64,000 bases of DNA from Roseateles aquatilis (GTDB lineage: Bacteria; Pseudomonadota; Gammaproteobacteria; Burkholderiales; Burkholderiaceae_C), in the NCBI RefSeq assembly GCF_002205645.1, contig NZ_NIOF01000001.1, positions 558,001-622,000 on the forward strand, written 5' to 3'. Positions 1 through 64,000 of this stretch are shown here, one piece after another. Both the position numbers and the translations under genes were made by a program. Within the stretch, counting starts at the first letter, position 1, and the number at the start of each line of letters is the position of its first letter. Below the pieces are notes generated by a model that worked only from the letters and a program-made list of their open reading frames with translations, did no database searches and had not been told where the DNA came from.

Positions 1-1
1 G

Positions 2-415
<414 letters not shown>

Positions 416-445
416 TCCTTGATAAGCAGCGGCTTCCAGCGCCGG

Positions 446-1951
446 TCAGAACAGCACGTCGCGAATGATGTGTGCCGTGGGACGGAGGTGAAGCGGTAGC
501 GGCGGTGACGGCAGTCGCTCCGCGACCGTCTCCTCCCACCGCTCCTCGGTCGCCTGCGCACTGGATGACGTGGTCTCGTCGCTGTCGAGGCGGCAGGTCA
601 CCACCAGTCCTTCCGCGCCGGGCGCGGCGCTCAGACGCCAGCCGTGCGCCGTCGCGATCTCCGTGCAGATGGACAGGCCCAGGCCGGCGCCGTCGTCGCG
701 CCGGTCCTCTCCGCGCCAGAAGCGCTCGAAGATCCTCGGCAGATCCTTCGGCGCCACGCCGCCGCCCTGGTCCGAGACGCTGAAGCGACGCGGCTCCGCC
801 GTCAGCCACACCGCCGCGCCGACCGGGCTGTGCTGGATGGCGTTCTCCAGCAGGTTCTTGAGCAGCGTGAACAGCGCGCCCCGGTCCACGTCCCAGGTCC
901 GCAAGGCCGGATCCACGCGGATGCCCAGCCGCACCTGCCGCCGCGCCGCGACGCGGTCCATGAAGTCGAACACCTCCTGCAGCGCGGGGCGCGGGTCGAT
1001 GCGCTCGATGCGGTAGTTCTCCGGCTCGCTGGCCTCGGCGAGCAGCAGCAGTTGCTGGACCTGCCGCGCGACACGGTCCACGTCCTCCAGCAACTGGCCG
1101 CGCTCGGGCTCGGCGATGCCCAGCTCCACCTGCGCGCGGATCAGCGCCAGCGGCGTCTTCAGCTCATGCGCCGCGCTGGCCAGGAACTCCTGTTGCGCGC
1201 GGAAACCGCGCTGCAACCGGTCCAGCGCCTGGTTGAAACCCTGCACCAGGGGACGGATCTCCAGCGGCTGATCGGCCTCCTCGAGCCGGCGGTCCAGCGA
1301 CCGCGGCGAGATGCGGCGCGCCGCCGCCGAGGCCTGTCGCAAGGGCCGCAGCGCATGCCGGAGCGTGACGTGCATGGTGACGAAAAACACCACCAGGAAG
1401 ACCACGCACAGCGCCACCACGCCCTGGCGCAGCGCCGGCGCGCCGAACGACAGCTGCATGCTCTGCATCATGCGGTCGCTCACGGCCAGTTGCAGCAACC
1501 AGCGCCGGCCTTCATGGATCAACGGCACCGTGGCGGCATGCATCGGCACGCCCTGATGCAGCATCGGGAAGGACTCGCGGGCGGGATCGAAGGGTTGGCC
1601 TTCCGGCGCGAAGGCGCGCGGCGACGGGTCCGGGTCGGTGGCGAAGACCACGCGGCCCTCGGGCGTCAGCACGCGCAGCTTCGCTTCCTCGCTGAAGCTG
1701 TCGAACAGCCAGGGTTCGACCACGGTCTCGTCCAGGCCCCGCGGACGCCCTTGCGCATCGAAGCGCACGAACTCCGCCACCTCCTCGGCGTAATGATGCG
1801 CGATGCCCTGTCGCACCTCGCGATAGAAGGTGTCGTGCAGTGACACGTACAGCAGGCCCACCAACGCGGCGCTCAGGACCATGCCGAACACGAACACGGC
1901 GAACAGCCGGCCGCGCAGGCTAGCCGGCCAGGGAATCTTCGCGAAGCGCAT
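446..1951 (-). CDS. Two-component sensor histidine kinase (QseC/PmrB-like)
   Basis: 501 residues from ATG at 1951. Transmembrane helices lie at about 17-37 and 177-197, around a periplasmic sensor of about 140 residues. A HAMP region follows (about 198-250). The H-box is FLASAAHELKTPLAL, with the phosphorylated His at about 262. The N-box is LLKNLLENAIQHSP, and the ATP-lid motifs are SDQGGG and DDGAGLGLSIC. It is the third gene of a minus-strand operon after the mipA-like gene and the response regulator. Its start lies 32 bases inside the regulator gene, which implies coupled translation. A longer frame upstream exists, but its extra residues are low-complexity. The last 45 residues are an unusual tail beyond the kinase domain. 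The signal sensed cannot be told from sequence. Confidence 0.9.
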   Translation of the reverse strand: MRFAKIPWPASLRGRLFAVFVFGMVLSAALVGLLYVSLHDTFYREVRQGIAHHYAEEVAEFVRFDAQGRPRGLDETVVEPWLFDSFSEEAKLRVLTPEGRVVFATDPDPSPRAFAPEGQPFDPARESFPMLHQGVPMHAATVPLIHEGRRWLLQLAVSDRMMQSMQLSFGAPALRQGVVALCVVFLVVFFVTMHVTLRHALRPLRQASAAARRISPRSLDRRLEEADQPLEIRPLVQGFNQALDRLQRGFRAQQEFLASAAHELKTPLALIRAQVELGIAEPERGQLLEDVDRVARQVQQLLLLAEASEPENYRIERIDPRPALQEVFDFMDRVAARRQVRLGIRVDPALRTWDVDRGALFTLLKNLLENAIQHSPVGAAVWLTAEPRRFSVSDQGGGVAPKDLPRIFERFWRGEDRRDDGAGLGLSICTEIATAHGWRLSAAPGAEGLVVTCRLDSDETTSSSAQATEERWEETVAERLPSPPLPLHLRPTAHIIRDVLF

Positions 1952-2606
1952 ACCCGAGGCTCCTGACGTTGATGATCTGCAGCCGCGACCCCGCGGCGGC
2001 CAGCTTCTTGCGCAGGCGGTGCAGCGCCACATCCAGCGCGTTGGGCGTCACCGCCTCCGACAGGCCCCAGGCGGCCGCCTCCAGCGCCCCGCGCCGCACC
2101 ACCCGCCCCTGATGCCGCACCAGCGTCGCGACGATCTGCAGCTCGGCCGGCGGCAGCGGCTGGCGGTGCTCGCCGCGCACCAGCAGGCCCTCGTCGAGGT
2201 GCAGCTCCAGATCGCCGAAACCCAGCGACGCCGTCCTCAGCGCGGCGGGCCGCCGCATCAACGCGCGCACGCGCGCCACCAGCTCTTCCATCGGGAACGG
2301 CTTGACCAGGTAGTCGTCGGCCCCGGAATCCAGTCCGTCGATGCGGTCGTGCAGCGCGTCGCGCGCGGTCAGCATCAGGCACGGCGTGGATTGCCCGGCG
2401 GCCCTCAACCGCTTCACCAGCGTCAGCCCGTCGCCGTCCGGCAGCCCGCGATCGATCACCAGCGCGGCGTATTCGATCTCGCGATGCGCCGCCCAGGCGG
2501 GCTCCAGCGCATGGAACACGTCCACCGGAATCCCGGCCGCCTGCAACGCCTGCCGGACGAGATCGGCCAGACGGATGTGGTCTTCGACAACAGCGATGCG
2601 ATTCAT
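1920..2606 (-). CDS. OmpR-family response regulator
   Basis: 228 residues. The receiver domain (about 1-115) has the acidic pocket VVEDH, the phospho-acceptor Asp at about 52 in VIDRGLPDGDG, the switch Thr at about 80 (LMLTARD) and the conserved Lys at about 102 (YLVKPF). A winged-helix C-terminal domain (about 125-225) ends in the usual LRKKL...VRSLGYAL. It is the cognate partner of the downstream kinase. The start codon lies 14 bases after the stop of the upstream mipA-like gene. The direct repeats at 3485-3517, upstream of the operon, are the kind of site this family binds, so autoregulation is likely. The QseB/PmrA subtype is an inference from overall similarity. Confidence 0.92.
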   Translation of the reverse strand: MNRIAVVEDHIRLADLVRQALQAAGIPVDVFHALEPAWAAHREIEYAALVIDRGLPDGDGLTLVKRLRAAGQSTPCLMLTARDALHDRIDGLDSGADDYLVKPFPMEELVARVRALMRRPAALRTASLGFGDLELHLDEGLLVRGEHRQPLPPAELQIVATLVRHQGRVVRRGALEAAAWGLSEAVTPNALDVALHRLRKKLAAAGSRLQIINVRSLGYALREDSLAG

Positions 2607-2620
2607 GGCGGGCGACGTGA

Positions 2621-3424
2621 TCAGAACCGATACATATACCCGACGATGGCGCGGCTCACGCTGCGGCGGTCGACGATGGGACTGTCGGTCACGGCGCTGG
2701 GCAGGCGCGTGACGCCGAGGTCCATGAACACCCCGTGCCGGCCCGCCAGCGCGTAATCGACCCGCAGCCCGGCCTCCACCTGGAACGCTGACTTGCCGGC
2801 ATACGCCGCCCGATCGACGCGGACCTCGTCGGCGCGGACGCCATAGTAGTAGTCGACGACCTTGCGGTCCGACCACTGCGCGCGCACCCGGGGCGTCACG
2901 CCGAGCGCGCCCCAACGCATCCGGTGCTCGACGCCCAGTTGCAGCTTCTGCCCCTTGCTGTTGCCGGACAGGTCCGTCATCCAGTCGGCGCTGAGGTGCG
3001 CCCACGGCGTCTCCCACGTGACCGCCGGACCGCCCCAGAAACTGCCCTTGCGCTTGGCCATGCCGCCCAGTCGCGGCGAGTCGCTGGCCTTGTAGCCCTC
3101 GTCGTCGTAGCCGAGCCGCAAGCCGACGTCCAGGGTCTGCTTCGGCGACGTGTCCAGCCGCCACAGCTTCAGCTCGGCGCCGGCCCCGGCGACGCGAAAC
3201 CAGCGACTCTCGTACATCAGCACCGGCAACACGTTGGTCTTGCGCTCGACGCCGACGAACGGCCGCTGGCGCACCGCGACGGCACCGCCGAGCGCCCATC
3301 GGTCGGGCTCCGCCTGCGCGGGCACCCAACCGAATACCTGAGCCTGCGCGGTGACGGACAGGCCCAGGCCAAGGCCCATCGCGGACAGGGCGCCGAGCCG
3401 GCGCAAGCAAACGAATCGATTCAT
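2621..3424 (-). CDS. MipA/OmpV-family outer membrane protein
   Basis: 267 residues from ATG at 3424, which has a GAGGG box upstream and directly precedes a signal peptide (MNRFVCLRRLGALSAMG...VTAQAQ). A further in-frame ATG 15 codons upstream would spoil the signal peptide. The mature part is an alternating aromatic/polar beta-barrel pattern ending in the outer-membrane C-terminal motif VGYMYRF (final Phe). MipA/OmpV proteins are outer-membrane barrels associated with murein hydrolase MltA or with envelope stress responses. It is the first gene of the operon with the two-component system, an arrangement seen for several MipA proteins, so it is probably a target of that system. Confidence 0.85.
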   Translation of the reverse strand: MNRFVCLRRLGALSAMGLGLGLSVTAQAQVFGWVPAQAEPDRWALGGAVAVRQRPFVGVERKTNVLPVLMYESRWFRVAGAGAELKLWRLDTSPKQTLDVGLRLGYDDEGYKASDSPRLGGMAKRKGSFWGGPAVTWETPWAHLSADWMTDLSGNSKGQKLQLGVEHRMRWGALGVTPRVRAQWSDRKVVDYYYGVRADEVRVDRAAYAGKSAFQVEAGLRVDYALAGRHGVFMDLGVTRLPSAVTDSPIVDRRSVSRAIVGYMYRF

Positions 3425-3484
3425 GGAACGGGCCCTCGTGCGAGGCTCCAAAGCGACAGAGGGCCGCATGCTCGGCGGGGTGGT

Positions 3485-3517
3485 CTTACCGGCTTCTTAC
3501 CGGCGTCTTCCCGAGGG
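3485..3517 (-). promoter_or_regulatory. Direct-repeat operator for the OmpR-type regulator
   Basis: Three head-to-tail units lie at an exact 11-bp period: CTTACCGGCTT (3485-3495), CTTACCGGCGT (3496-3506) and a weaker CTTCCCGAGGG (3507-3517). They end 60 bp upstream of the mipA-like start codon. OmpR/PhoB-family dimers bind tandem half-sites spaced by one helical turn, and PmrA/QseB boxes have CTTA-type half-sites. Assignment to the regulator at 1920-2606 is an inference from position and spacing. Confidence 0.5.
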
Positions 3518-3548
3518 CCGGGCGGCGCCTTCCCAGGAGCGGCGCGCG

Positions 3549-3608
3549 GCTCGACGTGGGCCTCGACGTTGAGCTCGATGCGGGGCTCGATGCCGGGCTC
3601 GATGCGGG
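3549..3608. repeat. Imperfect 12-bp tandem repeat
   Basis: Three nearly identical units GCTCGATGCSGG occupy 3573-3608, preceded by two more degenerate units from about 3549. It lies in the divergent promoter region and does not appear to be translated. Confidence 0.75.
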
Positions 3609-3669
3609 TCCGCCGCGTGCCCTGGTGAAAACGCTGAGAAAAACAACCTCCCCCAGGCCTGTTTACGCT

Positions 3670-3697
3670 TTGAGCGGTCATGGGCACACGGCAGAAT
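3670..3697 (+). promoter_or_regulatory. Putative sigma-70 promoter of the J-domain gene
   Basis: TTGAGC (3670-3675) and CAGAAT (3692-3697) are separated by 16 bp, with a start point expected near 3704, about 34 bp before the ATG of the J-domain gene. Predicted by eye only. Confidence 0.35.
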
Positions 3698-3737
3698 CGG
3701 CGGTCAACAACAATCACCGCCAGGGATCCGCTCCGAC

Positions 3738-4595
3738 ATGTCCAGCCAGGCCATCACGCCCAGGGAACTCGACCAGCGCCGCGAGCAGTTGGCCGACCTC
3801 CGGCGCTACCTGGCCTCGGAGGAAAGCGAATACGCCGCGCGCCGCCAGCGCGTGCAGCGATTCATCGACCGCTACGTCTGCGCGCTCGGCCCGCTGTACA
3901 TGGAGCTGGACGCGCTGGAATCTCAGCTCTACTGCGCGATGCGCTACCTGCACGAGGCGCTCGCGCGCAACGGTCTGGACACCCGCGCGCCGGACTCGCC
4001 CAAGGCCACCTCGATGCCGCAGTTGCTGATGCTGCCCGCGGGCGCGCCGCTGCCGCCGGAACCCGAGGGCGGGCTGGTGCAGGTCGGACCGCCGCCGCTG
4101 AAGACCCTCTACCGCCGCGCCGCCAAGCGCCTGCATCCGGACCTCGCGCCCGACGACACCGCGCGCCGCCATCGCGAGCGCAAGATGGCCGAGGTCAACG
4201 AGGCCTATGCCGCCTGTGACCGCGGCCGCCTGGAATCGCTGCTGCTGAGCGCCGGCGAAAGCATGATCAAGGTCCGCGGCGGCGACGCCGACGCGGTGAT
4301 GGAATGGCTGCGCAGCGCCGAGCGCGCCGTGCAGGGACGGCTGCGCGTCGTCCAGGCCCACATGGCGCTGCTGACCAACCACCCGATGCACGAGCTGGGC
4401 GAGTCGATCGAACGCGCCGAGAAAAAGGGCCTGGACCCGCTCGGCATCATGGCCAACCGCCTGCGGGCGCAGATCACCGAGCGCCGCCAGGAGCTCTACA
4501 TCGGACAGCGCCTGCAACCCGAGTCCAGCATGGCCGAAGCCTTCCTGCGCCAGCGCCAGCAACGCATGGGCGGCGGCATCGCGGCCTCGCACTGA
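3738..4595 (+). CDS. J-domain-containing coiled-coil protein
   Basis: 285 residues. The N-terminal 80 residues are charged and predicted coiled coil. A proline-rich linker follows. A short J-domain lies at about 120-161: LKTLYRRAAKRLHPDLAPDD with the HPD triad at 133-135, then RERKMAEVNEAYAACD. J-domains stimulate DnaK-type ATPases, and this one is probably a specialised co-chaperone without the Gly/Phe and zinc-finger regions of DnaJ. The C-terminal half is again helical and charged. It has its own promoter and stands alone between a divergent and a convergent operon. The client is unknown. Confidence 0.75.
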   Translation: MSSQAITPRELDQRREQLADLRRYLASEESEYAARRQRVQRFIDRYVCALGPLYMELDALESQLYCAMRYLHEALARNGLDTRAPDSPKATSMPQLLMLPAGAPLPPEPEGGLVQVGPPPLKTLYRRAAKRLHPDLAPDDTARRHRERKMAEVNEAYAACDRGRLESLLLSAGESMIKVRGGDADAVMEWLRSAERAVQGRLRVVQAHMALLTNHPMHELGESIERAEKKGLDPLGIMANRLRAQITERRQELYIGQRLQPESSMAEAFLRQRQQRMGGGIAASH

Positions 4596-4699
4596 CGCGC
4601 GCCCCCCTCGAGCCGCCCTGGCTCTCCCCTCAACGAATCACGAAACAACCGAGGTTCTCGGTCGCAACACCGTTGCACGCGGGAGTGGTTGGGAGGCGG

Positions 4700-4741
4700 A
4701 AGGGCATGGGGGTTGCGCGCTGGCGCGGTCCCCATGCCCTT
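4700..4741. terminator. Long hairpin between convergent genes
   Basis: AAGGGCATGGGG (4700-4711) pairs perfectly with CCCCATGCCCTT (4730-4741). The pairing can be extended by GTTGG/CCAAC flanks (4688-4692 and 4746-4750). The hairpin sits between the convergent J-domain and lipoprotein genes. There is no clear T-tract on either strand, so it may act as a transcript-end structure rather than a classical intrinsic terminator. Confidence 0.4.
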
Positions 4742-4806
4742 GCGACCAACGCGCTGAACGAGGCCGGTGGGCGGTCTCCGCCTTCAGTCTCGAAGTACGG
4801 TCACGG

Positions 4807-5526
4807 TCACCGCCGCCCCCGCCCTTGCTGCGGTTTCGGCGTCAACGATGCGGCCCAGATTGCGATCTCCGGCCCCAGCGCATCGACAGCCGCGGCAGTC
4901 GCCTTCACCGCGCCTTCGGCCGTCGCACCTGACGGCTCGGTCCTGTCGAAGGTCCGCTGGGAGCCGTCCTCCGCGGTCGCCGTCAGGCGCAACTGCACCT
5001 CGCTGCGCGCCGCGCCGGAGAAACTCTGCAGGCACTCTTCCAGCTCCAGCGTCACGCCGATCGCCGCCTGCTGATCGGTGCCGAGGCCCAGAGGCGCGCG
5101 CGCAATCTGCTGCCGCAACCGTGACGCGACCAGCACGGGCAGCGGCGCCGCCCAGCGCGAGTCGCGGTACACGCGCCGCGCGTAGGGATCGGAATCGCTG
5201 AGCCGATAGGCGATGCCGGTGCCCTGGAGCATCTCGGACGACGTGACGGCCTGCAGGTCGACACGCCGTGGCAGCGCCTGCTGCGACGGCCACGCGACCA
5301 CCGGCCCCAGATCCATCTGCGTGGGCGCCGGGGGCCGGCTCCCGCACGCGGCGAGCAACGGCAGCAACGCGCCGAACGCCAGTCCGGATCCCAGCAGCCG
5401 ACGCCGGCCCGCCACCCTCGCGTTCGTCATCGACTTCATCGACGACTCCATCGTCGAACCCGTCGACGGCTCCATGGTCGTGCCCGTCATCGCCACGCCC
5501 CTCACCTGCTGGTCGGTCTTGTTCAT
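4807..5526 (-). CDS. ABC-type transport auxiliary lipoprotein (PqiC/YmbA-like)
   Basis: 239 residues. An unusually long Met/Thr/Ser-rich start precedes a lipoprotein signal with lipobox LLAAC (Cys at about 61). Translation may really begin at an internal ATG nearer the RRRLLGSG segment. The mature domain has the pattern of the ABC-transport auxiliary family (PF03886 type): a SSEMLQGTGIAYRLSDSDPYARRVY region, then a beta-rich core. It overlaps the MlaD-like gene by 4 bases (ATGA) as the last gene of the lipid-transport operon. It probably forms the outer-membrane or periplasmic partner of the MCE protein. Confidence 0.8.
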   Translation of the reverse strand: MNKTDQQVRGVAMTGTTMEPSTGSTMESSMKSMTNARVAGRRRLLGSGLAFGALLPLLAACGSRPPAPTQMDLGPVVAWPSQQALPRRVDLQAVTSSEMLQGTGIAYRLSDSDPYARRVYRDSRWAAPLPVLVASRLRQQIARAPLGLGTDQQAAIGVTLELEECLQSFSGAARSEVQLRLTATAEDGSQRTFDRTEPSGATAEGAVKATAAAVDALGPEIAIWAASLTPKPQQGRGRR

Positions 5527-6488
5527 TTCGCCTTCGCCCCTGCCTCGAAGCCCGCCTCGCCCGGTCCCGGCGCGGTGGGGCGCGGCCCGACGATCAGGCT
5601 CTGCGGTTGATCACCGATGGTCTGCGCGGCACGCTCCAACGCCTTCGCCGCCTGGGACAGATCGTCCAGCACCGCGCGCTGGCGCGGCTTGTCGGCCGAC
5701 CCCACCAGCGCCAGCTCGACGCGCCGCAAGGTGCGCTGCATCTGCACCGCCGCCTCGCCCAGTTGATCGATCGCCGCGGCGCGGGCCTTGTACTCGTCGA
5801 CCAGCTCACCGCCCTGCTTCGCCAGCGTGTCCACGTTGCCCAGCGTGCGCTGACCCGCGACCACCAGCGTGTCCGCGTCCTTCACCAGCGTCGGCAGCGC
5901 CTTGGCCGTCGGCCGCAGCTCCCTCACCAGCTCGTTGAGCCCCGCCGACGCCTCGTTGAGCTGCGCCAGCGTCTGGCTGAGCTGCTGCTGGTTGCCGTCG
6001 CCCAGCACCCGCTTGATGCGGTCCATCGTCTCCATCGCGCTGGCGGCCAGCTTGGGGCCGGCATCGCTGAGCTGGTCCAGGATGGACGGCAGCAGCGGGA
6101 TGCGCCGCGTCGTCAGCACGCTCTGCGCCGGATCGCTGGGCTCCGTCCCATCGAACAGGTCGATGAAGGACAGCCCCGTGATGCCCTGGTAGCCGAGCTT
6201 GGCCACCGCGCCCGCGGCGATCGGCGCGTCGCTGTCGACCTCGATCTCCACGAGGATCTGCCGCGGCGAATCCGGATCGAAGCGGATGCTGTCCACCTTG
6301 CCGATCTGCACGCCGCGCAGCTTCACCGGCGCCTTGACGTTCAGGCCCGGCACGCCGGACTTCGTCACCACCGTGAAGTTCTGGGTATCGCCGCGATCGT
6401 CGCGGAACCACAGCACCACCGCCACCAGGGCAGCGCCCAGCAACAGCACGAACAGGCCGGTGACCAGCGCATGAGCCTTGTTTTCCAT
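5523..6488 (-). CDS. MlaD/MCE-family substrate-binding protein
   Basis: 321 residues from ATG 6488 (MENKAHALVTG). One N-terminal transmembrane helix (about 9-27) is followed by an MCE domain (about 40-120, with VPGLNVKAPVKLRGVQIGKV and LGYQGITGLSFIDL). A long alpha-helical tail (about 150-300) is the part that in MCE proteins forms a hexameric tunnel for lipids. It follows the ATPase gene by 31 bases and overlaps the lipoprotein gene by 4. It belongs to an intermembrane phospholipid or hydrophobic-substrate transport system of the Mla/Ttg2 type. The substrate is not evident. Confidence 0.9.
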   Translation of the reverse strand: MENKAHALVTGLFVLLLGAALVAVVLWFRDDRGDTQNFTVVTKSGVPGLNVKAPVKLRGVQIGKVDSIRFDPDSPRQILVEIEVDSDAPIAAGAVAKLGYQGITGLSFIDLFDGTEPSDPAQSVLTTRRIPLLPSILDQLSDAGPKLAASAMETMDRIKRVLGDGNQQQLSQTLAQLNEASAGLNELVRELRPTAKALPTLVKDADTLVVAGQRTLGNVDTLAKQGGELVDEYKARAAAIDQLGEAAVQMQRTLRRVELALVGSADKPRQRAVLDDLSQAAKALERAAQTIGDQPQSLIVGPRPTAPGPGEAGFEAGAKAK

Positions 6489-6519
6489 GAGGTCGGACGC
6501 GGGCCTTTCTACCCGTCGC

Positions 6520-7386
6520 TCACGCCGGCATCGCGTCCTGCTGATGCAGGGCGTCGCGATAACTGCGCAGATTGTCGCCAGCGCATCGCTGCACATGGCC
6601 GAGGAAGAAGTTGCGGATGAACGGATGCGGCTGATTCACCACCACCTCCAGCGGCCCGTGCGCGATCAGCCGCTGGTCCGCCAGCACCGCGATGCGATCG
6701 GCGATCGCGAACAGGGTATCGACATCGTGCGTGACCATCACGACCGTCAGCGCCATCTCGCGCTTCAGGCTCTCGATCAATTGCACGAAGCCCTTGGAGC
6801 TGGCCGGATCCAGGCCCGCCGTCGGCTCGTCCAGGAACAGCAACTGCGGATCCATGATCAGCGCCCGCGCCAGCGAGACCCGCTTGACCATGCCGCCCGA
6901 CAGCTCGGACGGCATCTTGATGCCGTCCTCCGGCTTCAGCCCGACTTGCTGGAGCTTGGTCATGACCAGCTCCCCGATCAGGTCCCTGGGCAGGCTCTTG
7001 AGCTCCCGCAGCGGCAGCGCGACGTTCTCGAACACCGTCAGCGCCGAGAACAGCGCGCCCTGCTGGAACAGCACGCCCCAGCGGTGCCGCACCTGCGCCA
7101 GATCGGTAGCCTCGCAATTGCCGAGCTTGTGGCCGAAGACCTGCACCTCGCCCTCGGTGGGCCGCTCCAGGCCCAGCATCAGCCGCAGCAGCGTGGTCTT
7201 GCCGCTGCCCGAGCCGCCGATGATGCCCAGCACCTCCCCGGCGGTGACCTCCAGGTCCAGGTTCTTGTGGATGCGCACGCCGCCCAGCACCGTGCCGACG
7301 CCGCGCACCTGGATGACGGGGTCGCCCGGTTTGACGTTGAGCTCCTCGAGCGCCTCGCCCGAGCCCGTTTCGATACATCCGCTCAT
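6520..7386 (-). CDS. Mla-type ABC transporter ATP-binding protein
   Basis: 288 residues. Walker A is GGSGSGKTTLLRLM, the signature motif is LSGGMVKRVSLARAL, Walker B is LLFLDEPTAGLDP and the switch is VTHD. MlaF-type ATPases share the LSGGM signature with Met. Its start codon overlaps the permease stop by 4 bases (ATGA), so the two are translationally coupled. The first 22 residues are a short non-conserved extension. It powers the permease encoded immediately upstream. Confidence 0.92.
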   Translation of the reverse strand: MSGCIETGSGEALEELNVKPGDPVIQVRGVGTVLGGVRIHKNLDLEVTAGEVLGIIGGSGSGKTTLLRLMLGLERPTEGEVQVFGHKLGNCEATDLAQVRHRWGVLFQQGALFSALTVFENVALPLRELKSLPRDLIGELVMTKLQQVGLKPEDGIKMPSELSGGMVKRVSLARALIMDPQLLFLDEPTAGLDPASSKGFVQLIESLKREMALTVVMVTHDVDTLFAIADRIAVLADQRLIAHGPLEVVVNQPHPFIRNFFLGHVQRCAGDNLRSYRDALHQQDAMPA

Positions 7387-8558
7387 GCCTTCAACCCCAC
7401 GTCGGAGAACATCACCGCGAAGATCGCGTCCACGATGATCACGACCGTGATCGCGCTCACCACCGAATCGGTGGTGCCCGCGGCCAGGCTCTCGCTGTTC
7501 GGCTTGATCCGCAGCCCGAAATGGCAGGCCACGAACGCGATCAGCAGACCGAACACCGTCGACTTCGCCAGCCCCAGCCACAGATTGCCGACCGGCACCG
7601 CGGCCGGCAAACCCTGCAGGAACTGCACATAGTCCAGCCCCAGCGTGGCCCGCGCGGCGATCATGCCGCCCAGCAGGATCATGCTGCTGGTCCAGACCAT
7701 CACCAAGGGCAAGGAGAGTGCCAGCGCCACCATCTTGGGCAGCACCAGCCGGATGGTGTGGGAGATGCCCATCACCGACAGCGCGTCCAGCTCCTGCGTC
7801 ACCCGCATCACGCCGAGTTGCGCGGTCATCGCCGAGCCGCTGCGGCCCGCCACCAGGATCGCGGCCAGCAGCGGGCCGAGCTCGCGCCAGACGCTGATGC
7901 CCAGGATGTTGATGACGTAGATGTCGGCGCCGAAGTTCTGCAGCTGCTTGGCGGTCAGGTAGGACAGCGTGATGCCGACCAGCACCCCCACCAGCGCCGT
8001 GATGCCCAGCGCCTGCGCGCCGCTGCGGTAGATGTGGGCGGAGATGTCCCGCCAGGCGATCAGCGACGGCTGGCGCGCCAGGGTGGCGAGGTCCCGCACC
8101 ACCTGGCCCAGCAGCGTGGTGGCGGAGAGCAGATGGTCGACCAGGTTGAGCAGGCCCTGGCCGAGGCGCCGGGCGCTTTCGACGCGCGGCGGCTTGGCGG
8201 GTTTGCCCTGCTTGCCGCTCAGGCGCGCGAACAGCGCCTGGAACATCGGCGCGAGCGGAGCCGGCGGCCAGCGCAGGTCATCCGGCTGGCGGCGGCCCCA
8301 GGCCTGCCAGAGCAGCAGCGCGCCGGTCGGATCGAGCCGGCTGATGGCGCTCAGGTCCCAGGACACGCCGGACTTGGGCATCGCGGCGAGCTCGTGCCGC
8401 AACGCCTCGACGCGCTCGCGCAGCGCCAGCAACGTCCAGTCGCCTTCAAGGCGCGCCTGCACGCGTCCGCCGTCGCCCGACTCGCGCAGCAGGCGCGGCG
8501 ACGGGTCGGTGGAGGCGGACGGATCGGCGCGGTCGCTGTCTTCCATGTGAGCATCCAT
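7383..8558 (-). CDS. MlaE-family permease with fused N-terminal STAS (MlaB-like) domain
   Basis: 391 residues if ATG 8558 is used. ATG 8546, four codons later, is equally possible, and neither has a strong ribosome binding site. Residues of about 30-110 look like a STAS domain (WDLSAISRLDPTGALLLW). A MlaE permease domain of five to six helices follows (RSGSAMTAQLGVMRVTQELDAL is the family hallmark; ...SVVSAITVVIIVDAIFAVMF near the end). In E. coli the STAS protein MlaB is separate, and here it is fused to the permease. It is the first gene of the operon permease-ATPase-MCE-lipoprotein. Confidence 0.9.
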   Translation of the reverse strand: MDAHMEDSDRADPSASTDPSPRLLRESGDGGRVQARLEGDWTLLALRERVEALRHELAAMPKSGVSWDLSAISRLDPTGALLLWQAWGRRQPDDLRWPPAPLAPMFQALFARLSGKQGKPAKPPRVESARRLGQGLLNLVDHLLSATTLLGQVVRDLATLARQPSLIAWRDISAHIYRSGAQALGITALVGVLVGITLSYLTAKQLQNFGADIYVINILGISVWRELGPLLAAILVAGRSGSAMTAQLGVMRVTQELDALSVMGISHTIRLVLPKMVALALSLPLVMVWTSSMILLGGMIAARATLGLDYVQFLQGLPAAVPVGNLWLGLAKSTVFGLLIAFVACHFGLRIKPNSESLAAGTTDSVVSAITVVIIVDAIFAVMFSDVGLKA

Positions 8559-8698
8559 GAAGGCCACAGCATAGCCGGGCCAGGCGTCGGCGGCGCACGC
8601 AAGGGGAACGAGATCGCCCGGTCGAGCCGATGTGCCGGCCTCCGAGGTCGGCGAGGCGGCAACACGGCGCCGCGGCACGGCGGCGCGGCCGCCGCTCC

Positions 8699-9709
8699 TC
8701 AGACCAGCCGCTGCCTCAGGCGCTCCAGATAGGTGCGGCTGCACGGCACCTGACTGCCGTCGCGCAGGCGCAGATGGGCATCGCCCGCCTCGGTCGGCTC
8801 GATGGTCTCGATCAGGCTCAGCCGGACGAGGTAGCTGCGGTGGACGCGCACGAAGCTCGCCGGGTCCAGGCGTTGCTCGAAGGCGCCCAGGCTGCTGCGC
8901 AGCGGATAGTCGTGCCGCTGGCGGTGCAGGTTGACGTAGTTGCCGCAGGCCTGCACCCACTCGATCTCATCGACGGGGAGCAGGAATTCCTTGCCCAGCT
9001 TCTTCACCAGCAGGCGCTCGGGCCGGTCGGCGGCGGGCTGCTCCGGCATCGGCTCGGCCCTCGATGCGGACTCGGGCGCAGCAGGGCCGGCGGCCGTCGC
9101 GGGTTCTGCATCCTCCGTCCCCGTCCCTGAGCCAGCACCCACCCCAGTCGCCGTGCGATGGCCAACGCCGATGCCGGCCTCCGCGCCCGGCAACGCACGG
9201 GGCGCTTCGGCGAGCAGACTCGCCTCGCCCTGCCAGCGCCACAGGACCAGCCGGTACGCGCCCACGACCAGCAGCACGAACGCGTAGCTGCGCACGTCCT
9301 TGAGCCCCTCGTAGAACAACTCGAGCGGCCAGTTGCCGAAGTCGTAGCTGGCGCCCTGCGTCACATAGACCAGCTTGCGCAGCGCGACCATGCCCAGCAC
9401 ATGCACCAGGCTGGCGACCAGCGCGAACAGCAGGTGCCAGGGCAGATGCCGCCGCAGCAGGCCCCAACGCAGCGGCTTCGCGTCGGCGGCTCGGACGATC
9501 ATCGGCACGATCAGCAGCCACATCGCGGCGCTGGAGAGTTCCCAGCAGAGCAGCTCCCAGGTCTCGACCCGCAGGCCCGCGCGGCGGAAGTCCAGGTTGG
9601 TCGTGATCACGTTGGCCAGCGCCGACCCGATCAGCACCACCGCCCAGGCCGCGCGCTCGATCGCGCGGCGCCGCGCCAGGTAGAACTTCAACCACTCGTC
9701 CTGTGTCAT
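8699..9709 (-). CDS. Membrane-anchored LytTR-family transcriptional regulator
   Basis: 336 residues. The N-terminal half has four predicted transmembrane helices (about 20-38, 56-76, 90-112 and 140-160). A low-complexity Gly/Ala/Glu linker (about 165-235) leads to a LytTR DNA-binding domain (about 238-336, with LLPVDEIEWVQACGNYVNLH and FVRVHRSYLVRLSLI). There is no receiver domain, so the membrane part probably senses the signal. It is divergent from the acyltransferase gene, and the 21-bp-spaced repeats between them fit LytTR binding. The Mla operon starts 140 bp downstream on the same strand and could be co-transcribed. Confidence 0.88.
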   Translation of the reverse strand: MTQDEWLKFYLARRRAIERAAWAVVLIGSALANVITTNLDFRRAGLRVETWELLCWELSSAAMWLLIVPMIVRAADAKPLRWGLLRRHLPWHLLFALVASLVHVLGMVALRKLVYVTQGASYDFGNWPLELFYEGLKDVRSYAFVLLVVGAYRLVLWRWQGEASLLAEAPRALPGAEAGIGVGHRTATGVGAGSGTGTEDAEPATAAGPAAPESASRAEPMPEQPAADRPERLLVKKLGKEFLLPVDEIEWVQACGNYVNLHRQRHDYPLRSSLGAFEQRLDPASFVRVHRSYLVRLSLIETIEPTEAGDAHLRLRDGSQVPCSRTYLERLRQRLV

Positions 9710-9751
9710 GGCGGCGCAGTGTAGGGGCGGCAGCGCGCCGAGCCATCCCCG

Positions 9752-9791
9752 GGACGGGGCGGCTCGTCACCGGACGGGGGCGGTTGGTCAC
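9752..9791. promoter_or_regulatory. Putative LytTR operator: two direct repeats 21 bp apart
   Basis: GGACGGGGCGGCTCGTCAC (9752-9770) is followed by GGACGGGGGCGGTTGGTCAC (9772-9791). The GTCAC ends are exactly 21 bp apart. LytTR domains bind paired direct repeats on one DNA face about two helical turns apart. The site lies in the 123-bp divergent region between the regulator and the acyltransferase gene, so it could control both. Confidence 0.45.
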
Positions 9792-9832
9792 TCTCCGTCC
9801 CGGCGCGTCCGGGGTGGACCGATGCTGGCGCC

Positions 9833-11092
9833 ATGAACACGCCCTCCGCCCTCGCCTCCCCCGGCGCCTCGCCCCGCGCGCCCGTCGCCAGCGGCCCGAC
9901 CGCATCCCGGCTCACCGAGCTGGACTGGCTGCGCGTCCTCGCCTTCGGCTTGCTGATCCTCTATCACTCCGGCATGTTCTACGTGAGCTGGGACTGGCAC
10001 GTGAAATCGCCACGGCTGATCCCGGAGCTGGAGCACTGGATGCTGTGGCTCAACCCGTGGCGCATGTCGCTGCTGTTCCTGATCTCGGGCGCGGCGACGT
10101 CGCTGATGGCGGCGCGCGGCACGCCGGGACTGATCCGCGCCCGCGGCAAGCGCCTGCTGCTCCCGCTGCTGTTCGGCATGACCGTCATCGTGCCGCCGCA
10201 GGCCTACCTGGAGGTGGTCGAGAAGCTCCACTACGCGGGCAGCTACCTCGACTTCCTGGCGCTGTACTTCCAGGGCTATCACGGCTTCTGCCGCACCGGC
10301 GACTGCCTGCGGCTGCCGACCTGGAATCACCTGTGGTTCCTGCCCTACCTGTGGACCTACACCGTCCTCGTGCTGCTGGCGCTGCGTTGGGATCGCGCGC
10401 AAGCGGCGATCGCACATCCGGCGTGGCGCGGCATCGTCTCCGGCACGCGCCTGCTGTGGGTGCCCTGGCTGCTGTTCGCGCTGCTGCGCCAGCATCTGCT
10501 CGATCGCTTCCCCTCGACGCATGACCTGGTGAACGACTGGTACCAGCACCCGCTGTACTTCGCGATGTTCGTGCTCGGGTTCGTGCTGTTCGGGTCCCGC
10601 GAAGACCGGCATGGCGCCTGGGAAGCCGCGCGGCGCCTGCGCTGGGTGGCGCTGATCGCGGCGGTCGCGGTGCAGTTGCTGTCGCAGCAGATCTGGCAAC
10701 ACTGGACCGCCACGCATGGCGACGAGGCGCCGGACGCGCTGCTGATGGCCTTGCGCGCGCTCAATGCGGGCAAGCAATGGCTGCCGATCGTCGCGGCGCT
10801 GGGCTGGGGCCGCCAACTGCTCGCGAACCGCGACACGCCCCTGCTGCGCTGGCTGACGGTGGCGGTGTTCCCGTTCTACATCGTGCACCAGACGGTCACC
10901 GTCATCGCGGCGCACAAGCTGGCGGCGCTGCACTGGCCGCTCGCGCTGGAAGCCTTCGCCGTCGTCGCCATCACGGCGGCGGCATGCGTGCTCGCGGCCT
11001 TGATCGCGATGCGCGTCGACGCGCTGCGCCCGTGGATGGGCCTGGCGCCGGAAAACAAAAAACCCGGCACCTTGCGGTACCGGGTTTCCTGA
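9833..11092 (+). CDS. Acyltransferase-3 family integral membrane protein
   Basis: 419 residues with about ten hydrophobic helices. The N-terminal ELDWLRVLAFGLLILYHSGMFY carries the catalytic-type His and the typical start of acyltransferase family 3 (PF01757), which includes MdoC/OpgC. Members O-acylate glucans, lipopolysaccharide or other surface sugars from the cytoplasmic side. It is divergent from the LytTR regulator and probably its target. The last codons (ENKKPGTLRYRVS) are encoded by the hairpin that terminates the opposite-strand tRNA transcript, so the true C-terminus may be a late addition. Confidence 0.85.
   Translation: MNTPSALASPGASPRAPVASGPTASRLTELDWLRVLAFGLLILYHSGMFYVSWDWHVKSPRLIPELEHWMLWLNPWRMSLLFLISGAATSLMAARGTPGLIRARGKRLLLPLLFGMTVIVPPQAYLEVVEKLHYAGSYLDFLALYFQGYHGFCRTGDCLRLPTWNHLWFLPYLWTYTVLVLLALRWDRAQAAIAHPAWRGIVSGTRLLWVPWLLFALLRQHLLDRFPSTHDLVNDWYQHPLYFAMFVLGFVLFGSREDRHGAWEAARRLRWVALIAAVAVQLLSQQIWQHWTATHGDEAPDALLMALRALNAGKQWLPIVAALGWGRQLLANRDTPLLRWLTVAVFPFYIVHQTVTVIAAHKLAALHWPLALEAFAVVAITAAACVLAALIAMRVDALRPWMGLAPENKKPGTLRYRVS
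11052..11087 (-). terminator. Intrinsic terminator of the tRNA-Pro transcript
   Basis: On the minus strand AAACCCGGTACC-GCAA-GGTGCCGGGTTT forms a 12-bp stem (one G-U pair) with a GCAA tetraloop, followed by a run of T. It begins 19 bases after the tRNA 3' end. It lies inside the last codons of the plus-strand acyltransferase gene. Confidence 0.85.
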
Positions 11093-11105
11093 TTCTTCTT
11101 ATAAA

Positions 11106-11182
11106 TGGTCGGGGTGGCGGGATTCGAACTCGCGACCCCTTGCACCCCATGCAAGTGCGCTACCAGGCTGCGCTACACCCCG
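11106..11182 (-). tRNA. tRNA-Pro (anticodon GGG)
   Basis: 77 nt with encoded CCA. The acceptor stem is CGGGGTG/CACCCCG, the D-loop is AGCGCAGCCTGGTAGCGC and the T-loop is GTTCGAATC. The anticodon stem CTTGC/GCAAG encloses loop ATGGGGT, giving anticodon GGG. It follows merR, the usual place for this tRNA after ihfA-merR in betaproteobacteria. Confidence 0.96.
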
Positions 11183-11216
11183 ACGAAGCCTCAGATTCTA
11201 TACGTATCCAAGAGGC

Positions 11217-11687
11217 TCATGCAAGCAAACTCTCTCGGATGGCCAACAATTCTTCTCTGACCTGATCCAGCGTCAGTTTCTCGAGCGACACGCTGGTGTA
11301 AGCCGCGCCGTCCGAGACCCCGGCCGCCAGCGCACGCGCCATCTCGCGCGATTCGCGCGGCTCGCGGTGCAGGTCGATGCGCGCGGACGCGAGCGCCTCG
11401 GCGCGAAACTCCTGCGCGCTCGACGACGCATGCACGGCGTCCACCAACTGGTTGCGCGCGCCGCTGATCGTGAAGCCCTGGTCGTAGAGCAGATCGCGGA
11501 TGCGGCGGATCAGGAGCACCTCGTGATGCTGGTAGTAGCGGCGGTTGCCCCGTCGCTTCATCGGCTTGAGCTGGGTGAACTCCTGCTCCCAGTAGCGCAG
11601 CACGTAGGGCTTCACACCGCACAGCTCGCTGACCTCGCCGATGGTGAAGTAGCGCTTGGCAGGAATGGCGGGAAGCGCGATGTCCAT
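11217..11687 (-). CDS. MerR-family transcriptional regulator
   Basis: 156 residues. The N-terminal winged helix-turn-helix is KRYFTIGEVSELCGVKPYVLRYWEQEF with the RRYYQHHEVLLIRRIRDLL wing, typical of MerR proteins. The C-terminal half is helical without cysteine or ligand motifs. This conserved family sits directly after ihfA in many proteobacteria. The target is unknown. It is separated from ihfA by 39 bases and is probably in the same transcript. Confidence 0.9.
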   Translation of the reverse strand: MDIALPAIPAKRYFTIGEVSELCGVKPYVLRYWEQEFTQLKPMKRRGNRRYYQHHEVLLIRRIRDLLYDQGFTISGARNQLVDAVHASSSAQEFRAEALASARIDLHREPRESREMARALAAGVSDGAAYTSVSLEKLTLDQVREELLAIRESLLA

Positions 11688-11726
11688 GGGGATCGGGTGC
11701 TCCGGCGGCTAAAGGGAGGTCAGACT

Positions 11727-12092
11727 CTACTCGAAGTCTCCGCCCGTCGGCGTGTTGCCTTGGACGGCTTCTTTCAATTTGTGACTCGCATGAAACGTCA
11801 CGACGTTGCGCGCCTTGATCGGGATCGCTTCGCCGGTGCGCGGGTTGCGGCCGGGCCGCGGCGCCTTGCGCCGGATGTTGAAGTTGCCGAAGCCCGAGAG
11901 CTTCACTTCACGCCCGCTCGACAGGCTGTCGTGAATGATGTCGAAGAAGGCCTCGACCATGTCCTTGGACTCGCGCTTGTTCAGGCCCAGCTTGTCGAAC
12001 AGCAGTTCGGCCAGCTCGGCCTTGGTCAGCGTGGGCGTCTCCAGGCTGCCCAGCAGCACCCGGGCCTGCTCCTTCAGATCGTCATCGCTCAT
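11727..12092 (-). CDS. ihfA: Integration host factor subunit alpha
   Basis: 121 residues. The HU/IHF fold is complete: [29 protein letters not shown], then [28 protein letters not shown], whose beta-arm carries the RPGRNP DNA-intercalating tip. It has a 21-residue N-terminal extension compared with E. coli. The ATG at 12092 is preceded by a strong GAGGAGGGG box, so the long form is favoured. It follows pheT by 14 bases, the classical pheST-ihfA order. With IhfB it bends DNA at recombination sites and promoters. Confidence 0.95.
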
Positions 12093-12106
12093 GCTCTCTC
12101 CCCTCC

Positions 12107-14524
12107 TCAGCCCCGCAGGCGCGCGCCCAGGCTGTCGCCGAGCCGCGCCACCACCTTCGTCACCGCCTGTTCGATGCGCTCATCGGTCAGCGTGTTCTCG
12201 TCGTCGAGCAGCTCCAGGCGCACCGCCAGGCTGCGTTCGCCGGCCTTCAGCTCGGCCGTGGGCTGTGCCGGCTTGAAGACGTCGAACAAACGGGCAGAGC
12301 GTACCAGGGCTTCGCCACTGGATTCGATCGCCCGCATGAGGGTGTCGTGCGTCACGCGCTCATCGACGATCAGCGCCAGATCGCGCTGCACCGCCTGCAG
12401 GCGCGGCACGCCCTTGCCCTGCGGCAGCACGCGCGCCAGCACGGCATCCAGCGCCAGTTCGAAGAGCACCAGCGCCGACGGCAGGTCGTAGCCTTGGCGC
12501 CACTTCGGGTGCAGCTCGCCCACCACGCCGATGACGTCCCCGTCCAGCAGCACGCGGGCGCTGCGGCCCGGATGCAGCGCCGGATGTTCGGCGGCCTCGA
12601 AGCTCAGCACGCGGGGCGCGAACAGCGCCTCCAGGTCGCCCTTGACGTCGAAGAAGTCGACCGCGCGGTCCTTCTGCGCCCATTGCTGCTGGTCGGCCGG
12701 CCCCCAGGCCAGGCCGGCCAGGCGCATCGGCTGCGCGATGCCGGCGATGGTCGTGTCGCTTTCCTGCACCGACGCGTCGCGCAGGAAGACGCGGCCGATC
12801 TCGAACACGCGCACCCGCGGTGCCTTGCGCGCCAGGTTGTTGCGCAGGACCTGCACCAGCGAGCCCATCAGGCTGGTACGCATCACCGCCAGCGGGGCGG
12901 CGATCGGGTTCAGCAGCTGGATCGGGTTCGCGTTGCCGGCCAGTTCCTGCTCCCAGCGCGCCTCGACGAAGCTGAAGTTGATCGTCTCGAAGTAGTCCCG
13001 GGCGGCCATCGCGTGACGCAGCGCGTGCGTCGCGCGACGTGTCTCCGAGCGCACCTTGCCGACCACCGGCGCCAGCGGCGGCGTCGAGGGCAGCTTGGGG
13101 TACCCCAGCACGCGGATGACTTCCTCGATCAGGTCTTCCTCGATCACGAGGTCGAAGCGGAACGACGGCGGCACCACCGTGATCACGCCAGGCGCGGTCA
13201 CGCGGTGCTCCAGGCCCAGGCGCTGGAACACGCCCTCGCAATCGGCCTGCGTCACCGGCATGCCGATGACCTTGGCGGCGCGCTCGACGCGCAGCGCCAC
13301 CGGCTTGCGCTCGGGCAACACGGTGGTCTGGTCGCCCATCGGGCCCGCCTCGCCGCCGCAGATCTCCTGGATCAGCTGGGTGATGCGCTCGATGTGATCG
13401 ACGGTGCCCGCCGGATCGACGCCACGCTCGAAGCGGTGGCCGGCATCGGTCGAGAAGTTGAAGCGACGCGAGCGCCCCATCACCGCCTTGGGCCACCAGA
13501 ACGCGGCCTCGACATAGACGTTCTTCGTGGCGTCGGACACGGCGGTGGCGTCGCCGCCCATGATGCCGGCCAGCGACTCGACCTGCTCGCGATCGGCGAT
13601 CACGCCGACGTCTCCGTCGACCTCGATCGTGTTGCCGTTCAGCAGCTTCAACTGCTCGCCCGCCTTGCCCCAGCGCACGATCAGCTCGCCGTGGATCTTG
13701 TCCAGGTCGAAGATGTGGGACGGACGGCCCAGCTCGAACATCACGTAGTTGGAGATGTCCACCAGCGGCGACACCGAGCGCTGGCCGCAGCGGGCCAGGC
13801 GGTCGACCATCCAGGCCGGCGTCCTGGCCGTCGTGTCGACGTTGCGCACGATGCGGCCGGAGAAACGGCCGCACAGGTCCGGCGCCTCGATGCGCACCGG
13901 CAGCTTGTCCGCGTGGGCGACGGCGGCCGGCGTGATCTCGGGCGCGACCAGCGGCGCGCCGGTCAGCGCGGAGACCTCGCGGGCGATGCCGTAGACGCTC
14001 AGCGCATGCGCCAGGTTGGGGGTCAGCTTGAGCGTGAACAGCGTGTCGTCGAGCTTCAGGTGCTCGCGGATGTCCTGGCCGAGCGGCGCATCCGCGGCCA
14101 GCTCCAGCAGGCCGGCGTGGTCCTCGGCCAGCTTCAGCTCGCGAGCGGAGCACAGCATGCCGAAACTCTCGACGCCGCGCAGCTTGCCCTTGCCGATCTT
14201 GAACGGCTTGCCGTCCTCGCCCGGGGGCAGCTCGGCGCCGATCGTGGCCAGCGGCACGCGGATGCCGACGCGCGCATTGGGCGCGCCGCAGACGATCTGC
14301 AGCAGCTCCGGGCCGCCGGCATCGACCTTGCAGACGCGCAGGCGGTCCGCGTCGGGATGCTGGACGGCCTCGACGATCTCGGCCACGACGATGCCGTGGA
14401 ACGGCGGCGCCACCGGGCGCAGCTCTTCCACTTCCAGGCCGGACATGGTCAGCAGTTCGGCCAGCTCATTCGTGTTCAGCGCGGGATCGCAGAAGGCCCG
14501 CAGCCAGGATTCAGGGAATTGCAT
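12107..14524 (-). CDS. pheT: Phenylalanine--tRNA ligase beta subunit
   Basis: 805 residues, the normal length. An N-terminal tRNA-binding OB domain (about 39-150, [15 protein letters not shown]) is followed by the B3/B4 editing domain, the B5 domain and the catalytic-like core (about 470-700). The C-terminal anticodon-binding FDX-ACB domain covers about 710-805 ([12 protein letters not shown]-like segment). With PheS it forms the alpha2-beta2 enzyme that charges tRNA-Phe. It follows pheS by 39 bases. Confidence 0.98.
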
Positions 14525-14563
14525 GTGTTTCTCTCTTGCTCTCTAGGCGACCGGAACGCGGGC

Positions 14564-15601
14564 TCACTTGAATTGCGACAGGAAGCGCAAGTCGCCGTCG
14601 AAGAACAGCCGCAGGTCGTTGACGCCGTAGCGGAGCATGGCCAGGCGATCGATGCCGGAGCCGAAGGCGAAGCCGATGTAGCGCTCGGGATCGAGGCCCA
14701 TGTTGCGGATCACCTGCGGATGCACCTGGCCGGAGCCGGACACCTCCAGCCAGCGGCCCTTCAGCGGGCCGGTGCCGAACATCATGTCGATCTCGGCGCT
14801 GGGCTCGGTGAACGGGAAGTAGCTGGGGCGGAAGCGGATGTCCATGTCCGTCGTCTCGAAGAACTGCTGCATGAAGTTCACGTAGACGGACTTGAGGTCC
14901 TTGAAGCTGATGTTCTCGCCGACCCACAGACCCTCGACCTGGTGGAACATCGGCGAGTGCGTCGCGTCGCTGTCGACGCGGTACGTGCGGCCCGGCGCGA
15001 TGACGCGGATCTCGGGCATCGGCTGGCCGGCGTCGATCAGGTGGCGGTGCTTCTTGACGTGCTGCACCGCGTAGCGGATCTGCATCGGGCTGGTGTGGGT
15101 GCGCAAGACATGACCCCCTTCGATGTAGAAGGTGTCGTGCATCGAGCGGGCCGGATGGTCTTCCGGCGTGTTCAGCGCGGTGAAGTTGAACCAGTCGTTC
15201 TCGATCTCCGGACCGTCGGCGACGTCGAACCCCATCGAGCCGAAGATCGCCTCGATGCGCTCCATCGCGCGCGTGATCGGATGCAGGCCGCCAGTGCCGC
15301 GCTGGCGGCCGGGCAGCGTGACGTCCAGCGCCTCGGCCTTGAGCTGGTGCGCGAGCTCGGCGTCGGCCAGCGCCTGGCGACGCGCGGTCAGCGCGGCCTC
15401 GATGCCCTGCTTCAGCTGGTTGATCTGCGCGCCGCGGGTCTTCTTCTCCTCGACCGGCAGGCTGGCCATGCCCTTCATCAGCTCGGTGACCTGACCGGTC
15501 TTGCCCAGGAAACGGGCCTTGGCGTTCTCCAGGTCGGCGGGAGTCGTGGCGGCGGCGAAATCACCGACAGCCTGTTGGAGCAATTGATCGAGGTCGTTCA
15601 T
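14564..15601 (-). CDS. pheS: Phenylalanine--tRNA ligase alpha subunit
   Basis: 345 residues from ATG 15601 (MNDLDQLL). The frame is open further upstream but without homology. An N-terminal coiled coil (about 1-90) precedes the class II catalytic core. Motif 2 is [19 protein letters not shown] and motif 3 is [17 protein letters not shown]. The HPI and TRAM segments ([19 protein letters not shown]) are normal. It is co-directional with rplT, but a terminator-type hairpin at 15725-15757 intervenes. No Phe-rich leader peptide is seen, unlike in E. coli. Confidence 0.98.
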
Positions 15602-15724
15602 CGCGGGGCGACTGGGGTCGTTGGGCGTTAACTGCGGGGGCGCGTTGGCGAAACCTCGCGTCGCGGCATCACGCGTCGTCGGCGTGAAACCGGATGGCGA
15701 GGATCGCACCGCCGCGCCGGAAAG

Positions 15725-15757
15725 AAAAAAGGCCGGACACCAGGGTGTCGGCCTTCG
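15725..15757 (-). terminator. Intrinsic terminator between rplT and pheS
   Basis: On the minus strand AAGGCCGACAC-CCTG-GTGTCCGGCCTT forms an 11-bp stem with one bulged C, followed by TTTTCTTTC. It lies about 70 bases after the rplT stop and 124 bases before pheS, so it separates or attenuates the two halves of the cluster. Confidence 0.75.
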
Positions 15758-15765
15758 AAAGAGGC

Positions 15766-15783
15766 GCCTCGGCGAACCGAGGC
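15766..15783 (-). other. TTCG-capped hairpin after rplT
   Basis: GCCTCGG-TTCG-CCGAGGC on the minus strand is a perfect 7-bp stem with an ultra-stable UUCG tetraloop. It lies between the rplT stop and the terminator and may stabilise the 3' end of the rplT message. Confidence 0.6.
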
Positions 15784-15827
15784 AGCCAGCCCGTCGCGGG
15801 CGATGGGCCCGCGAGCGGTCGTGGCTA

Positions 15828-16184
15828 TTAAGCGAGAGCGGCCTTCACCTTGGCGAAGATGCTGGCAAAACCAGCAGGATCGTTGACGGCGAGATCGGCC
15901 AGGACCTTGCGGTCGATGTCGATCTGGGCCTTCTTCAGGCCAGCCACGAACTTGCTGTAGCTCAGACCCAGGCCACGGCTTGCCGCGTTGATACGGGCAA
16001 TCCACAGCTGGCGGAACACGCGCTTCTTGGCACGGCGGTCACGGTAGGCGTACTGGCCCGCCTTCATCACCGCCTGCTTGGCGATGCGGAAGACGTTCTT
16101 GCGACGACCACGATAGCCCTTGGCCAGAGCCAGGACCTTCTTGTGACGAGCACGTGCGGTTACACCACGTTTGACGCGAGGCAT
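15828..16184 (-). CDS. rplT: 50S ribosomal protein L20
   Basis: 118 residues, full length. It shows the family start [28 protein letters not shown] and the globular C-terminal part. It binds 23S rRNA early in 50S assembly. It follows rpmI by 25 bases. In E. coli L20 represses rpmI-rplT translation; whether that holds here cannot be read from sequence. Confidence 0.99.
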
Positions 16185-16209
16185 GTTGTATCTCCTTGTC
16201 TAAGCTGGA

Positions 16210-16413
16210 TTACAGACCAGCGAAGGGCAGCATCGCAGCGATGTGGCCCATGTTGGTCTCATGCACGGTCGTCACGCCGCGGAGCTGGCGCTTGTTCTTC
16301 GTGGACTTCTTGGTCAGGATGTGGCGCTTGAACGCTTGACCGCGTTTGACGGTGCCACCCGGGCGAACGCGAAAACGCTTCTTCGCGCTGCTCTTGGTCT
16401 TCATCTTGGGCAT
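16210..16413 (-). CDS. rpmI: 50S ribosomal protein L35
   Basis: 67 residues: [20 protein letters not shown] and the C-terminal [24 protein letters not shown] strong AAGGAG site lies 6 bases before the ATG. It stands between infC and rplT as usual. Confidence 0.99.
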
Positions 16414-16524
16414 GACTGCTCCTTCTATGTGCGTCCCTGCAGGCGACCACGGGACTCGCGGTACTTGACGGCCTGCAGGAGACTAATAAGCCCGCCGACG
16501 ACCAATCGACGGGCTGAAACTTGA

Positions 16525-16546
16525 GCCGGATCCCGAGGGATCCGGC
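16525..16546. other. Perfect inverted repeat just after infC
   Basis: GCCGGATCCC-GA-GGGATCCGGC lies 9 bases beyond the infC stop, in the infC-rpmI spacer. There is no T-tract. It could be a processing or message-stability hairpin. Confidence 0.4.
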
Positions 16547-16554
16547 CGGGATCA

Positions 16555-17103
16555 TCAGCTGCGCTTCTTCGGCGCCAGCACCATGATCATCTGGCGGCCT
16601 TCGAGCTTGGGCATGTGCTCGACCACCGCCACGTCCGCCAGTTCATCGCGGATGCGCTCCAGCATGCGCATGCCGATTTCCTGGTGGGTGATCTCGCGTC
16701 CGCGGTAGCGGAGCGTGACCTTGCCCTTGTCGCCGTCCTCGGAGATGAAGCGACGCAGATTGCGCATCTTGATCTGGTAGTCGCCTTCGTCCGTGCCCGG
16801 ACGGAACTTGACTTCCTTGACTTCGATGACCTTCTGCTTCGACTTGGCTTCCGCCGCGCGCTTCTGCTCCTGGTACTTGAACTTGCCGTAGTCCATCAAC
16901 CGGCAGACCGGCGGCACGGCCGTCGCGGCAATCTCGACCAGATCGACGTCTAGGTCACCCGCCATGCGAAGCGCTTCCTGGATGCTGACGATACCGATCG
17001 GCTCGTTCTCAGGACCATTCAGACGGACTTCAAGGGCGGTGATTTCGCGATTCAGGCGGTGCTTGCGCTCGGGAATCGCACGACGGTCAGCAAAAGTAGC
17101 GAT
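16555..17103 (-). CDS. infC: Translation initiation factor IF-3, with a rare ATC start codon
   Basis: 182 residues when started at ATC 17101-17103. The first ATG in frame (16965) would delete the first 46 residues of the N-terminal domain, whose homology clearly continues upstream ([37 protein letters not shown]). No ATG, GTG or TTG occurs in frame before ATC. An AAAGGTAA ribosome binding site lies 7-8 bases ahead of it. IF-3 genes typically use AUU/AUC starts that IF-3 itself discriminates against, giving autoregulation. It follows thrS by 68 bases. The C-terminal domain ends in [11 protein letters not shown]. Confidence 0.93.
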
Positions 17104-17171
17104 GGTGGTTACCTTTCGATGGGCCTTGGCGGAGGTCCGGAATGTTCAATACAACGCAAAAAGCGCCCGAC

Positions 17172-19097
17172 TCAGGCCTTGTCGGTGATGGCTGAAGAGA
17201 GCTTCACAGCGAAGTCCTCCAGCGACATCACGCCCAGATCCTGGTTGCCTCGGGCGCGCACCGCAACCGTGCCGTTCGCCTTTTCCTTGTCGCCGACGAC
17301 CAGGATGAACGGGACTTTTTGCAGTGAATGCTCGCGGATTTTATACGTGATTTTTTCATTGCGCAAATCTGCCTGGACCCTAACCCCTTGTTTTTGCAGC
17401 GTTTTCACAATGTCCGCGACGTAATCCCCCTGGGCATCGGTGATATTGGCCACGACGACCTGCACCGGAGCCAGCCAAACCGGCAGCGCGCCGGCGTGTT
17501 GTTCGATCAGGATGCCGATGAAACGCTCCAGGCTGCCGACGATCGCGCGGTGCAGCATGACAGGCGTGTGGCGCTCGCCGTCCTCGCCGACGTATTCGGC
17601 GCCCAGGCGCGCCGGCATCGAGAAATCGACCTGCATCGTGCCGCACTGCCACTGGCGGCCGATGGCGTCCTTCAGCGTGTACTCGATCTTCGGGCCGTAG
17701 AAGGCGCCGTCGCCCGGGGCGATGATGAAGTCCACGCCCGACGCCCGCAGCGATTCCATCAGCGCGAACTCGGCCTTGTCCCAGACCTCGTCCGAGCCGA
17801 TGCGCGCCTCGGGACGCGTCGCGACCTTGTAGATGATGTTGTCGAAGCCGAAGTCCTTGTAGACCTTCTGCAGCAGCGCCGTGTAGGCGACGCACTCCGC
17901 CAGGATCTGGTCTTCCGTGCAGAAGATGTGGCCGTCGTCCTGCGTGAAGCCGCGCACGCGCATGATGCCGTGCAGACCGCCGGTGGGCTCGTTGCGGTGG
18001 CACTGGCCGAACTCACCGAAGCGCAGCGGCAGGTCGCGATAGCTCTTGATGCCGTGCTTGAAGATCAGGATGTGGCCGGGACAGTTCATCGGCTTGAGCG
18101 CGTAGTCGCGCTTCTCCGATTCCGTCGTGAACATGTTGTCGCGGTACTTGTCCCAGTGGCCCGTGGCCTCCCACAGCGTCTTGTCGAGCAACTGCGGACC
18201 CTTGACCTCCTGGTAGCCGTTGTCGCGATAGACGCGGCGCATGTACTGCTCGACCTCCTGCCAGATCGTCCAGCCCTTGGGGTGCCAGAAGACCACGCCG
18301 GGGGCGTGCTCGTCGATGTGGAACAGCTCCAGGTCCTTGCCCAGCTTGCGGTGGTCGCGCTTCTCAGCCTCCTCCAGCATGCGCAGGTAGTTGGCGAGGT
18401 CGTCCTTCGTCGCCCAGGCCGTGCCGTAGATGCGCTGCAGCTGCTCGTTGCGGTGGTCGCCGCGCCAGTAGGCGCCGGCCACCTTCATCAGCTTGAAGAA
18501 CTTCAGCTTGCCCGTCGACGGCACGTGCGGGCCGCGGCACAGGTCCGTGAACTTGCCCTCGGCGTACAGGGAGACATCCTGATCGGCGGGGATGCCCTCG
18601 ATGATCTCGGCCTTGTAGGCCTCGCCGATGCCCTTGAAGTACTCGACCGCGGCATCGCGCGGCAGCACCGAGCGCACCACCTTCTCGTCCTTGCGGGCGA
18701 GCTCCGTCATCTTGGCCTCGATCGCGGCCAGGTCCTCGGGCGTGAAGGGGCGCTTGTAGGAGAAGTCGTAATAGAAGCCGTTCTCGATGACCGGGCCGAT
18801 CGTGACCTGCGCGTCGGGGAACAGCTCCTTGACGGCGTAGGCCAGCAAGTGGGCCGTCGAGTGGCGGATCACGTCCAGCCCGTCCGGATCCTTGTCCGTG
18901 ACGATGGCCAACTGCGTGTCCTTGTCGATCAGGAAGCTCGTGTCGACGACCTTGGCGTCGTCGCCGGCGCCGATGCGGCCGGCCAGCGCGGCCTTGGCCA
19001 GGCCCGTGCCGATCGAGGCCGCGACATCGGCGACCGTCACCGGATGCGGGAACTCGCGCTTCGAGCCATCGGGCAGTTGAATGGAAATGTTCGACAT
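17172..19097 (-). CDS. thrS: Threonine--tRNA ligase
   Basis: 641 residues from ATG 19097 ([11 protein letters not shown]), with GGAG 9 bases ahead. It has an N-terminal TGS domain (about 1-62) and an editing domain with [16 protein letters not shown]. The class II catalytic core has [13 protein letters not shown] (zinc-ligand Cys), [19 protein letters not shown] (motif 2) and [18 protein letters not shown] (motif 3). A C-terminal anticodon-binding domain follows (about 540-641). It is the first gene of thrS-infC-rpmI-rplT. The region upstream holds a Thr-rich leader peptide and a terminator hairpin 15 bases before this start codon, suggesting attenuation by charged tRNA-Thr. Confidence 0.98.
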
Positions 19098-19111
19098 GTT
19101 CGTGTACTCCG

Positions 19112-19144
19112 AAAAACAAAAAAGCGCGGCCACTTGCCGCGCTT
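19112..19144 (-). terminator. Terminator hairpin directly upstream of thrS (candidate attenuator)
   Basis: On the minus strand AAGCGCGGC (19144-19136), loop AAGTG and GCCGCGCTT (19130-19122) form a perfect 9-bp stem, followed by TTTTGTTTTT. It lies between the leader peptide and thrS, so most transcripts that form it would not reach thrS. It could instead end transcription from the patatin-like gene, but its position inside the thrS leader favours attenuation. Confidence 0.75.
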
Positions 19145-19233
19145 CCTGTTGGAGAGCTGATCTCAGGAGGGGTGCCTCTCAGCGCTTGCTGAGGACTTCC
19201 TTTTCCGGACAGCCGATGAAAAGACGTGACGAG

Positions 19234-19276
19234 CCGCGGCCGCTCAAACCTTGCAGAGGGAGGTCGTAGTCCGCGG
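19234..19276 (-). promoter_or_regulatory. Candidate anti-terminator segments of the thrS leader
   Basis: Segment 1, CCGCGG (19276-19271), lies within leader codons 3-4. Segment 2, GGCCGCGG (about 19241-19234), lies just past the leader stop codon. Segment 2 can pair either with segment 1 or, through GCCGCG (19240-19235), with CGCGGC in the 5' arm of the terminator (19141-19136). These pairings are mutually exclusive, the arrangement used in leader-peptide attenuators. Pairing was worked out by hand. Confidence 0.5.
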
Positions 19277-19282
19277 TGTCAT
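19244..19282 (-). CDS. Threonine-rich leader peptide upstream of thrS
   Basis: A 12-codon frame, MTPRTTTSLCKV, runs from ATG 19282 to TGA 19244. Four of its twelve residues are Thr, three of them consecutive (ACT ACG ACC). A GGAAAGG segment lies 11-17 bases upstream and may serve as ribosome binding site, although the spacing is long. The peptide is followed by overlapping hairpins and a terminator before thrS. The inferred role is that ribosome stalling at the Thr codons, when charged tRNA-Thr is short, would favour read-through into thrS. No other role for this peptide is evident. Confidence 0.55.
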   Translation of the reverse strand: MTPRTTTSLCKV

Positions 19283-19333
19283 AACCAATTCGCCTTTCCC
19301 GGTCCTTGTTGGAAAAAGAAAAATCAAGCGGCC

Positions 19334-19361
19334 AGTGTATCTCAGAGCTTCTGAACGTCCA
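19334..19361 (-). promoter_or_regulatory. Possible thrS promoter
   Basis: Minus-strand TGGACG (19361-19356), 16 bp, TACACT (19339-19334). Transcription would start near 19327, about 45 bases before the leader peptide ATG. It overlaps the end of the patatin-like gene. Weak matches, predicted by eye. Confidence 0.3.
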
Positions 19362-20424
19362 GCGTCGGCCGCATGCAGGCCTCGCGGAATTCGTCGCGCA
19401 GTCGCTCGCCCTCCTTCACCGCGCGCAGCCAGTCGCGGGCGCGGCCGGGCACGTCGTTCATGTAGCGCTGGAAGTCGTCGCGATCGGGCAGCTTGCCGTT
19501 GGGCAGCGTCTTCACCCATTCGGGGTTAGGCGTCAGCAAGACGACGTTGTCCAGGAAGGCGCTGGGCCGGTGACGACGCTTGAGCGTCTTGTCCAGCCAG
19601 CCCGGGACCACGCTGGCCTGGAAGTGCGGATACAGCGCGATGCCGTCGCCCACCATCGCAGCGTAGTTCAGGTGCAGGTGGTAGTCGGTGATGCCGCCGT
19701 CCCAATAGGCGCCGGCGGGCGCGCCGGCGATGTCGTGGACGGCCTGCAGCCAGAACGGGATGGAGCAACTCGCCAGGATGCTGGGCTGGAGGTTGCCCGC
19801 GTCCAGCGGCACCTGCCGGCTGCGGTAGTCGTGGAGCGGCATCGGCAGTGGCGAGCGCCGATCGGAGAACACGACGCGCTCCAGCCACGCGCCCATCGCG
19901 CGGCGCGACATCGCGTTCGCCGCGAACGCGCCGAGGTAACCGAGTGGCGTGCGCAGGCGCCCTTCCCGCCCGAGCACATGCCGCCCGCGCGAGGTGAACA
20001 CATGCAGCCGGTATTGCGGATGGCCGAGCACCTCGGCCTCGCGTCCACCGAAGATCTCGCCGAGCTTGTCGGAGAAAGCCCGGCTGACCGTCGCGGCGGT
20101 GGGTCGCTTGCCGGGCTCCGAGTCGTAGTCCTGATGCGCGTAGTCATGGGCCAGGCGCTCGAACTCCGCGGCAGTGCCCGCCGCATCACGCGCCAGGCAG
20201 GCGGTGGCCATGCGCCAGGCACCGATGGACGCGCCCAGCAGATGGACCTCCCGCCCGCCCGAGGGCAGGAACTCGCCGAACAGATGCGCGTCGAGCGCGC
20301 TCAGGATCAGCCCCTTCGGGCCGCCGGCGGCGCCGGGCACCACCCGCACATCGGCGGCCCGCAGGCCGTGGTCGCGCAGCCGTTGGCGCGCCCGGGGTCC
20401 GGCAAGAATCTGCAATGCCTGCAT
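19342..20424 (-). CDS. Patatin-like phospholipase
   Basis: 360 residues. It has the glycine-rich oxyanion segment PGAAGGPKG (about 31-39), the nucleophile elbow GASIG (Ser at about 66) and the catalytic Asp in DGGITDYH (about 245). This is the Ser-Asp dyad of patatin-like lipid acyl hydrolases. There is no signal peptide, so it is probably cytoplasmic or membrane-associated. It ends 60 bases before the thrS leader peptide. Substrate unknown. Confidence 0.85.
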   Translation of the reverse strand: MQALQILAGPRARQRLRDHGLRAADVRVVPGAAGGPKGLILSALDAHLFGEFLPSGGREVHLLGASIGAWRMATACLARDAAGTAAEFERLAHDYAHQDYDSEPGKRPTAATVSRAFSDKLGEIFGGREAEVLGHPQYRLHVFTSRGRHVLGREGRLRTPLGYLGAFAANAMSRRAMGAWLERVVFSDRRSPLPMPLHDYRSRQVPLDAGNLQPSILASCSIPFWLQAVHDIAGAPAGAYWDGGITDYHLHLNYAAMVGDGIALYPHFQASVVPGWLDKTLKRRHRPSAFLDNVVLLTPNPEWVKTLPNGKLPDRDDFQRYMNDVPGRARDWLRAVKEGERLRDEFREACMRPTLDVQKL

Positions 20425-20468
20425 CGGCGAGTCGTCCTTTCGTGGGCGCCCGCCGCGGACAGGCGCGC

Positions 20469-22676
20469 TTACAGCTTCATGTCGAGGGCGAGGATCACCA
20501 GGGTGCGGGTTCCGCGGTCCGCGTAGGTGTAGTCGCCGCCGCCGGGGCCGCCGCTGACGGTGGTCAGGCGGGTGTTGCCCAGCGGGGCCAGATTATTGGC
20601 CGACAAGCGCAGCGACGTCTTCGGGCTGAAGACCCATTGTGCGAAGACGTCCAGTTGACGCGTGCGCCACTGGTCGAGCGACTGGATGTCGGTCTGCCGC
20701 GTGGTGTAGCCCGGCGTGTAGACCAGGCTGGAGCCGACCGTCAACGGCATGCCGGTGAAGCGGTAGTCGAAGCCCAGGCTGCCCGACCACGGCGGCTGCT
20801 GGTCGAGGCGGTTGTCCGGCCCCGGCAATGTCTTCACCCGCGAGCGATAGACGCTCAGCGCGGCACGCAGGTTGAGCGCCGTCTTGGGATCGAACATCGA
20901 CGGCAGCAACTCGCCGGCCCGGCCCTTGAGCTCGGTCTCGATGCCGCTGGTGGTAGCGCGCGAGATGTTGGACGGCCGCATCACCCAGCGCGGCACCGGC
21001 ACCAACGCGCTCGGCGCGTCCAGCGTCGTGACGTTGCGGATCAGGTTGTCGATGTTGCGATGGAAGAAGCCCAGGCTGAACATCCCGCCGCCGGCCATGT
21101 ACCGCTCATAGGCGATGTCAAGACCGGTCGCGAGCTCGGGCTTGAGCAGCGGATTGCCGACCCGGTCGGGCGACAGCGCGTCGTTCTGCTCGTTCGCCGA
21201 CGGGTAGTTGCTGTTGAGCGCGTAACGCCCCATCAGCTGCGAGATGTCCGGCGACTTGTAGCTGCGGGTCAGGCTGGCGCGCACCATCTCGCGCCCCTTC
21301 GGGTCGAGCTTCCAGTTCAGGTGGAGCAAGGGGCTGAAGACGCTGCTGCTGTTGCGCACGTCGACGCCGACACCGCTGCTGGTGGTGGAGACACGCTCGG
21401 TGCGCACGCCCAGCGAGGCCGACCACAGCGGGTTGATCTCCCACTCGTCCTGCAGGTAGAACGCGCGCCTGTCGATGCGGGCGCGGAAGGCTTCGCCGTT
21501 GAGGGACGGCAGCTGGCCGACGCCGCCGACGGTGGTCGTGCGGGTCTCGTCGCGCCGGCGCCATTCCAGATCCCAGCCGGCGCTGACGGTGTGGTCGTCA
21601 CCGACCAGTTGGCTGAACTTGCCGGCCTGCGTCAGGCCGCGATCGGTGTTGCCGCCGAGGCTGCGCACCGGCGCGACGGCATTCAGCGTGCGGTTGTCCC
21701 AGCTGGCCTTGGCCTCCTGCGCGCCAGCCTTGAGCTCGAACTTCTGCGAGTCGTTGAGGCGCTTGCTCCATTGCGCGTTGGCGCGAAGCATCTGCCAGGT
21801 GCCGTCGTTGTCGGAGCTGTCATCCAGCTTCGGGCTCTTGTAGTTGCCGCCGTTGATCACGCGCGTGTCGCTGTTCCACCAGCCCTTCTGCAGGAAACCC
21901 TGCAGCGTGACGGTCTCGTCGTCGCTGATCTTCCAGTTCAGGCGCGGCGCGCTGTTGATGCCGTGACCATGGTTGCGGGTGTCCGCGTGCTGGGTCGCGA
22001 CGACCGGCGCGTTGGCGGCGTCGGTGCCGGGGCGGCGCACGTCCAGCTCCTGCTTGTTCACCCACATGAAGCCGGACAGCGGCAGCGTGAAGGACACCGG
22101 CCCGAGGCGCTCGCTGAACGTGAGCGTGCCCGACGGACGCGGGCTCTCGATGTTGTAGACCAGGGCCGTGCGCAGATCGAGTTGCGATACGCGCGGCGGC
22201 TCCTTCAAGATGACGTTGATGGCGCCGGCCACCGATTGCGCGCTCTGGTCGGCGGTCGCGCCCTTGGTGACTTCGATGCGCTCGATCTGGGCAGGATCCA
22301 GTTGATCCAGCTTGAACCCGGGGGGCGCCGGGTCGCCGTTGATCAGCACCAGCGTGTAGCCGTTGCCCAGGCCGCGCATGCGGACCGCGCCGTCCACGAC
22401 GCTGATGCCGGGCAGCCGCTTGAGCACATCGGCGATGTTGGTGTCGCCGTAGCGGTCCAGCTCGTCACGGCCGTAGACCTGCTTGGCGACCGACGCCTTG
22501 CGGCGAAGGTCGTTGTCGGATTGGCGGCCGCCAGTGATCTCGACACGGTCGAGGCGGCGCTGCGGCGCTTCCGTCCCAGGCGGGCCCTCCTGGGCAAGAA
22601 CGAAGGAACTGGCGGTCAGGCCGGCGACGGGCAGGCAAGCGAGCAAACAGGCCCGGGCGATGGCGTGGGTCTTCAA
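20469..22676 (-). CDS. TonB-dependent outer membrane receptor
   Basis: 735 residues with a signal peptide (MKTHAIARACLLACLPVAGL...VLAQ). The plug domain (about 45-165) has RVEITGG near the TonB box region, DVLKRLPGISVVDGAVRMRGLGNGY, and IERIEVTKGATADQSAQSVAGAINV. A 22-strand barrel follows and ends in TLVILALDMKL. TonB receptors import siderophores, cobalamin or oligomeric organic matter using proton-motive force. No fecR-like sensor is adjacent, so the ligand cannot be inferred. Another plug-barrel class is unlikely. Confidence 0.9.
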   Translation of the reverse strand: MKTHAIARACLLACLPVAGLTASSFVLAQEGPPGTEAPQRRLDRVEITGGRQSDNDLRRKASVAKQVYGRDELDRYGDTNIADVLKRLPGISVVDGAVRMRGLGNGYTLVLINGDPAPPGFKLDQLDPAQIERIEVTKGATADQSAQSVAGAINVILKEPPRVSQLDLRTALVYNIESPRPSGTLTFSERLGPVSFTLPLSGFMWVNKQELDVRRPGTDAANAPVVATQHADTRNHGHGINSAPRLNWKISDDETVTLQGFLQKGWWNSDTRVINGGNYKSPKLDDSSDNDGTWQMLRANAQWSKRLNDSQKFELKAGAQEAKASWDNRTLNAVAPVRSLGGNTDRGLTQAGKFSQLVGDDHTVSAGWDLEWRRRDETRTTTVGGVGQLPSLNGEAFRARIDRRAFYLQDEWEINPLWSASLGVRTERVSTTSSGVGVDVRNSSSVFSPLLHLNWKLDPKGREMVRASLTRSYKSPDISQLMGRYALNSNYPSANEQNDALSPDRVGNPLLKPELATGLDIAYERYMAGGGMFSLGFFHRNIDNLIRNVTTLDAPSALVPVPRWVMRPSNISRATTSGIETELKGRAGELLPSMFDPKTALNLRAALSVYRSRVKTLPGPDNRLDQQPPWSGSLGFDYRFTGMPLTVGSSLVYTPGYTTRQTDIQSLDQWRTRQLDVFAQWVFSPKTSLRLSANNLAPLGNTRLTTVSGGPGGGDYTYADRGTRTLVILALDMKL

Positions 22677-22841
22677 GGGGGACTCCCGAAAAATCTTTGT
22701 CGATCTTGTGAACGGCGAAACGGCGCGCAGAGTAGCGGGGGGCGTGTGACGCCGTCACCGCAACTGCGACCAGATGCGAAAAACTGGGAGCCAAGTGCGA
22801 TCTTTGGGGCTGGTCCGCGCGGGGAACGGCCGATCGGGGAT

Positions 22842-22937
22842 GCATGGCTGGCGGCGACCAAGCCCGGATGGCATGCCGCGACTGGGCCAGGACGGCAGGC
22901 CGCGACCGAGCCCGGACGGCAGGCCGCGACCGAGCAC
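22842..22937. repeat. 24-bp tandem repeat
   Basis: Three adjacent units lie at 22866-22889, 22890-22913 and 22914-22937. The last two differ by one base (GGACGGCAGGCCGCGACCGA plus GC(C/A)C) and the first is more diverged. A degenerate fourth unit precedes them. The array abuts the inverted-repeat element that follows. Confidence 0.8.
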
Positions 22938-23046
22938 GATCAGGGCGACCGGGGGGCCTTTTGCTCCGTGTCCCTCCTTCGCCGCCCTACCCGGGCGGCG
23001 AATTCCTTCCTTGACCTGCGCAAAAGGCCCCCCGGTCGCCCTGATC
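22938..23046. repeat. Structured inverted-repeat element, copy 1
   Basis: Perfect 27-nt terminal inverted repeats lie at 22938-22964 and 23020-23046 (GATCAGGGCGACCGG...). Inside is a perfect 10-bp hairpin TTCGCCGCCC/GGGCGGCGAA (22978-22987 and 22993-23002) flanked by the motif GTCAAGGAAGG (minus strand, 23015-23005). The element at 29080-29260 has the same plan with different stem sequences. It contains no open frame. Confidence 0.7.
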
Positions 23047-23096
23047 CGATACATCAACTCATCCAACCCGCGACGCGCAGCACATCAACACGTCAG

Positions 23097-23126
23097 GACC
23101 AAGACCAAGACCAAGACCAAGACCAG
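23097..23126. repeat. Hexanucleotide repeat (GACCAA)5
   Basis: Five units in the gap downstream of tex: four exact copies and a final GACCAG. Confidence 0.85.
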
Positions 23127-23251
23127 AATCGACGAGAGGCGACAGGCCAGAGGCCAGCGGCGGGATCACTGGTCGATAGCCGATGAGGAGGAGAGCCCCG
23201 TGCAAAGGCCCTGCCGGCGACATGTTCCCGGGCAAGCGCCCGGGTGTGCGA

Positions 23252-25594
<2,343 letters not shown>

Positions 25595-25646
25595 AACAAC
25601 TACGGGCCCGAAACGGACCTGACAGGAGAAAGCGCGGGAGTTTAGG

Positions 25647-27323
25647 TCAGACGGGGAACGCCCTTCGCAACAACGCGTCCACGTCCATCGCCCGCGTGTC
25701 CAGCGCTCCGACGATCGCGCCCCACCCCGCGTCGAGCCGGCTGGCCGAGAACGCGTCGGCGACGAAGCCGGGCGCATGACGGCGCAGCAGCGCGGCCTGC
25801 GCCAGCAGCACCAGCCGCGATGCGAAGCGGCGGCCCATGGCCTCCAGGGGCTCCGGCGGCGTGGCGAGCAGACCGCGCAAGGCGGCGAGCTCGGCGCGCC
25901 AGCCGCGGTGGTCGGCGAGGTCCGCCTCGATCTCGTCCAGCAACGCGAGGAAGGCCTGCGGATCGCGTGCGACGGCACGCATCACGTCCAGGCACATCAC
26001 GTTGCCGGAACCCTCCCAGATCGAGTTCACCGGCGCCTCGCGGTAAAGGCGGCCCATGATGCCGTCGTCGATGTAGCCGTTGCCGCCGAGCACCTCCATC
26101 GCCTCGCCCGTCAGCTCCACCGCGCGCTTGCAGACCCAGAACTTCGCCGCCGGCGTGACCAGCCGCATCCAGGTACGTTCGCCCGGATCGTCCTGCCGCT
26201 CGAAGGCGCGTGCGAGCCGCAAGCTCAGCTGCATCGCGGCCTCGCTTTCGAGCGCGAGATCCGCCAGCACCGCGCGCATCAACGGCTGCTCGGCCAGGCG
26301 CTTGCCGAAGGCGGTGCGATGGCGCGCGTAGTGCAGCGCCTGCACCAGCGCCTGGCGCAGCATCGCGGCGCTGCCGACGACGCAGTTCAGCCGCGTGTAG
26401 GTCGCCATCTCGATGATGGTCGGGATGCCGCGGCCCTCCTCGCCCATCAGCACGCCGTGGGCGTCCTGGAACTCGACCTCGGCGCTGCTGTTGCTGCGAT
26501 TGCCGACCTTGTCCTTGAGCCGCTGCACGTTGACCGCGTTCTTGGTCCCATCCGGCCGCCAGCGCGGCACGAAAAAGCAGCCCGGCGCGCCGTCCGGCGT
26601 CTTGGCGACGACCAGGTGCGCGTCGCACATCGGCGCGGAGAAGAACCACTTGTGCCCGGTCAACCGATAGTCCTGCCCCCGCCCGCCGGAGCCGACCGGC
26701 TCGGCCCGCGTCGTGTTGGCGCGGACGTCGGAGCCGCCCTGCTTCTCGGTCATGCCCATGCCCAGCCAGATCGAGCGCTTGCGGTCGATCGGCAGGTCGC
26801 GGTCGTCGTAGTCGGTGCTGAAGAGCTTGTCCCGCAACTGGTCCCACAGTTGCGGCTCTCGCCGCAGCACCGGGATGCTGGCCTGCGTCATCGTGGCGGG
26901 GCACAGGGTGCCGGCCTCCACCTGACCGTGCAGATAGAAGCCCGCGGCCCAGGCGGCCCAGCGGCCGGGACGCTCGTCGCGGAACGGCAGGGCGACCAGG
27001 TCGGCGCCGCGGTACATCGCCAGCAGCCGATGCCAGCCGGGATCGAAGTCGACCCGATCGATGCGGCGGCCGCGCTTGTCGAAGCTGTCCAGCGTCGGCG
27101 TGACGCGGTTGATGCGCTCGGCGATCGCGTAGGTCTCGGCGCGGCCGAGCTCGGTCGCGTAGGCGCCCAGCACCGGCACGAAGGCCTCGGCCTGCGCGCG
27201 CCCCAGCGCCTCCTTCAGCGCCAGGTCGGTCTCCAGCAACGAATAACCGCTGAGTTCGTCGACCTGATTCGAGATCTCGTGGGTGCGCCAGTCATGCGTG
27301 GCGCGCGGGTCGGTCGTCTCCAT
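25647..27323 (-). CDS. Acyl-CoA dehydrogenase family protein, AidB-like
   Basis: 558 residues, longer than ordinary acyl-CoA dehydrogenases (about 380) and close to AidB (about 540). FAD and active-site segments are present: [39 protein letters not shown], and the C-terminal [20 protein letters not shown], whose Glu is in the catalytic-base position. AidB is linked to protection from alkylating agents; the in vivo substrate is unknown. It stands alone upstream of tex. Confidence 0.87.
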
Positions 27324-27376
27324 GGTCCGCGTCTCCCTTGGGGGGTATCGGTGGAGTCTAGAGCGATCGGCGTCGT

Positions 27377-27400
27377 CAGGTCGCCAGGTCGTCAGGTCGT
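27377..27400. repeat. 8-bp tandem repeat (CAGGTCGY)3
   Basis: Three adjacent CAGGTCGC/CAGGTCGT units, just upstream of the AidB-like gene on its strand. Confidence 0.8.
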
Positions 27401-27494
27401 CGGCGCCGACGGTGGTGGCGCGTCGGCCGCCTCCACCCCGTGCGACCGGCCCGGCACGTTGACGTCGTCTCGCACCGCCTTGCCCACCCCTTGC

Positions 27495-27640
27495 ATGCGC
27501 AACTGTCCGGCGGCTGGTAGCGCACCACCTCGCGTCCCGGCCGCCCGCCGACGATCTGCATCGCGCCCTCGTGCTCGCGCTATCGCCCCACGGCGATGCG
27601 CCGCACCCGCTTCATGCATCGACAGCTGATGAAATGAGCC
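27495..27640 (-). pseudogene. Relic of a Fic-family (AMP-transferase) gene
   Basis: Reading minus from 27615 gives MKRVRRIAVGR, a TAG stop (27582-27580), then REHEGAMQIVGGRPGREVVR followed by YQPPDS in the same frame. This resembles the Fic-protein segment with a RRIAVGxWR motif followed by a GPMQVVSGPxGRE(x)VHYxAP stretch. The stop replaces what would be the Trp codon (TGG to TAG). Neither the HPFxxGNGR catalytic motif nor other parts are found nearby, so only a fragment remains. The similarity is recalled from family knowledge and was not tested by a search. Confidence 0.45.
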
Positions 27641-27710
27641 GCATCGGTCGAATGGCAGTTCCGCGTCTGGGCCGCGTCCCGCGATTCGCGGCTCGTGGAC
27701 CCGGAAGTCC

Positions 27711-28985
27711 TCAGCGCAGGAACGTCACCGCGCCCTCGCCGGCCACCAGCCCGCTCGCCAGGGCCGCCGTCAGCAAATACCCCCCCGTGGGCGCCTCCCA
27801 ATCGAGCATCTCGCCGGCGACGAACAGCCCGGGGCGGGACTTCAGCATCAAGTGCGCGTCGAGCGACTCCAGCCGGACGCCGCCCGCGGTGCTGATCGCC
27901 TCGGCCACCGGCCGCGCGGCGCGCAGGCGCAGCGGCAGCGCCTTGATCGTGCGGGCCAGCAGCGCCGTGTCGACGTACTCGTCCTTGGACAGCACCTCGT
28001 GCAACAGGCCCGCCTTCAGCCCTTCCAGGTTGAGGCGGCTCTTCAGATGCGACGACATCGAGCGCGAGCCGCGCGGATGGGCGACCTGCTCCTCGACCCA
28101 CGCGGCATCGCGACCGGGCAGCAGGTCCAGGTGGACGACGGCCTCGCCGCGCTGCTCGATCACCTCGCGCAGCAGCGCGGAGACCGCATAGACCAGCGAA
28201 CCTTCGATGCCTGTGGCCGTGACGACGAACTCGCCCTGGCGGGAGAACTGACGGCCGTCGAGGCCCTCGGCGGTCAAGGCCACCGGCTTCAGCGGCTGCC
28301 CGGCGAATTTCCCGGCGAAGAACGGCGACCAGCCCGCGTCGGCATCGGCGGGCGCGTCGGCCCGGCGCGGTCCGAGGTCGAAGCCGCAGTTCGCCGCGCG
28401 CAGCGGCGCGACGTCGGCGCCGATCGCGCCGAGCAGCGGCGCCCACGCGCCGTCAGACCCCAGCTGCGGCCAGGACGCGCCGCCCAGCGCGAGCACCACG
28501 GCATCGGCGCGGACGATCTGCTCGCCGTCGGGCGACTGCAGGCGCAGCGCGCCGTCGTCGGTCCAGCCGAGCCAGCGATGCCGCATGTGGAAGCTCACGC
28601 CCTGCGTGCGCAGCCGGGACAGCCAGGCGCGGAGCATCGGCGCCGCCTTCAGGGTCTGGGGAAAGACGCGGCCCGAGGTGCCGACGAAGGTCTCGACGCC
28701 CAGGCCTTGCGCCCAGGCGCGCAGCGCGTCGCCGTCGAAGCGGTCGAGCCAGGGCGCGATGTCGGCCTGCCGCTCGAAGTAACGGGTGTCGAAGGCGGGA
28801 CGAGGCTCGGAGTGCGTCAGGTTGAGGCCGCCCTTGCCCGCGAGCAGGAACTTGCGCCCCACCGAGGCCATCGCGTCATAGAGGTCGACGCGAACGCCCG
28901 CGAGGGCGAGGCGTTCAGCGGCCATCAGGCCGGCGGGGCCGCCGCCGATGACGACGGCGCGGCGATTGGATTCGGAGGAGGACAT
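27711..28985 (-). CDS. HI0933-like FAD-dependent flavoprotein
   Basis: 424 residues from ATG 28985 (MSSSESNRRAVVIGGG). The dinucleotide fold AVVIGGGPAGLMAAERLA is at about 11-28, then GRKFLLAGKGGLNLTHSE, the family hallmark. ADAVVLALGGASWPQLGSDG and the C-terminal GLFVAGEMLDWEAPTGGYLL complete the FAD-binding pattern. The closest family is the TIGR03862-type flavoproteins, which are related to BaiN reductases. The reaction is unknown. It appears monocistronic. Confidence 0.88.
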   Translation of the reverse strand: MSSSESNRRAVVIGGGPAGLMAAERLALAGVRVDLYDAMASVGRKFLLAGKGGLNLTHSEPRPAFDTRYFERQADIAPWLDRFDGDALRAWAQGLGVETFVGTSGRVFPQTLKAAPMLRAWLSRLRTQGVSFHMRHRWLGWTDDGALRLQSPDGEQIVRADAVVLALGGASWPQLGSDGAWAPLLGAIGADVAPLRAANCGFDLGPRRADAPADADAGWSPFFAGKFAGQPLKPVALTAEGLDGRQFSRQGEFVVTATGIEGSLVYAVSALLREVIEQRGEAVVHLDLLPGRDAAWVEEQVAHPRGSRSMSSHLKSRLNLEGLKAGLLHEVLSKDEYVDTALLARTIKALPLRLRAARPVAEAISTAGGVRLESLDAHLMLKSRPGLFVAGEMLDWEAPTGGYLLTAALASGLVAGEGAVTFLR

Positions 28986-29288
28986 GGCGGCGGAGCTTAC
29001 TGCGAGAGGGGGCGCAGTGTGCCAGACGCACTGGTCACCGGCCTCGACTGCCAGGCTCGCCACCAAGCTCGGTGAATCGGATCGGGACGACCGGGGTCCC
29101 TTTCCCGCAAGTCAAGGAAGGTGAATTCAACTGCCGGAAGGCAGTTGAAGAGGAGGGACTGAGCTCGGACACAAACAGTCCTGAGGACTGTTTGTGCCTA
29201 GCGAAGGCCGGGGCCTCCTGGCCCCGGCATGGAGGGAAAGGGGCCCCGGTCGGCCCGATCGCGCTCGGTGCCCGTGGGGACGATCAAT
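28986..29288. other. 303-bp gene-free region holding structured element copy 2
   Basis: No coding sequence. The region is largely filled by the inverted-repeat element at 29080-29260, between the flavoprotein promoter (near 28990-29070) and the 3' end of the sensor kinase gene. Confidence 0.7.
29080..29260. repeat. Structured inverted-repeat element, copy 2
   Basis: 27-nt terminal inverted repeats (29080-29106 and 29234-29260; 25 of 27 match) enclose three perfect hairpins. TTCAACTGCC-GGAA-GGCAGTTGAA is at 29126-29149. CACAAACAGTCC-TGA-GGACTGTTTGTG is at 29170-29196. GCCGGGGCC-TCCT-GGCCCCGGC is at 29207-29228. GTCAAGGAAGG (29111-29121) followed by GAATTC is shared with copy 1 at 22938-23046. 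There is no coding frame. Confidence 0.75.
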
Positions 29289-31013
29289 TCAAGCCGCCGT
29301 GGGCACCGCCGGCAACTCCAGCGTGAATCGGCTCCCCTGCCCGGTCTCGCTGTCGACCAGGATGCGCCCGCCCATCCGGTCCATCAGCTGCTTGCAGATC
29401 ACCAGCCCGATGCCGGTGCCGGGCTGCTCCACTCGTCCCAGCCGGTTGAACGGCTGGAACAGCTGGGAGCGCTGCTCGGCGCTCAAGCCCAGGCCATTGT
29501 CGGCCACCTCGATCCGGAAGCCGCGCTGCGCGACGCAGGCCCGCACCTTCACCCAGCCGCCACGGCGGTTGTACTTGATCGCGTTGGAGATGAGGTTGTG
29601 CAGCACCTGCTCCAGCCGGATCGGATCGGCCTGCACCAGCGGCAGCGTGCTGTCCTCGTCCGGCGTCAGTCCCAGCTGCAGCTGCACGCCGGCCGCCTCG
29701 GCCGCCGGCTGGGCGAGGTCCACGCAGCGCCGCAACAGCGGCCCGGCCTGCAGCGGCAGCGCCTGGACGGTCAGCGTGTTCGCCTCGACCCGCGAGAGCA
29801 TCATCATGTCCTCGATCAGCGCCAGCAGGTGCTTGGCCGCCTGGTCGATGTGGCGCACCCGCGAGCGCTGCGTCTCGTCCAGCGGGCGCTGCGCATCGTG
29901 CGCCAGCAACTGGCTGAAGCCCAGCACGGCGTTCAGCGGCGTGCGCAGCTCATGGCTGGCCTGGGACAGGAACTCGCTCTTGGTCCGGCTCGTGACCTCG
30001 GCCGACTCGCGCGCACGGTCCGCGTCCTGCAGCCGCATCCGCTCGGCCAGTTCCCGGTTCAGCAAGTCCCCGCGCAAGCGCACCTGGCGCTGCAGCGCGC
30101 GATTCCACAGCAGCACCAGACCCAGCCCCGCGATCACCAGCACCAGCGCGATGCCGATCGCCCACAGCGCCCGGCGCTGCCAGCGCATCAACGCGGTGTC
30201 CTGCGTGATCCAGCGGTCGGCGATGGCCTGCCGCTCGCCGTCGCCGATGCGCAGCAGCGCCTTGTCCAGGATGCGGCCCAGCATCGGCCAGTCGTGCCGG
30301 TAACCAATGCCCAGCGAGTAGGCGAAGCCGATGTCGTCCACCACGCGCAGGTTGCCGATGCCGTCGCTGCGCATCAGGTAGGTGGCGCCGGCCAGGTCCA
30401 TCACCGCCGCGCCGATCTCGCCACCGGCCAGCCGCCGCAGCACCGCGCGGTCGTCGGACTCCACCTGCACCGGATTCGTCGCGTAACGGTCCTTCAGGAA
30501 GGCGGCGACCGCATAACCGCGCGACACCGCGACCGGCTCGCCCGGCTGCAGCGGGCCGCCGCCGTCGCCCGCACGCCGCAGCAGCACCGCTGGCACGCTG
30601 ATGTAGGGCCGCGTGAAGCCCACCTTCTGCGCCCGCTCGGCCGTCTCCCTGAGCGACATGAGCATGTCGATGTCGCCGCTGCCCAGGCCGGCCAGGTTCT
30701 CGGCGAAGGTCTGGGGCTTCTGGAATTCGAAGCGCAGCCCGGTCAGCTCGGACAGCCGCCGCGCATAGTCGACCGACAGGCCGGTGGTCCGGCCGTCCTC
30801 GTCCGTGTACGTGAAGGGCCCGTAGGTCGCCGAGGCACCGACGCGCACCACCGGATGCTGCGCCACCCAGGCGTGCTCCTCGGCGGTCAGCCAGTCGCGC
30901 GGATCGGCGTGGCCCTGGCCGGCGAGGGCCAGCCATGCGACCACCGCCGCCGCCAGGACGGGCAACAGCCGCAGCAGGACGCGCGCAACGGAAGGAAGGG
31001 CGAACGGAACCAC
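29289..31013 (-). CDS. Sensor histidine kinase with periplasmic substrate-binding (SBP_bac_3-type) sensor
   Basis: 574 residues. After an N-terminal signal/anchor helix, a solute-binding-protein-like sensor spans about 45-275 (VRVGASATYGPFTYTDEDGRTTGLSVDYA is its typical start). A second transmembrane helix is at about 283-303. The kinase core has H-box FLSQASHELRTPLNAVLGF (His at about 357), N-box VLHNLISNAIKYN, and G-boxes VADNGLGL and GTGIGLVI. There is no receiver domain in the chain, and no response regulator gene is adjacent, so its partner lies elsewhere. The architecture resembles BvgS/EvgS-type kinases that sense amino acids or organic ions. Confidence 0.88.
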   Translation of the reverse strand: MVPFALPSVARVLLRLLPVLAAAVVAWLALAGQGHADPRDWLTAEEHAWVAQHPVVRVGASATYGPFTYTDEDGRTTGLSVDYARRLSELTGLRFEFQKPQTFAENLAGLGSGDIDMLMSLRETAERAQKVGFTRPYISVPAVLLRRAGDGGGPLQPGEPVAVSRGYAVAAFLKDRYATNPVQVESDDRAVLRRLAGGEIGAAVMDLAGATYLMRSDGIGNLRVVDDIGFAYSLGIGYRHDWPMLGRILDKALLRIGDGERQAIADRWITQDTALMRWQRRALWAIGIALVLVIAGLGLVLLWNRALQRQVRLRGDLLNRELAERMRLQDADRARESAEVTSRTKSEFLSQASHELRTPLNAVLGFSQLLAHDAQRPLDETQRSRVRHIDQAAKHLLALIEDMMMLSRVEANTLTVQALPLQAGPLLRRCVDLAQPAAEAAGVQLQLGLTPDEDSTLPLVQADPIRLEQVLHNLISNAIKYNRRGGWVKVRACVAQRGFRIEVADNGLGLSAEQRSQLFQPFNRLGRVEQPGTGIGLVICKQLMDRMGGRILVDSETGQGSRFTLELPAVPTAA

Positions 31014-31208
31014 CCGCCCATTGTCATCCGACCGCCGCCGTCGCGGACGGGCGGAGAACCCGCATCCGGGTGATCGACAACGGAATAAACCACACCGCGC
31101 ACACCGCCCCCCCGCCGCCGGCGTCGCCGGAGTCCCCTCGGTCGACCCAGTCAGCGCGGTCCCGGCGCGACATGCCGCGGCGCCGGCCCGGGATGCCTCG
31201 GGGCGGCC

Positions 31209-32105
31209 TCAGACGCCCCGCAGCGACTCGCGCAGGCGCGCGCCGATCTCCGGCTTGTCCTGGAAGGGGTCGGTCGGATTGCGCAGCTGCATGACGTCCT
31301 CCAGCCGCGTCTGCACGCCCTTGAGCGCCTGGGGGTGGCTGAAGATGTAGAAGCGCTGCGCGTCCATCGCGTCGAAGACCATCCGCGCCACGTCGGCCGC
31401 GGTCAGCTTGCCCGAGCCGACCGCCTTGTCGGTCATCGCCTGCGAAATCATCTGGCTGCGCGTCGGCTTGCCGGCGCCGAGCTCGCCGGGGCGGTTGCGG
31501 TGGCTCTGCGTGATGCCGGTGGGCACGAAGTACGGGCACAACACCGAGCAGCGTACCTGGTCCGACACCAGCGCCAGGTCCTGGTGCAGCGTCTCGCTGA
31601 GGGACACCACCGCATGCTTGGACACGTTGTAGACACCCATGTTGGGCGGGTTCAGCATGCCCGCCATCGATGCCGTGTTGACGATGTGGCCCTGCCAGGC
31701 CGGATCCTTCTCGGCCGCGGCCAGCATCATCGGCGTGAACAGCCGCACGCCGTGCACCACGCCCATCAGGTTGACGCCGAGGACCCATTCCCAGTCCGCC
31801 AGCGAGTTCTCCCAGATCAACCCGCCCGAGCCCACGCCGGCGTTGTTGAACACGAAGTGGGGGGCGCCGAAACGCTCCTGCACCGCCGCGGCCAGCGCCT
31901 CCATCTGATCGGCCTTGGCCACGTCCACGCGGCGCGCCAGCACGGGGTGGTCGGCGAACTCGGCGGCCGCCGCGTCCAGCGCGTCCGCCTGCACGTCGCA
32001 CAGTACCAGGTTCATGCCGCGCGACGCGGCGATGCGCGCCACCTCCAGGCCGAAGCCCGAGCCCGCGCCGGTGATGACGGCCGTCCTGCCTTGATAGTCC
32101 TTCAT
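31209..32105 (-). CDS. SDR-family NAD(P)-dependent oxidoreductase
   Basis: 298 residues. The Rossmann motif TGAGSGFG is at about 12-19 and NNAG at about 90. The catalytic Ser is in NTASMAG, and YNVSK gives Tyr and Lys. It is the last gene of a four-gene operon with a GST, a GNAT enzyme and a CurA-like oxidoreductase. Substrate unknown; a hydroxyacyl or carbonyl compound is plausible from the context. Confidence 0.9.
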   Translation of the reverse strand: MKDYQGRTAVITGAGSGFGLEVARIAASRGMNLVLCDVQADALDAAAAEFADHPVLARRVDVAKADQMEALAAAVQERFGAPHFVFNNAGVGSGGLIWENSLADWEWVLGVNLMGVVHGVRLFTPMMLAAAEKDPAWQGHIVNTASMAGMLNPPNMGVYNVSKHAVVSLSETLHQDLALVSDQVRCSVLCPYFVPTGITQSHRNRPGELGAGKPTRSQMISQAMTDKAVGSGKLTAADVARMVFDAMDAQRFYIFSHPQALKGVQTRLEDVMQLRNPTDPFQDKPEIGARLRESLRGV

Positions 32106-32167
32106 GCCTTGTCTCCTTGATGCCTGGATCCGCGCATGGGCGGATGGATCGGTGGCGTGCTCGGCGC

Positions 32168-33112
32168 TCAGCCGGCCGCCTTCTTCACGATGTAGCGGAT
32201 GCGGGGAAAGTGGACGTGCACGCGGCCGGCGCGGTCGTCATCGCGGGCGACCGTCACCGAGCGGGCGTTCAGGCCGACCAGCGTGCCGGCCACCGCGTCG
32301 CGGGCGTAATCGCTCGGGGTGACCGTCACCGCGTCACCCGCCTCGAAGCCCTGCCCGGCCTCGACCACCGCCGGTTTCGGCGTCGATGCCCGGGCCAGCG
32401 CGATCGCTTGCGCGCCGTCCAGCTTGCCAGCGCGCTCGCCGTGACCGACGGCGGCCACGCGCGCCATCCATTCGCGCAGCACCGGATGCGGGGCGAAGAT
32501 CTCGGCCAGCGGGCCCGTCCTGGTCACGAACCACAGCGGGTGATAGACGCTGAAGTCGGCGATGCTCGCCTCGCCGCCCAGCAGCCACGGCCGGCCGTCG
32601 TCCAGCATCGCCGCCAGCCACGCGAGGTACTGGCTCAGCGCGGCGGTCGCATCGGCGCCGCTCAGGCGGGGCATGCCCTCGGTCATCGCGCGGCGGTCGG
32701 CGACGAAGTCCTGCAGCATCTCCGGCGGCGCGCCCGCGAAGAGCGCCGCGGCCCCCGCCGGCTGCATCGCATACGGCAGCGCGGTCCAGAACAGGTCCAG
32801 CCCCGCCCATTGCGCCAGCACCCGCGCCTGGCCGGCGACGGCGGCCGGGAACAGGCTGGGCGTCGGCCGGAGCTCCTCCAGCAGCTCGGCGATCAGCGCC
32901 GTGTCGCAATGGATGTCGGCACCGATCTGCAGGAACGGCGTGCGCCGGTAGCCGCCGGTCAGCGCCGCCACGTCGGGCTTGGGCTGCACCATCGGCACCG
33001 TCACCGAGTGCCAGGCCAGGCCCTTGAAGCCGAGCATCAGCCGCGCCTTTTCGGCGAACGGCGAAGAGCCGTAGTGGTGAAGGATCAGGTCGTCGCTGCC
33101 GGGTCCGCTCAT
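32168..33112 (-). CDS. Glutathione S-transferase family protein
   Basis: 314 residues. An N-terminal thioredoxin-like GST domain (LILHHYGSSPFAEKARLMLGFKGL; Ser/Tyr residues near the glutathione site; RRTPFLQIGADIHCDTALIAE) is followed by a helical C-terminal domain (about 90-220). An extra C-terminal part of about 80 residues (EAGQGFEAGDAVTVTPSDYARD) is not found in ordinary GSTs. Its start overlaps the upstream GNAT gene by 4 bases (ATGA). Confidence 0.85.
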   Translation of the reverse strand: MSGPGSDDLILHHYGSSPFAEKARLMLGFKGLAWHSVTVPMVQPKPDVAALTGGYRRTPFLQIGADIHCDTALIAELLEELRPTPSLFPAAVAGQARVLAQWAGLDLFWTALPYAMQPAGAAALFAGAPPEMLQDFVADRRAMTEGMPRLSGADATAALSQYLAWLAAMLDDGRPWLLGGEASIADFSVYHPLWFVTRTGPLAEIFAPHPVLREWMARVAAVGHGERAGKLDGAQAIALARASTPKPAVVEAGQGFEAGDAVTVTPSDYARDAVAGTLVGLNARSVTVARDDDRAGRVHVHFPRIRYIVKKAAG

Positions 33113-33570
33113 GGCGTCGCCTCCTTGCGCATGTCGATGTGGGGAATGCCGTCCTCGTCATAGACGTCCGAGGTCGGCGTGAAGCCGAAGCTGCCGTAGA
33201 ACTCGCGCAGGTGTGCCTGGGCGCCCAGCTCGATGGGCGTGCCCGGCCAGAGCTTCTGGCACTCGCGCACCGCCTGGCTCATCAGCGCGCGGCCGAGACC
33301 GCCGCCGCGGGCGTTCGCGGCCGTGATCACCCGGCCGATGCGCGCCGCGCCGCCGCCGATCGACGGCGGCAGCAGGCGGGCGTAGGCCAGCAGGGTCTCG
33401 TCGGCGCTCACGCCCTGCAGGTGCCAGGCCGGCTCGTCGAGTCCGTCGGGATCGAGATAGATGCAGCGCTGCTCGATGACGAAGACCTCCGAGCGCAGCC
33501 GCATGACGCGATACAGCCCCCGGACGGTCAGGTCGTCGAAACGCTGGCAGGTCCAGCGGGGGCCGGCCAT
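33109..33570 (-). CDS. GNAT acetyltransferase, ElaA-like
   Basis: 153 residues from ATG 33570 (MAGPRWTCQRFDDLTVRGLY). The acetyl-CoA loop is RVITAANARGGGLGRALM, and the ElaA-type segments LRSEVFVIEQRCIYLDPDGLD and FYGSFGF are present. The start shares one base with the upstream stop (TGATG), and the stop overlaps the GST start by 4 bases, so translation is tightly coupled. Substrate unknown. Confidence 0.9.
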   Translation of the reverse strand: MAGPRWTCQRFDDLTVRGLYRVMRLRSEVFVIEQRCIYLDPDGLDEPAWHLQGVSADETLLAYARLLPPSIGGGAARIGRVITAANARGGGLGRALMSQAVRECQKLWPGTPIELGAQAHLREFYGSFGFTPTSDVYDEDGIPHIDMRKEATP

Positions 33571-34598
33571 CAGATCAGCTTGACCAGCTGCTTGCCGAAG
33601 TTGCGGCCCTTGAGCAGCCCCAGGAAGGCTTCGGGCGCGGCGGCCAGGCCGTCGGCCACGGACTCGCGGTACTTGAGCTTGCCCGTCGCCACCAGCGTGC
33701 CCAGCTCCTTGAGCGCCTCGGGCCAGACCTCCATGTGCTCGGAGACGATGAAGCCCTCGATCTTCATGCGGTTGACCAGGATCAGTTGCGGCGCGCTCAG
33801 CGGAATCGGCTCGCCGTTGTAGCCGGCGATCATGCCGCACATGGCGACGCGGCTGAAGGCATTGGCGCGCAGCATCACGGCATCCAGGATCATGCCGCCG
33901 ACGTTCTCGAAGTAGCCGTCGATGCCGTTCGGACAGTCGGCCTTGAGCGCCGCCGACAGCGACTTCACATCGCGGTGCTGCTTGTAGTCGATGCAGGCGT
34001 CGAAGCCCAGTTCCTCGACGACGTAGCGGCACTTGTCCGCGCCGCCGGCGATGCCGACCGCGCGCGCACCCCGCGCCTTGGCCAACTGGCCCACCGCGCC
34101 GCCGACCGCGCCGCTGGCGGCGCTGACGACGACCGTCTCGCCCGCCTTCGGATCGATGATCTTGACCAGCCCGTACCAGCCGGTCACGCCCGGCATGCCG
34201 ACCGCGCCGAGGTAGGCCGACAGCGGCACGTGCGTCGTGTCGACCTTCTGCAGCACGCCGCGCTGGCTGGCGTCGACGAGCTGGAACTCCTGCCAGCCCC
34301 CCATGCCCACCACCTTGTCGCCGACCTTGAAGTTGGCGCTGCGGGAGGCCACGACCTCGCCGACGGTGCCGCCGATCATGACCTCGTTCAGCGGCTGCGG
34401 CTGCGCGTAGCTCTTGCCGTCGTTCATGCGGCCGCGCATGTAGGGATCCAGGCTCAGGTAATGGTTGCGCACCAGCACCTGGCCGTCGGCCAGAGCCGCG
34501 GCATCGGGAACCGCGGTCTCGACCAGCTTGAAGTTGTCAGTGCCGGGCTCGCCGGTCGGGCGGGACGCTAGCAGGATCTGATGGTTGACTTGAGTCAT
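33570..34598 (-). CDS. NADP-dependent oxidoreductase, CurA/leukotriene-B4-dehydrogenase type (zinc-free MDR)
   Basis: 342 residues. It has the MDR pattern without zinc ligands: RNHYLSLDPYMRGRMND near the N-terminus, then VVVSAASGAVGGAVGQLAKARGARAVGIAGG as the NADP fold. FENVGGMILDAVMLRANAF is typical of the CurA/PTGR family, which reduces alpha,beta-unsaturated ketones. It is the first gene of the operon. A palindromic operator shared with the beta-oxidation operon lies about 145 bp upstream. Confidence 0.92.
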   Translation of the reverse strand: MTQVNHQILLASRPTGEPGTDNFKLVETAVPDAAALADGQVLVRNHYLSLDPYMRGRMNDGKSYAQPQPLNEVMIGGTVGEVVASRSANFKVGDKVVGMGGWQEFQLVDASQRGVLQKVDTTHVPLSAYLGAVGMPGVTGWYGLVKIIDPKAGETVVVSAASGAVGGAVGQLAKARGARAVGIAGGADKCRYVVEELGFDACIDYKQHRDVKSLSAALKADCPNGIDGYFENVGGMILDAVMLRANAFSRVAMCGMIAGYNGEPIPLSAPQLILVNRMKIEGFIVSEHMEVWPEALKELGTLVATGKLKYRESVADGLAAAPEAFLGLLKGRNFGKQLVKLI

Positions 34599-34742
34599 CT
34601 AGGGGCTCCTCTATCGGTGTTGATCCATGGCAGTCCATGGCGTTTTTCAGGGATCCGTGGCGGCTGTCGCCCTCCCGATCCGTGACGGAATGCCGGCGAT
34701 TGAACCACGCCACCCCTGCCCTTTACGTCCCTCGGGTGACAA

Positions 34743-34762
34743 AAAAGAACGAGCGTTCTTTT
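34743..34762. promoter_or_regulatory. Palindromic operator 1 (TetR type, fatty-acid regulon candidate)
   Basis: AAAAGAACGAGCGTTCTTTT: a perfect 9-bp palindrome with a 2-bp centre, between the divergent oxidoreductase gene and the first unknown-family gene. It matches the site at 44148-44167 at 17 of 20 positions. Such GAAC...GTTC palindromes fit TetR-family regulators of fatty acid degradation (PsrA/FadP type); the assignment is an inference. Confidence 0.55.
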
Positions 34763-34817
34763 CCTCATCCAGCCTGGCAAGACCGACCGATTCAAGTCAG
34801 CAACCCGGCATGGTCGG

Positions 34818-35840
34818 TTGTCACTGAACGCCCGTCCTGATGCGGCGTCCGAGCTTCGGTCGCTTTCGTTCACTATTGAATCGGTCGATGACATGTCCCT
34901 TATCCGACGTTCCCACTTCCCGTCATTCTTGTTCTCGAAGCCTGCGCCAGCCAAGGCGCCGCCGCATCCCGCGGTACAGGGCTGGCTCAAGTCCGAACTT
35001 CATACCTCGCGGCATCCCAAGCCGCTGAAGGATCTGGCGCGATTGATGGAGAAGGCGCTGGATCGCCAGTCGCTGAAGCTGGACCTCTCGTCCGCCGATC
35101 CCATGGCGCTGCACAAGGTGCCGCCACACCTGATGCAACGCCTGCACGACCATGTCGCTCACCTGGTCCTGCCGGATTCCTGCCCCCCGGATGTCGTCGC
35201 GCACTGGGCCCAGGAAATGCCGAACGTGGAGATCACACCGACGTCGATCGTGCCGGAGCGCTCGCGCCTATTCCAGCCGCAGCCTCCGCGACGGGGCAGC
35301 AGCAAGCTGCGCGAGGACCCCTTGCGCACCGGCACCGCATCCACCGAATCCGTGAAGAACCTGGCGATGATCGCCGGCGGAAGGGGCTTCGGGCGGCCGG
35401 CACGCGCGCCGATGAAGGTCGATGCGCCCACGGTGCCAGCGAGCGAATCGCCCTTGTCGTCCTTGCCACTGCCGAGCGCGCTGCCCGGCGCGGACAAGAT
35501 TCGCGAAGCCCTCGATGCCAGCCGACCGATGCGCGCCTGGCTCCTGAACAGCGCGTTCCAGCAGGGCAACGGTGCCAAGGCTGCTCTGGGACACGAGGCA
35601 GCCAACGCCATCGCAGAGGCGCTTCTCGTCCGACCCGATCATCTGCCTCATCACCTGGAGAAGGCCTTCGCCGCGAGTCAGGCGGTCCTCGCGGCCCGAT
35701 CGCCGGGTAAGGATCTGCATCTGAGCGCTGATCAGGCCCATTTTCTGGACATCGCGCTGTCCGCCATCGAGAGCCGGTCGGCCGCATCGACGCCCTCGAC
35801 GCGGCAGGAGAGCGGTCCAGTGCCGCCGTCGCGTAGCTGA
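34818..35840 (+). CDS. Protein of an unrecognised three-member family (member 1), effector-like
   Basis: Not matched to any known family. 340 residues as given; the start could also be ATG 34893 (MSLIRRSHFP). Module N covers about 53-138: LKLDLSSADPMALHKVPPHL, then HLVLP, a Cys and an HW pair. This same pattern occurs in the genes at 35928 and 44907. A disordered Pro/Ser/Arg-rich linker (about 140-225) leads to a second shared helical module (about 230-318) ending DLHLSADQAHFLDIALSAI. There is no signal peptide or membrane helix. The first 150 bp have noticeably lower GC than the surrounding operons. With the next gene it interrupts two co-regulated metabolic operons. The soluble, multi-module layout with a disordered linker suggests a type III effector or toxin-like protein, unproven. 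Confidence 0.7.
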   Translation: MSLNARPDAASELRSLSFTIESVDDMSLIRRSHFPSFLFSKPAPAKAPPHPAVQGWLKSELHTSRHPKPLKDLARLMEKALDRQSLKLDLSSADPMALHKVPPHLMQRLHDHVAHLVLPDSCPPDVVAHWAQEMPNVEITPTSIVPERSRLFQPQPPRRGSSKLREDPLRTGTASTESVKNLAMIAGGRGFGRPARAPMKVDAPTVPASESPLSSLPLPSALPGADKIREALDASRPMRAWLLNSAFQQGNGAKAALGHEAANAIAEALLVRPDHLPHHLEKAFAASQAVLAARSPGKDLHLSADQAHFLDIALSAIESRSAASTPSTRQESGPVPPSRS

Positions 35841-35927
35841 ACGCGGCATTCGTCCAAGCCTGCCAGGCAGGCTCGTGTCGTTCCGGCCATTTCGTCTCGC
35901 TTCAACCCTTTCACTGACCGGCCTGTC

Positions 35928-37535
35928 ATGAACCCGTTCTCTCGATTGGATCTCTCGCATCGGCTGCAAAACGCTTTCCACGGCACCCCCGCGGCGGAGG
36001 TCCGCGACGATGCTTTGCGACAGTGGCTCGATACTCAGCGCTCACTGTCACGCACCGAATCCAAGGCCGTGGCACGAGCCCTCAACGACGCCTTCAACCA
36101 GCGCTCATCCCGCATCGACCTGAGCCATCTCTCGCCCAAGGCGATCGACGCTCTGCCCGACACCCTGGTCCGGCGCATGGCCGCGCACGCCGACCATCTG
36201 ACGCTGCCCGTCGGCTGTGATCCGAACACTGTGATGCGCTGGATCGAACCGCTCAACCTGTCGAAACTCGTCGCCTACGGCATGACCGGCAACGCGCCCC
36301 ATTGGCGGGACGACCAGTTGCCCGAACGGTTGACGCTGATCTGCAGCGACCGCCTGCCCGTGCCGGAATCGGACCTCATCGGCACGCACCGCCTCTACGA
36401 CATTCGCGACCGACACGTTGCGGCGCATATCGACGCTCGCCCGGGCCGAGGCGACACACAGGCCGGTCCGACCACGTCCAACACGCTGAGCGACTACATC
36501 GACGCGGCGCTCATCGCCAAGCATCTCGTTCAATGGGCGTCGAACAGGCTGCCCGGCGAGCATTCGACATCGATGCAAGCGGAGTCCGCCCAGTCGCTGA
36601 AGCGCACGCTGAGCCAGGTCGATCTCCACCTTCTGGCGCCGAAAGCCCGCGAAGCTTGCAGGCTGGTGCTGCAGTGGCTCCAGCAAGGCCAGCGGCCGCA
36701 GGTCTCGGCGACTCGCGCCAGTCAGTTGGCCCTGGCCTGCACCGCGATGGCGCGGGCCTTCACGGCCGACACGATCAACGGGCCCGCGCTCGCCACGCCG
36801 AATCAACTCGCGCGGCTGCAGCAACGTCTTCTCTGGATCGATGAAGCGCCCGATCTGCATGCGCGCACGGACCGCGAGCTGCTGCTGAGCCGGGAACTGG
36901 ATCTGCGCGCGCCAGACCTGCTGTCGCCGCAAGCCAGGCCAACAATCGGGACGTCGACGCCAATGCGCGGGAAGTCGACCAGTTCCTCCACCGCATCGAG
37001 CGATTCCGGCTTCGCCTCGGCGAGAGGGCCCCAGGGCGAGGTCGACTATGTCAATACCCGTCGCCCCCCGCCGGTCTACACCGACGTCGGCTACGCGGAC
37101 ATGTCCGGCGCGGCCCCCTCTTTGCGGAAATCTCGGGGCGCCGCGGGACCCGATCGCCCCACCCGTCTCCGCGGCCAACTGCCCTCGAACGACGTCGTCG
37201 ACGCGGCAGAGGCCGCCATGCGCCCGCTGCGTCGCGCGCTCGCGGTGAAGGCCGACGGCGCGGCCCCCAGCCTGACCCTCGACACCTTCCAGCGCACGCG
37301 GCTGTCAGATGCGCTGAAGCGGACCGACGAAGTCCTGCCGGCACGTCTGGCCGCCACCCGCGCGCGCGCCACGCATTGGTTGAAGGCCGGCGGAGCGGAG
37401 GCGATCGAACTCAGCCGCGCGCAGGTCCAAGACCTGCTGGACGTGTTCGACGCCTTGCGCGGCCTTTCGGCCCAGACGCGCAGCGACGACGAGCGACCCG
37501 CGCTGCCGACGCGACCGCCGAAACACGGCGGCTGA
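35928..37535 (+). CDS. Protein of an unrecognised three-member family (member 2), effector-like
   Basis: 535 residues, no known family. Module N is at about 31-113 (IDLSHLSPKAIDALPDTLVR, then HLTLP, Cys, RW). The second helical module occurs twice: about 190-280 (KAREACRLVLQWLQQG followed by a SATRASQLALACTAMARAF segment) and about 425-512 (RARATHWLKAG, then IELSRAQVQDLLDVFDALRG). Between the copies lies a disordered Ser/Thr/Pro-rich stretch (about 335-425). That stretch holds DSGFAS, DYVNT and VYTDVGYADM, which look like eukaryotic phospho-motifs. No signal peptide or membrane helix is seen. It lies 87 bases after member 1, same strand, probably co-transcribed. Function unknown. Confidence 0.75.
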   Translation: MNPFSRLDLSHRLQNAFHGTPAAEVRDDALRQWLDTQRSLSRTESKAVARALNDAFNQRSSRIDLSHLSPKAIDALPDTLVRRMAAHADHLTLPVGCDPNTVMRWIEPLNLSKLVAYGMTGNAPHWRDDQLPERLTLICSDRLPVPESDLIGTHRLYDIRDRHVAAHIDARPGRGDTQAGPTTSNTLSDYIDAALIAKHLVQWASNRLPGEHSTSMQAESAQSLKRTLSQVDLHLLAPKAREACRLVLQWLQQGQRPQVSATRASQLALACTAMARAFTADTINGPALATPNQLARLQQRLLWIDEAPDLHARTDRELLLSRELDLRAPDLLSPQARPTIGTSTPMRGKSTSSSTASSDSGFASARGPQGEVDYVNTRRPPPVYTDVGYADMSGAAPSLRKSRGAAGPDRPTRLRGQLPSNDVVDAAEAAMRPLRRALAVKADGAAPSLTLDTFQRTRLSDALKRTDEVLPARLAATRARATHWLKAGGAEAIELSRAQVQDLLDVFDALRGLSAQTRSDDERPALPTRPPKHGG

Positions 37536-37544
37536 CGCGCCGCC

Positions 37545-38063
37545 TCAGTCCTCGCTGCGCTGCAGCGCCTTCAGGCTGCGGCCCTTCCCGGGCAACGCCT
37601 TCAGGTATTTGAACGTCCCGGTCGAATGCGCGCAGAGCTTGCCGTCCTCGCCATAGACCGACCCATCGCAGAAGGCCATCGTCGTCGAGCGGTGCAGCAG
37701 CCGGCCCACCGCGCGCAGCGCGCCCTCCCCGGGGCGCATGAAGCTGGTCTTCATTTCCACCGTCACCACGCCCGGCCCGAAGCCGGGCAGATCGCGATGG
37801 ATGCTGCGTGCCGCATGCGCCATCGCCACGTCCAGCAGCGTCATCAGCACGCCGCCATGGGCCACCTCCCACGAGTTGAGGTGCAGCTCGCGGATGTCGA
37901 CCCGCAGTTCCGCCTCGCCGTCGCCCATGCGGACCAGCTCGAAGCCGAGCTGCTGGACGAAGGGAATGTGGACCGGGAACGCGAGCGTTGCCGACGAGGT
38001 GGAGGCGAGGGTTTCGACCGGGGACTCGACGGTCGGATCGACAGGGGATTGCGGCGCGCTCAT
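37545..38063 (-). CDS. PaaI-type hotdog-fold thioesterase
   Basis: 172 residues. The hotdog core at about 30-160 has LNSWEVAHGGVLMTLLDVAMAHAA, the PaaI-family active-site helix with Asp, and TVEMKTSFMRPGEG. It probably hydrolyses acyl- or aryl-CoA esters, releasing CoA during beta-oxidation. It is the last gene of the five-gene operon, 11 bases after the SDR stop codon. Confidence 0.9.
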   Translation of the reverse strand: MSAPQSPVDPTVESPVETLASTSSATLAFPVHIPFVQQLGFELVRMGDGEAELRVDIRELHLNSWEVAHGGVLMTLLDVAMAHAARSIHRDLPGFGPGVVTVEMKTSFMRPGEGALRAVGRLLHRSTTMAFCDGSVYGEDGKLCAHSTGTFKYLKALPGKGRSLKALQRSED

Positions 38064-38074
38064 GCGGGGATCGT

Positions 38075-38866
38075 TCAGCTTCCGTGGACGGCGGAGACGC
38101 CGCCGTCGACCGCCAGGATCTGGCCGGTGATGTGTTTCCCGGCGCGGCTCGCGAACAGCAGGGCGGCGCCCTTGAGGTCGTCATCATCGCCGATGCGGCG
38201 CAGCGGCGCGTGCGCGGCCAGCTTGTCCTCGCCGATGGCCGCCAGCAGGCCCTTGGTCATCTTGCTGGGGAAGAACCCCGGCGCGAGCGCGTTGACGGTG
38301 ATGCCGTACTCGCCCCACTCGCCGGCCAGCGCGCGGGTGAAATTCACCGCGGCGCCCTTGCTGGTGTTGTAGGCGATGGTCTTCATCACGCCGCTGTTGC
38401 CGCCCAGGCCGGCGATCGACGCGACGTTGATGATGCGGCCGTGACGGCGCGGGATCATGCTCTGCCGCGCCGCCTCCTGGCTCATCACGAACAGGCTGCG
38501 GATGTTGAGGTTCATGACCTTGTCCCAGGCCTCGACCGGGTGCTCCTCGGCGGGCGCGCCCCAGGTGGCGCCCGCGTTGTTGACCAGGATGTCGATCTGC
38601 CCGGCGCGCTCCACCGCCTGCGCGACGATGCCGCGCGCCTGCGCCTCGTCCGAGGCGTCGCCGGCGATGTACGACGCGTCGATGCCCAGCGCCTTCAGAT
38701 GGGCCACGGCCTCCTCCAGATCGCTCGCCTTGCGGGAGCTCAGCAGCACCTTCGCGCCCGCCTCGCCCAGCGCCTGCGCGATCTGCAGGCCCAGCCCGCG
38801 GGATCCGCCGGTCACCAGCGCCACCTGGCCGCCGAGGTCGAAGAGGTCTTGCACCTTGTTGCTCAT
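38075..38866 (-). CDS. SDR-family oxidoreductase
   Basis: 263 residues. TGGSRGLG is at about 19-26 and NNAG at about 92. INVASIAG holds the catalytic Ser and YNTSKGA the Tyr/Lys. It ends in the usual DGGVSAVHGS segment. Within the beta-oxidation operon it may act on a 3-hydroxyacyl or related intermediate. Confidence 0.9.
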   Translation of the reverse strand: MSNKVQDLFDLGGQVALVTGGSRGLGLQIAQALGEAGAKVLLSSRKASDLEEAVAHLKALGIDASYIAGDASDEAQARGIVAQAVERAGQIDILVNNAGATWGAPAEEHPVEAWDKVMNLNIRSLFVMSQEAARQSMIPRRHGRIINVASIAGLGGNSGVMKTIAYNTSKGAAVNFTRALAGEWGEYGITVNALAPGFFPSKMTKGLLAAIGEDKLAAHAPLRRIGDDDDLKGAALLFASRAGKHITGQILAVDGGVSAVHGS

Positions 38867-38951
38867 CGTTGTCTCCTTGATCCCGCGCCTGCGCGCGGGG
38901 TGATGTGAATCCGTCGGCCTCCAGGTCCACCCGGGCCCGGGGCCATGGCGC

Positions 38952-40769
38952 TCAGAACCACGCGTCGCGCATCTCGCGCGTCAGCGGCTCGCGCCGCGCG
39001 ACCACGCCCAGCCAGGCGTGGATCCGGGGCAGCTCGTAAGCGAAAAAGTAGCGCTGCGCGGCGCGCTTGCCCTGCGCGAAGTCGTCGTCGCGCCCGTCCA
39101 GCGCCAGCGCCACGTCCAGCCAGACCCAGGCCAGCACCAGGTGTCCGAAGGCCTGCAGGTAGGGCGTCGCGTTGGCCAGCGCCTCTTCCGGATCGCCGGT
39201 GGACCACGCCTTCTTGGTCGCGCCGCCGACCGCCGCCAGCGCCGCGCCCAGCTCGTTCGCCGCCTCGGCCAGGCCGGCCACCTGTCCGGCGCGCTGCGCC
39301 GTCTCGCCGATGCGGCCCGCCAGCGCCAGCAACGCCCGGCCGCCGTCCATCACGACCTTGCGGCCCAGCAGGTCCAGCGCCTGGATGCCGTGCGTGCCCT
39401 CGTGGATCATGTTCAGGCGGTTATCCCGCCAGTACTGCTCGACCGGGAAATCACGCGTGTAGCCGTAGCCGCCCAGCACCTGGATGGCGAGCGAGTTGGC
39501 CTCCAGGCACCACTCGCTCGGCCAGCTCTTGGCGATGGGGATCAGCACCTCCAGCAACAGCTTCGCCGCGGCGGCGTCGTCGGGCGCGCCGGTGTGCTGC
39601 TCGTCGACCAGGCGCGCGCAGAACAGCTCCAGCGCCAGCCCGCCTTCGACGTAGCTCTTCTGCGCCAGCAGCATGCGCTTGACGTCGGCATGCTCGACGA
39701 TGAGTTGCTGCGGCCGCGACGCATCCTTGCCGCCCGACGTGACGGGCCGCCCCTGCGGACGCTGGCGCGCGTACGCGAGGCTGGCCTCGTAACCCGCGTA
39801 CCCGAGCATCACCGCGCCGAGGCCGACGCCGATGCGGGCCTCGTTCATCATGTGGAACATGCAGCGCAGGCCCTCGCCCGGCTTGCCGACGAGGTATCCG
39901 ACCGCGCCGCGCCGGCCACCCGGCGTGAAGCGACCCTCGCCGAAGTTGAGCAGGCAGTTGGTCGTGCCGCGATAACCGAGCTTGTGGTTGAGGCCCGCCA
40001 GCGCGACGTCGTTGCGCTCGCCGGTCAGGCGCGCGTCGGTGTCGACCAGGTGCTTTGGCACGATGAACAGCGAGATGCCCGTGGTCCCCGGCAGCGGCTT
40101 GCCGTCGGGTCCGGGGATCTTGGCCAGCACCAGATGGACGATGTTCTCGGTGATCTCGTGCTCGCCGCCGGAGATCCACATCTTGTTGCCGGTCAGGCGG
40201 TAGCGCGGACCGAGCGGATCGGCCTCGAAGTCGGTGCCGTCGGGCTCCGCGCGCGTCGCCACGTCCGACAGCGACGATCCCGCCTGCGGCTCCGACAGGC
40301 ACATCGTGCCGAACCAGCGCCCGGAGAACTCGTTCATCGCGAACACGTCGCGCTGCCTCGGCGTGCCGTGCGCCATCAGCAGGTTGGCGTTGCCGTTGGT
40401 CAGCATCGCGTAGCCGCCCATGGCGACGCTGGCCTTGCTGAAGAAGCAGTTGGCGGCCATCTCGACGACGCACGGCAACTGCATGCCGCCGTACGCGTGG
40501 TCCTGCGCCGCGGCCAGCATGCCGGAGCCGACATAGGCGGCCAGCGCCTCGTGCGTCGCCCGGGGCAGGTGCACGCGCTCGCCGTCGAAGCGCGGCTCCT
40601 CGGTGTCGGTCAGCCGGTTGAACGGCGCGAACTTGTCGCGGGCGATCTTCTCGCAGGTGTCGAACACCGCGTCGAAGGTCTCGCGCGAGTGATCCGAGAA
40701 GCGCTCGCGACGGCCGAGGTCTTGCACCTTCAGCCAGTCGTAGAGCAGGAATTCCAGCGTCTGGCGCAT
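38952..40769 (-). CDS. Acyl-CoA dehydrogenase (large, ~600-residue type)
   Basis: 605 residues from ATG 40769 (MRQTLEFLLYDWL). An N-terminal helical extension is followed by FAD-binding segments GTMCLSEPQAGSSLSDVATRA and YRLTGNKMWISGGEHEITEN. The active-site region YWRDNRLNMIHEGTHGIQALD includes the catalytic Glu. The C-terminal domain resembles the acyl-CoA dehydrogenase paralogs used for medium/long chains. It performs the first step of the cycle encoded in this operon. The spacer to the thiolase stop codon is 17 bases. Confidence 0.92.
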   Translation of the reverse strand: MRQTLEFLLYDWLKVQDLGRRERFSDHSRETFDAVFDTCEKIARDKFAPFNRLTDTEEPRFDGERVHLPRATHEALAAYVGSGMLAAAQDHAYGGMQLPCVVEMAANCFFSKASVAMGGYAMLTNGNANLLMAHGTPRQRDVFAMNEFSGRWFGTMCLSEPQAGSSLSDVATRAEPDGTDFEADPLGPRYRLTGNKMWISGGEHEITENIVHLVLAKIPGPDGKPLPGTTGISLFIVPKHLVDTDARLTGERNDVALAGLNHKLGYRGTTNCLLNFGEGRFTPGGRRGAVGYLVGKPGEGLRCMFHMMNEARIGVGLGAVMLGYAGYEASLAYARQRPQGRPVTSGGKDASRPQQLIVEHADVKRMLLAQKSYVEGGLALELFCARLVDEQHTGAPDDAAAAKLLLEVLIPIAKSWPSEWCLEANSLAIQVLGGYGYTRDFPVEQYWRDNRLNMIHEGTHGIQALDLLGRKVVMDGGRALLALAGRIGETAQRAGQVAGLAEAANELGAALAAVGGATKKAWSTGDPEEALANATPYLQAFGHLVLAWVWLDVALALDGRDDDFAQGKRAAQRYFFAYELPRIHAWLGVVARREPLTREMRDAWF

Positions 40770-40786
40770 GCGGACCTCGGCGGGCT

Positions 40787-41962
40787 TCAGAGAACTTCGA
40801 AGACCCCGGCGGCACCCATGCCGCCGCCGATGCACATCGTCACGCAGACGCGCTTGGCGCCGCGGCGCTTGCCTTCGATCAGCGCATGGCCGGTCAGGCG
40901 CTGGCCCGACACGCCGTACGGGTGGCCGATCGCGATCGCGCCGCCGTTGACGTTGAGCCGGTCCATCGGGATGCCCAGCTTGTCCGCGCAATACAGCACC
41001 TGCACCGCGAAGGCCTCGTTGAGTTCCCACAGGTCGATGTCGGATACCTTCAGGCCCAGGCGCGACAGCACCTTGGGCCCCGCGAAGACCGGGCCGATGC
41101 CCATCTCGTCGGGCTCGCAGCCGGCCACGGCGAAGCCCAGGAAGCGGCCCAGCGGCTTCAGGCCCTTCTTCTCCGCGTAGGACTCGCTGACGATCGCGCA
41201 GGCGCCGGCGCCGTCGCTGAACTGGCTGGCATTGCCGGCGGAGATCACGCCGCCCGGAATCGCCGTGCGGATGTCCTTGATGCCCTCGTAGGTGGTGCCC
41301 ACGCGCAGGCCCTCGTCGACGCCGACGGTGACTTCCTTCGTCATCATGCCGCGCACCTTGTCGGCCACGCCCGCGGTGACGGTGATGGGCACGATCTCGG
41401 CGTTGAACAGGCCCTCGGCCTGGGCCGCGCAAGCCTTCTGCTGGCTGCCGGCGCCGTAGTGGTCCATGCGTTCGCGCGGGATCTTGTAGCGCTGCGCCAC
41501 GTTCTCGGCCGTCTGCAGCATCGACCAGTAGACCTCCGGCTTGTGCGCCGTCAGCCAGCTCTCGTGCAGCATGTGGCGGTTGGCCTCGTTCTGCACGCAG
41601 GAGATGCTTTCCACGCCGCCGGCCACGAACACGTCGGCCTCGCCCGCGATGATGCGCTGCGCCGCCGTCGCGATGGTCTGCAGGCCGCTGGAGCAGAACC
41701 GGTTGACGGTCTGCCCGGCCACCGTCACCGGCAGGCCGGCGCGCAGCGCGATCTGGCGCGCGATGTTGCCGCCGGTCGCGCCCTCGGGCGTCGCGCAGCC
41801 CATCAGCACGTCCTCGACCTCGCCGCCCTCGATGCCGGCGCGCTCCAGCGCCGCGCGCACCACATGCCCGCCCAGCGTCGCGCCGTGCGTCATGTTGAAG
41901 GAGCCCTTCCAGCTCTTGGCCAGCGGCGTGCGGGCCGTCGAAACGATCAATGCCTTGCTCAT
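40787..41962 (-). CDS. Acetyl-CoA acyltransferase (thiolase)
   Basis: 391 residues. The nucleophilic Cys is in [12 protein letters not shown] (about 90). [21 protein letters not shown] and the C-terminal [13 protein letters not shown] complete the thiolase catalytic set. It probably cleaves 3-ketoacyl-CoA in beta-oxidation, last step of the cycle. It follows the multifunctional enzyme gene by 18 bases. Confidence 0.95.
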
Positions 41963-41980
41963 GTCTTGCTCCTGCGTGCT

Positions 41981-44077
41981 TTATTCGTTGAAGCTCTTGT
42001 CCTGATCGGCCAGGCGCGCGAGCAGCGGCGCCGGCTCCCAGAACTTGCCGTCGTCATGCGGATTCTTGGCGAAGCGCTTCATCGCCTGCACCACGTTGTA
42101 CAGACCGACCGTGTCGGCATAGCACATCGGGCCGCCGCGCCACAGCGGAAAGCCGTAGCCGGTCAGGTAGACCATGTCGATGTCGGAGGCGCGCAGCGCG
42201 ATGCCCTCCTCCAGGATCTTGGCGCCCTCGTTGACCAGGGCGAAGACCAGGCGCTGGACGATCTCCTCGTCGCTGATCTTGCGCGGCGCGATGCCCAGCG
42301 CGGCGCGGTGCATCTCGATCATCTCGACGACCGTCTTGGACGGGATCGCGTCGCGCTTGCCGGCCTGGTAGTCGTACCAGCCCGCGCCGGTCTTCTGGCC
42401 GAAGCGGCCCATCTCGCACAGCAGGTCCGCGGTCTTGGAGTAGCGCAGGTCCGGCTTCTCCAGGTAGCGCCGCTTGCGGATGTACCAGCCGACGTCGTTG
42501 CCGGCCAGGTCGCCCATGCGGAACGGCCCCATCGCGAAACCGAAACGCTCGGCCGCCTTGTCCACCTGCTGCGGGGTGCAGCCCTCCTCCAGCAGGAAGC
42601 CGGCCTGGCGGCTGTACTGCTCGATCATGCGGTTGCCGATGAAGCCGTCGCACACGCCCGAGACCACGCAGGTCTTGCGGATCTTCTTGCCCAGCGCCAT
42701 CACCGTGGCCAGCACGTCCTTGGCGGTGGCGGCGCCGCGCACCACCTCCAGCAGCTTCATCACGTTGGCGGGGCTGAAGAAGTGCGTGCCGATCACGTCC
42801 TGCGGACGCTTGGTGAAGCTCGCGATCTTGTCCACGTCCAGCGTCGAGGTGTTGGAGGCCAGGATCGCGCCGGGCTTCATGACCTCGTCGAGTTGCTTGA
42901 AGACCTGCTCCTTGACGCCGATGTCCTCGAAGACCGCCTCGATGACGAGGTCCGCGTCGCCGATGTCGGCGTAGTTCAGCGTCGAGTGCAGCAGGCTCAT
43001 GCGCTGCACGTACTTGTCTTCCTTGAGCTTGCCCTTCTTGACCTGCGCCTCGTAGTTCTTGCGGATCGTGGCCAGGCCGCGGTCCAGCGCCTCCTGCTTC
43101 ATCTCGAGGATGACCACCGGGATGCCGGCGTTCAGGAAGTTCATCGCGATGCCGCCGCCCATCGTGCCGGCGCCGATGATGGCGACCTTCTCGATCTTGC
43201 GCAGCGGCGTGTCCTCGGGCACGTCGGGGATCTTGGACGCGGCGCGCTCGGCGAAGAAGGCATGGCGCAGCGCCTTCGATTCGGGCGTCAGCATCAGCAG
43301 GCCGAAGGCCTCGCGCTCCGCGCGCATGCCGTCCTCGAATTTCATCGTGACGGCGTTGGCGACGGTCTCCACGCATTGCAGCGGCGCGGGGAAGTTCTTG
43401 CTCAGCGCCCCCACGGTGTTGCGCGCGAACTGGAAGAAGGCCTGCGCTTCCGGATGCTGCGCCTTGAGGTCGCGCACGCGCGGCAGCGGGCGCTTGTCGG
43501 CGATCTCCAGCGCGTAGCTCACGGCGCCGTCGAGCAGGTCGCCATCGATGACCTTCTGGAACAGCACCTGCCCCGGCACCTGCGCCAGCAGCTCGCTGTT
43601 GACGGGCTCGCCGCTGACGATCATGTTCAGCGCCGGCTCGACACCCAGCGCGCGCGGCAGCCGCTGCGTGCCGCCGGCGCCGGGCAGCAGGCCCAGCTTC
43701 ACTTCCGGCAGCGCGATCTTGGCGCCGGGCGCGGTGACGCGGTAGTGGCAGCCCAGCGCCAGCTCCAGCCCGCCGCCCATCGCGACGCTGTGGATCGCGG
43801 CGACGACCGGCTTGGCGCAGGACTCGACGCGGTTGATCAGCGAGCCCAGGTTGGGCTCCGCCAGCGCCTTGGGCGAGCCGAACTCGCGGATGTCCGCGCC
43901 GCCCGAGAAGGCCCGTCCGGCGCCGGTGATGACGATGGCCTTGATGGCGGCGTCGTTCTCGGCCTGCTCGACGCCTTCGGCGACGGCCTTGCGCGTGGCG
44001 TGGCCCAGGCCGTTGACCGGCGGATTGTTGAGCGTGATCACCGCGACCTGGCCGCGGACTTCGTAGCTGGCACCCAT
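41981..44077 (-). CDS. Bifunctional enoyl-CoA hydratase / 3-hydroxyacyl-CoA dehydrogenase (FadB/FadJ-like)
   Basis: 698 residues. The N-terminal crotonase domain (about 1-190) has GAGRAFSGGADIREFG and HSVAMGGGLELALGCHYRV for the oxyanion hole and LPEVKLGLLPGAGGTQRLPR for the catalytic Glu. The NAD-binding 3-hydroxyacyl-CoA dehydrogenase domain starts at about 293 (VAIIGAGTMGGGIAMNF). HFFSPANVMKLLEVV holds the catalytic His, and the C-terminal domain includes GYGFPLWRGGPMCYAD. It is the first gene of the five-gene operon. The palindromic operator lies 71 bp upstream of its start. Confidence 0.95.
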   Translation of the reverse strand: MGASYEVRGQVAVITLNNPPVNGLGHATRKAVAEGVEQAENDAAIKAIVITGAGRAFSGGADIREFGSPKALAEPNLGSLINRVESCAKPVVAAIHSVAMGGGLELALGCHYRVTAPGAKIALPEVKLGLLPGAGGTQRLPRALGVEPALNMIVSGEPVNSELLAQVPGQVLFQKVIDGDLLDGAVSYALEIADKRPLPRVRDLKAQHPEAQAFFQFARNTVGALSKNFPAPLQCVETVANAVTMKFEDGMRAEREAFGLLMLTPESKALRHAFFAERAASKIPDVPEDTPLRKIEKVAIIGAGTMGGGIAMNFLNAGIPVVILEMKQEALDRGLATIRKNYEAQVKKGKLKEDKYVQRMSLLHSTLNYADIGDADLVIEAVFEDIGVKEQVFKQLDEVMKPGAILASNTSTLDVDKIASFTKRPQDVIGTHFFSPANVMKLLEVVRGAATAKDVLATVMALGKKIRKTCVVSGVCDGFIGNRMIEQYSRQAGFLLEEGCTPQQVDKAAERFGFAMGPFRMGDLAGNDVGWYIRKRRYLEKPDLRYSKTADLLCEMGRFGQKTGAGWYDYQAGKRDAIPSKTVVEMIEMHRAALGIAPRKISDEEIVQRLVFALVNEGAKILEEGIALRASDIDMVYLTGYGFPLWRGGPMCYADTVGLYNVVQAMKRFAKNPHDDGKFWEPAPLLARLADQDKSFNE

Positions 44078-44147
44078 GCTTGTTCCTTCCAGTACTGGTG
44101 AGAAGTCTCGCCGCCGGAGCTGTCTCCCCTGATGGGTGCCGGCAACG

Positions 44148-44167
44148 AAAAGAACGATCGTTCGATT
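44148..44167. promoter_or_regulatory. Palindromic operator 2 (TetR type, fatty-acid regulon candidate)
   Basis: AAAAGAACGATCGTTCGATT with the perfect 12-bp core GAACGATCGTTC, upstream of the beta-oxidation operon. It matches operator 1 (34743-34762) at 17 of 20 positions. A repressor that senses acyl-CoA is inferred; its gene is not in this window. Confidence 0.55.
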
Positions 44168-44303
44168 CTAGGCAGCGCCGAGCCGCGCCGCTTGTCTCTG
44201 CTGTGACAGGGCGTCACCGGGGAAGTCCCGGGAGGAGGCGCGACCGGCGCGCGAGGTCCAAGGGTAGGCGGTCGACGGCACGTGGCGCGGCCGTCGCCAA
44301 CGC

Positions 44304-44750
44304 TCAGAACGGCTTGTCGATCTGTGTCGGCGCGAAGCCGTTGTGGCCGGATTCCGGCTCCTGGAACTGGGTGCGGGCGAAGCCGCCTTCGTTGTCCACG
44401 TCCTCGCGCGGGGCGGCGGCCTTCGCGCGCACGATGGGCGCGGCGGGCGCCGCGGGCAGGATCGAGTCGGGGCCGTCCAGCGATTCGGCCGGGCTGCCCG
44501 TGTGCGCGGCCTTACGGCGCATGCGCTCGGCGATCAGCCGCAGTTCGCCGAGTTCGAGCTGCATGCGCTCGATCTGGCGGCGGGCCTGGGTGGTTTGCTC
44601 GTTGAGCAACTGACGCGCGGCTTCGAGCCGATCGATCAGCCGACGCGCGCGCTTCATGCGCGGCCACCACCAGCTGCTGGCGCCCACGCCCCCCACCGCC
44701 AGTCCCGCCAACGCGCCAGCGACGACCATCCAAGGCTGCACCGAATTCAT
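44304..44750 (-). CDS. Small membrane-anchored coiled-coil protein of unknown function
   Basis: 148 residues. One N-terminal transmembrane helix (about 7-28: MVVAGALAGLAVGGVGASSW) is followed by a charged coiled coil (about 33-85: RLEAARQLLNEQTTQARRQI). A disordered acidic tail ends GFAPTQIDKPF. Clear GC3 bias and an MNS start support it as a real gene. The layout recalls small envelope proteins, but no family is recognised. Confidence 0.6.
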   Translation of the reverse strand: MNSVQPWMVVAGALAGLAVGGVGASSWWWPRMKRARRLIDRLEAARQLLNEQTTQARRQIERMQLELGELRLIAERMRRKAAHTGSPAESLDGPDSILPAAPAAPIVRAKAAAPREDVDNEGGFARTQFQEPESGHNGFAPTQIDKPF

Positions 44751-44906
44751 GGGGGCTCCTTGTTCCTTGCCTTACGGCCAATGTAGTGCGGCGCCCGCCG
44801 GTTGTGGCGCCCGCAGGCACCCGGATCAAGGGACGCGAATCAGGGGGGAGGCGATGTCGGGTGCCGACCCGTCCGCTACTGACCCCGCTTCCTTGGTCAT
44901 TCGCCC

Positions 44907-47366
44907 ATGCTCATGAACAACCTCGCCGCGCTCTACGTCGACCGCAACATCCGCAGCTTGATGGACGATGGAAGCACACCCGCCAGCCTGCCGCTTCTTG
45001 CGGGACATCCGACCACCGGCAGTCGCTTCGAGCTGCAGAGACGCCATCCGGCCAACGACAACATCCAGCGCCTGGCCTGGACCCTGGAGCAGCTGAAGGA
45101 GGACGCCGCAAGCGTGTGGGACCTTCGCGAGTTTTCCCCGAACACGTTGGCGCAGTTGCCTGTCGAGGCGCTGCTCGAACTCTCGGGCAGGATCGACCAT
45201 CTGCTGTTGCCCGAGCAATGCGCCGGCGCCGACGTTCATCGCTGGCTGCACTACGTGGGCGGCCTCCATCGGCTCAGCGTCAGCCACCCCCGGCTCGAAC
45301 CGTCCGCCCGCATCGACGTGAGCCTCGGACGCTCGCTGAAGGAATTCCAGACCGATCCGGTGACGGCCCTGCGCTGCCACCTCCCCCGGGGCATCAAGCT
45401 CGTGCCCGCTCGCGAGGCGACAACGACAACAGCGATAGAGCTCCCGGCCGAGCCCAAGGCGCCGTGGTTCGCTCGCGCGCTGGGTGCGCTGCGCAAGCCG
45501 CGCGCCGCCCCGCCGGACACCGACCCGGGTCAACACCTGCCGCGCAACTGGCTGGGATTGTCCGGCGAGCTCAGCCGGTGCCTGATCGTCCCTTCCGTGG
45601 CCGCCGTTCCCAGACTCCTGATCGATACCCGCAACAAGGCGTGTCGTTTGCTCGACGCGTTTCCTCGTCCCTTGATCCTGCCCAGCGAGGAACCCCTGCT
45701 GAGCGACGCGAAGCGCATCCTCGCGCGCGCTCCGCGGCGAGGCCGCATCGCGATTTCCCAGGCCGAGGCGACCCTGTTGTACCGCGCGATACAGCTGGTC
45801 CGCGCGACGTTCGCGGCGCCGGGGTGCTCCGGGCCGGTGGAGCGATCGGCGCAGCAATGCCAGGGGCTGAGCGCGCTGATGGCCTGGGTCCGCGAGGCGG
45901 TCGATCCAGCGCAGCGCCGCCAGCGCGAAGCCGCCGCGCGCGCCTGCCGCGCGTCATCGGTCGAACCCGCGCCTCATCCTTCGATCCTGCAATTCGAGGA
46001 GCCTGCGCCCCACCCACATCTGTCCGCCATCGAACTGCCGCCCGCGTCCATCCTCCGCGCGCTGTGGCCGGAGCGCAGCCTGTGGCTCAGGCTGCGTACC
46101 ACCACCGGTCAGATCCGCAACGTCGCCGACTTCCGGAGCGCCCTGCAAGCGTTCGACGGCATCACGCTGGAGCCGGGTCTGTGGCATGGCGGGCTGCCGG
46201 AAGTCTTCGACGCCGCCGCGCTGCACGGCCTCGATCTGGGCAACGTGATGACGCCCATCGACTGGCCGGCGCTGTGGGCATCGGTGGCGAGGCAGCCGGG
46301 GTTGCGCTGGATCGAGCCCCCTCACGGACAGACGCCCCTGGACGTGCCACCGGGCTGGGAATGGGACGACGTCAACAGGCGCTGCCACAGCCCCGCCGGT
46401 CTCGCGGCCATCGCGATCGAAGCGGCTGAGGCGGCCACGGCGGCGGCGGCTGCAGCAGCCGAAGCGGAGGAAGCGCGCGCGCGGGGCGCGGCACTCAACC
46501 AGGCGGCGCCGCGCGGTGACATTCAGGTGATCTCCGACTTCGTCGATGCCACCGACAAGCTGATCGAACGGCTGCATGACAGCGGCAAGCATCGTCAGCA
46601 CACGGGGCGTCACAAGACCATCTTGAAGGCATTGCAGCATTGCCTGCGGAGCGGCCATGCGCCCGCCCTGGCCGAAGCGGCCGCGCTGATCCGGCAGGCC
46701 CCGGGCCACTGCGAGGACGCGAACCTGATGCGCCTGGACAACCTCGATGCGTGGTTGAAGGCAGGCCGGTTGGGATCTCTGAATCAAGCTGCGGAGTTGC
46801 TGCTGCGTCAGGGGATGCAAACGCGCGCGGCGCAGCATGCCGTCGTCGCGAACCCGCTCTACGTCGAGAGCCAGGAGCTCGCCAGCGGCCTGGCCTGGCT
46901 GGTCGACCAATGCCTCGACGACCTGCTGCCGAAGCGCGCCCACGCGACGAGTCAACCGTATTACGGACAGGCGGCGGGCACCAGCCCGCTGATGTCCGCG
47001 CCGCGTCGGCAGTGGCGCACGCGCATGGACTCGCAGGTGCAAGCCCGTGATGCGGTGCTGCGCCAGGAGTTGGACGAAGGGCTGCCCACCTTGCGCGAGC
47101 TGCTCACGCAGGAAAGCGGCCTGGGTCGCAGGATTCGCGACTTCGTCGAGCGGCAACCGGCTTGCGCCAAACGCGCGCAGAAGATCGAGGCCGAGTTCCA
47201 GAAAGCGCATGCCGCCGCCGTCGACGCGGATCCCGACAATCCGCACGCCGGCTGGGACGTCTACCTCGCCAAGGAGGCCGCGCTGATCGACACGGCCATG
47301 GACACGCTGCACCCCGCGCTGGATCCGCTGCTGGCGCGCATCCGCAAGGGCCTGTCGAAGCCCTGA
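44907..47366 (+). CDS. Protein of an unrecognised three-member family (member 3), effector-like
   Basis: 819 residues, no known family. Module N is at about 52-125: VWDLREFSPNTLAQLPVEAL, then HLLLP, Cys and RW, aligned with members 1 and 2. The second helical module is at about 240-305 (LSDAKRILARAPRRG, then IAISQAEATLLYRAIQLVRATF) and probably recurs in the helical region at about 540-640. A central part (about 385-495) is specific to this member (WLRLRTTTGQIRNVADF...PPGWEWDDVNRR). An Ala-rich coiled coil (about 500-530) and a charged helical C-terminus follow. No signal peptide or membrane helix. It could also start at ATG 44913. Secretion and effector function are inferred from layout only. 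Confidence 0.78.
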   Translation: MLMNNLAALYVDRNIRSLMDDGSTPASLPLLAGHPTTGSRFELQRRHPANDNIQRLAWTLEQLKEDAASVWDLREFSPNTLAQLPVEALLELSGRIDHLLLPEQCAGADVHRWLHYVGGLHRLSVSHPRLEPSARIDVSLGRSLKEFQTDPVTALRCHLPRGIKLVPAREATTTTAIELPAEPKAPWFARALGALRKPRAAPPDTDPGQHLPRNWLGLSGELSRCLIVPSVAAVPRLLIDTRNKACRLLDAFPRPLILPSEEPLLSDAKRILARAPRRGRIAISQAEATLLYRAIQLVRATFAAPGCSGPVERSAQQCQGLSALMAWVREAVDPAQRRQREAAARACRASSVEPAPHPSILQFEEPAPHPHLSAIELPPASILRALWPERSLWLRLRTTTGQIRNVADFRSALQAFDGITLEPGLWHGGLPEVFDAAALHGLDLGNVMTPIDWPALWASVARQPGLRWIEPPHGQTPLDVPPGWEWDDVNRRCHSPAGLAAIAIEAAEAATAAAAAAAEAEEARARGAALNQAAPRGDIQVISDFVDATDKLIERLHDSGKHRQHTGRHKTILKALQHCLRSGHAPALAEAAALIRQAPGHCEDANLMRLDNLDAWLKAGRLGSLNQAAELLLRQGMQTRAAQHAVVANPLYVESQELASGLAWLVDQCLDDLLPKRAHATSQPYYGQAAGTSPLMSAPRRQWRTRMDSQVQARDAVLRQELDEGLPTLRELLTQESGLGRRIRDFVERQPACAKRAQKIEAEFQKAHAAAVDADPDNPHAGWDVYLAKEAALIDTAMDTLHPALDPLLARIRKGLSKP

Positions 47367-47393
47367 GCCCGCGCCGCGGCGGGTCCCGCGGGC

Positions 47394-48173
47394 CTAGACC
47401 TCCAGCCACTCCTTGCGCACGTAGGCGTTCGCCCGCAGGTCGGCGGGCGTGCCCTCGAAGACGATGCGCCCGTGGCCCATCACGTAGCAGCGCTCGGAGA
47501 TCTCCAGCGCGATGGCCAGCTTCTGCTCGACCAGCAGCACCGACACGCCGCGCCGCTTGAGCTCCTTCAGGTACTCCGCCACCAGCTCGACGATCTTGGG
47601 CGCCAGGCCCTCGGTGGGCTCGTCGATCATGATCAGGTCGGGGTCGCCCATCAGGGTGCGGCACAGCGTCAGCATCTGCTGCTCGCCGCCGGACAGCACG
47701 CCGGCCTCGGTGTGCTGGCGCTCCTTCAGGCGCGGGAACATCGCGTACATGTCGTCGAAGCCCCAGCGGGCCGGCTGGCCGCGCCGGCCGCCCTTCTCGC
47801 CCAACATCAGGTTCTGGTGCACCGTGAGCTTGGGAAAGATGTCCCGGTTCTCCGGCACGTAACCGATGCCCTGATGCGCGATCTCGTAGGCCTTCTGGCC
47901 CAGCAGCGCCTTGCCGCCCCAGCTCACCGAGCCGGTGCCGTCCACCTGGCCCATGATGGTCTTCACCGTCGTCGACCGGCCCGAGCCGTTGCGGCCCAGC
48001 AGGCTGACGATCTCGCCTGGGCGCACCTCCATGGTCACGCCGTGCAGCACATGGCTCTTGCCGTAGAAGGCGTGAACGTTCTCCAGCTTCAGCGCCCGTG
48101 TCCCGGCCGGCGTCGCGCCGGCGGACGCGGCGCGCATCGCGCCCACGTTGGTGTCGTTGATCGCCGTGCTCAT
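47394..48173 (-). CDS. livF: Branched-chain-type ABC transporter ATP-binding protein, LivF-like
   Basis: 259 residues. The Walker A motif reads GRNGSGRST, with Arg in place of the usual Lys. The signature LSGGEQQM, Walker B LIMIDEPTEGL and switch region LLVEQKLA are normal for LivF. The first 25 residues are a non-conserved extension. Its start overlaps livG by 4 bases (ATGA). It is the last gene of the transport operon. Whether the Arg form still hydrolyses ATP is uncertain; LivG has an intact Lys. Confidence 0.92.
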   Translation of the reverse strand: MSTAINDTNVGAMRAASAGATPAGTRALKLENVHAFYGKSHVLHGVTMEVRPGEIVSLLGRNGSGRSTTVKTIMGQVDGTGSVSWGGKALLGQKAYEIAHQGIGYVPENRDIFPKLTVHQNLMLGEKGGRRGQPARWGFDDMYAMFPRLKERQHTEAGVLSGGEQQMLTLCRTLMGDPDLIMIDEPTEGLAPKIVELVAEYLKELKRRGVSVLLVEQKLAIALEISERCYVMGHGRIVFEGTPADLRANAYVRKEWLEV

Positions 48174-48958
48174 GCGTGCGCCCCCGCGGCGTGCGACTCG
48201 GCCAGCACCGATCCCAGGTAGGCCTCCTGCACCCGCGCGTTGGCCCGCACCGCCTCGGGCGTGTCGAAGGCGATCACCTCGCCGTAGACCAGCACCGCGA
48301 TCTTGTCGGCCAGCCCGAAGACCACGCCCATGTCGTGCTCCACCGTCAGCAGCGTGCGGCCCTCCGTGACTTGCCGGATCAGCTGGATGAAGCGACGCGT
48401 CTCGCTCTTGCTCATGCCGGCCGTGGGCTCGTCGAGCAGGATCACCTTCGCGCCGCCGGCGATCGTGATGCCGATCTCCAGCGCGCGCGCCTCGGCGTAG
48501 GTCAGGTTCATCGCCGGCACGTCGCGCTTCTTGTCGAGATGGATCTGCACCAGCAGTTCCTCGACGCGATCGTTGACGTCGTCCATGCCCGCGAGGAACT
48601 TCCAGAACGCGTAGCGGTGGCCCATGGACCACAGCAGCGCGCAGCGGATGTTCTCGAAGACCGACAGCCGCGTGAACAGGTTGGACACCTGGAAGCTGCG
48701 CGACAGGCCGCGGCGGTTGATCTGGTACGGCGGCAGCTGGTCGACGCGCTCGCCGAAGAGCCGGATCTCCCCGCTGGTGGGCGCGAAACGGCCGCTGACC
48801 AGGTTGAACAGCGTCGACTTGCCGGCGCCGTTCGGGCCGATGATCGCGACGCGCTCGCCGGGCTTCACCGCCAGGTCGGCGCCGCGGATGATCTCGCTCT
48901 TGCCGAAGCTCTTGCGGACCGACTTCAACTCCAGCGCATAAGGTCCAGGTCCGCTCAC
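48170..48958 (-). CDS. livG: Branched-chain-type ABC transporter ATP-binding protein, LivG-like
   Basis: 262 residues from GTG 48958 (GTGA overlap with the permease stop). Walker A GPNGAGKSTLFNLVSG is intact. The signature position reads LTYAEARALEIG, a relaxed form of the usual LSYGxQRxLEIA, and Walker B is VILLDEPTAGM. H-loop: VEHDMGVVFGLADKIAV. It works with LivF. Confidence 0.93.
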   Translation of the reverse strand: MSGPGPYALELKSVRKSFGKSEIIRGADLAVKPGERVAIIGPNGAGKSTLFNLVSGRFAPTSGEIRLFGERVDQLPPYQINRRGLSRSFQVSNLFTRLSVFENIRCALLWSMGHRYAFWKFLAGMDDVNDRVEELLVQIHLDKKRDVPAMNLTYAEARALEIGITIAGGAKVILLDEPTAGMSKSETRRFIQLIRQVTEGRTLLTVEHDMGVVFGLADKIAVLVYGEVIAFDTPEAVRANARVQEAYLGSVLAESHAAGAHA

Positions 48959-50349
48959 AGCGATTCCCTCCGCTTGATCTCTTTCTCGATCTCTTCCTGC
49001 GCCTTGTCCCATTCCGCCTTGAACTGGCGGCGCAGCAGCTCGAACAGCCCCAGCCCGGTGACCAGCACCAGCCCCGCGCCGAACCACGATTCGACGCTCC
49101 TGGCGTTGAACGCCAGGCCCAGGTAATGCATCTGCGGCCCGAGCGCCTCGTTGAGCTGCAGGTGATAGAGCATCTCCACCATCGCCGAGCCGCCCACCAG
49201 CATCGTCAGCGCCGCGCCGGCCAGGCCCAGGTAGGACGGCCACAGGCGCCCCAGCTTGCCGAAGGCCGCCAGGCGCAGGTTCATCATGATCAGCGAGGCG
49301 ATGCCGCCCGGCGCGTACATCACCATGAACAGGAACACCAGGCCCAGGTAGAGCAGCCACGCCTTGGTCAGCTCCGACAGCAGCACCAGCGCCACCACCA
49401 TCAGCACGGCGCCGATGATCGGACCGAAGAAGAAGGTCGCACCGCCCAGGAAGGTGAACAGCAGGTAGGCGCCAGAGCGCGCCGCGCCGACGACCTCGGC
49501 GGTGACGATCTCGAAGTTGATCGCCGACAGGCCGCCCGACACGCCCGCGAAGAAGCCCGCGATCAGGAACGCCAGGAAGCGCACCCACTGCGTGTCGTAG
49601 CCGATGAACTCGACGCGCTCGGGGTTGTCGCGGACCGCGTTGAGCATGCGGCCCAGCGGCGTGCGCGTGAACGCGAACAGCAGCGCGGTGCAGACGAAGC
49701 AATAGACGGCGATCAGGTAATAGACCTGGATCTGCGGGCCAAAGGTGATGCCCATCACCGCCTTGCCGACGACGCGGTTGCTGGAGACGCCGCCCTCCCC
49801 GCCGAAGAACTCCGGCAGCATCAGCGACATCGACCAGATCAACTCGCCCAGGCCCAGCGTGATCATCGCGAACGGCGTGCCGGACTTCTTCGTCGAGACA
49901 TATCCGAACAGCGCCGCGAAGCACAACCCGGCGATGCCGCCGACGATGGGGATCAGGCTGACCGGCAGCGCCAGTTGGCCCCCGCCGACCATGTTGAGCG
50001 TGTGGATCGCCAGGTAGGCGCCCAGGCCGCTGTAGACCGCGTGGCCGAAGCTCAGCATGCCGCCCTGCCCCAGCAGCAGGTTGTAGGACAGGCACGCGAT
50101 GATCGCGATGCCCATCTGCGTCAGCATGGTCTGCGCCAGGCTGCTGGTCCAGAGCAGCGGCGCCACCAGCAGCGCCAGCGCGTAGAAGCCCCACACGATC
50201 CAGCGGCCGACGTTGTGCGGCTTGAAGTGATAGGTCTGGCCGCGCGGCACGGCGCGGCGGGACGCTGCCGCGCCGCCGGTGGCGGGCGCAGCGCCCGTGG
50301 TCGGATCCGGCGACGCGGGCGTCGGGGAAGGCGTCATCACAGCAGACAT
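48955..50349 (-). CDS. livM: Branched-chain-type ABC transporter permease, LivM-like
   Basis: 464 residues with about ten transmembrane helices. It has the LivM segment LLGQGGMLSFGHAVYSGLGAY and the EAA-like loop RTPLGRMLNAVRDNPERVEFIGYD. The N-terminal 45 residues are a Pro/Ala-rich extension. A charged tail at the C-terminus (KAEWDKAQEEIEKEIKRRES) is unusual for LivM. The stop overlaps livG by 4 bases; 3 bases separate it from livH. Confidence 0.94.
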   Translation of the reverse strand: MSAVMTPSPTPASPDPTTGAAPATGGAAASRRAVPRGQTYHFKPHNVGRWIVWGFYALALLVAPLLWTSSLAQTMLTQMGIAIIACLSYNLLLGQGGMLSFGHAVYSGLGAYLAIHTLNMVGGGQLALPVSLIPIVGGIAGLCFAALFGYVSTKKSGTPFAMITLGLGELIWSMSLMLPEFFGGEGGVSSNRVVGKAVMGITFGPQIQVYYLIAVYCFVCTALLFAFTRTPLGRMLNAVRDNPERVEFIGYDTQWVRFLAFLIAGFFAGVSGGLSAINFEIVTAEVVGAARSGAYLLFTFLGGATFFFGPIIGAVLMVVALVLLSELTKAWLLYLGLVFLFMVMYAPGGIASLIMMNLRLAAFGKLGRLWPSYLGLAGAALTMLVGGSAMVEMLYHLQLNEALGPQMHYLGLAFNARSVESWFGAGLVLVTGLGLFELLRRQFKAEWDKAQEEIEKEIKRRESL

Positions 50350-50352
50350 CGA

Positions 50353-51354
50353 TCAGCCCTCCCGCGTGCCGAGCAGGCCCTTGGGCCGGAAGATCAGGAT
50401 CAGCACCATCAGCAGGTAGGGCAGGATGGGCGCGACCTGGGCGAGCGTCAGCTTGAGCAGCGGATAACCGAAGGTGTCGGGGCCGAGCTTGAAGGCCTGC
50501 GCCAGCGACACGTCCACCGTCAGCGGCAGCGTCTGCAGCAGGCCGATCAGCAGCGACGCCACGAAGGCGCCGGCCAGCGAGCCCACGCCGCCGACCACCA
50601 CCACCACGAAGATGATGGAGCCCACGATCACCGCCATCGACGGCTCGGTGACGAAGGTGATGCCGCCGATCACGCCGGCCAGCGCCGCCAGCGCGCAGCC
50701 GCTGCCGAAGACCAGCATCAGCACGCGCGGCACGTTGTGGCCCAGGGACTCGACCATCTCCGGATGCGTCAGCGCCGCCTGGATGACCAGGCCGATGCGG
50801 GTGCGCGTGAGCAGCAGCCACAGCGCCAGCAGCATGAACAGCGCCACCACCATCATGAAGGCGCGCGTCAGCGGGAACTTGGAACAACTTGCCGCGGCGC
50901 ACAGCGCGGCGGGCGCGTCGCCCCAGACCATCTGGAGGCTCTGCCCGGGCGCATGCACCAGCGTGAACGCCGCGCCCTGCAACGACGGCGGCGGCGGGAA
51001 CGGCACCGCCGTGCGGCCCCAGACAAGCTGGACCAGCTCCAGCACCACGTACGACAGGCCGAAGGTGATGAGCAGCTCCGGCACGTGCCCGAACTTGTGG
51101 ACGCGCCGCAGCGCGCCGCGCTCGAACAGCGCCCCGCAGGCGCCGACGAGCAGCGGGGCCGCGATCAGCGCCGGCCAGAACCCGATCCATCCGGCGATCG
51201 TGTACGCGAAGTACGCGCCCAGCATGTAGAAGCTCGCATGCGCGAAGTTCAGCACGCCCATCATGCTGAAGATCAGCGTCAGGCCGGAGCTGAGCATGAA
51301 CAGCAGCAGCCCGGACGACAAGCCGTTCAGCAGGTTGATCAGTATCTGTTCCAA
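50353..51354 (-). CDS. livH: Branched-chain-type ABC transporter permease, LivH-like
   Basis: 333 residues. It starts MEQILINLLNGLSSGLLLFM, with the hallmark SGLTLIFSMMGVLNFAHASFYMLGAY and about eight helices. The loop RTRIGLVIQAALTHPEMVESLG is the usual contact with the ATPases. It is followed by livM after 3 bases. Confidence 0.95.
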   Translation of the reverse strand: MEQILINLLNGLSSGLLLFMLSSGLTLIFSMMGVLNFAHASFYMLGAYFAYTIAGWIGFWPALIAAPLLVGACGALFERGALRRVHKFGHVPELLITFGLSYVVLELVQLVWGRTAVPFPPPPSLQGAAFTLVHAPGQSLQMVWGDAPAALCAAASCSKFPLTRAFMMVVALFMLLALWLLLTRTRIGLVIQAALTHPEMVESLGHNVPRVLMLVFGSGCALAALAGVIGGITFVTEPSMAVIVGSIIFVVVVVGGVGSLAGAFVASLLIGLLQTLPLTVDVSLAQAFKLGPDTFGYPLLKLTLAQVAPILPYLLMVLILIFRPKGLLGTREG

Positions 51355-51503
51355 GACTTCACCCTCACTTCATCCTCTCTGCACGAGCCGGGCCGGCGCG
51401 GATCCCGCCGCGGGCGGGCCGAGGTCGGGTCCGGGCGCGGCGCCGCGCGCCCGTACGGCGAGCACCGCAGGCCCGAGATCGGCTCGCGCGGCAGCCCGAC
51501 GCG

Positions 51504-52763
51504 TCAACCCGGGCGCTTCATCTGGCAGGACGTGGGCGTGCTCGAAACATACGCGTCATAGGTCTTCACGGGCGCGAAGTTGAAACCCGTGTTCTCCACG
51601 TTGTACGGATGCTTGGCGTCGACCTTCTCCCAGCGCGAGATGTACAGCGCCTGCTGCAGCTGGTGGTCGGTCTTGCGCATCTCGACGTCGCCGTTGAAGC
51701 TCTTGAACTTGAGCCCTTCCAGCGCCGCGGCGACCTTCACCGGATCGGTGCTCTTGGCCTTGGCCATCGCGGCGCTCAGCGCGGTGTAGATATGGATGAC
51801 GCTGCCGGTGTAGAAGTCGTCGTTGAACTTGGCCTTGAACTCGTTGGCCCACTGGTCCATCTGGCCGCCCATGTTGTTGTAGTTGTAGGCCGCCTGGTAG
51901 ACGCGGCCGGCGCCCGCCGCGCCCATGGCCGTCGGCGTGCCGGTGACGCCGGCGTAGTAGGTGTAGAACTTGCCGTTGTAGCCGGCCTCGCTGGCGGCCT
52001 TGATCAGCAGCGCCAGGTCCGAGCCCCAGTTGCCGGTGATCACCGTGTCCGCGCCGCTGGCCTTGATCTTGGCCACGTAGGGCGCGAAGTCGCGCACCTG
52101 CGCCAGCGGGTGCAGGTCCTCGCCGACGATCTGGACGTCGGGCCGCTTCTTGGCCAGCCCTTCCTTGGCGTACTTGGCGACCTGATGGCCGTGCGCGTAG
52201 TTCTGGTTGAGCAGGTAGACCTTCTTGACGTCCGGCTGGTCCTTCAGGAAGGTGGTGATGGCCTCCATCTTCATCGACGTGTCGGCGTCGAAGCGGAAGT
52301 GCCAGTAGCTGCACTTGCTGTTGGTCAGGTCGGGGTCCACCGCGGAGTGGTTGAGGTAGACCACCTCCTTGCCGGGATTGCGCTCGTTGTGCTTGTTGAC
52401 CGCGTCGATGATGGCCAGCGCCGCCCCCGAGCCGTTGCCCTGCGTCACGTAGCGCACGCCCTGGTCGATCGCCGACTTCAGCGCGTTGAGCGATTCCGCC
52501 GGGCTCAGCTTGTTGTCGATGGCGATGACCTCGAACTTCACGCCGGCCGGGTTGCTCGCGTTGAACTTCTCGGCGAAGAACTGGAAGGACTTCACCTGGT
52601 TCTGGCCCACCGGGGCCATCAGGCCGGACAGCGGATCGATCCAGGCGATCTTCACGGTCTCGCCCTTTTGCGCGTGGGCGCCGGCGGCCGCGAAGAGGGC
52701 CAGCGCGGCGACGGCCAGCGGCCGGGCCAGGGGGGTGATCGAACGCGTGCTGTGCTTGCTCAT
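51504..52763 (-). CDS. ABC transporter periplasmic substrate-binding protein (LivJ/K fold)
   Basis: 419 residues with a signal peptide (...LAVAALALFAAAGAHAQ, cleavage near 32). The Peripla_BP_6 domain carries VKIAWIDPLSGLMAPVGQNQ at its start. Two domains with hinge (KKVYLLNQNYAHGHQVAKYA) follow. Linkage to an acyl-CoA ligase rather than amino acid enzymes suggests an organic acid ligand, not Leu/Ile/Val. It is 149 bp upstream of livH on the same transcript. Confidence 0.92.
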   Translation of the reverse strand: MSKHSTRSITPLARPLAVAALALFAAAGAHAQKGETVKIAWIDPLSGLMAPVGQNQVKSFQFFAEKFNASNPAGVKFEVIAIDNKLSPAESLNALKSAIDQGVRYVTQGNGSGAALAIIDAVNKHNERNPGKEVVYLNHSAVDPDLTNSKCSYWHFRFDADTSMKMEAITTFLKDQPDVKKVYLLNQNYAHGHQVAKYAKEGLAKKRPDVQIVGEDLHPLAQVRDFAPYVAKIKASGADTVITGNWGSDLALLIKAASEAGYNGKFYTYYAGVTGTPTAMGAAGAGRVYQAAYNYNNMGGQMDQWANEFKAKFNDDFYTGSVIHIYTALSAAMAKAKSTDPVKVAAALEGLKFKSFNGDVEMRKTDHQLQQALYISRWEKVDAKHPYNVENTGFNFAPVKTYDAYVSSTPTSCQMKRPG

Positions 52764-52971
52764 GCTTGTCTCCTGATGTGGTTTTGGTGCAAGGCTGTTC
52801 CGAAAGCGACGGACTGCGCGGACTGCTGGGACGGGGATCAGTGAAGGGCGAAGAACTCCTGGAAGCGACCCGACCGGATCGGGCAGCGCCGCGGACCGCG
52901 ACGCGAGACGACCGACGACGATGGCGCGCGGATGGAACGGGCGGCCGCGGCGACGCGAGGCCGGACCACGC

Positions 52972-54642
52972 TCAGCAGCCGGGCAGTTGGTGGGACTTGA
53001 ACTGCTCGCGCAACTTCAGCTTGAGCATCTTGCCGGTGGCGGTGTGCGGGATCTCGTCGACGAAAACGACGTCGTCGGGCACCTGCCACTTGGCGATCTT
53101 GCCCTCGTAGAACCCGAGCACGTCCTCGCGCGTCAGCGCGGCGCCGGCCTCGCCGGGCTTGCGCACCACGACCAGCAGCGGGCGCTCGTCCCACTTCGGA
53201 TGCGGCACCGCGATCACCGCGGCCTCGTGCACGGCGGGGTGGGCCATGGCGATGTTCTCGACGTCGATGGAGCTGATCCATTCGCCGCCGGACTTGATGA
53301 CGTCCTTGCTGCGGTCGGTGATCTGCATGAAGCCGTCGGCATCGATGGCGGCCACGTCCCCGGTGGGGAACCACAGGCCCGCGTCGCGCCCGTCCGCGCC
53401 CGCGACGCGAATCAGCGGCGAGCCGTCATGTCCGAAGTAGCTCTCGATCACCCACGGGCCGCGCACGACCAGGTTGCCGGAGCTCTTGCCGTCCCACGGC
53501 AGTTCGCGGCCGGCATCGTCCACGACGGTCATGTCGACGCCGAAGATGGCCTTGCCCTGCTTCTCCAGCAGGCGGCGCTGCTGCTCCTGGGGCAGCTCCA
53601 GTTGCCGGCTGCTCAGCCGCGACAGCGTGCCCAGCGGCGACATCTCGGTCATGCCCCAGGCGTGGATCACGTCGACGCCGTAGTCGTCCATCAGCGTGCG
53701 CAGCATCGCCGGCGGACAGGCGGAGCCGCCGATCACCGTGCGCTTGAAGGTCGAGAACTTGAGCTGGTTGGCGCCGACGTAGTTCAGCAGGCCCAGCCAG
53801 ACGGTGGGCACGCCGGCGCTGAAGGTGACCTTCTCGGTCTCGAAGAGCTCGTACAGCGACTTGCCGTCCAGGTGCGGGCCCGGCATCACCAGCTTGCAGC
53901 CCACCAGCGCGGTGCTGTACGGCAAGCCCCAGGCGTTGACGTGGAACATCGGCACGACCGGCAGGATCACGTCGCGGCGCGACGCGGCCATCGCGTCCGG
54001 CAGCGCCGCGCCGTAGGCGTGCAGCACCGAGCTGCGATGGCTATAGACGGCGCCCTTGGGATGGCCGGTGGTGCCGCTGGTGTAGCAGATGCTCGAGGCG
54101 GTGTTCTCGTCGAACTCGGGCCAGACGTAGCGACCGTCCTCGGCCTCGACCAGTTCCTCGTAGCAGCGCAGGTTGGGGATGGCGGTCTGGGCCGGCATGT
54201 GGGCGCGGTCCGTCATCAGGATGAAGTGCCGGACCTGGGGTAGCTGCGCGGCGATCTTCTCGACCAGCGGCAGGAAGGTCAGGTCGAAGCACAACGCGCG
54301 GTCGTCGGCATCGTTGGCGATCCACGCGATCTGCTCCGGGAACAGGCGCGGATTGATGGTGTGGCAGACCAGGCCGGAGCCCGAGGTGCCGTAGTAGATC
54401 TCCAGGTGGCGATAGCCGTTCCAGCCCAGCGTGCCGACGCGCTCGCCGGCCGAGAGCCCCAGCCGCGCGAGCGCCTGGGCCAGCTGGCGGGAGCGCAGCT
54501 CCACCGCCGCCCACGTGGTGCGGTGCAGGTCGCCCTCGACCCGCTTGCTCACGATCTCGGTATCCCCGGAATGTCGCGCCGCGTGCTGGATCAACGAGGA
54601 GATCAGCAGCGGCATCGACATCATCTGGCCCATCAGTGCCAT
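52972..54642 (-). CDS. AMP-forming acyl-CoA synthetase (fatty/organic acid--CoA ligase)
   Basis: 556 residues. The AMP-binding P-loop [20 protein letters not shown] is at about 185-205. [12 protein letters not shown] (A5), [13 protein letters not shown] (A7), [15 protein letters not shown] (A8) and [12 protein letters not shown] with the catalytic Lys (A10) follow. The enzyme activates a carboxylic acid to its CoA thioester. It is first in line before the binding protein and liv genes, indicating coupled import and activation. Chain length or aromatic nature cannot be read reliably from sequence. Confidence 0.92.
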
Positions 54643-54952
54643 GCGTGTCTCCTGGATATGGTTCGGCGCCTCGCCGTGCCCGGCACCGCGCGCGGCGGTG
54701 ATCCGGACCCTCGCGGACCCCTTGTCGGACCAGTCTATCGGCGGGTCCGCGCGCCTTGCGTCACCCTAGTGACGCGGCGGCGCTTCTGGCATAGGGGATT
54801 ACACGGGCGGTACGGTGTCACGGCAACGCCGGGCCCGGGGGCTTACCCCCACCGAAGCCCTCTTGGCAGCGCGCGCGGCCGGTGTTCAGAATCGGCGCGT
54901 CCAGGCCTTTCCCATCGGAAAACCAGAACCATACAGAGACAAGGAGACTTCG
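54643..54952. other. 310-bp divergent region between acyl-CoA ligase and chemoreceptor
   Basis: No gene is supported. The main visible feature is the palindrome at 54758-54775. A strong AAGGAG ribosome binding site for the chemoreceptor is at 54941-54946. No clear sigma-28 promoter is seen. Confidence 0.6.
54758..54775. promoter_or_regulatory. Palindromic operator-like site upstream of the acyl-CoA ligase
   Basis: GCGTCAC-CCTA-GTGACGC is a perfect 7-bp inverted repeat with a 4-bp centre, 116 bp upstream of the ligase start. It would suit a dimeric repressor or activator controlling the transport/ligase operon. The regulator is unknown. Confidence 0.4.
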
Positions 54953-56558
<1,606 letters not shown>

Positions 56559-56581
56559 GAAGACCGAGCAAGCCACCGTGA

Positions 56582-56632
56582 GCCGGCATCCCCCTCGCTC
56601 CTAAGTCCCAAAGTCGCTCGGGGGATGCCGGC
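56582..56632. repeat. Hairpin element with conserved 25-nt loop, copy 1
   Basis: Perfect 13-bp arms GCCGGCATCCCCC (56582-56594) and GGGGGATGCCGGC (56620-56632) enclose a 25-nt loop (56595-56619) containing CTCCTAAGTCCCAAAGTCG. The same loop, inverted, is found at 56786-56810 with other arms. Confidence 0.75.
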
Positions 56633-56753
56633 CCACGGCGGCTACTCGCACCACGCGATTCGACGTATCCACGGCGCTGATCCGGGTCCCGAGGTCGCTC
56701 GGTGGGGGCCCACGGCGGCAAGTCACGTCGGGTGATTCGACGATATCCACGAG
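56604..56753. repeat. Imperfect direct repeat, ~77-bp period
   Basis: GGCCCACGGCGGC occurs at 56630-56642 and again at 56707-56719. Similarity extends left (AGTCGCTCGG / AGGTCGCTCGG) and right (GATTCGACG-TATCCACG / GATTCGACGATATCCACG). It looks like duplication of the sequence flanking hairpin element 1. Confidence 0.65.
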
Positions 56754-56766
56754 CGCTGGCAAGCCG

Positions 56767-56829
56767 CCGGGGATCCCCGCCCCCCGAACGACTTTGGGAC
56801 TTAGGAGAGAGGGGGGCGGGGATCCCCGG
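56767..56829. repeat. Hairpin element with conserved 25-nt loop, copy 2 (inverted)
   Basis: Perfect 19-bp arms (56767-56785 and 56811-56829, CCGGGGATCCCCGCCCCCC and complement) enclose a 25-nt loop. Read on the minus strand, the loop matches copy 1 at 23 of 25 positions, including CTCCTAAGTCCCAAAGTCG. Confidence 0.75.
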
Positions 56830-56858
56830 TGGCCTGCTCGGTCGTCGCAAGCATTCGC

Positions 56859-56894
56859 GGGAGCGGTGGGAGCGGTGGGAGCGGTGGGAGCGGT
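56859..56894. repeat. 9-bp tandem repeat (GGGAGCGGT)4
   Basis: Four exact units, 88 bp upstream of the selO start. They are in frame with selO, but the frame there encodes only a Gly/Ser run and is not considered translated. Confidence 0.9.
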
Positions 56895-56981
56895 GAGAGT
56901 CGCGCGAACCGCGGGAACCGCAGGAGCCAGGAGATCCTCGGCCACCCACAGGGCCATCCCCCGCTCGCTACACTGCCCGGC

Positions 56982-58523
56982 ATGAACGCGCCCGAGACGA
57001 CCGCGCCCGCCCTCGACGGTTTCGAGGGCGCCGACGCGGCCCGCTGGACCCACCGCTACGCGAGCCTGGGTCCTGACTTTTTCACCGAGTTGCCCGGCTC
57101 CGGGCTCCCCGATCCCCAGTGGGTGGCGACCAGCCCCGACTGCGCCGCGCTGCTCGGCTGGTCCCCGGACTGGTGGACCCGCCCCGGCTCGCTGGAGGTC
57201 TTCAGCGGCAACGCGCTGCTGACCGGCATGCGCCCGCTGGCCACCGTCTACAGCGGCCATCAGTTCGGCGTCTGGGCCGGCCAGCTCGGCGACGGCCGCG
57301 CGCTGATGCTCGGCGGGCTCGACACCCCGAACGGCCATTTCGAGCTGCAGCTCAAGGGCGCCGGCCTGACGCCCTACTCCCGCCGTGGCGACGGGCGGGC
57401 GGTGCTGCGGTCGTCGATCCGGGAGTTCCTGTGCTCCGAGGCGATGGCCGCGCTCGGCATCCCGACGACACGCGCGCTGGCGATCACCGGATCGACACGC
57501 CTGAAGGTGCAGCGCGAGACGGTCGAGACCAGCGCCATCGTGACGCGTGTCGCGCCCAGCTTCCTGCGCTTCGGCCACTTCGAGCACTTCGCCCACCATG
57601 GCATGCCCGATCAGTTGCGCGTCCTGTTCGACCACTTTGTCCGCCACCACGCGCCCGAATGCGCCGAGGCACCGAATCCCGTCACCGCCGTGCTGGCCCA
57701 GGTCGCCGCGCAGACCGCCGAGATGGTGGCGCGCTGGCAGGCCGTCGGCTTCATGCACGGCGTGATGAACACCGACAACATGTCGATGCTGGGCCTGACC
57801 ATCGACTACGGCCCGTTCGGCTTCATGGACGGCTTCGATCCCGGCCACGTCTGCAATCACTCGGACCACCAGGGCCGGTATGCCTTCGCGCGCCAGCCGC
57901 AGGTGGCGTTCTGGAACCTGCATGCGCTCGCCCAGGCGCTGCTGCCGCTGATGCCCAACGTCGACACGGACCAGGACGCCGCGGGCGACGAGTTGATCGC
58001 GGCGCTGGACGTGTACCGCGAGCGCTTCGGCACCACGCTGCTCGGTGAGATGCGCGCCAAGCTGGGACTGGGCACGGCGCTGGACGAGGACGGTCCGCTG
58101 GTCGACGACTGGCTGCGGCTGCTCGCCCTGCACCACACCGACTACACCATCGCGCATCGCCGGCTGGCCGCCTTCGATCCCGAGCAGCCGCCCGAGGCGC
58201 CCACGCACGCGCCGCTGCGCGACCTGTTCGTCGACCGTGACGCCTTCGACGCCTGGGCCCATCGTTACGCCGGGCGCTTGAAGCGCGAGCCGTCGGACGC
58301 CTGCGCGACCCGTGCCGCGCGGATGCACGCGGTCAACCCGGCGGTGGTGCTGCGCAACCACCTGGCCGAGACCGCGATCCGTCAGGCCGAGGCTGGCGAC
58401 TTCAGCGAAGTGCGTCGGCTGCTCGACGTCCTGCGCCGCCCCTTCGACGAACCGGCCCAGGCGTCCGACGCCGGATTCCCGCCCGACTGGGCTCAAACCC
58501 TGGAGGTCTCCTGTTCATCATGA
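56982..58523 (+). CDS. selO: Protein adenylyltransferase SelO (YdiU family)
   Basis: 513 residues from ATG 56982. The pseudokinase-fold nucleotide site is well conserved: [71 protein letters not shown] (Asn/Asp metal ligands). The chain ends in SCSS: the C-terminal Cys that in E. coli SelO takes part in a redox-switch disulfide, and that is selenocysteine in animals. SelO AMPylates proteins on Ser/Thr/Tyr, linked to oxidative stress. It overlaps msrB by 4 bases (ATGA). The longer open frame upstream is repeat sequence and was excluded. Confidence 0.95.
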
Positions 58524-58978
58524 GCCGATTCACCGACCCCATCCCCGCCGGCGCCCACGACCCGGAGCGCGACCGCGACACCGAGTACCCCGTCCGCAAG
58601 ACCGATGCCGAATGGCGCGCGCAGCTCGACGCGACGCAGTACCAGGTGGCGCGCCACGCCGCCACCGAGCGCGCCTTCACCGGCAAGTACTGGGACCATT
58701 GGGAGGCCGGCCGCTACAACTGCGTCGGCTGCGGCACGCCGCTGTTCCAGGCCGACACCAAGTTCGACGCCGGCTGCGGCTGGCCGAGTTATTACGAGCC
58801 CATCAACGCGGAAGTGGTCGAGCGCGTGGTCGACGCGAGCCACGGCATGGTGCGCATCGAGGTGCGCTGCAACAACTGCGGCACCCATCTCGGCCACGTC
58901 TTTCCCGATGGCCCCGAACCGACGGGCGAGCGGTTCTGCATCAATTCCGCCGCGATAGACTTCGAACCCCGGCGCTGA
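58520..58978 (+). CDS. msrB: Peptide-methionine (R)-S-oxide reductase
   Basis: 152 residues. Two zinc-binding CxxC pairs (CVGC at about 68, CNNC at about 115) and the catalytic Cys in [11 protein letters not shown] (about 139) are present, with [11 protein letters not shown] in the active site. It reduces methionine-R-sulfoxide in proteins. The overlap with selO suggests joint expression under oxidative stress. Confidence 0.97.
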
Positions 58979-59011
58979 GCGCCCGCCCTCCCCTGGCTCC
59001 GGCCCTTCCCC

Positions 59012-59659
59012 ATGAAGTTGTTGCTCGATTTCCTGCCGCTCCTGCTGTTCTTCGTCACCTTCAAGTACGCGGACGGACGGGCGGACTGGGCCGCGGCCTT
59101 CGCCACCGAGCATCTGGGCTTCCTGGTGTCCGGCGGCAAGGTCGGCGCGGCCGAGGCCCCGGTGCTGCTGGCCACCGTCGTGACCATGCTGGCGACGATC
59201 GCGCAGGTGCTGTACCTGAAGCTGCGCGGACGCAAGATCGACCTGATGCTGTGGATCAGCCTGGCGCTGATCGTCACGCTGGGCGCGGCCACCGTCTACT
59301 TCCACAGCGAGACCTTCATCAAGTGGAAGCCGACGCTGCTGTACTGGGCGATCTCCGCCGCGTTCCTGGTCAGCCGCGTGTTCCTGGGCAGGAACCTGCT
59401 GCGCAAGGTGCTGGGCGCCGAGCTGCAGTTGCCCGACCCCGCCTGGGCACGGTTGAACTGGGCCTGGTCGGTGTTCTTCGGCGCCCTGGGCGTGGCCAAC
59501 CTCTACGTCGCGCATGCCTACAGCACCGAGGCCTGGGCCAACTTCAAGGTCTTCGGGGCGACCGGCCTGATGGTGCTGTTCATGCTGGGCCAGGGGCTCT
59601 ACATGAGCCGCCACATGCCCGAGCAGGACGAGGCGCCGGCCGAGGAGCCCAAGCCATGA
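59012..59659 (+). CDS. yciB: Septation/intracellular inner membrane protein YciB
   Basis: 215 residues with five to six helices. MKLLLDFLPLLLFFVTFKYA at the start and the LYWAISAAFLVSRVFLGRNLLRKVLG region are characteristic of YciB/IspA family proteins involved in envelope maintenance and division. It follows msrB by 33 bases and overlaps the bolA-like gene by 4 bases. Confidence 0.95.
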   Translation: MKLLLDFLPLLLFFVTFKYADGRADWAAAFATEHLGFLVSGGKVGAAEAPVLLATVVTMLATIAQVLYLKLRGRKIDLMLWISLALIVTLGAATVYFHSETFIKWKPTLLYWAISAAFLVSRVFLGRNLLRKVLGAELQLPDPAWARLNWAWSVFFGALGVANLYVAHAYSTEAWANFKVFGATGLMVLFMLGQGLYMSRHMPEQDEAPAEEPKP

Positions 59660-59970
59660 GCGCCCCCACCACCGCCCCCAAGGGCAATCCCGCCGCGATG
59701 CCGTCGGTCGAGATCGAGGCCCGCTTGCGCGCGGCGCTGGCGCCCGTCTCGCTGAGCCTGCGCGACGACAGCGCCCACCACGCCGGCCACGCGGGGGCCC
59801 GCGAGGGGGGGCACTATTACCTCGAAATCGTGAGCTCGCGCTTTGCCGGTTTACCCAGGGTGGCGCGTCATCGGCTCGTATATGATGCCCTCGCCGATCT
59901 GATGCAGAAGGGTATACACGCACTGGCCATCGATGCCCGCGCGCCCGACGAACAGCAGACCAAGGTCTAA
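59656..59970 (+). CDS. BolA-family protein
   Basis: 104 residues. The BolA fold is seen from about 18: RLRAALAPVSLSLRDDSAHHAGHAG, then HYYLEIVSSRFAGLPRVARHRLVYDALADLMQKGIHALAI. The His in the RHR segment is the usual cluster or metal ligand. These proteins act with monothiol glutaredoxins in iron-sulfur trafficking or as regulators. It starts inside the yciB stop (ATGA) and is followed at once by a terminator. Confidence 0.94.
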   Translation: MSAPTTAPKGNPAAMPSVEIEARLRAALAPVSLSLRDDSAHHAGHAGAREGGHYYLEIVSSRFAGLPRVARHRLVYDALADLMQKGIHALAIDARAPDEQQTKV

Positions 59971-59973
59971 GTT

Positions 59974-59998
59974 AGCGCCGTTATCGGCGCTTTGTTTT
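59974..59998 (+). terminator. Intrinsic terminator after the bolA-like gene
   Basis: AGCGCCG-TTAT-CGGCGCT followed by TTGTTTT, 3 bases past the bolA stop. It ends the selO-msrB-yciB-bolA unit. Confidence 0.85.
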
Positions 59999-60042
59999 GG
60001 AGCGTACGCGCTCACCCGGGAGTCCCGAAAGGCCCTTTATCC

Positions 60043-60840
60043 ATGAAGAAGTTTGTGCTTGCCGCCACCGTGGCGGTCATCGGTGCCGTGTCCCTGCCGG
60101 CCATGGCCCAGAACATCGCGATCGTGAACGGCAAGCCGGTGCCCAAGGCCCGTGCCGAGCTGCTCATCAGCCAGATCGCCAAGGGCGGCCAGCCGCGCAG
60201 CCCGGAAATGGAAGCCAAGGTCAAGGATGAGGTCGTCCTGCGCGAGATCTTCCTGCAGGAAGCCGAGAAGCGCGGCCTGAACAAGACCGACGACTACAAG
60301 AACCAGATGGAACTGGCCCGCCAGACCATGCTGATCCGCGAGCTCTTCAATGACTACATCAAGAAGAACCCGGTGACCGACGCGGAAGCCAAGGCCGAGT
60401 ACGACAAGTTCAAGGCGCAAGCCAGCGGCACCGAGTTCCACGCCCGCCACATCCTGGTGGAAAAGGAAGAAGACGCCAAGGCGCTGATCAAGCAACTGAA
60501 CGGCGGCGCCAAGTTCGAGGACGTCGCGTCCAAGAACTCCAAGGACACCGGCTCCGCCGCCAACGGTGGCGATCTGGGCTGGTCCGCGCCGGACGCCTAC
60601 GTGCCTGAGTTCAGCGCTGCCCTGGGCAAGCTGAAGGCCGGCGAAATGACGCAGGAGCCGGTGAAGTCGCAATTCGGCTTCCACATCATCAAGCTGGAAG
60701 AAACGCGCGACGCGCAGTTCCCGGCCTTCGACGACGTGAAGGCGCAGATCGCCCAGCGCATCCAGCAGCAGAAGGTCGCCCAGTTCCAGGAAGAGCTGCG
60801 CACGAAGGCCAAGACCGACTACAAGTTCTCCGCGAACTGA
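60043..60840 (+). CDS. Periplasmic peptidyl-prolyl cis-trans isomerase, parvulin type
   Basis: 265 residues from ATG 60043 with a signal peptide (MKKFVLAATVAVIGAVSLPAMA|Q). A chaperone-like helical N-terminal region precedes the parvulin domain (about 130-225: FHARHILVEKEEDAKALIKQ, GGDLGWSAPDAYVPEFSAAL, SQFGFHIIKLEE). It assists folding of exported proteins in the periplasm. It is a relative of PrsA/SurA-type isomerases. Flanked by terminators, so transcribed alone. Confidence 0.94.
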   Translation: MKKFVLAATVAVIGAVSLPAMAQNIAIVNGKPVPKARAELLISQIAKGGQPRSPEMEAKVKDEVVLREIFLQEAEKRGLNKTDDYKNQMELARQTMLIRELFNDYIKKNPVTDAEAKAEYDKFKAQASGTEFHARHILVEKEEDAKALIKQLNGGAKFEDVASKNSKDTGSAANGGDLGWSAPDAYVPEFSAALGKLKAGEMTQEPVKSQFGFHIIKLEETRDAQFPAFDDVKAQIAQRIQQQKVAQFQEELRTKAKTDYKFSAN

Positions 60841-60885
60841 TCGTCGACGCCTCGAAGCGGACCTCGCGGTCCGCGTTCCATGCCG

Positions 60886-60924
60886 GCCCGCGCCGCTGAC
60901 CTGTCAGCCGCGCGGGCTTGTCTT
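60886..60924 (+). terminator. Intrinsic terminator after the parvulin gene
   Basis: GCCCGCGCCGCTGAC (60886-60900), loop CT, GTCAGCCGCGCGGGC (60903-60917): a 15-bp stem with one mismatch, then TTGTCTT. Confidence 0.8.
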
Positions 60925-60976
60925 ATCCGGGCACCAGCCCCTTGATCGGTCGCCGCCCCGCGATCCGCCCCGCCCC

Positions 60977-61537
60977 ATGACGGCTTCCCGCCTTGCCCGC
61001 CGCCTGCTGCCCTCGCCCGAGACCCTGGAACAGACCAAGGGTCTGAAGTGGCTCGGCCACTACCTGCGCGAGCGGCCCTGGCTGTGGGTGGCGCACCGTC
61101 GGCGCGTCGCGCTGGGCGCGGCGCTGGGACTGGCGGTGGGCGTGATCCCGCTACCGACGCAGATGCTGCTGGCCGCGGCGGTCGCGATCCTGTGCCGCGC
61201 CAACGTCGCCGCCGCGATCGCGGCCACCTGGCTGACCAACCCGCTGACGCTGGTGCCGATCTGGGGGCTGGCGATCTTCCTGGGCCGGCAGGTGCTGGGC
61301 GTGCACGGCCCGATTTCGGCGCCGACGGAGCTCGCGCTCAACTGGAGCGATCCGGCCAGTTGGTGGCCCGCGCTCAGCCAGTGGCTGTCGGAGCTGGGCG
61401 CGCCGCTGCTGGTCGGCCTGCCCTGCGCCGGCGTGGTGCTGGGCCTGTCGTTGTACGTGATCGTCTACGTCGGCTGGTGGGCGGTGATCCGCTACGAGCG
61501 GCGTCGGCGCCTGCGCGAACGCGCATTGCGGGCCTGA
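60977..61537 (+). CDS. DUF2062 inner membrane protein
   Basis: 186 residues. DUF2062 signature: RRVALGAALGLAVGVIPLPTQMLLA, then RANVAAAIAATWLTNPLTLVPIW. There are three to four helices and a basic C-terminus. Function unknown in general. It is probably monocistronic. Confidence 0.92.
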   Translation: MTASRLARRLLPSPETLEQTKGLKWLGHYLRERPWLWVAHRRRVALGAALGLAVGVIPLPTQMLLAAAVAILCRANVAAAIAATWLTNPLTLVPIWGLAIFLGRQVLGVHGPISAPTELALNWSDPASWWPALSQWLSELGAPLLVGLPCAGVVLGLSLYVIVYVGWWAVIRYERRRRLRERALRA

Positions 61538-61642
61538 CAGGATCCCCCGCCATCCGTCCCCGACGCCCGGTACCGCCCGCGCCGACGGGATACCGCGGCA
61601 TGCGCCCAGTGGCGCATCGAGGGGCCGCCGAGGGCGCTTTCC

Positions 61643-62338
61643 TCAGGCCGGCAGATCCGCCATCGTGATGTCCTGCAGATGTCCGGCGGAGATCTTCAGC
61701 TGACGATCGCAGCGCGCCGCGATGCTGCTGTCATGCGTGACCATCACCAGCGTCGTCCCGAGCTCGCGATTGAGCTCGAACATCAAGGCCATCACCTGCT
61801 CGCCGGTCGCATAGTCGAGGCTGCCGGTCGGCTCGTCGGCCAGCAGCAACGCGGGTTGCTGCACGAAGGCTCGCGCCAGCGCGACGCGCTGCTGCTCGCC
61901 GCCCGACAGCACGCGCGGGTAGTGCGACAGGCGCTGCCCCAGCCCCACGCGTTCCAGCATCTGCCTGGCCAGCGACCGGGCCTCGCGCTCGCCGCGCAGC
62001 TCCAGCGGCAGCATGACGTTCTCCAGCGCCGTCAGGTGCCCGAGCAACTGAAAGCTCTGGAACACGAAGCCGAGGTGCTCCCCGCGCAGCGCCGCGCGGC
62101 CGTCCTCGTCCAGCACGAACATGTCCTGCCCGCGCAGCCGCACGGTGCCTTGCGTGGGCGTGTCCAGGCCCGCGAGGATGGACAGCAGCGTGCTCTTGCC
62201 GGAGCCTGACGCGCCGACGATGGCGACGGATTCCTTGCCCTGCAGCTGAAAATTGATGTCATGCAGAATGGTCAGCACGCCGTCGGCGTCCCGCACCGAC
62301 TTGCTGACATGATCGACTTCGAGGATGTTCTGAGCCAT
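61643..62338 (-). CDS. ABC transporter ATP-binding protein, YbbA-like
   Basis: 231 residues. Walker A is [16 protein letters not shown], the signature is [15 protein letters not shown], Walker B is [12 protein letters not shown] and H-loop is VMVTHD. It is of the MacB/LolD subfamily. In E. coli ybbA is divergent from tesA, as here, which supports the YbbA assignment. The start ATG (62338) overlaps the tesA ATG on the other strand in a shared CATG. Confidence 0.93.
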
Positions 62339-63026
62339 GAACCAACCGCAGATGCGCCGCCGTGAATGGATGTTGCACTGTAGCGCCTGTGTCCTGACCC
62401 TGGCCGCGGCCGGGGCGACATCGGCGCCTGTCGCCGCGCAAGGCCGCACCGATGCGGCCGGGGGCGCCGCGCCGCGCCGCATCCTGGTGCTGGGCGACAG
62501 CCTGTCGGCCGAGTACGGCCTGGCCCGCGGCAGCGGTTGGGTCGCGTTGCTGGACCAGCGCCTGCGATCGCAGAAGCTGCCCGCCGAGGTGATCAACGCC
62601 AGCATCAGCGGCGACACGACCTCGGGTGGCCGCTCCCGCCTGCCCACGCTGCTCAAGCAGCACCGGCCCACCCACCTGATCATCGAGCTGGGCGGCAACG
62701 ACGCGCTGCGCGGCCTGCCGCTGACGATGACTCGCGACAACCTCAAAGCGATGGTGCAGGCCGGCAAGGACGCCGGCGCGAAGGTGCTGATCATCGGCAT
62801 GCAGATCCCGCCCAACATGGGCGCGAGCTACGCGCGCGATTTCGAGGGCAGCTTCAGGACCGTCGCGCAGGATGAGAAGGTGGCGCTGCAGCCCTTCCTG
62901 CTGGCGGGCATCGCCGACCGCGCCGACATGCGCGACTGGTTCCAGGGCGACGGCATCCACCCGCTCGCCAAAGCCCATCCGCTGATGCTGGACAACGTGT
63001 GGAAGGTGCTGCGGCCGATGCTGTGA
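62337..63026 (+). CDS. tesA: Arylesterase / acyl-CoA thioesterase I / lysophospholipase (GDSL type)
   Basis: 229 residues. Signal-peptide-like start MRRREWMLHCSACVLTLAAAG. The GDSL catalytic blocks are: ILVLGDSLSAEYGL (Ser at about 55), SISGDTTSGGRS, ELGGNDALRG (Asn) and GDGIHPLAKAH (Asp/His). Periplasmic hydrolase of acyl esters. The start could be ATG 62337, 62352 or 62370. With ATG 62337 it shares bases with the divergent ybbA start. Confidence 0.93.
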   Translation: MNQPQMRRREWMLHCSACVLTLAAAGATSAPVAAQGRTDAAGGAAPRRILVLGDSLSAEYGLARGSGWVALLDQRLRSQKLPAEVINASISGDTTSGGRSRLPTLLKQHRPTHLIIELGGNDALRGLPLTMTRDNLKAMVQAGKDAGAKVLIIGMQIPPNMGASYARDFEGSFRTVAQDEKVALQPFLLAGIADRADMRDWFQGDGIHPLAKAHPLMLDNVWKVLRPML

Positions 63027-63191
63027 GCGCGGGTCGGGGCGGCGCGCGGGCGCCTTGCGAGCGCGAAAAAGCTGCGGGCGGCTTCCGCTTAAACCTTCGC
63101 CGGTGGGCGCCTTCGTTCCCTAGACTCGCGCGTCCCTGCCTTCCGCCGCGAGTCCTGGACGGCTCGCCTTGTCTCAGCCCACGACCTCTCG

Positions 63192-64000
63192 ATGGCCATT
63201 TCCCTTCCCGCGCGTTCCGTGCTGCCCTCGTGGCTGGCGATGGGCCTGCTCGCGGCCGGCGCCGCCGTCGCGGTGGTGATGGGCCATGACGGCCGCCGCG
63301 CCGCGCAGGTCGCGATGCTGGTGCTGCCGCTGCTGCTCTGGCTGCGCTGGCCGGTCGCGAGCACCGGCTGGCGCCGTGTCCGCGCGGTCGCGGTCTTCGC
63401 GCTGCTCGCGGCGTTCCTGCTCGACGGCGCGGTGCGCGCCTACCTGGTGAAGCTCTATCAGGCCACGCCGGACAGCTCGCTGGTGCTCTCCGCCGCGGCC
63501 AACACCACGGCGCGCGAGATCCGCGAGTACCTCAGCTCGCAACTGTCCACGATGGCGCTCGCGATCGGCGTGGCGATCGTGGCGCTGGCGCTCACCGGCG
63601 TGGCCATCGCGGCGGCCACGCGCGATCAGGCGCCGCTGTCGCGCCCCGGGCGCATCGCCGTGATCGCGCTGCTGGTGGTCTGCAGCATCGGGTACCTCAG
63701 CAAGCCCTGGCGGCGCCACCATCCGCTCACGTTCTGGCCCACCTGGGCCGAGCAGGTCAAGGACCTGCGTCTGGCCTGGTCCGACCAGCAGGGCCAGCGC
63801 GACCAGTTGATGCGCAATGCGCGGGCCGCGTCGCCGACGATCGCCGCGGCCGGCCCCGCCACGGTCGTGCTGGTGCTGACCGACAGCGTCAACCGCGACA
63901 ACATGAGCCTGTACGGCTACGCCCGCCAGACCACGCCGCAGCTCGCGGCGCTGAGCGGCGAGGAGGCCGGCCGGCTGCTGACGCTGCGCCACGCCTGGTC
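63192..64000 (+). CDS. Phosphoethanolamine transferase-like membrane protein (3' truncated)
   Basis: 269 residues are visible from ATG 63192, open to the window end. Four to five transmembrane helices at about 9-30, 35-55, 65-82, 115-135 and 150-165 are followed by a periplasmic sulfatase-like domain (LVLTDSVNRDNMSLYGYARQTTPQL). This corresponds to the ESxRxDHxSLxGYxRxTxP motif of EptA/CptA-type transferases, in which a Thr is the phospho-acceptor. Here Asp replaces the usual Glu, and Asn the His. These enzymes add phosphoethanolamine to lipid A or core sugars. The C-terminal catalytic residues lie beyond the window. Confidence 0.82.
   Translation, partial: MAISLPARSVLPSWLAMGLLAAGAAVAVVMGHDGRRAAQVAMLVLPLLLWLRWPVASTGWRRVRAVAVFALLAAFLLDGAVRAYLVKLYQATPDSSLVLSAAANTTAREIREYLSSQLSTMALAIGVAIVALALTGVAIAAATRDQAPLSRPGRIAVIALLVVCSIGYLSKPWRRHHPLTFWPTWAEQVKDLRLAWSDQQGQRDQLMRNARAASPTIAAAGPATVVLVLTDSVNRDNMSLYGYARQTTPQLAALSGEEAGRLLTLRHAW

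Follow-up and report, generated by a model that had tools for sequence, protein, structure and literature searches.

The window analyzed here, a stretch of 64,000 nucleotides from Roseateles aquatilis, carries on its minus strand the gene order thrS, infC, rpmI, rplT, pheS and pheT. The first gene, thrS (threonine--tRNA ligase; 17172..19097; TIGR00418, 722.5 bits), has its ATG beginning at 19097 and is followed by infC (IF-3; 16555..17103; TIGR00168), rpmI (L35; 16210..16413; TIGR00001), rplT (L20; 15828..16184; TIGR01032), pheS (14564..15601; TIGR00468; the start is inferred, the profile search having used 14564-15607), and pheT (12107..14524; TIGR00472). For infC we presume an ATC start; the expected position (17103-17101) holds no ATG, GTG or TTG, ATC fits, and the earliest of those three codons in the frame, at 16965, lies deep within the protein. 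Rare start codons are usual in IF-3 genes. Upstream of thrS and its leader region, a gene for 360 amino acids on the same strand (19342-20424) had no NCBIfam match at E 0.001. Downstream of pheT (11106-12092) there are two genes, presumably ihfA-like (11727-12092) and MerR-like as far as we recognize them from the sequence, and then a tRNA-Pro(GGG) with a terminator-like hairpin after it.

Between the upstream gene and thrS, we found a leader peptide frame of 12 codons, MTPRTTTSLCKV (19282-19244, minus strand), which reads ATG ACA CCG CGG ACT ACG ACC TCC CTC TGC AAG GTT with the stop TGA. Codons 2, 5, 6, and 7 are threonine codons, the last three being consecutive. A Shine-Dalgarno-like site, GGGAAAGG (19300-19293, minus strand), lies ten bases ahead of the leader ATG, and GAGAAAGG/GGGAAAGG is found at a roughly equal position in many relatives. 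A probable -10 element, TACACT (19339-19334, minus strand), is accompanied by a weak -35-like TGGACG (19361-19356) at a spacer of 16. In 56 of 85 close relatives a TANRAT hexamer occurs 38-65 bases upstream of the leader, against 1/85 and 2/85 in two farther-upstream stretches; in other families the counts are 5/39 against 4/39 and 1/39. TACACT in the window departs from the TANRAT pattern, and a promoter consensus scan of 16000-20500 reported no promoter, the leader region included. Several codons of the leader core are rare in nine genes of the window, where ACA and ACT account for 4 and 5 of the 206 threonine codons, respectively, and CGA for 7 of the 360 arginine codons.

Between the leader and thrS lies an intrinsic terminator, AGGAAGCGCGGC-AAGTG-GCCGCGCTTTTT (19147-19119, minus strand), which has the most pairs among seven terminator-like sites in 4.5 kb on both strands (2.9 expected). 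Its T-rich tract runs to 19112, the thrS ATG follows 14 bases past the tract end, and about 20 bases separate the stem from this ATG. Four minus-strand segments can be delimited: segment 1, the protector arm (19261..19281), overlapping the leader from its start codon to codon 8; segment 2 (19227..19251), part of which (19240-19232) has the terminator 5' arm as a second partner; segment 3, the terminator 5' arm AAGCGCGGC (19136..19144); and segment 4, the terminator 3' arm GCCGCGCTT (19122..19130). In the folded free RNA, 19281-19261 pairs with 19251-19227, which keeps segment 2 away from the terminator, and the 5'-arm part 19146-19141 pairs locally with 19157-19151. When segment 1 is masked, as by a ribosome positioned on Thr5 or Thr7, the partner of 19240-19232 becomes 19143-19136. 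Once the complete terminator is present, it wins at equilibrium in the window's folding, the stalled state included, and therefore read-through would have to be kinetic, decided during transcription. The leader fold of the window has a z of -2.5 against dinucleotide shuffles, 1 of 200 of which folded equally well. In the free RNA, the Shine-Dalgarno region (19305-19291) pairs with 19226-19211, beyond segment 2; such pairing could make translation of the leader less efficient if transcription gets ahead of it. The first-pass annotation had claimed a 12-codon frame with three consecutive threonine codons, an intrinsic terminator just ahead of thrS, and GC-rich segments with exclusive alternative pairings; the frame and its codons 5-7, the terminator with its T tract ending 14 bases before the ATG, and the alternation between 1:2 in free RNA and 2:3 with segment 1 masked bear these claims out.

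We then compared 111 thrS loci, comprising the best 80 of 586 titled candidates (best matches, a few of which may fall outside the window's family), 30 loci obtained by sampling 150 genomes of the family (146 with thrS), and another copy of the window's locus. Two loci are copies of others (L002 of L001, and L036 of L006), leaving 109 distinct ones. A leader of the form M/V-T-P/L-R-T stands ahead of thrS at 91 of the 111 loci and is nearly always encoded as ATGACACCGCG[A/G]AC[T/G]. Of 300 genomes sampled from the order, 35 contained the exact core pattern, in a single copy each, and wherever sequence was available (30/30) it lay ahead of thrS. The core occurs once in the window's genome as well, and a repeated genomic motif is thereby ruled out. 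In another 89 thrS upstream regions of the order (29 + 60 loci) we found the variants MTPLT, MRPPTT, MAPRT, and MTTRTTT; inspection added MPRT and a single frame that may start with ATA. Looser leaders from other families of the order, such as MFKRTTTTRISR, MAVRTTTTHP, MQLNRTTTTS, MSFRTRMTTDA, and MTLRTCTKH among others, have only Arg-Thr in common, mostly encoded as CGA-AC[T/G] with CGA-ACA and CGC-ACA as exceptions. Among the thrS upstream regions inspected, many families of the order displayed no leader of the M-T-P-R-T or Arg-Thr type.

A fixed Arg-Thr criterion selected 89 of the 109 close loci and 18 of 79 other loci of the order, the latter being an underestimate because six dropped duplicates of pattern-selected loci (85 reduced to 79) all have the core; shuffled sequence gave 2-3%. 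Loci that had been selected by the pattern itself (L112-L142) were left out of these rates and of the rates based on codons 1-3 below. Among 29 genomes (29 loci) from other orders of the class, the Arg-Thr criterion selected none, and none of the 229 class-sample genomes outside the window's family contained the exact core, the three matches among 232 being family members. Under a looser threonine rule, two frames from outside the order came up, MSTTTAQR at L256 and a threonine-containing frame ending at thrS at L252; both were taken as chance. Of 18 loci scanned around thrS and the leader region, selected partly for a visible tRNA end, 15 have a tRNA-Val(GAC) nearby (L113, L114, L127, L128, L130, L131, L154, L158, L159, L164, L167, L170, L197, L214, and L225), and at these loci the leader may follow the tRNA transcript.

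The terminator is preserved along with the leader. In our catalogue of 127 distinct leaders, a hairpin with an energy of -10 kcal/mol or lower was called for 125, although in three of the 125 it is not the usual terminator, and the stem keeps its pairing with different letters and with changes on both sides (GCGCGG, GTGCGG, ACGCGG, GCACGG, and GGCAGC types). Five loci (L035, L081, L086, L110, and L091) have a terminator-like hairpin ahead of thrS without a recognizable leader; L091 retains a decayed core, ATAACACCGCGAATT, the ATG of which is lost.

We estimated the conservation of codon 5 with the leader located independently of that codon. In 198 distinct loci that had not been chosen by the core, the leader was placed by codons 1-3 and the four preceding bases, which located it in 107 loci and in none of the reversed-sequence controls. 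Codon 5 is threonine in 106 of these 107 (99 ACT and 7 ACG), with L091 as the sole exception, and codon 4 is CGA in 94, CGG in 8, CTG in 3, and CCG in 2, i.e., leucine or proline in five. The corresponding figure for pattern-located leaders, Thr5 in 125 of 125, is circular since the pattern itself demanded AC[T/G] there. The core DNA is nearly invariant, third codon positions included. The tail codons after codon 5 vary in DNA and are nevertheless enriched in threonine, with 248 of 1004 codons in frame against an expectation of 73.9 (500 nucleotide shuffles: sd 8.4, highest count 101), and the two other frames gave 13 and 30; L158 and L159 were left out of the codon table, each lacking one codon. 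Outside the close relatives, the tails hold 39 threonine codons in 253 against 15.7 expected, and 0 of 1000 shuffles were as high. Threonine is absent from codons 6-13 in 23 of 122 unique tails. With the leader frame (91/111), the threonine codons (106/107 at codon 5), and the terminator all conserved, the comparison across relatives named in the first-pass annotation as a check came out in its favor. Its emphasis on the run of three threonines has to be shifted: what is conserved is Met-Thr-Pro-Arg-Thr and, over a wider range, Arg-Thr, in most cases encoded by CGA-AC[T/G]. An explanation by the threonine run alone was rejected, as the run varies and the Arg-Thr core hardly does.

To follow the predicted switch across leaders, we computed partition functions with masked ribosomes for the RNA before the 3' arm is made, in 122 leaders; five of the 127 were dropped for lack of a good terminator call (L049 and L162) or because the wrong one was called (L075, L078, and L099). 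Mean occupancy of the terminator 5' arm by upstream RNA was 0.36 in free RNA; a ribosome stalled at Thr5 raised it to 0.72 and one placed at the leader stop to 0.61, whereas controls with shuffled middles gave 0.56 free and 0.62 stalled at Thr5; the window itself gave 0.46, 0.88, and 0.79. From free to Thr5-stalled, occupancy rose by more than 0.1 in 95 of the 122 leaders and was reversed in eight. These values agree with the proposal of the first-pass annotation that a ribosome stalled at the threonine codons favors the 2:3 pairing (0.36 to 0.72). Its companion proposal, that a ribosome at the leader stop frees the terminator, is less clear, segment 3 being still occupied at 0.61 (0.79 in the window). 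Close relatives (n = 90) gave 0.34 free, 0.79 at Thr5, and 0.68 at the stop; other families (n = 32) gave 0.40, 0.52, and 0.41. In these families a rise of more than 0.1 was seen in 18 leaders and a fall in six, with p 0.027 against controls, this and all other p values being too small since the leaders are related by descent. The 1:2 protector helix of the first-pass annotation is supported in the window's close relatives, where its pairing exceeds controls (0.53 against 0.33); in the other families the pairing was no better than in shuffled controls (0.39 against 0.38).

The alternative pairings overlap, sharing segment 2, in 92% of 125 leaders. In a partner-swapping test on 46 leaders that represent 28 terminator types, for which the terminator stem served as positive control, the native 2:3 pairing proved more stable than swapped ones (permutation p 0.015) and so did 1:2 (p 0.032). 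Duplex tests of single leaders reached p 0.05 in 16% (segment 1:2) and 17% (segment 2:3) of the 125, and best-duplex energies per leader shifted modestly because the segments have self-complementary CGCG cores. Taken from these models, the switch signal appears strong in the window's close relatives and weak elsewhere.

Sequence and comparison establish that the leader's threonine codons are under selection, that a terminator precedes thrS, and that the pairings are mutually exclusive. With its putative ribosome site, its cognate codons in a frame predicted to be translated, its intrinsic terminator, a modeled antiterminator pairing that would exclude this terminator and, in the window and its close relatives, a predicted protector, the leader conforms to the attenuator class. 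It is thus highly probable, in our view, that the locus is a ribosome-mediated transcription attenuator responsive to charged tRNA-Thr, with thrS under its control and, given co-transcription, infC-rpmI-rplT-pheS-pheT as well; co-transcription from thrS to pheT is plausible because the gene order suggests one unit. This is the mechanism advanced in the first-pass annotation and the best supported one, and within it we infer the threonine dependence of transcription. When Thr-tRNA is scarce, the ribosome would pause at the threonine codons between 2 and 7 and cover segment 1; segment 2 would then pair with the terminator 5' arm and the polymerase would read through into thrS. With Thr-tRNA in good supply, the ribosome would reach the stop, segment 2 would be covered or re-paired with segment 1, the terminator would form, and transcription would stop shortly before thrS. 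A shortage of Thr-tRNA would accordingly be expected to raise thrS transcription, and perhaps the translation genes behind thrS are switched on too. A response of everything down to pheT would depend on internal promoters, which may exist although the scan of 16000-20500 reported none.

Other readings explain parts of these data. The terminator could belong to the upstream gene or to a short RNA, with thrS transcribed from elsewhere and the leader frame having no sensing role. Most leaderless close loci do still have a terminator-like hairpin before thrS, some of them shortly past the upstream gene, but the threonine codons are selected in frame, a -10-like element and a Shine-Dalgarno-like site precede the leader, and the T tract ends only 14 bases from the thrS ATG, all of which makes this reading very unlikely. 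The near-invariance of the core down to third codon positions, and its use of codons rare in the nine window genes (ACA, ACT, and CGA), would also suit a leader to which ThrRS binds, as it does in E. coli, the conserved CGAACT core being the binding site and the effect here being exerted through transcription termination. Such binding would leave the threonine enrichment of the variable tail unexplained, and the gap from the terminator stem to the thrS start measures only about 20 bases; we regard it as most improbable.

The same invariance could be accommodated within attenuation if the M-T-P-R-T core added a step of its own, through slow decoding of CGA-ACT or a nascent-peptide effect. Codon 4 is CGA in 94/107 and codon 5 ACT in 99/107 though both are rare in the window, Arg-Thr recurs in families where the other leader residues differ, and given the rarity of ACA, ACT, and CGA the codons themselves might have a role in addition to pairing. 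Yet the core overlaps segment 1, so that pairing alone could hold it, and codon 4 is leucine or proline in 5/107; an extra step is, in our judgment, quite unlikely. A wider reading, which we put forward tentatively and consider doubtful, is that of an ancestral threonine sensor throughout the order, in which charged tRNA-Thr would set the transcription of ThrRS, IF-3, L35, L20, and PheRS together and the near-invariant CGA-ACT would be the slow step that tunes ribosome timing.

Among Rfam models, the threonine operon leader included, none matched the leader, the only hits being a tRNA elsewhere and a sub-threshold anti-hemB at 16482-16551; the T-box covariance model did not match at the locus either. 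Our literature search found no thrS leader-peptide attenuator, older attenuator surveys beyond the search being places where one may be listed, and thrS is absent from the main text of one attenuator survey (PMC2965389).

The attenuation reading places the locus beside the classical leader-peptide attenuators, exemplified by the trp, his, thr, leu, ilv, and pheA operons of enterobacteria (PMC1183508). It shares with them a short frame rich in cognate codons, the protector/antiterminator/terminator alternatives (the protector likeness holding in the window and close relatives), and an intrinsic terminator before the first gene; it differs in that segment 1 overlaps the leader start codon and in its target, an operon for a tRNA synthetase that also encodes IF-3 and two ribosomal proteins. 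Synthetase genes under classical attenuation by their own amino acid are represented by pheST in gamma-proteobacteria and by trpS and leuS in Streptomyces (PMC1262725). In contrast to these, the leader described here has threonine codons, thrS is the first gene, and the lineage is another one.

The 127 distinct leaders constitute natural variants of one attenuator in which the evolution of leader codons and RNA switches can be studied, and threonine supply may be coupled to an initiation factor and ribosomal proteins. In T-box leaders, which precede synthetase genes in Firmicutes, transcription antitermination responds to uncharged tRNA; antitermination of transcription would be common to both, whereas sensing at the present locus would go through the translating ribosome. 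The thrS gene of E. coli is the textbook example of a gene repressed at translation, ThrRS acting at an operator with a hairpin that resembles tRNA-Thr and overlaps the ribosome site of thrS. The gene and the sense of the response (low charging, more enzyme) are identical, but the locus described here has a leader frame and a terminator. Much of one bacterial order appears, unlike E. coli, to use classical attenuation for thrS, which would show how differently one essential synthetase can be wired, and the locus would be a new member among the classical attenuators, its target being an unusual one.
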